This document shows, piece by piece, positions 1 through 64,000 of a stretch of 64,000 bases of DNA (within the stretch, counting starts at the first letter, position 1; every line of letters starts with the position of its first letter). A program made the translations under genes and the position numbers. The notes beneath the pieces were generated by a model that saw nothing but the letters and a program-made list of their open reading frames with translations, was not told where the DNA came from and did no database searches. Origin of the DNA: Epinephelus fuscoguttatus. Taxonomy: Eukaryota > Chordata > Actinopteri > Perciformes > Serranidae. The stretch is taken from NCBI RefSeq assembly GCF_011397635.1, contig NC_064753.1, positions 30,962,322-31,026,321 on the forward strand, given 5' to 3'.

Positions 1-2386
1 GAGGGGGTAGTTCCCAAAACCCAAGCATCAGGCCTCCTTTTGTCCTCTTGCCTGTCACCGATGGCTTCGCAGTGGGGTGACACACACACTCCAAATCTCA
101 TTAAAAAGTGAGAGATGGGGGAGGGCTTTTATGTCTAATGGGGACTGGAGGAAATACATAATAGCAATAACTTGGGGCAAGCAATGTTGTGTTGTGTGAG
201 CATTTTAAACACAACATTCATCATTATGACAACATCCACCTTTTGCAATTGATTTTTTTGTTGCCTTTTTTATAAAAAAAAAAAAATACACCTAGGAAAA
301 CCAGAAAATTCTTCATATACTCACACTGTAGAGGTAAACCACACACACTCACAGACACACAGTCCCTCAGAAGCTTTATTGATTTCATGGACAATACTTG
401 TCCATCTGATTTCATTAGTTACAGTGATGTGACAGGTCTGATAGAGGTCTCAAAGCGGAGGGATAACACAAGGACGACACTATCTCCGCCTGCCCTTTTG
501 TTCTGCGTTTAGAGAGCCGGCTCAGCTCACACTCCTCCCTGCCAGGGCTGACTGTGATTAATCAATTTCCTTTCACTTGTGTGAGATAAAAACACATGTT
601 AAACAACCATAATCTTTAAAACAAGCCTTTTATCATCCCATGTTAAACCGTTTGTCGTAATTGCCAGTATGAATGGCACAACAACAACAACCTTTTTACA
701 CCCTGCAATTTACCCATTAGGGTTAGAAATTGCTTTGTAATTGCAGGCAATTACTCCCCATCCACAGCAGCAACCAAACACTAAAGCGCCTCAATTGAAA
801 ATAGTCCAAGCAGCCCCTTAATTTCACTCTTTGTCAGTGACTTCCTGCAGCCATTTTTAATGAGAACTTAACAACGCATATTTGCATCCAGCTAATGGAT
901 TTTGTTTTGTGTCATTGCGGTGATGAAATATTGATGCACGGTGCCTTTAAGAGCCAAGGCTGTGAGAGGCGACACCTTGGGACGAGTGTGTGTGGGAGAA
1001 AAGGGACAGACAATAAACAAATAGGGGTAAAGCACACAGGAGACACTGCCTCTGACATTTGCTTTGGAAAGATGATGGAAAGAGGATGGGAAAATGCGCA
1101 GGTTGATATTTAATATGGAAACAGAGAGCTGAGGCTACAAGTCCCAGTGGTTTTATATCATAATTGGAAAAAATACACAGAAAGTGATTATATTTTATCA
1201 TTATTTTAAATTATTTTCTTTTAAAGGAGTGATTGAGTGGCAGAGTCATCATTGGAGATCACCAGAAAATCAACGTCATTTAAAGTTGTAAACACTCCTC
1301 AAAGAAAAACAAACTAAAAAATTAACCTATGCGTCCATATTAAATTAGTTTTCCTCTGCATTATTGGCATTAATACTGTGTCCTGCACCCTTCATTTGTC
1401 TCATTTTCTCCCCATAATATACTCCAATCTCTCTAAATATTTAAAAGAAATACCAAATATGCACCTGCCAACAATTTAAATCAGACATTTTTGACTGTTA
1501 GAGAAGTGCGCAGGATTATATGAGACAGATGTTGACAAATCTGTTTAACACACCCACAAAGCCTCCACCTCCTGTGAGCTCCACATCGACACATATGACT
1601 AGATAACACCTCTGACAGACTGAAGTAAGGCTGCAGAAAAGAGTCAGATGACAAGGATAAGATAATGTCATGATCTTTCTTTCATCATATCAGCTTCCTT
1701 TGTTATTGTCTCTTTTCCTTTTGCTCTCACTCCCTCCCTCTTCCTCACTCTGTCACTGCTGCATGGTGACTCAGACACTGCAGAGATGCTACATCTGAAT
1801 GGTATATCGGATGAGTCACACACACACCGATCGGACGCTGTCCATCTCTGAAAACTTTTTCTCCACATGTACACAAACAAACACTGGCAGGCTGTAACCT
1901 CTGAAAGATTCTATGTATCTTCTATCCACTCAATCTCTGCAGACAGTGAGGTGCCATGATGGACATGTCAAACACAGCTTATTCTGAAACCTTCCCTCCT
2001 GACTAAACAAACAAGCTGATTTTAATGGTGTTCCCTTCACACCGCCCTGACCACTGCTGCACAAAAAACGTGTACACACACAGTGAATCTGTCAATCCGC
2101 CGCTCCACAGAGGGGCAAGGCTTTTCTTCATTCCCTCGCTCTCTCTGTCCATCTGTCAGTCTGTCTGCCTTCTGCTCAGACGGAGAGTTTTAAACCACTT
2201 ACACATCCTACTCTTTGTACTAACACACACACACAAACATGAACTCATGCAAAGTCTTTGTTTCAGGGGCTTCAATGAGTCGGTCACGCTCAACTCTCTG
2301 CAAGCAGCGGGGCAAAGACACCTGAGTACTTCTTACTTTAACTTCCCACCAGTTTACAAAGCAGTATGCAGTATATAAACAAGGGA
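1..2386. other. Intergenic, no gene seen
   Basis: No reading frame here resembles a known protein, and the short open frames have no codon or domain signature. The stretch from about 490 to 900 is mixed in composition, non-repetitive and rich in TAAT/ATTA cores and TTTATC/GATAA words, which resembles a conserved vertebrate regulatory block, but conservation cannot be tested here. The rest is AT-rich spacer with short CA-rich runs. Confidence 0.6.
490..900. promoter_or_regulatory. Possible conserved non-coding enhancer-like block
   Basis: This stretch lacks mobile-element hallmarks and is dense in homeodomain-type ATTA/TAAT cores, for example around 557-566, 713-760 and 855-900. That composition is typical of conserved developmental enhancers in fish. 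This is inference from texture only; no alignment was possible. Confidence 0.2.
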
Positions 2387-2638
2387 TGAATGGTTGATAA
2401 CCACAGACTGTAAAATAAGTGGATGTAGCCACTGGGACATCACCCGCTGGTTTGTGTGCTGCCATTTTGAAGCCTCGAGTTTCCCATGTTTTGGAGCCAG
2501 AAGCGACCATATTTGGACAAGAGGGTGGAGCTGTGGAGAAGTGAGAGGTGGATTTGCCTGAGGACACCACCGTGGTAGCCACTTGTCAAACATAAGATAG
2601 CCAAGCCCTGAAGCATACCCTGCTCACACCTCTAGACC

Positions 2639-3209
2639 CGTTTCCACCGCAGGAACTTCGGGGAAATTTTACAGGGCCGGGGCCGTTGGTGCGTGTCTTC
2701 ACCGCAGGAACTATCCCCGAAGGACAGAGTTCTGGAACTTTTACGGGGGCTAAACAAGTCCCTGCCTCGGAGTAGGTACTCAGAGGGGCCCCGAAAAAAT
2801 CCTGGGTGGGGCTTGGGGGTTACTTGGTGCTAACAGAAAGCAACAAAATACTCAGCAGACGTCTTGTCATCTCGTTCATAGCTTCCACTGCCATATAAAC
2901 GAAGAGACACGCCAGAAACCCAGCAACCACCTCAGCTCCTTCCATGCTTCTTATGTCTGCTTTCTTCTTCTTACTTCTGCTTCTTCTTCTTTGTTGTTTT
3001 TCTTCTTTGTTTGTTTCTTTGCCTCGTCGCCCCGGTCAAAATGGTCGCGCAATGATTACGTCACATCCAGAGCCCGGTAACTTTACAGGAACCTTCCTCC
3101 TACTCCGCTCTCTCAGTGGAGACACGGCGGTTGAGAGGGCCGAGCGAGAGGACGTTCCTGTAAAGTTCCTGCCCCCCAAATAGTACCTGGAACTTCTTCA
3201 GTGTAAACA
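2639..3209. mobile_element. DNA-transposon relic with imperfect inverted ends
   Basis: The left end begins GTTTCCACCGCAGGAACTTC. The reverse complement of the right end begins GTTTACACTGAAGAAGTTCC, so the two form an imperfect terminal inverted repeat. The GC-rich interior repeats variants of the same 'aggaact' word several times (about 2700, 3085, 3155 and 3185). There is no transposase frame; the Leu/Ser-rich open frame at 2944-3183 is a by-product of a CTT-rich tract. Non-autonomous element, superfamily unassigned (Harbinger-like or hAT-like are possible). Confidence 0.55.
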
Positions 3210-3231
3210 AGCCTTCTGTTTCAAACTGAAT

Positions 3232-3505
3232 AAGTGGTTCCCAAGTGGTGGGTCGAAGTCCAAAAGAGGGTTGTGGGTCCTGAAAGGACCGCAAGTGACT
3301 CGCAAACATCAAATTTGAGCTTTGATTTCAAAGTGTCATGTCCTGCTGTAGAGTGAGGGACTAACAGACAGCTACTTGACAGCAAACTAGCTGGATGACA
3401 TGGCCAAACACAAGTATGACTCTCAGTATGTTTAACTGTGTCGACCTTGAACTAATGACTAAGGAGAAATCTGGACCTCGTGGCAGGACCAGCTGGGGAA
3501 CACTG
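3232..3505 (-). mobile_element. hAT-type miniature element, copy 1 (inverted)
   Basis: This is one of three copies of the same family in the window (also 5718-6015 and 38788-39110), lying in the opposite orientation to the other two. The ends resemble CAGTGGTTCCCAACTGGT. The interior shares the blocks 'gttagtccctcactctacag' and 'gaactaatgactaaggagaa' with the others, in inverted sense. The flanking octamers aactgaat and ctctaaat agree at only 5 of 8 positions, so the target duplication has decayed. No coding capacity. Confidence 0.75.
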
Positions 3506-3621
3506 CTCTAAATGGCACCATGATTTACAAAAACAACACCATTCTGTGTTGAAGTAGACTTTAAACTAGTGATTGAGCTCATTTACTCTTTAGGGAAATG
3601 TTTACTGAGGTAATAAATTAA

Positions 3622-4534
3622 AGCCGCTACAAGGAACTTTTAACTGGATATGCAAAAGTCTCTCGTTTCTGCTGATGTCTGTGCGTGACCTACAACAGCA
3701 AATGAGACCATCGGTGTGAAGATAAGCTATTTCTATATAGTGTATATCCATACCTTTAGGAAACTGTCTCCTGGTCCGCCCCAGGTCACTTCCAGGACGA
3801 AACGATTTACGGCACTCAGACGGCACACTTCATCTTACCTAGCTGCTTACATTTATAGTGACTCTTATAAATAGTCGGTATTGCTCCTCCTCGACCCGAC
3901 GTCCGCGGGGAGTTAAAATAGCAGCAATCATCGGGTAAAAGTTCTGTGAAAGCACTGGACTCACCAACAGTCACCCACGTCTCAGTCACACAGAGAAAAT
4001 CCAATCCTCGGGAAGTCAGGAAATACTTCAGGATAAACATTTTGTTCGCTAGCGATCTAGCATTTACCAGCCCAATCCTGGCAGGAGCCGGCGTGTCCAC
4101 AGCGTTAGCTGTCCGGGGAACCACACACAGAGGCCACAGGTACCAGCCAGGCGTCGACAGGGTCCAGCGAGTGCCGAGAAATAAAGAGGCGAGGCACCGC
4201 TCCATACTCAGTCCAAGAAGCCGTGGGAGTGCTCGCCAAACAGGCCTTCAGCCTTACCAGCAGACTGCTGCGTTTACCCTGGCGGCGGTGGTGCTTACAC
4301 CGGAGAGGTGGAGGTGGGGCGGGGCAGAGGTGAGCTGGGATCCCCGATAAAGTTTTCCCATCTTGTTGTTTCATTCATCCCCAAAACAAACTCATGTGCA
4401 AGCCAGGTAAGCGTCTTTACGACAATACGTGCTAGAGCTCATGGGAAATGTAGGCTTCATTCTGGCAAAACACTACTGCTTTTGTCCACAGGGTCACCAA
4501 AATCAACTCAAAATGAAAGTTCCTTGTAGGGGCT
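3622..4534. mobile_element. TTAA-flanked DNA element enclosing LINE sequence
   Basis: The element starts AGCCGCTACAAGGAACTTT, and the reverse complement of its right end reads AGCCCCTACAAGGAACTTT: a terminal inverted repeat of about 19 bp with one mismatch. Both sides abut TTAA (3618-3621 and 4535-4538), as expected for piggyBac or Kolobok integration. The 913-bp body contains a minus-strand LINE-like endonuclease fragment, annotated separately. No transposase remains, so this is a non-autonomous element that either captured or was later hit by a LINE. Confidence 0.7.
3816..4205 (-). pseudogene. LINE endonuclease-domain fragment
   Basis: This minus-strand open frame of 129 codons contains the signature of non-LTR retrotransposon apurinic endonucleases: a VNARSLANK block followed by a 'DFLCVTETW' block, where the E of TETW corresponds to the active-site glutamate region. 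It then continues with the 'LLPDDCCYFNSPRTSGRGG' block common in fish LINEs. It covers only the N-terminal part of an endonuclease domain; the later catalytic His and the whole reverse transcriptase are absent. It lies wholly within the TTAA-bounded element at 3622-4534. Clade not assigned. Confidence 0.75.
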
Positions 4535-4538
4535 TTAA

Positions 4539-5095
4539 GTGAGTGAGAGTTAGGGTCATTTTCTCACAGACTTCTATACAATTGGACATCTTTTTGGAAT
4601 TTGTGGTGTCGCCCCCTGCTGGCCATTAGAAAGAATGCAGGTTTTAGTTTTTTCCACATTGGCTTCACTTTTGAGACTTGACAATAACCCGTTGTTTATG
4701 ACACACTGTACTTCAGGTGTAAACAGACATAAATCTATTTGTCAAACATTATAACCCCTCCTGTGGGTAGGTGGAGGCAGGTGTATAAATACTTAATTGA
4801 TGGCAATGTAGTAAAACACAGGTGTGTTGACATCAAATATATATCTCCATAGCTGAAGTTACATTTGTCAAAAGACACTTAAATGACCCTTTATGTGCTT
4901 ACAACTATATTTGAGTCTGCTATAAACCATTCATTAAATGTTTACAAGGAAGTTATCAACGCTTAATGCCTACATGCTAATGCATCACTTATAATGATTC
5001 AATAATATCATACTGTCAGGAAGCATTTTGCATGATTAGTACTCTCATGTTGGATACATTGTATTGTATTGTTGCCGGCATTGCTGTACTTTTCC
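4539..5095. other. Spacer, no gene seen
   Basis: AT-rich intergenic DNA between two TTAA-flanked elements. No coding, RNA or repeat signature is recognised apart from short simple runs. Confidence 0.5.
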
Positions 5096-5099
5096 TTAA

Positions 5100-5466
5100 A
5101 GGTCCAGTGTGGGGGATTCAGTGGTATACAGTGGCAGTGGTGGGTTGGTAAATTGCAACCAACTGAAACGTCTCCCATGTGTCCAACATATAGGAGACAT
5201 ACAGTGGCAGATACGCAAACAAGGACGCAATAATGGCCCTATTTAGAGCCAGTGTTTGGTTTGTCCATTCTGGGCCACAGTAGAAACAACATGGTGGACT
5301 CCGTGGGCAGGGACCCGCTTCCTATGTAGATATAAACAAGTCATTCTGAGGTCACAGAAACACAACAGTTTTTATTTTCAGTTGATTATAAACTAATGAA
5401 AACATACTTTTTCTATTATATTCCATTTCTGCCAGTAGATGCCCCTTCATCCTACATACTGGACCT
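5100..5466. mobile_element. TTAA-flanked AGGTCC miniature element, copy A
   Basis: The 367-bp element begins AGGTCCAGTGTG and ends with its complement (…ACTGGACCT). It sits between intact TTAA duplications (5096-5099 and 5467-5470). The interior carries the family blocks 'gccctatttagagccagtgt' and 'gtagaaacaacatgg'. It has no coding capacity. Related copies are at 20054-20736, 37947-38285 and 53154-55279. The TTAA target suggests mobilisation by a piggyBac- or Kolobok-type transposase. Confidence 0.8.
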
Positions 5467-5717
5467 TTAAGTAACATTTTTAAGATGGGACTTTACTTGT
5501 AATGGAGCATTTCTACATTTGGCATCAGCCCAACCTCCACCTCCACCTCCACCTCTAGCATAACATACATATCTCATTGTGGGTGATGTAGGCAGCAGGC
5601 TTTGACAAGGAAGAAGAATGCATGTATTAAAAAAGACAATATCTCTGGTCCTGCTGCACCGTTATTTAAAAAACAGTCCAGTGTTTAAGAGTGCAATGCT
5701 ACGCTGTTGGTGTAAAT

Positions 5718-6015
5718 CAGTGGTTCCTAACTGGTCCAGCCATGGGGTCTAGATTTCTCCTCAGTCATTAGTTCAAGGTCCACACAGTTATATTCAAGGT
5801 CATACCTGCGTTTGGCCATGTCGTCGAGCTAGTTTGCTGTCATTGTCAAGTGGCTGTCTGTTAGTCACTTACTCTACAGCAGGAAATGGCGCTTTGAAAG
5901 AAAAGCTATGCGCCAGAAATTCACTGTACTTCAAAATAAAGTGTGTTTTTTCAAACTTGACAGAATGGACCAGCAACCCACTTTTTGACCACGACCCACC
6001 AGTTGGGGACCACTA
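5718..6015 (+). mobile_element. hAT-type miniature element, copy 2
   Basis: The element starts CAGTGGTTCCTAACTGGTCC and ends with the inverted counterpart CCAGTTGGGGACCACTA. It is flanked by octamers gtgtaaat (5710-5717) and atgtaaat (6016-6023), which match at 7 of 8 positions. That is the 8-bp target duplication of the hAT superfamily. About 300 bp, non-coding, closely related to the copy at 38788-39110. Confidence 0.88.
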
Positions 6016-6522
6016 ATGTAAATGATATTGATTCCTCACCCCTGTCTGTGAGTGGTCTTAGAAATTCATAGTTTGTTTACACACATACATAACGTCTGAT
6101 CACAGATGTGGCTCCCAATCTTGTGCCACCGCCACCATACTCCATCACAAAACATCTGAAAGAGTTAAGCTGACAACAGAGGAGACACGACTCAGTAAAA
6201 CTTGATATGAAACATCAGCTGTAAACTTAATTTACAGAAAATAACAAAGACAGCTGCTGGAAACTGGACAAAGTATCTTTATTTGAAAGGCAAAGCAAAG
6301 TCATTTCATCAATGCATTTTCAAGCTGGAGTGATGTCATTATGACGAGCAAATGCCTCGGTGACGTAGATATCAGATCCCTCTGTGACTGAGGAAATGAA
6401 ATGAATAAAGTGACAATATGCAGTGAAACATTATTCAAATCTAAAACATTGTTCCTGTGTCTTTCAATAGTCCTGTCTCAGTGGTGAAAGTAGGTGTGGT
6501 GGTGACATTTGGTGCCTCTGCA

Positions 6523-6524
<2 letters not shown>

Positions 6525-6584
<60 letters not shown>
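6525..6584. repeat. (TG)n microsatellite, about 30 units
   Basis: Sixty bases of uninterrupted TG dinucleotide. Such tracts are highly variable in length in fish. Confidence 0.97.
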
Positions 6585-6585
<1 letters not shown>

Positions 6586-7899
6586 ATGTTCCATTGATTA
6601 TTACCGTGCGTCAACATGTATTATTTGTGTATGTCCTTGCCTATTTTTCTTTTTTCACCCCATGTCTTTTGTCCATGCTTCTAAAACTGAGATGAGTTGC
6701 TATGGAGACTGGGGTACTTGTGTAAAAAGGAAGTGGCAAAAGAGAGAAATGTGGTTGTCAGGAGACACTCTGGGACCACAGGGTCAGGTGTGTTGCACCC
6801 GCGGGTGTTACATCAGTCATGGCACTCACGCTCTTGCGGGAGCATGATGCCACACCCCACATGTTTTTGGCGAGTTTGAGGCTGAAGGAGTGATCCTGCA
6901 GAGTGTGTGTGCGTGTGGACTCGAGGTTCAGGTTGTCTCCACGGTGATGTACATTAATATTTTTTCCTTGTTCATTCAGTATGTCACAGAAACACAAAGA
7001 TGTAGACACAAAGACAGAGACTCTTTTGTTTGTGTCTGCAAATTAATGAAAGCATTAACACACAATTACACTCATACATGCCAATAAACCTTTGTTCATC
7101 GTCACACAGGGAGTGAGGGTGTGATCCTTCACGTGTTGACAGGGGTTAAGCGACTGACCAGTGATAATACAGCTGTTTCAGGCACTCCATCACTTGATAA
7201 TTACATTACACTGGTACTCCATTGCTTCCACTCGCTCCCGGTAATCTTGTTAAAATCCCAGTGATTGGAATCGCAGTGACAGAGAGACGAATGACAGCGA
7301 GGCAGCAGCCCGTGGAGCCGAGCCCTCTCCAAGTCTGACTGAAGGTTTTGAAGTGCACGAAGCTTTTGTCGGGGTAACCATGGAGCTGCATAGGCATACA
7401 GGTACTGAAATGCACTTTTTTTTGTTGATGGTTCGCATCAAAGATCTGTCCATTTGCTGTTTGCAGTTTTAGGATGAAGTGAAGGACGTGCACAATCTTT
7501 CTTTCTGTCTTTTTTTTTTTTAACTTAAAAGCACATGAAAACACTACACAATAGCTGCACCCACTCCATTAAAAGTAAAGATGGCTCCCCCTTTTTCCTT
7601 TTTAGTCCAGCATCAGGGGCTTCAGCTTACAGTAAGTCGCTATGCTGCCCTCTGGTTGCCATTTCATAACACTCCCTCAAAACTATTTGCTGTATCAGGG
7701 TGTTGCATGTCGGTTTGCTTTATAAAGTGCAGAGAACTGCAAAAAAAAATATGCAAAACATTAGCATAAATAAATCTGTTTTTAGGTGTTTTTATTCCCA
7801 CATTCCTGCCGTAGACTGGAAGGTAAAGTGCAGTCATTTCCTTTCCCCGACTCCAGACTGGCTCCACATTTAGACGCTCAGTGTGACAGGTAGTTTAAT

Positions 7900-8180
7900 T
7901 AAAGTAAAGGTCTGCCCCGCAGCTACTGACCCCCTGGCCTGCCAGCCTGAGCCGAGGTAACCAGCATTCATTTGTCATGTGCACGACTGGCTGACATAAT
8001 ATTTATTAGTCATTTATATGAACGCCTCACAGCCGCACCCCCACCGACAGGCTGCGACAGAGAGACAGGTTTTTAATGCTTTGTGGGGATAATCAGAGGT
8101 AATTAAGGCGACACTGACATGATTTAAATCACAATAAATTTCTCTGAGATGAAAAATGCAGAGTGGAGTATTTCCTCACA
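7900..8180. promoter_or_regulatory. Possible conserved non-coding block
   Basis: The region is non-repetitive, with a GC-balanced left half and homeodomain-like AATTA and TAAT words in the right half. It lacks the features of the neighbouring transposon relics. It resembles vertebrate developmental enhancers in texture only. Confidence 0.2.
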
Positions 8181-8796
8181 ATGTATTATACGATGATGGG
8201 AGCTTATTTTTAAAAGATATGAGGCACAGAGACATTTCAAAGAGCACAAAGAACTCCCTTTGCCACTTTGAGTGCATTTAAATCACACTGTATTTCATTT
8301 TAATCAGTTTGAAATGCATTATTTGTATGTCAGAGAGTCTTGAAAGACTGGTACAAATAAATAACAATTTGACTGTTTTGTATAAAAAAGTCAAAGTGGT
8401 TTCAGGAGATATTTAGGAACTATTAAGTGCCATGTAGCATACTTATGTGTGTACATTAGGCAAAAAAATTAAAATGGTTATGCTCTCCATTCATAGAACA
8501 TGTTTTTATTGTCTGTATACCGAGGGCATGTACAGAGTTTGGTAAGCGAGCATTTATGTATGCAGCTCCTTATATGTGGAATCTTCTGCAGAAGGACTTA
8601 AAGGACAACTTCGGTATTTTTCAACCTGGGCCCTATTTCCCCATGTGTATGTGTGCGTATGATTCATAGGTACAACTCCGGATGCAGCCGGCAGTCGCAA
8701 AACAAGCTAAAATGGTAACGGGGGCAAACATGTCACGTATAAGTTTGCGCATTAAAAGTGCTTTTTTTCGCCACTGACCAGTTCAGATCGCCAGTG

Positions 8797-9252
8797 TTAC
8801 CTCTGTAAATAGCATACTAAGCTTTTCGAACATTGTTTATATAACATTACCTCCACTGTGTCTGTAGCTCTCTCTACTCGTGGGACAGCCGTTTTCTTGA
8901 GGAAGAGGTGTTTCGGGATTGGATGTCTTCTCTTCTTCGGCTGGCAGTAGTCATCTTGGGAGAAGTGAGCACTGCAGACCCGATGGTCTGCAAGGCGCAG
9001 TGTCTGGACAGGAGTGTTAGCATCCATTTGTAGCACAACTAGCCACAACTTCAGCATCTCGCCGTCCGACAAAGGCAGTCTATGAAAGCTATACGGGGTG
9101 TTGCGCGACATCCTGTTCCTACAATTTGGATAAGCACAAACATAAACCATTGTTTTCAATCGATGCAGTAAAACTCTCAGCTGTACTCCGGGACAACCAG
9201 CTCCACTCGGAGTGGCGCTCAGCATGGCTCCTCTGTTTTCTGCCGGCAACAA
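8797..9252 (-). CDS. THAP-domain zinc-finger protein encoded inside the transposon
   Basis: An open frame of 151 codons. From an internal Met near residue 35 it shows a full THAP zinc finger: 'MVYVCAYPNC' supplies the first two cysteines (C-x3-C), then 'YSFHRLP' with the conserved FH and P, an invariant-type Trp in 'LKLWLVVL', the third Cys and the His in 'CSAHF', and a closing 'LKKTAVPR' that matches the AVP box. THAP fingers bind DNA in the minor and major groove and form the DNA-recognition end of P-element and Kolobok transposases. The catalytic part is absent. The frame runs into the left arm and stops there. A GAG|GTAATG splice donor at about 8851 suggests the THAP exon was once joined to a downstream exon. 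Either start is possible: Met at 9252 or the internal Met before VYVC. Confidence 0.72.
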   Translation of the reverse strand: MLPAENRGAMLSATPSGAGCPGVQLRVLLHRLKTMVYVCAYPNCRNRMSRNTPYSFHRLPLSDGEMLKLWLVVLQMDANTPVQTLRLADHRVCSAHFSQDDYCQPKKRRHPIPKHLFLKKTAVPRVERATDTVEVMLYKQCSKSLVCYLQR

Positions 9253-9254
9253 GC

Positions 9255-9280
9255 AAAGCTCTCGCGAGATGACGTCACAG
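9255..9280. promoter_or_regulatory. TCTCGCGAGA plus CRE promoter motifs
   Basis: The palindrome TCTCGCGAGA occupies 9260-9269 and is directly followed by the full palindromic cAMP-response element TGACGTCA at 9270-9277. Both are known core-promoter motifs of vertebrate CpG-type promoters. They lie eight bases upstream of the longest start of the THAP frame, on the side expected for its promoter. Function is inferred. Confidence 0.6.
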
Positions 9281-9553
9281 CTGGGAGGAGGTGAAGGGTC
9301 AGGGAAACATTTAGTATGCTATCTACAGAGATAGCACTGGCAATCTGAACCGGTCAGTGGCAACAAAAAGCACTTTTAATGCGCAAACTTATACAGGAAG
9401 CATTTGCCCCCGTTACCGTTTTAGCTTGTTTTGCGGCTGCCGGTTGCATCAATACTCAACTAATTTTAGAACAAGTTGTACCCATGAATCATATGCACAC
9501 ATACACATGTGGAAATAGGGCCCAGGTTGAAAAATACCGAAGTTATCCTTTAA

Positions 9554-11718
9554 AGTTGCTCTCAGTGGTTCCTCTTGGCTGTTTCAAAGCACTATTGCAG
9601 AATTTTTGGACGCAATTTCATATATGCCAATGTCACAGTGTATCTTAGCTGCTCTTTGTAATCATGTGTAGTTGCCATGTTTGTGTTTTTATGGTTCATT
9701 TCTAGTATATGTTAACATATGTTTTGGCTTTTCTTTGTAGTTATGTTATTTTGTGTTTTATACTGCTTGTTTTAGAGCTGTATATTTTTGTTCTGTGTTG
9801 TCTGTCTGTAACTTATGTTGCTTCCTGTCTTGGACACTCTTGAAAAGGAGAATTTCAATCTCAAGAGTTTTTTTCTGGTTAATAAATGAAAATAGAATAA
9901 ATGTAAAGAAATCATCACCTACATCTCTGATCTGTTCAAATACTGAGTGATGTTTCAATAAAGAGAGTGCAGAAAGTTCAAAGAAATGGAAATCCAGTCT
10001 GGATAACGAGCAAATGTAAAATAAAAAAAATGGCTACTGTCTTAAATTTAGTATTGCACTTCCATTAAGTTGGTGGACTCAAACGAGACACATTTAAAAA
10101 AGGAAATGGTAAAACTTGATGCAGCAAAGGCCAACATATCCTGAATTTTTGTTGAAGTGAAGCTCCAAAAACAACAACCAAGCTCCCATGATGGAACCTA
10201 TAGCATATTTTTGTTACACTTGGTATATTCCTGCATCTATTTGTGCCCTTTTCTTGTAACACAGGCACTCTGTTATATATGTATCATCCAGTGGCGTAAG
10301 GTAGCTACAATGGGCCCCAGTGCATGCTATTATGACAGGCCCAGTAGTGTACGCTAATGTGCACATATCGTCTCATCACATGATCCGAGACTTGACACTG
10401 GATAACATTAACACACATCCTAGACAGCAATCATCACTGCATGTCTGTATATATAAAAAATACTAAAGAAAATGTGAAATTATTAATTCAATTTAACAGT
10501 TTATAATAGTTTATTTGGAATGGGAATATCATTTTGTCAAAGATGATTTTAACTATTTTACAAATAAAGACAAAAACAACATGATGGAGACGGGTTTGTC
10601 GTTTTCCAGGGCACATATAGCTACCAAATGGCACCGTTTTTAATTTAATGAGAGTTCTTCTTTGAACACAGGCATATTTTGGTTGTTGGCAGTCACTCAT
10701 AAGGGTCCATTCTCCACCCAACACATTGTTGGGGGGCCCACTCTCTCTTTGGACCTCCCACCTCATGGGCCCAAGTGCAACCACACTGTCTACATTTATG
10801 ACCCTGGTGTCTTCTCTAAGCTTGTGCTTAAATAACCCCTGACACAGTTCCTCTGCAGTCACAGAAGACATTTTATACAAATCTTTTCACAGGCTGAAGA
10901 GTTCTCTGTTTCCAGTAACCTGATCTTCATGTGTAAAATTGGTGAAATTCCCCTTTAAATATGAATCTAAAACAAATATTGTCAGGTTGAAATGTATAAT
11001 GTTTACATATGGGAGAATAAAATCCAGCTTTGCACTAAAACATTCACTCTGAACTGAATGCAGCGTCAACATGAAGAACTGTTGACATGTGAAAATCAAC
11101 ACGTGCTTTGAGTTCACAGTTTTCACAGGTGACATGTTTCTAAGGAGCAACTAACAAAGTATTTGTACCCTGAACAGAAAACAGCCTCACGCACATATCT
11201 GGCTAACAGCAGCAACGCCAAAAAATAATCAATTACATGGACGCTCCCTGCTCGTTCCCCCTCAAAATGAGATCTGCTTTAATCTGACAGAATGATAAAA
11301 CACTTGTGAGTCTCTAATAAGTGTGTCCCCATCTGATGGGCCTCAGGTCCTCTTGACCCAGGGGACCAATTTGAGTGGTACACAGCACATGGTGCCCTGT
11401 GCTGAATTATCGACCCCCACCACCACCACCACTGCAGAGGGGATAAGAGGGAGGCGGATTAGGGTTCAGTTGTCTTGGCAACGTGAGATGCCATCTGTCA
11501 TGTGTGTGCTGATCCACATCGTGTAGCTGAGACATTGTTTTAATTTAATCATTTCCTTACTGCCAGACAGACCTCCTGTTAAAATACAAGAAGTCAGGCA
11601 GCATGTATTTAACAAGCAGGGCTGAGTTTTCACTGAAACTGTGGTGGAATATGTTGTGTTTAGCAACATAAAGCACAGAACTCAGAAACTGTGGATGAAC
11701 CCTTCAAGCAAAGATTTA
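9554..11718. other. Intergenic, no gene seen
   Basis: AT-rich spacer. A patch at 10287-10795 begins CAGTGGCGTAAGG and contains 'gggccc' words near both ends, which resembles decayed hAT-type repeats, but the ends do not pair well enough to call an element. No exon is recognised. Confidence 0.4.
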
Positions 11719-13194
11719 ACATTTTAGGGAAATACACTCATTCGCTTTCCTGCAAATGTCTGTATATTCAATGTAAGTCTACCTTAGCCTAGCATAACTA
11801 CTGGAGATGGGGAAACAGTTAGCCTGGCTCTGTCTGAAGGCAGAAAGTCTATTTTCTATTTGTTAAAAAAAAAAAGTGTGAAAATGCAAATCTACTGTTT
11901 TACTAGAGGTTTTTTTCCGAACGCTTCTGAGCATGAGCTGTAACTTGCTGGGAAAGACCAAGGAAAATATAAAATAAGGAGCGGTCATGACAACAGTGAC
12001 AGCATTTGAGGAGCCAGACTTGTCAGTGTCAGTTCTGCTGGAGTCAATTGGGGAGGCAGTGCAAATCACACTATGGCCCGTCATATCTTTGTTGTTTTAA
12101 CTTTTACTAAAAAATTCTTTCACCAGATTAAAAAACTCAGGTTACATGATGCTTACTGATGTTTTTTTTTTTATATCTAAATATGCATGTTTGTTCTCCT
12201 TGTTGTGTGTTTTTTAAATCTGTTGAAAGGACTTTTTTGTCAAAATTGAAACAACAAACATATGATGAATTAAAGTCTGATTTGGCGTGCCTGCCTTACT
12301 GACTCCAGTAGAACTGAAACCAAAGTCTGGCTCCTTGTCTTTCGCCGCCTTTGCTTCATGTCCTGCCGTGTTTCCACCTGACGCAACTGAGCGCCCTTAA
12401 ATTATAATGGTGACCAGCGTTAAAAGGACAGCTTTTTTCATCAGTGTCTGACGCCGCAAGTCACTGCGGCAAGCCCTGGATTTTGATGAGTTTGGAGTGA
12501 GATCAGTTTGAAGAAACATACTTTCACCAAGGAGAGAAATAGGTTGAGGAAAATCCTGTCGAGTGGTGGGTTAGCCGAGGCTTTGACACTGAAATTGGAG
12601 GCGTATAAGGTGCTTAGTACTGTCAGAGTGGTAAATTAGTAAATTGTGCTGGTGACAGTTTCTACTGATGAGTAACTAGCTTGTGTGGAGACTACTGCGG
12701 TAACACCAGCATCAGACTGTTGTCTCCAACTACATCTCATCAAACAGTTGGCTACTCACAGACAACACTCAACCCAATGATACCTGATCATTTAATGACA
12801 TATGCATAGTCTGGATAAGCAAAATCTGACCAGTGTATTGGGTCATTGATGCTCTTGGACAGGAGCTGACTGACAGGATGTGACAGCAATCAGTCTTTAT
12901 TTAGGCATTGCAAATGCTCAGGTTCAGACAAGGCTGCAAAATAATAACTACACATATCTATAAAACAAACATTTGTTTCACATGAGATAAATATACACAA
13001 ACATATTACCAAAAAAAGATTGTGCAACCTTGGGGATTTGTGTAGCACCCGTATGTGCCAGTGTGGTCTAACTATACTGGCTGTTTCCCCATGTTTCCAG
13101 TCTTTGTGCTAAGCTAAGCTAACCGGCTACCATCAGGAGTCTTGTATTTAACTCTCTGCGCCAAAAGCAAATAAGTTTATTTCCCCAAATGTCA
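11719..13194. mobile_element. DNA-transposon relic with arms of about 110-130 bp
   Basis: The left arm (11719-11840) and right arm (about 13075-13194) are inverted relatives. The left reads 'gggaaatacactcattcgct' and later 'gatggggaaacag'; the reverse complement of the right reads 'ggggaaataaacttatttgc' and later 'catggggaaacag', with 'cttagc' blocks between them. The 1.48-kb body contains a second inverted pair (12009-12067 and 12279-12336). No transposase frame survives. The family resembles a common teleost repeat, recalled from memory. Confidence 0.6.
12009..12336. repeat. Internal inverted repeat (two 58-bp arms)
   Basis: The segment 12009-12067 ('aggagccagact…', 'ctgctggagtca…') recurs in inverted form at 12279-12336, with about 15 mismatches or gaps. 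The loop between the arms is about 210 bases of T-rich DNA. This is a nested miniature element or the inner arms of the larger relic around it. Confidence 0.6.
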
Positions 13195-15583
13195 AACTTC
13201 TGATTCAATGGATGGGGCAGGTGTTGAAATTGAAGATTAGATTGAAATCTAATGAGAAGACCAAAAGAAATACTGAATTAGTCGTCATTAGTCTCTCAGT
13301 ACTTTCAGACTTCCCTAGCCCATCTGCAGCTCTCAGCCCCAAGCCTATGTATTCCAGCTGGAGATGTAAATCTTTAAAAATGGGTTAGAAATTTTAAGGT
13401 TCATCCTTTAAAATAGGCTAAATAATGCCATTAAACAGCTGGGCACTGTAGATTTTAGCATATATCGTTACTCAAACTACTCAATTACTCAGTCACTTAA
13501 AGGAGTAATTAGTGCATTTCTTAGGGACTATTTTCAGATGTGTAAGTGTGACTGACTACAAATAAGCTACAGGGTCCATGTTCATAATAAGGAACATGTC
13601 ATCCAGAGCAACACTGATGTGCTTTAACAAAAATGGAGCTCTATGGCTCAGAGGAATGAGCTCAGTGTCTGGCTACACAAAAATACTCTGCATTGTTGCT
13701 TTTGGTCTTTTTGTGAGATTTGTTGACAATAAAAAAGAAAATAAAATGAATAAAAATATGTATAAAAATCCTTGTGATGAGGACATGAATGAACTGTGTA
13801 CCTGACTGTGTTGTCTGGCTTCCTTTTACAATCCAGGCTGCGTTCCAGATGCTAAGAGGCTATTTATTAACTCTGTGGGTGCTTCTGAGTCATTGTTAAA
13901 TTGGTTTAACAGGTCTTTAAAACATCATCAGTATGTCCGCCATACCATACTTGCTCAAAGGCACATTGCCTCTGTAGCAGAGACAGGATGTGATTCACAC
14001 TCAATTTAGCACTTTCTGTCTCAGAAGCTTCTTTAAAGCAACAATTCACACAAATAACTCATCTGTGTTTTCTGTATTTTAAGGGTTGGAATTCAAAATG
14101 TTTTGAGGATATCTCACATCTAGATTATATCTGATACCCATGTAGCATGAAGCGAGACTAATGCACCAACACACACTCATTAATATTCACAATAGCATAG
14201 GTCAGATGAATGCTAACCAGTGCAAATGAGCAGGGGGGCAGCAGCGATGTGTACTGAAGGAGGGAGAGGGGAGGTGCTGATAGACGTGGTGACATGAAGG
14301 ACTCGTCCTCTGGGAGAGCACTGCAAATGAACCAGCAGCCACACCTGGGACTACACACACACACACACACACACACACAAGGTTGAGAATGATGCTGCTT
14401 TCTCTTACTATTAAAATGAAAGAAAAAAAGACACTGTATCCTTTCAAGGAAGTGTCATTACACCCCCATCCTGGCAGCAGTGATCAAAAATGTTAATAAG
14501 GAAAAAACAGCCCAAGAAATGTTTGTTATCAATACTGATGATGATCCATTTTATCTCAATATGATCTTGTAACAAGATAGACTCGAACGTCTTTTGTTCT
14601 TTATTTCTGTGCTTTAAAGCTGTACATTAGTAAAAACTGTCTGACATGATGTAATACTCTGTTTGTGTTTCTAAATCTGAATGTAAACTGTGACATAAGC
14701 TGATGTCTGAATACACATAAAGCAGCATGTCATCTGCTCTACATATGCAACCAACTGTGCACTAGTGGTGCAATTAATCATGGTTAAGAATGCCATAGAG
14801 GCTTGTGATGCAGGGATTATGTAACCCACTTGTGTAATTGACATACTAACTGTAAAAACTGAAGTCTACAGAGCCTCAAATTTAAAGCCACTATGTGAAG
14901 GATTTAACAATTTCTTACTTTGGCGCCATCTGGTGGTAGTGTTGAAAATGTTCTGTAGCAGACAACAATAGATGTCACTACCTTATCAGAGAATGTCAGA
15001 TCCTCCAATCATTACCTCTTTGCACATCATAACTTAATGCAGCATGTATGCATCTTTAAGTGGGTCCAACAGTTTCAGCGCCTCATGGCAGTGCAGGTTG
15101 GTCGTCTATCTGTAAGGACCTGCGCAGCCTCTAGGGGGCAGGAGTGTGTGCGACAGGTGTGTCTTTGTCTCTGACAGGCAGTCACTGTGTCTTTGATCCA
15201 ACCAGCAGAAAGACAAAGAAATTTGCTCTTGACATCTCTTGCTTGAATCTGTCTAATTTCTACCATCTTAAGTAAAAAATATGTTGCTATGAATTCTGGG
15301 TAAAATAAAAAGGCTGACCGAGCAACCCATGTCAAAGCACTCAGCTTCCTTCGCTCTGAGTCAGTGAACGTTTGCCGTGTGGAAGAATTCAACAGCTACA
15401 AGGATATTTTACTGGGAAGGTCAGTGATGGGTGCTATCACTGCCACTGGTGTTACTGGTCAGCTGCTGTCACTGACTGTTACCATGGAAACATGGTTCTT
15501 TGTCCTGAGTTAACAATAGGTTTACAGTGAGTCAGTCTTTATTTTTGTGGAACTGTCTAACTTGCATCAGACTAATCTAAGAG
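13195..15583. other. Intergenic, no gene seen
   Basis: No exon is recognised. It contains a (CA)n tract at 14353-14379 and otherwise unique AT-rich DNA. The segment around 14,885-15,060 carries the words 'gccactatgtgaagg' and 'ggcgccatctggtgg', typical of fish miniature elements, but no paired ends were found. Confidence 0.45.
14353..14379. repeat. (AC)n microsatellite
   Basis: About 13 uninterrupted AC units. Confidence 0.95.
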
Positions 15584-15900
15584 CAAAAGTGACAGTTCAC
15601 CTCAAAATCAAAAATCCATATTCTTCCTCTTACCTGTAGTGCTGTTTATCAATCTAGGTTATCTTGATGTGTGTTGCAGAGTGTTGGGGACATTTGCCGT
15701 ACAGATGTCTGCATCCTCTCCAATGTAAAGAAAATACATGGCACTGGGCTTGTGTTGCTCAAAGTGGCAAAAAAAGAAAAGAAAACAAATTAAAAAACTT
15801 AAAAAAAACCCCCTCAACAGCAGTGTACTTTCGTGATCATGATGCAGTTACTCAAGAAAATCTACATAACTTGTTGTGAGCAGTTTCATGAGGGAACAAT
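15584..15900. repeat. Dispersed teleost repeat fragment
   Basis: The stretch opens with 'caaaatcaaaaatccatatt', then 'cctcttacctgtagtgctgt' and a block ending in 'gtgttgctcaaagtggcaaa', followed by an A-rich run. I recall this order from an abundant fish repeat, but there is no second copy in the window, so the call rests on memory. Confidence 0.4.
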
Positions 15901-15954
15901 TTTCTCTCTATCAAACTACACCCATCAACCGCATCATTCAACCTGGTCTCACTC

Positions 15955-16365
15955 AGAAGTCGTTGAAATCCGGTGCTTGGGCAGCGATATGCAAGTAGTG
16001 TGGGTGGCAGCGCTGGTAGACGGGTCCAACAACCATCGACTTTCACCTGGGAGAGCAGTGTTTGCATCCCATAAGATTCTTAAGCCAAACCCTTAAACCA
16101 CGTGTGTTAGTTGTTGCAGGAAAAAAAAAAGTCAATTTGTGGTGTTGTACCAACATAGTGCGTTTATTTTGAAAGAGAATGTATGTAAATGTTAAATTTC
16201 CTGTGAAAACAGAAGTGTATTTTCAAAGAAGACAACAGGCAGAACTTAACACAACATCCCAGAACGTCAACATCTGACGCACCCAGGGTATCTTTCGTAT
16301 CTGAACGTGGAGGGTCCATGAACAAACGTCGATATGTGACAAGGTCAGAGTGAGAATGTGTTGCA
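15955..16365 (+). repeat. Dispersed repeat family R1, copy 1
   Basis: This segment is clearly related to 30680-31290 in the same orientation. Shared blocks include 'gtggtgttgtaccaacatag', 'gtaaatttcctgtgaaaac' and 'cagagtgagaatgtgttg'. No reading frame is retained. It could be the remnant of an LTR or other retroelement; no terminal structure was identified. Confidence 0.75.
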
Positions 16366-17603
16366 TCATCGCACAAAAGGAAGTGTGCATCTACTCATGG
16401 ACGAGAGGCACAACATCCTCCTCTGCTGAGCTGTAACACCAGCTAGCTTAGCGGTGCTAGGTGAACTTTCTTCTGCACAGTGTATAGTTGGCAGGTGAAG
16501 TTCAGTACAAAGAAAGCAGTATAAATAATTTCTGATTTTCCACAGACCAGTGTAAAACAGGCTGTCTCTGTGAAACCAGCCTCTCTGGCTATAAGGGTCC
16601 ATACAGACTTCAGTCAGGGGAGAAAAGATTTGATGCCCTCAAACTGCAAATAATTCCTGAAATTAATTTATATTTGTGCTTGATATGCGCTTAATTTATT
16701 TCCTCAACCTCGTAAATTTTGCAAACATATTTAAACACATGAACAAAAACTATAGGAACAAGTCATAACAACAGTACAAAAACTCTCCACTGCAACAGAC
16801 AGACAAAGCCTGTTTTTGATGAATGGTTAAAATAAATGAGACACATTACCTCTTTTTAATCTTCAGACTCAAGGAATAAAAGTTGGTCAGAGGAGTTTTA
16901 TGAAGTCTGGTTTCTTTTTTATGTATAAAGACAGAAACATGAAGTGATATTTTAAAATTAAAATGTATTGTTGCACTTGTGTGGTATTTTATTTCTACTT
17001 TGATAGAAAACACACACACCCATTGAACACAACGTTCTCATGATGAGTTCAACGTAATCTTGTAAAATGTACTTTCGGCGAGAAACGAATAAATACAGCT
17101 GTTTAAAGGAGAAATTTGTTGATGTTTTCGCTGCGTTATTATATATAGTAAAAAGGGTTTTTGCTCATTTTTTAAAGATGTTTTTTTATCTTAAAGAAGG
17201 TTTTGTTAAAGCCTGTTTATTTATATATTGTTGTAGTATTGAATTTGTGCTCATTCAAAGGTAGTGTAATGAAGGACTGAGGGACTTTAAAACTGTTCAT
17301 TTTTTTTATAATGTAGATTTCTGTGTTTCCCTAGCACCAAAGAAGAATAAATACCTACTCAAAAACAAAAGAAACACAATACAAAAATAAAATGATATCA
17401 GTTTCCCTTTGGGCACCAAAAAATGCAAAGTTTTCTACTAAACTTTTCTCACCTGAAACATGACAAAGAAAATCAAACAAACCGATATGATGTTTCTTTT
17501 CTCTCTCACCTCTTACATATCCTCTGTTGTTGTTTTTTTTAAAAATACGCTTAAAGCACTTTTGTTAAAATGTCAACCCCATGGTTATTTAATTTTATTT
17601 TGT

Positions 17604-17626
17604 AAAAAAAAAAAAAAAAAAAAAAA
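17604..17626. repeat. Homopolymer A run
   Basis: Twenty-three A residues, followed within 60 bases by T- and A-runs. This is low-complexity DNA. Confidence 0.9.
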
Positions 17627-17984
17627 TTTGTCCTGTTTTTTTTTTTTCTTTTTTGTCCTGTTACTAATTGTAAAAAAAAAAATTGTTGTTGAGATATTGT
17701 TGTTTCAGATGCAAGCAAATGTTTCCTCTGATGAGTTTTTGTAAATCGTAATGAGAAATAAAGTTTAACAAAAAACAACAACAAAAAAAACCTCTTACAT
17801 ATCCTCAGTTTTCTGTCTACCTTGTAAACCGACACCTCAAACTTGCAGGCGTGTTCAGGAGAGTGTGTTATAAAGTGACGGCAGCCTCCACCTTGTTCCA
17901 GTGGTGTGTGTGTGTGTACTTACATGTGTGTGGAACCTGAGGGCGGTGAACATCTGGCTGAGAGTGATGTGTGCATGTGTGTGA

Positions 17985-18066
17985 GAGGGAAACTGCGGCC
18001 GAGAAGATACTGAGAGGAAACTTTTATGATAAAGGAAGCCTTGTGAAGAACCTGCTGTTCGCGTTT
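17985..18066 (+). other. Possible non-coding first exon of gas2
   Basis: A purine-rich, less AT-biased segment ends at a strong donor (…GCGTTTG|GTAAGTATG) about 5.6 kb upstream of the gas2 start codon and on the same strand. GAS2 genes commonly have 5' untranslated exons. No direct evidence of transcription is available. Confidence 0.2.
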
Positions 18067-19499
18067 GGTAAGTATGTTTCTGCACGACAGAGCTTCTGTG
18101 CGTTCTTGTAACATTTATGAATGTAACGTTACAGATGTTGCAGATGTGGTCGATTATGATGAGGGTAAAAACACACTGTAATTATGAAAATGTATCTCTT
18201 GTATTGAACTTAACGTTTTTGTTATAATGTGAAATGTTATTATTTCTTTAGTTTATGACACAGCAGTAATAGATTTAAATATAACTGGTTTAAATATATG
18301 AAAAAGTGATCACATAAAGTAGTTTTTCCATGTATTTTACATCAGAATTTAACACTTATTATTGTTTCAGTAGTGTTTTTCTGTAATTTAACGTAACTAA
18401 CCGATTTAAAGCACTCTGGATGTTTTGTTTTTCATTTTTGCACTGTTAATAATCTTTTTATACACATGTAGTCGAGGAAAATGTTAAAAATGTACAGTAC
18501 ATCAGCACAGAAATGAATCCTCCAACATGCTCATGATGTAAAAAGAAAAGTTGAGTCAGATCTCCCTCAGTGAACAGACTATTCAGAGGAGATCACTGTT
18601 TATTTCATTTACCTCACAATAAAACAATCACTGAGAAGGATTTTATTTTTGTAAATCTCTGTGCCAAAACTGTATTTTATTGTGTTTTACTGGAGCTGGA
18701 GTGCAGCGAGTCGACACTGCTCAGAGTGCAGCAGGCGATGGACCTTTCCATCCTGTGTTGATGTGAGGTTTATTTAGTCTAGAAGCAGCAGAAGGAAAGC
18801 TACAGGGTGAGAGCACCACTATAGCTGGAGCCTACACCTCAACTATGCTGCTGTGTGCATTCAATACCTTTTATACATTCACCAGTTTTACATTGTGTCT
18901 TTTAAGATGTTACAAACTGACTCCTAGGACAGCAGACTGTTAGTTCAAAGCTGATGGAGAAGCTGCAGCTACAAGCAGTGTTGCTGGTAATCTACTTGAT
19001 GTTATTAGTGAGGTTTTATGAAGAGGTTTTTTGACAGAGAGTTGTTACTGAGCAGGCTTTGGAGAGAAAAGCAGGATGTTATAATGTTTTACATTTCTAG
19101 AAACATATTTCAGAGTAGCAAAGACAAGCGCTGTGCCTGTCATATAAGGAAACAGAAGTCTGTCAGCTAGTTGTGAAGTTAGTTGTTTACCGAACACGAG
19201 CTTTGGTTTCATTATCTGCAGATACTCCGTTACAGCTGTGCTGAAGGCCACATGCAACCAAATCATCAATCACTGTGTCATCTTACATACGCACAGTACA
19301 TGTTCAGGTATTTAAGCTCAAATTTTTCAGGTACACAGGTGTGTAATTTGAGCTGTTTCCCCCTCACAGCCGGTTTGACTGTAAAGACATTCACTTTTAT
19401 CACAAAAACAAAATTAAAGGCAGTGAAATACCACTTAAGCGAAAATGGTTGTGCTGAGTAAATGAGGTGGAATAGAAACACTGACACATGCATGAGCCT

Positions 19500-19523
19500 G
19501 TGTGTGTGTGTGTGTGTGTGTGT
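19500..19523. repeat. (TG)n microsatellite
   Basis: About 12 TG units. Confidence 0.9.
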
Positions 19524-20053
19524 TAGCACCAGTGTCAGTGTGTGATGTGTTTACAGACATGGACCCTCGGCTCAGCAGGAGCATAAAGGCTCCTAGTGTC
19601 TCAGAGCTAGGCCAGTAGGTGACCTTTGCCTTCCCTTCCCCTGCAGAGCCATCCTGTAGCAGAGGTGTGAATGTTGCACCTGGATGTTTTGTTAGAGACA
19701 GGCACTCTCATGCCCTGCTGGTCAACCTGTAAACCAGCCTCAAACTTGGCAGGCAGCCCTTCTTTACATTTACCTTGTCTCTGTCCCACGTCTGCATGAT
19801 GTGTTCACAAAAGGCCCTTTTCACTACTTCCAGTCAAAACCGTGCATCTGCAGCATCCTCACATTTATCTCACACAGCCTGAACGCAGGAGTCACTGACA
19901 CACATTAATGCATGTTTGTCAGTGACCTACTTCGTCTGTGATCATGTGAGAGGGCTTTGTCAACTGCGTCAAGCTGGTATGAGTTAACTTTATCAACACA
20001 ATACACCTGAACTTGACATGATGATGCGTAACAGTGAGCTACAGGTACTTCAA

Positions 20054-20736
20054 AGGTCCAGTGTGTCAGATTTAAGGGGATATTTTGGCAGAAAATAAAT
20101 ATATAAGATGTTTTCTTGAGTGTATAATCGACTGAAAATAAGAATGGTGTTTTCATTACCTTAGAATGAGCCGTTTATATCTACACAGGGAGCGAGACCT
20201 TGTCCATAGAGATCACCATGTTGCACCGCCATGTTTCTACAGTATCCCAGAATAGACAAACCAAACACTGGCTCTAGATAGGACCATTTGCATTTCCGCG
20301 TCAGCCACTGTAGTCAGCAACCTCTGTGTGAAGTGAGGGTTGAAAAAACACTGATTTTTTTTTAACATGAAACTGCTTTATTCAAGGTTTTGAATAAAGT
20401 TGTGATCTATACAAACAGACTTGATGGGAGAAACTTTGACCCATGCTTATGACCATTTTGGAGACGGGACATTGGCAATGCAGATGGTGAGGTGGAAGTG
20501 TGATTGTAGAAACTGTCTGTCTTTTTTTGCGCACACCATTTTTGGCCTTTGCCCGTACATACATTTTTAGTTTGGGTCCTATGCATTGTTTTACAAATGT
20601 TTTGGAGAGGAAGAGACCTCCCTGTAAAAAACCTCCTGAGCAAAGAACGCTGAAGGAAATCTAACTGGAGGAAGCTTTAGCTGGTTGTATTCGCCAATAC
20701 TCACCACTAGATGCTCTTTAATCTTACACTGTTCCT
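20054..20736. mobile_element. AGGTCC miniature element, copy B, with nested insert
   Basis: The left end is AGGTCCAGTGTG preceded by TCAA (a decayed TTAA); the right end is …GTTCCT followed by TTAA. The outer body matches copy A ('ggctctagataggaccattt'). The middle, about 20395-20600, is an extra block ('cttgatgggagaaactttga', 'gcccgtacatacat') that also occurs in the composite at 53154-55279. The insertion therefore predates dispersal of this subfamily, or it was acquired twice. Confidence 0.75.
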
Positions 20737-20740
20737 TTAA

Positions 20741-22489
20741 TGCAAAACGCAGGTGTTATACAACTAAATGAGCTCAAAAAGCCAGCTGTTTTGCAGCCTG
20801 TCCGAATCCCAAGCATCTGCCCTCCAGGTGATTATTTTCATAAAGATAAAGTCTTTATCAGAGATAAGATTTTTATTAAAGAAACTGGTGGCGGTGGCAG
20901 CGTCGCTCTGACCACCACTATGGTCCAGACTGAAATATCTCAAAAACTTTTGAATGAATTCTCATGGAAATTTGTACAGATATGTTTTGTCCCCATACAA
21001 TGAGTCCTAATGGGTGTTGTTTTTGGCATTGATCCTCTGACTTTTCCTCTAGCGCCACCATCAGGTTGATAGTTGTAGTTTTTAGTGAAATGTCCCAACA
21101 ACTTCTGGATGTTTTGCCATGAAATGCTGATACAGATCTTCATGTTCCCCTCAAGATGAACTGCATTAACTTTGGTGATTGCCTTGCTCTCCATTTAACA
21201 CCATTGAGGTTTCAGTCCAATACTTTGATTTCTGACCAAATACCTGCAAAACTGGTGACGCTCTCATCAGCCTCAGCTGCACATCAGGTTTAGTGCTAAT
21301 GAGTGAATGTTTACATACGCACACACTAACTATAAAACTATATTTGCTAAAAAGAATGTGAGCATCGTTACTCACATTAGCATTAAGCTCAAAGCCTAAT
21401 CACAATCATAATCATCACAACAAACGATAAAATAGTTGCTGCCATGAAAACTTCTAAAATATTCTCAAAGTATTATGAGCCTCTGTGCATCCTCTGTGTT
21501 CTCACCATGTGAAGCCTTAAAATCCACAGATTTGTTGCTCAAACTAAACCTCAGATCATATTTCATGACTCACCAGTATCTAAAACAACACGACGCCACC
21601 ATTGCTTTAAGGCGGTGCTGTTTTCGGTCCGTATGCCGGCTCAGTCTTGTTACTTTACAATGAAACTTGAGTCATCTGGCACAAACCGAGCCTCTTTTTC
21701 TCTACTGTATATTATTTAGCAGACCCAGTGTGACCTGCTGCATGTGTTGTTGTCTTAATTCCAGCTGACTATCAGCAAGTATTACTGGCAGTCAGAGCAT
21801 GTCTCTGCATGGGGCTGAGCTTTATGATGGAGACTGCTCTGGGAACAGGACAAATGAGCCATATAGCAGCACCAGGAGACTGGCTCAGGGCTGTAGCTGT
21901 ACATCTTATTAAACCTGCAGTCAGTCAGTTTAATCCCTTTGATTAATGACTGTGTGTATTGTGGTTGCGAGTGTGTGGACGCCAGTGTATAAAATGTGGT
22001 GTTGTATTGTTGCTTTTGTACATATGTGAGAGAGCTCTGTGTTTTCACTGCACTATAATTACTCTCAAAAACCATTACGTTTTAATTATTTATTGCTCTC
22101 TTGAAGGATCGCTGTGGATCTTTTTAAGGCACCTTTTTATGTTTGATAATCTTCCTTCACAGCTCAGTGAGTCTGAAACAGAAAGAGGGAATTTTGCACA
22201 AAATGATTTTGGAAAATACCCACTTTTTGGCTAATTCCAGTTGCTGAAGCTTTATATTTCTGCATTAAAAGAGGGATTTGTTTCCCATCTCATACACTGA
22301 AGACAGGGATCTCTTTAAAGACAGTATGAAGGGCCCAGGCTCAGCGGCCCAAGGGCTCAGAGGGCCCCAAAGCTAGAGCCTCTGCATGAGTTTCTGTTAA
22401 TAACTTTGGATTTCTTATCAAAAAGCATAGTCACCATCATGATTTTTAGAGTGTTTCAGTCCTCTCAGTTTATCTGCAGGACTTTCAGC
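20741..22489. other. Intergenic, no gene seen
   Basis: Around 20,880-21,280 a segment resembles diverged transposon DNA ('tggtccagactgaaatatct' and 'aacttctggatgttttgcca' word order, known in fish repeats), but no ends can be defined. No exon is recognised. Confidence 0.45.
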
Positions 22490-22700
22490 CCCGTTTCCAC
22501 CAAGCAGTACGGTACGGTTCAGTTTGGTACACCTTTTTTCCATTTTCGCTGTGAAAAGTCGTGGATGGTACCCATGGAATCTTTCCATACTGTCCCCATT
22601 TTTGGTCCCCCCTCTGTCGGGGTACCTAGCACACAGATCTGGTACTAAAAGGTGGAGCTGTTAACACTGCAGTCTGTTGATTGGTCAGTAGAGGATGGTC
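22490..22700. mobile_element. DNA-transposon 5' fragment
   Basis: The segment begins GTTTCCACCAAGCAGTACGG and repeats GGTAC words; I recall this as the end of an abundant non-autonomous fish element. The matching inverted end was not found downstream, so the copy appears truncated. Exact right limit uncertain. Confidence 0.5.
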
Positions 22701-23702
22701 ACTCTGCTCAGGGCTGAGCTGTGGCTGGTTTTGAGGCTCATGTAACCACTGTTCATACCGTGGAGAGTTTTATTAGTAAACTGTAACTATAAAATGAAAG
22801 GATGTTTTGCTGCCTCTCGCAGCAGCTGAAGTCTGAGAAACAATTGTTTAATTCAGTGGGCCGACTGCCGTTAACCTTTTAAGGTGGAACATTACTTGTT
22901 ATGTTACTCTATGCGTGAGTTGGCGATGTGAATCCATCAGCACATCTTAAATTTCACTGTGACAGCTTTGACCATTACTTTAGTTTCTATTGTCTCTCTT
23001 GGATGACGAACACTTTTAGTAATGAGTGGATCTTCAAGCCTTTAAAAATATATATTAATTTCAACCGGATTATGTGAACTGCATGTATCCCAATCCTCAC
23101 CTGGAGAAAAAAAAGTGTTGCGGAGCTCCATCAACACTAAACCCCTGAGCTTGCCTGAGAAGGACTAAATGCACAAACCCACTATTTTTGAATCGATGGG
23201 ATATTTTTAAATATCCACGGAGAGAGACTCTCACTGCAGCCTGTTCTATTTTGTTCTGAAAGTGTTGGCATGTAGCCTTGTTCTGTGGGTTAGATAGATA
23301 GATAGATGGGGTGCAGAGAGCACCACATGGTTACACACCAATGACCATGTTGTTTCACTTGTGATGTTATGTGTCTTGTATTTTGCGGAAGTATAATTAA
23401 AGGCAAACTGGCACACTGTTCCAGTCATGGCTGTATTTTAACTCTTGCATCGATAGATTCAACAGAGAGGCTCAAATGGTCAGTTGTACTGGCAAAGCAC
23501 AGCTCAGCTGAGTTCAAGTCTTGATTGTAGCTGAATCTCAAACCAAATTCTCTGAAGAGTAACCGAAACATCAATAAATCAAAATGTAAATAAGACAATA
23601 CCCAGTGTATGCAAAATGTCAAAATCAAAATCTAACATGACTATAAACAACATGTATTATCTGGTCCACCAGGGTCTGTCAAAGACCGATCGGAGCTGAA
23701 GA
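22701..23702. other. Upstream of gas2 start, no coding exon seen
   Basis: Holds the immediate 5' side of the first gas2 coding exon and a short GATA run near 23,295. The 5' untranslated boundary and transcription start cannot be placed. Confidence 0.4.
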
Positions 23703-37832
<14,130 letters not shown>

Positions 37833-37946
37833 ACTCTCAAACTGCTCTGAACATCTCACTTAATCAGACCAAACTGTGCGACATCAGTGATTTAACAAAT
37901 TGCTTTTTACCTCAAGTTTAAAAGGAGCTCCAATTCTTTCTATTTA

Positions 37947-38285
37947 AGGTCCACGGTGTAGGATTTAGAGTGATATATTGGCAGAAACAGAGTATAATAT
38001 AATGTCTTGAGTATATAATAAGCTCAAAATAAGAAATGTGTTTTCTCCAGAAAGGGCCATTCACATGTTCATGTTTTCGCTTTTTCGTGTCAGCCATCGT
38101 AGTTAGCAGCCCCTCCGTGAGAACTACTATTCAGCTCCTGGTAAAGACTGTCTGAATAATGAACACCCAAGGAAATCTAACCAGGAGTTCACACTTGGCA
38201 CATGGGAGAAGTTTCAGCTGGTTGCAATCTGCATTACTCACCACTAGATGCCACTAAATCTCTCTAAATCTTACACACTGGACCT
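37947..38285. mobile_element. AGGTCC miniature element, copy C
   Basis: Begins AGGTCCACGGTG and ends …ACTGGACCT, 339 bp. The flanks TTTA and TTAG are decayed TTAA-like targets. It starts 115 bases after the gas2 stop codon, so it probably lies in the 3' untranslated region. The interior matches the family ('agatgccactaaatctctct'). Confidence 0.75.
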
Positions 38286-38787
38286 TTAGAAACTGTAGAT
38301 AAAATTGTTTCATACCTGATTGTTATTGGTATAAGTTATCCAACCTACAGTACAGAAACAACTTGGCAACAAAGCTATGTCTGTGTAGTATGCAACAATT
38401 AGTCAGTGAGCATAAAATTAATCTTCAGGGATCTTAATGATTGACTGATCATCTCGGTCACTTTTTAGGTTTGTTTGTTCCAGCTTCTTCAATGGGAAGA
38501 TTGGCTCCTCTTATATGTGATAACAAACTGAATGTCTTTTGGTTTTTGACCAATGGTTGAACAAAACAAGCAAACTGAATACATACAATTTGACTTTATA
38601 ACAGGAATTTCTCACTATTTTCTGACATTTTACAGATTAAATGCAAAATAGAGAAAATAATCAGCAAATTCATCAGTAACGAAAATAATTGTTAGTTGCA
38701 GCATAGGCAGATAATGACATAATGGATGATTGGTACAACACATGGTTGTTTCTCCCCACAGAGCTGAAGGCCCAATACTGCATAGAC

Positions 38788-39110
38788 CAGTGGTTCCCAA
38801 CTGGTCCAACCACAGGGTCCAGATTTCTCCTCGGTCATTAGTTCAAGGTCCACACAGTTTAATACATTCGACATCATAATTGCATTTGGCCATGACGTCG
38901 ATCTAGTTTGCTGTGTCTGTTAGGTAGCTGTCTGTTAGTCACTCACTCTACAGCAGAAAACAGCACTTCAAAATAAAATCTCTCTGATGAAAATTCACTG
39001 TACGTAAAAATAAAGTGTGTTTTTTGACATATATGCAAGTCAACTGCGGTCCATTCAGAATGGACCTGCGACCCACTTTTGGATTGCAACCCACCAGTTG
39101 GGAAACACCG
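38788..39110 (+). mobile_element. hAT-type miniature element, copy 3
   Basis: Starts CAGTGGTTCCCAACTGGTCC and ends …CCAGTTGGGAAACACCG. Flanking octamers gcatagac (38780-38787) and gcatagag (39111-39118) match at 7 of 8, a clear hAT target duplication. The interior closely matches 5718-6015. Confidence 0.88.
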
Positions 39111-39660
39111 GCATAGAGTCAGTCCAGCTCAAGTCCTAAAGATAAACTGGGGAGATAGTGACACTCACTTTAAACGGTTAATGGTAAAATGGTTTCTTTC
39201 TTGTGACATTTTCAAAGTAAATGTTAAGGCTAGTCCTTCAATTTGTACTTCAAGGACTTTTTTAGGACTTTTTAAAGAAGGGCTCTGTTACTAACATGAA
39301 TGACTGAGCCCTTTGGCAAGAAATGCAAAGTTAATAACAGCAACTGAGCCCTTGGGCCCCTGTGCCTGGGTCCAGTAGACCCGTTTGGTATTACACTCAT
39401 GTGCAGCACCTATTGTTATGTGCTGTGTATCATAACTGTCATATAATCATCGTCATCAAATATTCTTTTATGGACAGTTTTGTATGACATAAATTATATA
39501 TTTGTACTGATGTAGTTTAGTTTGTAAAGATACATCTATGTTTTTACAGATCATGATACTGTTTGTGTTCCAGCATCAGTGTGAGTAGTCGTCTTATACA
39601 TAGTGACTTTTAATGTTTAGAATTATTTTTCTGTATTTTACTGGATAAAAATAAACCTTT

Positions 39661-41940
39661 TCAGAAAAGTACTTTCTCTGTGAATGCTGTCTAAAATCAC
39701 ACACATCCTAATTTACAGCTCATAACATTTTTTTAATGGTATGTATCATATTTTCTCATTTAATTAATAGTCTGTAACTCGTGATGGATTTACAATTACA
39801 TTTACATCATGGGGCTGTTGCAGATATTGTATCACCTCAGTCATACAGAAGCAAAGACACAAAGCACCACGTCCTCCCTCTAGATGGCACCATGTCCTAA
39901 GTGACAAAAGGCCTCGCCTCCATGCTTATCTGGAGGAGGGTGCTGCCCACACTGCTGCTATGAGCAAACCTTACCTCTCCTGGACATTCACCTCTGAGTT
40001 GGACTGAAAATCTGTTTCCAGTTCCAATAAACTACCTCATTCCCACAGAGACAACGGGGCAAAACAAACAGGAGCATGAGTGGGGAGGGTTCACAGACGA
40101 GAGACACAGCACTTTAGTAATTACATGTTTTATTTCAGTAAAATAAATTAATTAAAAATGGACACAAGTTTGAATATATTGAAAGAAACTAACTGTAATG
40201 AGATCATGCAAGACTGTAATGTCTTTTTAGTCCCCACATAACATCTGCAGTGGATTGAACCAGTATAAATGACTTGTAGAAAATAATAGCTGTGCTACTG
40301 AAACAAGTGCCACTCTAAACGGTGGCGTTTTCACAGGGCATCTCTCGTTGCACAGAGTACATGTACTAAGTTCCTCATGAAACAAAGGAAGTTGCCACTT
40401 TAGAGGGGTTTTACAACAATTTCAAATACACTGTTACGCTGTGTTGACCTCATTTGTTCTCTAAAGCACATAATTCGTAATGGTTTGTCAATCTTGCTAC
40501 TGTGTGCTACTGTTGTTTTGTATTCAAACTCCAATTAATGACAGAATCTCAGTTTTAAAATACAGACATTGTTATGTTGAAATTTACTCTTTTTTTTGAG
40601 ATACAGGGGTGTAAATATGTGCTTTAAATGTTTTTTTCTTGTAATACTCTTTTGATAAACTCCTGCACGTGTGCAGTGGTGGCAAAATCAGCACTGGAAA
40701 AGTCAGATTTCCCAACTATAATACACAAAAAACTTGTAAGAGTTGTGTGCAATTGTGCTTCAGTCCTAACAACACATTATACTTGCACCATGTACTTATA
40801 CATTACAGTTTACTGCTTACAGTAATACTTATATTACTGCACATCAGTTTGGGTGTGAACTTAAAACTTTATAAAAACCAAAACACCAAACAGCATTGCA
40901 TTCTGTGGACGTCAGAAAATACACTGACTCGGTTGTTAGTGTAATGACCATAGATATAAATGCTTTTATATTTATGGTATGTCCTTGTTTCTGGCATAAA
41001 TATTTTCACAATAAGAGCCTAGACCGACTGACCCTAAACACACAACATGGTATAAACCCAAACTCTTTGTAAAAGACACAACAGTGTGCTTATTACATGC
41101 TCTGATCATCTTTTGCTCCCGTGTGTGACCTCGCGAAAACATATAATGTAGAACGCCACCTGCTCAGACTTCAGGTTCACAGACTGTTATGAGACCCAGC
41201 AAAGTGCAAAGATTCAACAAGACACTGAAGATACAGTTTTCAATCATGCCTCAGTTAATTTCCTCTGACTTCTGTAACGTGGTAGCCTCGTGAGGAGGTT
41301 AATGGTGATGGTGAAGAGACTGAACATCATACACAGTGTTGTCAACACACATTATAACACCTTTTTTTTCTAAGAAAGTTAATTGACATAGCTGATAGAC
41401 TATCTCATGACTCATCTCCAGCTATTTATAAAAACTTTGTCACACATGGCTGTAATATTCTTGTTTCATGAACTTGTGTAGTGAGTTTGACAAATAGAAA
41501 ATAAATGAGTTGTAATGACTGGGGGGACAAAATCATGTTTGCGTAACAGAAAAAACTGACTGCTTTGAGTTATTATCATCCACAAGTGTCACCAAGAGAA
41601 TCATTTCTCATTTTACCAGTGAGCAAACTAAAGTCCAAACTGCTACACTTCCTTATTAAATCACAGTCCCATCCTAGTTGTAAGTTAGCACACAAAAACT
41701 GGCGCATTTTACTGATTTGTGCACCAAACCACACATCTGATTCTAAATTAAAAAAAAATGTTTCTCCAAGAATTTATCACTTCATTTTTACTCATTATTC
41801 CATTGTTTTCAAAATGTTGTCCAACATTTGAAGGTATACTATGCAGGATTGTCGGTTACTGCGAAAGTCAAAGTAAAGCCAACCCTAAGTTCACTCATGT
41901 TTGGCTTTTCGCCGCACTATATTTAAATTGTCGGTGAAGA
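39661..41940. other. Intergenic between convergent genes, no coding exon seen
   Basis: AT-rich. It may include the 3' untranslated region of tmem178b: a minus-strand AATAAA is present as TTTATT near 40132. No protein exon is recognised. Confidence 0.4.
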
Positions 41941-41953
41941 CTCTCAGTTGTCC

Positions 41954-42340
41954 AGCAGCTGGACTTGTTTGAGTTTCTTGAAGACACTTTACCTCTCATC
42001 CAAGAGGCTTCCTCAGGTCTACCGGACTGGTGCAGAGTCGCAGGCTTTCAACTCTGTGTGGGTGTGAACCCTCACAGTGTCGCTGAGGTCACATGTGAGT
42101 TGTTCACCCACCCTGCAATCATGTGTGTCATTAGGGTTAGATGGGTCCGGGTGTGAATGGGTGTTAAGTCGTCTGGGAAGGGATCCCAAGTCTGAATTTG
42201 TAGGTGGGTGATAAGTGGTGTCTTCGGCTACCTCCTCTATTTAACGATGGCTGTTTGATGTAGTCTTCACCAGTCCGTTCGAACTGAAGAAGCCTCTTGG
42301 ATGAGGGGTGAAACATCTTCAAGAAACTCAAGTCCAGTTA
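41954..42340. repeat. Palindromic dispersed repeat
   Basis: The left arm 41954-42017 ('gagtttcttgaagacacttt', 'ctcatccaagaggcttcctc') returns inverted at about 42282-42340 ('gaagcctcttggatgagggg', 'catcttcaagaaactcaagt'). The spacer is about 265 bases. This arm sequence is common in fish genomes, from memory. No transposase. Confidence 0.65.
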
Positions 42341-44319
42341 CCTATGATGATTCAGTTGCTGGCACCTGATCGCTATCTTTTTATAAGGCCATGACCTCAC
42401 CTCGCTGTGGGGGAACACACCAGTAAACATCCTGAACATAGAGAATAAGAAGAATATAAGAGAATACAGGCAGAGGGTGGAGTTTCTGCAGAAAAATACA
42501 CCGCCACACACTTGTAGTGGGTCATAATTGATAATTAAGAGGGATTACTTCTGTATGAGTCTACACATTGTTTTAAAGGAAAATCCCGCATAATATACCT
42601 TTAAAAGTCAAGGAATTTTATTATGAATACCTACGTGTACTTAATTTTGTCCTTTAATTAGTAAACAGTGTGTATTTTGGATACAGCTTTTCACATATAT
42701 CACTGCAGTCCTTTCTAAATTACTATTTGTGCTTTTTTCAACACCAGATTCAGAGGTATTTTTAATCCAATGATTGAATCACAAAAGTACGCATACTACA
42801 TCATATACAGCGTACTATTTTCTGAGTTAATACACAATAAATATGCTCAATAAATTATACAAGATGTGCTCAACACATCAGTCAAACTGGGAATCCTGAA
42901 TGCCTCCGTCAACCCTGAACTTTAAAGTCAAACATGATTTATAGTTTAAGAAAAGAACAGCTCATCCATTACCAGTGTGCACTGCAATACCATGATGTCC
43001 ATCACTTAAATGATCTTTCCTGTTCTGCTTGTTTCATTGTTTAATCGCTAACTGAGCCAGATTTTAGTGGAGACATGATGACACTGTGGTCCTCTACTGA
43101 TGTGTGATGTTACTATGTTACTGTGCTTGGTGCAGATGAGGATTTGGAACGCAGCTTGTGCTTTTGTTTTTAGCAGGATCACTGAAGTTGCATTTTTTTT
43201 CCTTTCTCCTTCCTCTTAAATCGCTTAACTTGCTTGTATTACACAAAAAGGCTGACCAATATTGAGGGTAAACAATGGAGCAATCTAATACTTCCTCCAC
43301 GGTTTTGTTTTCTTGTCATCAGCAAACAACCGTGTCGCATCTGTCAGTTTGGTACCACAAAATACCTTTATGTAGCCAAATCCAATAATGGATTCATGCT
43401 CCTGTAGCACCACCCTGTAACTCTTTATGCTCTCCTCACTGTCAGCCATCATTGCCTCGAAACAAACAGAAAACAAACAGTCTTATTCAAAATCTATTAC
43501 ACAAACAATGATCTGGATCTACATAGAGATGCATTTGTACATATAGAATCTTTAAAGAAGCATCAAACCCTTTTCTTCTCAATGCAGATTTGCTTTAGCG
43601 TATTTTATCGTAGCGACCACGCTGCTAGATCAATTTTGTGCTCTGCAGAGGCTGCAGACGTTCCCCCTGGGGCTCATGTTTGATATCAGTTAGTGTGCTA
43701 CACTAAAGATAAGCAATGGGCAGTCAACACCAGATTTTTTTTTTTTTTCATTACGAACAATAACACAGCACACATCACTCGACTGAAAGAGGAATGCTGA
43801 CAAGATGCTCTGGCCTGATGTTTCTGTGTGTTTTTTTTTCTCCCATGATTCATCCAGAGTAATTGAGCATGTGTGGAAAAGCATGTGCTGGTGTGTGTGT
43901 GCTGCGTGGGAGTGTGTGTGGCTTTATGTATTTAAGAGAGCACCATTTTAAGACAAATTCTCTTCAGAGAAAACAGTCACCTTTTAGATTGCCATAAAGT
44001 CAGCATGTCAAACATCTGAACCAAAAAAAAAAGTCTTATTTGTGCTATGAGAGCCATGCTCCAGTCGAACATTACTGTGGGTGATAGTCTTGGTGTTCCT
44101 GGAGGTCCCTCTGGGAAATTTCAAGATCAGGTGTGTGAAGTTTGTCGTTACTTCGCTCCTTTCGGCCGCAACTCAGGCACACTGAACACTCAGGGGAGAT
44201 GGCGATGTTGAGGGTGGTGTGAGATGGTGATCAGACAAAAACTGTTTCAGAGTTAAACATCAAGGTTGGTAGGGTGTGGTTTGTGCGTCCGGTGGGTCAG
44301 TCGCTTCACGACGCCTCTG
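42341..44319 (-). other. tmem178b 3' flank, no coding exon seen
   Basis: Probably 3' untranslated or intergenic DNA downstream of the tmem178b stop. The 63-codon minus frame at 43285-43476 has no recognisable domain and is not called. T-rich runs occur near 43736 and 43835. Confidence 0.4.
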
Positions 44320-52485
<8,166 letters not shown>

Positions 52486-53153
52486 CTTCCCCGCTCGATG
52501 GAGAGCCCAAACAGTCGCAAGAAGGTTCCTCCGTGGCCGTGGTGGTACCGCGTGAAATGAATCACGACGGCACTCACAGCCTCACGCAGTCCTGCACTAG
52601 GAGCATGATGGTGCAAGGCCAGCGTCGTCTGGACTGGATGCTGCGGTCTATTGTTGTGGTGCCCGGTGGATGCAATGTTGTTCCCACCATCTGTTATGGT
52701 ACAGGAGGAGGAGAGGAGAGGGGATGGATGGCGACCAACGCTGTGAGGAGGAGGCAGGGGCAGGGATGTAGTTGCGCTCTCTCTCCTCCAGGTTTGTTGC
52801 GGGATGAGGAGGCAGGAGAGTGCTGCTCTGTTGTGGGGGAGTGGTCATTTGTGATGCTTGAATGGTCACCTTTTGGATCTGATAAACATGTAAAACACAG
52901 GTGCAGTCGGGGGAGGATTTGATCATGTGGAGCTGACCTTTAAAATCGATCACCAGTTATTTTCCTACCTTAAAATGTGAGTTTCTGAACAGCAGCAAAA
53001 TTAGGAGTTCTAATGGAAATTTTATTGTGGTGTGTTTACTTTATTGTGGATTTTATGTCAATTATCATAATCAGAATGTGGGAAGTTGCAGCTCAGAGTA
53101 TTTCATACTTATCAAAAAATGCCAATTATTGACTTTACATGTTTGAATATTAA
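52486..53153 (-). promoter_or_regulatory. tmem178b: tmem178b upstream region
   Basis: The first 250 bases upstream of the ATG are relatively GC-rich and probably hold the 5' untranslated region and promoter. No TATA box is obvious. From about 53,020 AT-rich repeat-flanked DNA begins. Confidence 0.4.
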
Positions 53154-53520
53154 AGGTCCAGTGTGTAGGATATATTGGCAGAAATAGATTACGTATATAT
53201 AACAGATTAAGTGTTTTCTTTATCATATAATCACCTGAAAATAAAGGGAGCCGTAATCATAACAGACAAACCAAACACTGGCTCTAAAAAGGGCCATTCG
53301 CCACTTTAGTTAGCAGGCCCTCAGGAAGAGACCCCTGCAGATCATTTGGTTCCTGGATAATTTGAGTTATATGTGAGATTTTATTGTAATGTGTTTGCTT
53401 TATTGAAGAATTCATGTCAATTTTAATGATTAAAATGTGAGGAGCTGCAGCTCAGACTATTATATGCTTGTAAAATGTCAATTATTGATGTTACGTGTTT
53501 GAATATTAAAGGTGCAGCAT
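53022..53520. repeat. Direct duplication, about 356-bp period
   Basis: The stretch 53022-53165 ('gtgtgtttactttattgtgg' to 'gtttgaatattaaaggtcca') recurs, diverged, at 53378-53520 ('aatgtgtttgctttattgaa' to 'gtttgaatattaaaggtgca'). The duplicated unit includes host flank plus the start of an AGGTCC element, so it is a tandem duplication of the locus rather than two independent insertions. Confidence 0.75.
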
Positions 53521-53685
53521 GTAGGGTTTAGGGGGTTATATTGGCAGACAAACTAGATTCGCCTTCTTGTGTTGGCCACTAGTTAGCAACCCCTCAGCGA
53601 TAAATGTGAAACTGCTTTACTCAGTGTTTTTACTGGTTTAAATCACTGCCATGTTTCTACAGTAGCCATGAAGGACAAACCAAAC

Positions 53686-54467
53686 ACAGAGTGTTTCTCA
53701 GAGTCAAGGAAGGATCCTTAAATGGCTGAATTTCAAGGATGCTACATCATCAAATCCCACCTAAGGACTGTTCTAATGTCAAGGATCCTTCAAATTCTAC
53801 TGAGTCAAGGATGTATAGGCTGTGTATCCACAGCAGGTATAAAGTGCTTTCAATTCTTAGTGCATGGTTTGCTGGAAGTGAAGGCGGGGCCTCTTCAATG
53901 ACCCCTGTCAGCAGAGCTCAGCAGGATTTAGATAAATGTGTCATTTATTTGGATTAATATCTGCAGGAGCTTTTATAATACAAGCATAAAAAAAATACTG
54001 TTAGAGACTTCAGAATTTCCACTTTCAAATGTGTTCCCAGCCAAATAATGAGTTTTTTGTTTTTTTTTTAAATACCATGATTAAGATAAAACATAAAAGA
54101 TTTGAAATTAATCAATGGGGCGCTATGTGCCACAAAAGTTTCATTTATCCTACCTGTTTGTTTTCTTTAAGTATAATCCAGAAATAAATTCTCTCTAAAG
54201 GTCTTGTGACTCTGAAAATACTACTTACATTTGTTCAAATTGTACAACAACATTAGAGATTTCCAGAATGATCAGTACACAGTACCCTGAAACCCCCTCA
54301 GTCTCCAGAGGGTTAATGAACCACACCTGGGGACACTCATTAGCCTGTTCTAATGTGTGTTCATCAAATGCTACGAAGGACTCTTGCCTTGCCTCTGTAG
54401 GATCCTTCTTTGGAAGGACTCGTCCTACCAAGGAAGGATCCTTGACTTTGAGAAACACCAACTGGCT
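53686..54467. mobile_element. Element inserted within the AGGTCC repeat
   Basis: The left end is CAGAGTGTTTCTCAGAGTC; the reverse complement of the right end is CAGTTGGTGTTTCTCAAAGTC. Family words of the host element continue across the junction ('ggacaaaccaaaca' on the left, 'gctctaaatagggcc' on the right), so this is a genuine nested insertion. Subterminal 'aaggatcctt' words are repeated at both ends. A clean 8-bp duplication is not visible. The CAG…CTG ends suggest hAT. Confidence 0.65.
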
Positions 54468-54600
54468 CTAAATAGGGCCATTTGCCTGTTTGCATTGGCC
54501 ACTGTTAACAGGGCCATCGCGATAAACAGTGTTGGAAAAACATTGATTTTTCTAACATGAAACTGCTTCATTCAGAGTTTTTATTGGTATAGATCACCAG

Positions 54601-54884
54601 GTGTCTCATTTATAAACATTGTGTAGGCACAAAATGAGGCCTGAAAGAGACATACACCACTTCCAACGCAAAAGTTGTGATCTATAAATACACGGCTTGA
54701 TGGGAGAAACTTTGACCCAAGCTTGCAAACATTTTAGAGTCAGGAAATTGCCGACACAGATGGTGAGTTGGAAGTGTGACTGTAGAAATTGTAGAATACT
54801 TTTTGGGACACGCTATGTTTGGCTTTTGTCCGTACATACAGTTTTAGTATGGTTCCTACGCACTGTTTTATAAATGAGACCACA
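54601..54884. mobile_element. Palindromic-end miniature insert
   Basis: Starts 'gtgtctcatttataaaca' and ends 'tgttttataaatgagacca', an inverted pair. The interior ('cttgatgggagaaactttga', 'gtccgtacatacag') matches the insert in copy B at 20395-20600. Confidence 0.65.
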
Positions 54885-55283
54885 GTACCGTTTGTTTTGG
54901 AGAGGAAGAGACCGCTGCGGATCATTTGGTTCCTGGTTAAAACCTCGTGAACAACGGGATCCTAAATTATCAGAGAAAAACAGTGAGCACAGATTAGCAG
55001 GGTCTTGGCTAGGGTCCAATCTGAGACCAGCCGAACAGCATAGCAGAAACACTGATTTGTGATGTGAAACTGGTTTATTCAGTGTTCACTGGTTTAAATC
55101 ACCAGGTATGTGTGTTTTAAAGTGGAAGAGACCTCTGCAGATAATTCTGCTCCCAGTTAAAACCTCCCGAACAGTGAACACTGAAGAAAATCTAACCAGG
55201 AGAAGTTTCAGCTGGTTGCAATCTGCAATCCTCACCACTAGATGCCACTAAATCTCCCTAAATCGTACACACTGGACCTTTAA

Positions 55284-58200
55284 ATATATATCTTAAAAAT
55301 GCAAACCTATACTCTAAGTGACAGATAAGCATATAAATTTATATAAGCATATTAACCTCTATGGTTTTCCCTACAACAATGTCTTCCTTCAAATTACCTT
55401 TCTTAATAAAGGAAAGTCCAACAAGAGCAGTGCACCCTCATTTGTATGGGGACATTGTGTACACTGGGAAAACAAGACAAATACAAAAATAAAGCTAAAA
55501 GAGGAGAATGATGAAGAAATACGAGGAGCATCAAACCAGCAAAAAATAGATTTGAATACAACAGTGACTTATAAGATCTGACCAGGTTTAGTTGATGCTG
55601 GATTCAATCAATAGTTTACTGAAGAAATATGGTGATTCAGCAAAGCGTTTAAAGTTATTTTTGTATATTAACTGTTTTCCTGAAAGTGCTCTGCACATAC
55701 ATAAATAACCTTCATTACTACAGTAACTCTTCATTTTCTTCTACTATAATTTCCTTTAATACTGTATTTTATCATGCCAGTAAAACTGTTTGAATTGGAT
55801 TAAACGCCTACATTGACAAAGGAAGCCTAATTTTTTCACACAAATGCACCTTTGATCCCTTATTGCTAGAAATAGTGCATGTAAATGATGGACCATCTGT
55901 TACAGAGCTCATTGGAGCTGATTACTGGTGGCACGGGAGCATATTACAACATGAAACACAGATATGTCTGATTGTTTTCATGTGTGCATAACTCGTAGAG
56001 TCATGTTGGATGCGTTCACAGCTTGAGTGTATGACATCCTGCTATGATGTTGACTTCAATACAGAAATTAAATCAAAAAGCTGACAGACCAATTCAGGAT
56101 TTTGGGAGCAGAACCACAAAACAACTGAGCAAATTCAGTTAGATATCCTCATTCAGACGCACTTGGACTGAACCATGGGTTATGGGATTTGAGCAGAGTA
56201 TCAATGAAAGATTTGTCACTCATGCATTTGCACTACAGTGTACATAGTGGCTGTTTGTTGTCCTTCTGTGCTGTGACTGAGGAAGGCTCCCACAGACAAT
56301 AGGCTGCTCACAGGCTGATGACTAAGGAAGGCAACCCGCGGCGGAGTCGTTATGGCAACAGAAGCTTGCCAAACAGACTGTGTTGAAATTGGACAAGTGT
56401 GAACACACAATCAATACCCCCCTCCCTCCACCTCCCATATGACATTTTTAGGCATAGGATCTTTGCAGTAAAAATATGCTCAGCGAGGTCACAACACACT
56501 GGGCTGCCTCAGCACCTCAACACGGGTCCACCAATCGATATTAGGATATCCTAATCCCACTGAGATCATTAGAACACCTGTGTCGCTGCTCTCATACTGT
56601 CTGCCAGCATGTGTTTTGTCATTAAACTGATAGACAGCAGTCTTTTTTTTTTATTACATAGATGTCTGAAATGTACACTTTATTTCTTCAGGGTGGAAAC
56701 TTTCACAAAAGGTTTATAAAAACATAATGCTCTGAATAATCCTGCTCTCTAACAGTTATCAGTCCCTAGTCTCACAAAATTCTTGGCAACAAGTATAAAT
56801 CAAAGCTGAATACAGTGGAAACTGCTTACAGTGATCACAGTTACAGTGATCAAATGCTTATATGGATCAAGAAGCTTGGGGCAGAATAATTCCTGTACAA
56901 ATGCTGTTTAAATAATTTGCTCATAGTAATCATCTACTGTGCTTACAGTGTTCACTTGGAGTCTTTTAATACATGACAACATATGGAAAAGAATCAAAAA
57001 TGTGATAAGTGTGCTCATTGAAATCATGACATCTCTCAATGAACAATCAGCCCAGTCACCGGAAGAATATGCTCGCACTGTGCGTTTCTGCAAACCCTGA
57101 ATAGCTTACATATGCACGTTCATATGTGTCATGTAAACAATTCTAAAGTGACGCAGCTATATGAGCTGTCATGGAAGGGATGGTGGATGGTGTGTCACCG
57201 AGGCAAAATGCCTCACAACCTGGCGGCGAGACAAGTGCCAAGCGTTGGTCCCAATTGAGACCCAAAACAACAAAATCGACTGATTTGGCGAGTCATTGCT
57301 GCAGCTTTTTCGACAGCAAACATGGGTGTTTAGTTGCAGCCTGCTGCTGTTTTTCCAGCGGTGATAGCACCATGAAAAACAGTTGTTCTTTGTCAAGACA
57401 CTGCTGCGTTTTCTGACAAAGAAAAGTGGCTCAGAAAGCAGTTGTCGCTGTGCAAGTGGTTGTTATTCACCTAGAATTTGCTGTGGCACAAAAAGCGGTA
57501 GTTTCTTGAAGAGACATTGCTGCTTTTCCAGCGGACATTGTTCCCCCAGCTGGGTATTTCAAGCCAAAATATGATCTTTTCCTAACCATAACCAAGTGGT
57601 GTTTGTGCCTAAACCTAACCACATGCTAACCATAGTGTTGTTGAATGGAAAAGTTTCAGCGTATCCCCTACATAATAACATGGGAATGTAACATATCAGT
57701 GGTTTGCTGAAATGTACAATGCCAACATTTTATCTGGGGATTGCGTTGAGAAAAACAAAGCCTCTTCAAAGGTCATGACAAACTGCCAAAAACAAGATAA
57801 CGACATGCAGCAGCAACACTTGGTGTTCCTCAGGCGACCTTGTGTAGTCTACTCAACCAATGAACAGTCAAGGCTGCTTGTGATGGAGACAGAAACAAAT
57901 GCACACCAGTGAAACACCTGCAGTTGAATCCACCCTAATCAAGTGGCTCGATAATGCCTAGTCACACAATGCCCCCGTAATGAAACAGCTGTATTTTTGA
58001 ACCCTCCATATAATTCAGGCAAAAGGGCGAAAGGTGTCTGTTTCATTACTTTATATTAACATAATAAATACACAAATGTCAATCACCTGAATTGGAAGTA
58101 AAGAAATAGGGAAAAAAATTATTAAAATAATCATCCGTTCATGGTGATCAATTTGACCCAGACATGTGTAATCACTATGAGCAGTTTCCATTGTATTGAC

Positions 58201-58902
58201 AAACAGTACCAATTTTTTTTATAATTAATTTCCACTTAATCACGACTGTGGATTCAAGCAGAGCTCAAAGCTACAGACTGTACTGTGTGAGAAGATACAA
58301 AACAGAAAAAACTGTACTTTGGTGTAAACCTGACTCTAGTGTAACAGAACACCCTGACTTTTTGGCACTTATTTCTTAACAACACAAACTGATGGAGTGG
58401 TGGTGGTGCACGTCTGATATAACTGTATGTTGCTTGTCTAATGTTCAATAAATATGCAGCAGCTACATCAGAAACAGTAACAATACATACAATGTTTAAA
58501 CAATTCAGGGTTGAAGACATTTTAAAGAAGGAGGTCCAATAATACCTGTTCTGTTGAGCTGGTACATCAAGGTGTACCTCTGTAAATGTATGTGCAAAAC
58601 AACATGATTGTCTGATCAACAGTATAAGACAATTTGGTAACACGTATCCATACAAACCCTCTTCATTCCCTTGGTGTTTGAGTCTGGCACATTTTTAAGT
58701 GTCCACACAAATGTCCTGTCAGCAGATCAAGAGGTCTTCCTTTCAGTCATCCATCCATAAAGTGCCGATCTTTTGTCAGATATTTGTTTTGGTGTAACAT
58801 GATGGAAAGTCCCCAGGTGTGACAGGTACCAGACATGATGGGCAGATAAAGAATGCAGAGTTTTAGTGTTTGGTAAGGCAAGAGGGGGGTTTTACTCCGT
58901 GT
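55284..58902. other. Intergenic between tmem178b and slc39a13, no coding exon seen
   Basis: AT-rich DNA. The part next to slc39a13 (about 58,100-58,902) probably holds its 3' untranslated region. A short dispersed repeat lies at about 57570-57750. Frames such as 58254-58655 (minus) show no domain. Confidence 0.45.
57570..57750. repeat. Short dispersed repeat
   Basis: Contains 'cctaaccataaccaagtggt' and 'gcctaaacctaaccacatgc', then 'gaaatgtacaatgccaacat', which is shared with 32090-32175. Related 'gcctaaaccc' words occur near 30,990 and 31,460. Fragment of an unidentified retroelement. Confidence 0.5.
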
Positions 58903-58978
58903 TCAGTCAACAATGGCAGAGAGCACAGCCATGACGGCCACGCCACAGAAAATGAGCAGGATCTGCAGAAGGGACTGC
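58903..58978 (-). CDS. slc39a13: slc39a13 last coding exon
   Basis: Encodes 'QSLLQILLIFCGVAVMAVLS' then AIVD and TGA. Acceptor CTACCAG|GCAGTC. Carries the last transmembrane helix. Confidence 0.9.
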
Positions 58979-61900
58979 CTGGTAGAACAAAAAGAAACAA
59001 ACAAAGGGGACAGATTCAGATTCAGATTCAGACAGATTCAAGGACATTAGAGAAATAAGCCATCTGCCACATTTCCACACCACAGAGCAAGATACACAAA
59101 GTTTGGTTCAACAGTAAACGTCCTCCTTAGCCCTGTTCAGACAGAACATGTTGTATTGCTGTATCTTTTTTTTTCCAAATTGTTGCTAGGCAACCACATT
59201 ATCACCTGTCCTTAGCTTACCCACTATTTTTGCTGTGAAGTTAACTCACAGATACCTTAGAATCTGCATAACGAATGGACAGAGAGGGCACTTGTCTGGC
59301 TCTGAGTGGGGGTGAGAGGCTGGTCCCAAATAGTATATGGGTCACAGGAAACGGAGATCTGTGTGGGCACATGAGACCAAAAAAAGTACCACCTGCTGGT
59401 CCGGGAGCTTCACCTGGATGATGGTCATTTAAAAGCTTATTTTATGAGGGGTTGGGGACAGTTTGACAATCTGCTGTCATTCATGTGGCATAATTATGGT
59501 TGGTAAAATAACAGAAAGTAGTTGAGAGGACAGTTTGTTAAGACAGCCTAGGGTGATGCTGAAAGTGAGCTAACTTTTGCCTCAAGCAAACCATGTGCAC
59601 AACAACTTTCTGTCAGTGCCGCCATATAAGGTCTGCCTCTAAATTCATCTGACTGGACAACAGGAAAAACGCAAATGATGTCAGGCACTCTTCTACTCTG
59701 AGTTGAAGGCATTCAGAGCGCTCCTGCAAAAACACGAGAAATGCTCAACAATGCAAAGGCAGTGAGCAAAACACTCCTTTAAAACAATAACAAAAAGCCT
59801 CCCAGGCTGCTTATACACACTCTGACTGAAGCCTTCAGCCCAATTCAGACCAAGGATTCACAACAAGACGAGTTGAAGCAGGCAACAACTTACAATACGC
59901 CGTTCTACAGCGTTCTAAAAACCTGCCAGTTCACACCAATGCAACTAGATGAGACGGTGCATGCAACAACTCTCTGTACATCCACTCCAATTTCCAGCTT
60001 TTCAGGCTTATTTTGTGGCTGAATATAATTTGTAGCTACTTAAAATATGAATGAGGATAGTGATAGTGAGATACTGGCTATAGCTGCATTTGTAGTAGTG
60101 ATGAAACAGCGAAAAACAGAAACAAAATGAACATCAGATGAACTGTATTCATAATAAATACGCCACAATAAGATAAATATCTAGCACCAATAAATTAGTC
60201 AATGAGCCGTGACCCACCACCAAACACCAGCACACCGTGAGGACGGAAACAGGGCTCAGCTGGGCCAGAGCACCTGCCGCAAGCGAACACGCTGTCTGCG
60301 GTCATATTGACTTGACCAGCGGACTTCACTACAAGCCGACTGGCTGTAAAAAACAGGTGAAGTGCTTTACATTCTAAAACCAGCCACAAGCGATTTGACC
60401 AGCTGAGTTGCAGGTGACACCATCAGATGACTTGAGTTGAGCTCAGACCGGCTAGTTCACACCTCTGCAACTTTTCCCTGCTGTCTCATTGTGAATCTTC
60501 GGTCTGAACTGGGCTTTACACTGTCACCACGGTTCAACTGCAGAACAGGTTAAAGGTCTCCTGTGGAGTTTTTTGGACAATAATGGCACTATGTAGCCGT
60601 ATTTTTACAAGTGAGTCCCTGTTCTGTTTGTAACATGAACACACATAAGGATGCATACCTTAAACTGGACTCCTCCACCAGGTCAGGCATCACATTCACC
60701 AAGGCTATGTAGAGGAAGCCTCCAGCGGTGAAAGGCAATATCCAGGCAGTGGTATGTTCTTGAAACAGCAGGAAAGACTCATGACTGATTCTGGCAAGTG
60801 TAAAATGGTCTCCAGTTGATAACAACGTGTTTGTACATATGATTGAAAATTGAAGATTGAAGATTTTTACCTGTGCCTTTTGGAGACTGAGCATACAGCG
60901 CAAAGCAAGCTCCCAACACCCCGACCAGCGCCGTGGACAGCTGCATGCGGGCAGCGCTCCACCGGTCAAATCCGGCCCTCAGCAAAATGGCAAAGTCTCC
61001 CACCTGTAGAGGAATGGCTAAACATTCAGTCTGATTCCTCCTATGTACTTTCTGCTATGTAAACATGAAACTTTCAAGTAAACCCTCACACTTTGAATTT
61101 GGAAATGATATGTACAATTTCAGCGGGGATCCTCGTGGTAAGCTTACCTCGTGGGGGATTTCATGGAGCAGGATGGCAAAGGTGGTTAGAAACCCAACCT
61201 GCAAGAAAAGCCTTGTTAACAATGCTTTGTCTTACGTGGTAAAGATTTGTGCTCAGTAGTATCAAAGGAAAAATGTATGACATTCATCCCAGACAGCACC
61301 TGAGCTGAGTGCTAAGCTCTACTGTATGTGTTCAGCCTGCAGTGAACAGTGCACAGAGGTAAAATGTAAAAGACAGAGTATGAATTTTGAGCTGCTTATA
61401 GAGCTGTAACGCTGTGCCAGCTTAAAGTCTTACGAAGTTTTTATAATCCTGCATGTAGAGCATGGTGAGATCTATCAACTGTGTGAATCAGAATGAAGTC
61501 AGGGGTGTAGACACGCACATCACATGAGGGTGAAAGGTCAGTATGTTTTGTCAAAATAATGTCATAGAATTTTAAGGACAAAATAATCTTTGCAAGTCAG
61601 TCAACTAACTAATAATTATCAATTATAGCTATAGTTACCTTTAATTTCAAGAACAAAAGTTGGGGGGAAAAAGCCCAAAAATTAACCATGATGCATCATA
61701 TAGCTTAATGACATTCTTTTCATATTATATTATATATATTATATATTGTATTATATATATTATATTATAGTAAATACATAATTCTATATGTTATATTATG
61801 GTAAATAAATAAATAAAATATACATTATATTATAGTAAATGAGAAATGTGTGCAAGTTAAAGTATTTAAAAATCAAAAAAAAAAAAATCAAAATTAAATT

Positions 61901-63950
61901 AAAAATAAATGCACAATGTAGCCTAATTAAATAATAATGATAATGATAATAATAATAACAACCATAATCATAACAATCATAATAATAACCATACTAATAA
62001 TAATCATAATAATAATTAACTTTGTCAAGGAAGCAGGGGGATATAAAAAGCCCAAAATTTAAGTCATCAAATCTGTAAGGCGGGGCCAAAAAAATGTGAC
62101 TGTAACTCAATGATGTAATATAGTCTGTGGTTTAAGCCACATAAGGCTATTCTGGTACTTTCAATTCAGTTCAATTCAATTTTATCTATAAAGCTCAATA
62201 TCACAAATCACATTTTGCCTCAGAGGGCTTTGGCCAGCTCCCTTAATAAGACTTCACTGATTGCAGAGGGGAAATATGATATGACATCCTTAAATGCTTT
62301 ATTAATAAAGGATCAAAGTTGAATACATTCATCAGCAATCCAGAATTAACAACTGTGAAGTCAGACATCTTCATGTTTACTCAATACTGCGTCGATGCAG
62401 ACTGTTTTCATGCCGCATTTCACTGTGGCAAAGCCACATCGGGATAAATGCGCATGGGAGTAAACAGATAACACCGGTGAGATGTCTTGTATGTGTATGT
62501 TTGAGGAATCTAGTTAACTTCCTCTCTGGCACATTCATCCATAGTTCATGCTGCTAGCCTTATGTCTCTCCAGCTGGACTCTCTCCTTCCCACAGCTACA
62601 AACATACAGTAACCTACTAAAGCCACGCAAATACACGCTACTGCAGTTTAAAGTGTTCCTTTTCGATCAAGATTCCAAGATAATAAAAGACGAATAAGTC
62701 TTAAACTGTAAAAAGTTGGCTGTATCCTGCACTGAATGTCCACTGAGCGGTCGACTCTTAAGACTGTGAGACTGCTGATACAACAGATCTGCTGCTCTGT
62801 CAGCCTGCATACGCTGCCAAACACTGTACTCACAAGGAAGGTGTTACATGTCCAAATTCCCCAGATACATTTTTGTCCTTTGCTTTCATCAGGTATTATA
62901 GCGCTCCTTATTGGCCATTTTGCAACACTCCTGCATAGTACTCATCTTCATCTCTGAGGTGAGAACAACCAAATTCTGATCAGTAATACAGTCGAAGCAG
63001 CTTAATATTTAAACTGAATGGACATTTAACAGCCTATCCCTTTTCTTTGGGGGCAGGATTTGAGCTTTCCCAAACCAGTTATTTGTATCTGACAGGGTAC
63101 ACAATCAGATTTCTCCATCATTATAAAATGAGGAAATGTCTTGGCTGTTTGTCAAGAAGAAGTAATACTTATACAACTGGGGTCAGTCTATGACGACAAT
63201 AGCTGCTACTTGAAGTTCTATATTTACCGGTATATAAGTGCCTTAATGGTCCTGCATGCAGACATGACAGACAGCCCAGTGTCGGTTTAAGCACTATATT
63301 TATTAGCAATGATTGTCAGTTCGTGATTGTGTGCTAATTTGGACTGCAAACCCCGGGGAGCCATTTCACCTGCAATTATATTTTATGAAGACCAGGGGCT
63401 CGTGTATTAATATGCATGCTGAGGACTTAATGTGAATGTAATCACATCCTTGTGCATGAGTCATTTACCTAACCGGTGTGGTTAGGTATATACACATTAT
63501 CAGCACAAAACTCTGCTCACTGAGGCCCAGGATCTGTACCACACTACAGTGCTCTCTCTCTACCTGTTCTGTTTTTATATAAGAGTAGAAGGACGTTTTA
63601 CTTTCTGAATTTCTGATTGAAGGACTGGCTGCATTAAAAAAAAAAACTTAACACGAATGAGATTGTCAGAACTTCATAATCTACATACTGCATATTACTC
63701 CATATGCAGAGCAAGGGAAAATAATGTGGGAGCTCTCATTCATTGTTAAAAACGAATCTTGTTTTGTGTGTGAGCCACATGTAAATGGGAAATATAGACA
63801 TTTCAAGAAAAAAATATGATTTTAAGTCTTATTAGTGTTGAGATTATCACAGTTTCTTACCTTTTTGCTGACCAAGAAACTTCCTGCTACTGCTAGTCCA
63901 TGGGTGAAGTTGTCAATGCAGTTGGCCAGTAGGTTTAGGTATCCACTTAT
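58903..63950 (-). CDS. slc39a13: Zinc transporter ZIP13, C-terminal part (five exons; 5' end outside the window)
   Basis: Minus-strand exons 63950-63861, 61198-61148, 61003-60871, 60758-60659 and 58978-58903 encode the last 149 residues in one frame. ZIP13 moves zinc from Golgi or vesicle lumen to the cytosol. The exons carry both zinc-site helices: 'NCIDNFTHGLAVAGSF' (TM4-type DNFTHG) and 'LLHEIPHEVGDFAILL' (TM5-type HEIPHE). They continue with 'GFDRWSAARMQLSTALVG', 'TAWILPFTAGGFLYIALVN', 'VMPDLVEE' and the final helix ending 'AVLSAIVD'. The SKK-to-VGFLTTF junction and the VGDFAILLRAGFDRWSA run fit SLC39A13 better than SLC39A7. The N-terminal half and TM1-3 lie past position 64,000. Confidence 0.92.
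58979..60658 (-). other. slc39a13: slc39a13 final intron
   Basis: About 1.7 kb; contains a miniature element with 27-bp inverted ends (59837-60515). Confidence 0.85.
59837..60515. mobile_element. Miniature element with 27-bp inverted ends
   Basis: The left end is AGCCCAATTCAGACCAAGG followed by ATTCACAA; the reverse complement of the right end is AGCCCAGTTCAGACCGAAG followed by ATTCACAA, three mismatches in 27. It is 679 bp long and non-coding. No clear target duplication, so superfamily unassigned. Confidence 0.7.
60659..60758 (-). CDS. slc39a13: slc39a13 penultimate coding exon
   Basis: 'EHTTAWILPFTAGGFLYIAL' and 'VNVMPDLVEESSL'. Acceptor TTTCAAG|AACA, donor TTAAG|GTATGC. Confidence 0.92.
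60871..61003 (-). CDS. slc39a13: slc39a13 coding exon (VGDFAILL)
   Basis: 'VGDFAILLRAGFDRWSAARM', 'QLSTALVGVLGACFALYAQS' and 'PKGT'. Acceptor CTACAG|GTGGG, donor CACAG|GTAAAA. Confidence 0.93.
61148..61198 (-). CDS. slc39a13: slc39a13 51-nt exon with HEIPHE
   Basis: Seventeen residues, 'VGFLTTFAILLHEIPHE', holding the second zinc-coordination motif of the ZIP family. Acceptor TTGCAG|GTTGG, donor CACGAG|GTAAGC. Confidence 0.93.
61715..62020. repeat. AT-rich and ATA/AAT microsatellite block
   Basis: Imperfect 'tatatta' runs followed by 'aataataatgataatgataa'-type trinucleotide tracts. Confidence 0.85.
62155..62300. repeat. Dispersed teleost repeat fragment
   Basis: The words 'ttcaattcaattttatctat', 'cacaaatcacattttgcctc' and 'agagggcttt' in this order form a repeat I recall as very common in teleosts. 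There is no second copy in the window. Confidence 0.55.
63861..63950 (-). CDS. slc39a13: slc39a13 first exon in the window (DNFTHG)
   Basis: Thirty residues, 'ISGYLNLLANCIDNFTHGLA' then 'VAGSFLVSKK', carrying the TM4 zinc-site motif. Acceptor GTTACAG|ATAAG, donor AAAAAG|GTAAG. Confidence 0.93.
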
Positions 63951-64000
63951 CTGTAACATGCAAAACATTATGCCAGTGTTACACACTCATGTTTAGGACT

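Follow-up and report, generated by a model that had tools for sequence, protein, structure and literature searches.

What kind of transposable element carries a reading frame for a DNA-binding THAP domain, and is that frame kept by selection, by use or by youth? The question is raised by an insertion at positions 8602-9549 of the window, by which the whole analysed stretch of 64,000 nucleotides from Epinephelus fuscoguttatus is meant. A first-pass annotation, made from the letters alone, had described it as a non-autonomous Kolobok-like element with an intact THAP domain. Its ends, its relatives in the same genome, its likeness to known transposons and the variation among its copies were analysed as follows.

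Element boundaries and insertion site

The element was found to span 8602-9549 exactly, bounded in the window sequence by a TTAA target-site duplication on the left (8598-8601) and on the right (9550-9553), neither assigned to a strand. The left inverted arm (8602-8820, terminus AGGACAACTTCGG) lacks 20 bases that are present in the right inverted arm (9311-9549, terminus AGGATAACTTCGG when read inward on the minus strand), both arms again being without assigned strand. Aligned with each other, the arms are imperfect, with 82% identity over 243 columns including the TTAA and one gap of 20 bases; the TTAA flanks and paired arms of the first description were thereby recovered. The arm core gave two matches in the 64-kb window, which are the two arms, and none in 100 shuffles.

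The left flank (8460-8597, plus strand) is an open frame of a LINE-like repeat that is broken by the element, and the right flank (9554-9669, plus strand) resumes the same frame once the element and one TTAA are removed, as judged from the joined-flank frame and from comparison with paralogues. The flanks of 8602-9549 joined with one TTAA gave a single open frame; the label LINE is our assumption from the look of the flank peptide, which resembles the end of a LINE. The joined-flank peptide, whose first 11 residues were taken from another frame, returned 1,205 candidate places in the own genome, and in 149 of the 150 matches scored (best 150 of 1,205) the repeat ran unbroken across the insertion point; the one that did not is the right flank of the window itself. 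The element has therefore inserted itself into a single copy of this repeat. The empty sites compared were paralogous repeat copies in the own genome, not orthologous sites, and at these the outcome named beforehand as contrary, empty sites lacking the flanking TTAA, did not occur. The ratio of observed to expected CpG is 0.73 in 8602-9549 versus 0.38 in the whole window, which fits a young or a CpG-rich insertion.

Reading frame and THAP domain of the window copy

The THAP-bearing frame lies on the minus strand and is open from stop to stop over 8797-9318. From the first in-frame ATG (9225) it encodes 142 amino acids (8797-9225, minus strand, stop codon at 8797-8799), and from the second (9150) it encodes 117. 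A profile search placed a THAP domain at 8875-9138 on the minus strand: positions 1-86 of the 87 in the Pfam profile PF05485 were matched, and the score of 53.5 bits (E 4e-14) exceeds the curated cut-off, which is 23.9. The nearest solved structure to the peptide was that of THAP1 (E 2e-6). The domain is thus intact, as first described, with its details amended: the spacing of the first zinc pair, given as C-x3-C, is C-x4-C (CAYPNC), and the AVP box is present but reads AVPRVE, against AVPTIF in a paper on Xenopus Kolobok elements (PMC6004289). Neither a catalytic domain or DDD/E transposase nor a KolX piece was found in the window copy.

Copies in the genome

Searches were performed in the own genome (assembly of 1.047 Gb, 26 contigs). 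With the whole element as query 1,182 candidate places were obtained, of which the best 40 were scored, and the window copy shares 85-92% identity with the other 39. The THAP peptide gave 1,144 candidate places, with no stop in 96 of the best 150, a choice that favours good copies, and a single arm gave 1,856. A 31-base arm pattern with at most one mismatch gave 1,242 matches genome-wide, its reversed control none. Stop-free rows of the THAP and KolX peptide searches, and the 39 elements considered below, were tallied by hand.

Reading of 90 loci yielded 68 distinct copies. In this set, picked by similarity, 49 of the 68 retain an undamaged THAP frame as far as residue 95; random stops in all copies, the outcome that had been named as contrary to the first interpretation, were therefore not seen, and other copies do share both arms and the frame, as had been expected. 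Of the first 40 copies, 36 keep an open frame from the ATG as far as residue 88 or further, and 19 have the frame complete. Both ends were located in 66 copies, with TTAA on both sides in 54 and on one side in 12. The usual family terminus is AGGATAACTTCGGTAT, and AG...CT termini were found in the window copy and in most of the 40.

Copies were also picked regardless of THAP. The 40 listed arm matches correspond to 39 elements, of which, among the matches listed, 30 are THAP-homologous, 1 is KolX-like, 4 measure less than 0.55 kb and 4 show no THAP within 510 bases; the THAP frame is intact in 11 of these 30, and one more (L096) was read to residue 43 only. The 100 listed of the 1,242 arm-pattern matches fall at 88 places, 19 beside a THAP match, 8 beside a close KolX match, and 61 beside neither among the matches listed (150 THAP, 60 KolX), so that the 61 may still hold one of these pieces. 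The arm patterns had no match in viral contigs and none in prokaryote contigs, and the THAP protein had one weak match (30 residues) in viral contigs, without family arms. Subfamily changes at majority positions 130-136 are mirrored in the other arm at 853-859, partly in the same copies, and look as if the arms convert each other.

Upstream motifs and junction types

Upstream of the THAP frame on the minus strand lie TGACGTCA (9270-9277, exact in 39 of the 68 copies) and the palindrome TCTCGCGAGA (9260-9269, exact in 32), which we take to be CRE-like and core-promoter-like, respectively. An ETS-like CCGGAAG upstream of the THAP start is exact in 48 of the 68 copies and altered in the window copy. 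Just past the THAP domain, GTGGAG/GTAATG (8845-8856, minus strand) resembles a splice donor, although GAG/GTAATG is without the G that is usual at +5 of the consensus. A second junction type departs at this very point: GTGGAG is followed by GTAATG, as in the window, in 45 of the 68 copies, by the arm's own CAAAGCTCTCG in 21 and by neither in 2 (loci L001, L092 and L093 were left out of this comparison). The arm of the second type extends over about 308 bases, promoter-like motifs included. Given the two junction types after THAP, the same THAP piece is retained in no fewer than two derivatives.

Sister elements with a KolX-like piece

One element on contig 8 (L105 and L112, about 42,441,767-42,443,033, its last approximately 80 bases unread) has the arm, motifs and leader of the THAP family to family position 399 and then a different frame with stops; its right arm matches family positions 80-327. 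The frame resembles the P2X7 intracellular domain, with a match to Pfam PF20478 (P2RX7_C) at E 0.28, below cut-off. When the KolX-like peptide of L105 was searched, 60 places had at least 67% identity, here termed close, among the best 150 scored of 5,045 candidates, and in 31 of the 60 the frame is without stops. In the stretch with listed arms, 8 of 14 close KolX places lie within 1.5 kb of a family arm and 6 do not, where chance would give about 0.2% for each (100 arms in about 172 Mb); in the same stretch 19 of 20 THAP places lie within that distance. The KolX-like matches near family arms speak for a single parent type behind both cargoes. The remaining 90 of the 150 scored rows belong for the most part to another KolX-like group, with identities to the L105 piece of mostly 56-60% (e.g. 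G000:C8:2087026-2087340); its frames are mainly of about 143 amino acids and free of stops, and it may represent a very abundant, young element.

Search for an autonomous relative

No autonomous copy, and no DDD/E transposase with family arms, was found among the matches listed. The 100 listed of 1,242 arm matches contain 12 facing arm pairs, 11 of which span 0.8-1.3 kb and one, holding a nested insertion, 2.0 kb. Among the best 150 THAP places and the 60 close KolX places, no THAP lay within 20 kb of a KolX. Two candidates for a longer relative, L085 (1.9 kb) and L094 (2.0 kb), were rejected as ordinary copies with another element nested inside (at 1897-2789 and about 716-1755, respectively); by their look the nested elements are presumably hAT-like. 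Also rejected as parent was a match to Pfam PF20700 ('Mutator'), which comes from one decayed locus without family arms (G000:C8:32820571-32821763, comprising L092 and L093). The order D ... C-x2-C ... H ... C at this locus may recall the Kolobok lineages with an extra CCHC finger described in PMC9587614. Rarity, loss or too great a divergence of the autonomous element could explain why it was not met with, as could a position beyond the matches listed. Of the earlier term 'deletion derivative', the derivation stands as the best reading, while the parent it implies is absent among the arm matches listed.

Relation to known transposons

P elements make an 8-bp target duplication. Drosophila KP, of the P superfamily, is likewise an internal-deletion derivative that keeps the N-terminal DNA-binding part and is widespread, but superfamily and target differ, and P membership of the present family was ruled out on termini and target. 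A THAP domain is, to our knowledge, not expected in piggyBac. The TTAA target is shared with piggyBac, the termini of which are not 5'-RR; the AG found here rules out piggyBac membership.

Kolobok elements combine TTAA duplications with 5'-RR termini, which set them apart from piggyBac, and their Kol0 lineage encodes a transposase and KolX, a protein resembling the P2X7 C-terminus or ballast domain, according to PMC9587614. A THAP domain is usual in Kolobok transposases, and the full-length Xenopus elements for ten transposase genes all have AG termini (PMC6004289). The present family has 5'-RR ... YY-3' termini in the form AG...CT and the 4-bp TTAA duplication; it also has a THAP domain, yet this domain is not exclusive to Kolobok. 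With the Kol0 lineage it shares the TTAA target, the 5'-AG termini, the THAP domain and, through its same-arm sisters, a KolX-like piece, whereas the family element is only about 0.95-1 kb long, without a catalytic domain and without KolX in the same copy. Presumed non-autonomous TTAA elements of Kolobok are already known in the Xenopus T2-MITEs, which PMC6004289 presents as short, high in copy number and presumably mobilised by Kolobok; in contrast to these, the present family keeps an open THAP frame, and its terminus is not AGGRR but AGGAT in the majority and AGGAC/AGGAT in the window copy. No THAP-only or KolX-only Kolobok element was found described in the literature, judged from titles and the beginnings of abstracts, and the same-arm sisters with a KolX-like piece are new here. 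Judged by sequence, these sisters are probably the best evidence for Kolobok membership. Together with the TTAA, the AG termini and the high copy number, they bear out the first assignment as non-autonomous, Kolobok-like and THAP-bearing.

Divergence and selection

In 33 copies picked by DNA similarity (the 40 minus six with ill-defined ends and the window copy), divergence from the family majority at non-CpG sites was 2.85%, a low value in agreement with the recent activity suggested at the outset. Singletons in the THAP frame of these copies comprised 47 nonsynonymous changes, 16 synonymous changes and 2 stops, against 45.8, 17.2 and 2.1 expected (omega 1.1), while variants found in at least 2 of the 33 copies were 11 nonsynonymous and 10 synonymous (omega 0.48); the contrast between the two classes had p = 0.10. 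In a tree of 64 copies (4 of the 68 left out) there were 15 nonsynonymous and 8 synonymous changes on internal branches and 131 and 85 on terminal ones, which is no contrast, and internal changes per terminal change numbered 0.106 in THAP versus 0.204 and 0.142 in the two arms. Non-CpG divergence was 1.46% in THAP versus 2.75-3.24% in the arms (34 copies, the 40 minus six with ill-defined ends). When all changes in the 40 copies were counted, 170 nonsynonymous changes, 89 synonymous changes and 6 stops were observed, against 420.5, 179.8 and 22.6 expected from non-coding sites; synonymous changes being lowered as well, only about 11 stops are expected once scaled by them. The lower divergence and fewer changes in THAP could come from constraint on source copies, from the choice of copies or from poorer alignment outside the frame.

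An apparently stronger constraint on the THAP frame, obtained with the first set of copies (Fisher p = 0.014), was not upheld as proof of selection, because that set was picked by similarity, the flank segments differ by subfamily and the 64-copy tree gave no contrast. An altered start is common to three copies (L081, L082 and L088). Selection on the frame, the other reading offered in the first-pass annotation, was accordingly not sustained by the singletons, by the contrast with shared variants or by the shared altered start. That the frame is open mostly reflects youth: changes private to one copy look neutral, and shared ones only weakly constrained. We conclude that single insertions drift, with constraint possibly lying in the source lineage.

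Origin of the element

We regard the element as a non-autonomous DNA transposon that arose from a Kol0-type Kolobok by internal deletion and was mobilised in trans, with a probability of about 0.8. The parent would have been a Kol0-type element whose long arms held the promoter. After the deletion, the derivative would have kept one parent end, with its arm, promoter-like motifs, leader, THAP piece and splice-donor-like site, fused to the arm of the other end. Kolobok transposase supplied in trans would then have produced hundreds of insertions into TTAA, fairly recently, from source copies with an intact THAP frame, and the individual insertions, the window copy included, would since have been drifting neutrally. 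The copies could yield a small THAP protein, which might bind the arms, by analogy with KP and the P elements.

That analogy leads to a repressor, in which the truncated THAP protein would bind the arms and limit the full transposon, the frame being kept since copies making it survived better. KP is itself an internally deleted P element, whose product of 207 amino acids matches the start of transposase over 199, binds P elements and represses transposition (PMC4938643), and the lower omega of shared variants, the lower divergence of THAP than of the arms and the 6 stops against 22.6 expected all point the same way. Against this stand the p of 0.10, the scaling of the stops to about 11, the equal behaviour of internal and terminal branches, the altered start shared by three copies and the fact that no dimerisation domain was seen in the THAP protein, so that we hold a repressor kept by selection to be unlikely. 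Capture would mean that the arms took up, in Pack-type fashion, the beginning of a host THAP gene, with its promoter, its first exon and the start of its intron, rather than keeping a part of their own transposase. The block does resemble the start of a host gene, with CRE-like, TCTCGCGAGA and ETS-like motifs, an exon and a donor-like site, and a THAP domain alone is no proof of transposase origin; the sister cargo behind the same leader, however, is KolX-like, a reported Kolobok protein (PMC9587614), so that one parent explains both cargoes, and Kolobok transposases usually carry THAP (PMC6004289). Capture is on these grounds distinctly improbable.

Two further readings give the pieces a present use. 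Kol0 might survive here as a split system of small elements with the same arms and promoter, one kind with THAP and one with KolX, which could both still produce their proteins and would jointly act in trans on a source of transposase that is rare or lost; we think this very doubtful. Slightly more doubtful still is that the element would serve as a ready-made alternative first exon making THAP fusions with host genes. The window copy does have the CRE-like motif, TCTCGCGAGA, start codons, the THAP frame and the donor-like site, but its ETS-like motif is altered, its donor lacks the usual +5 G and no host exon was placed around the element.

On the reading as a trans-mobilised Kol0 derivative, an open DNA-binding module does not keep a non-autonomous Kolobok-like element from multiplying, and the sisters with the same arms bear another module from that type of parent. 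The family would offer a vertebrate counterpart to compare with the fly KP repressor. It would also be a plentiful source of small DNA-binding exons, equipped with promoter-like and splice-like signals, that could give rise to new host regulators.

Neighbouring frames

Two other frames on the minus strand of the window were noted. The frame at 3816-4247 had no Pfam match and is presumably a piece of a LINE endonuclease. The frame at 51928-52581, on the same strand as the THAP frame, had a weak match to Pfam Claudin_2 (E 0.003, below cut-off) and is taken by us, from its look, to be the first exon of a TMEM178-type gene.
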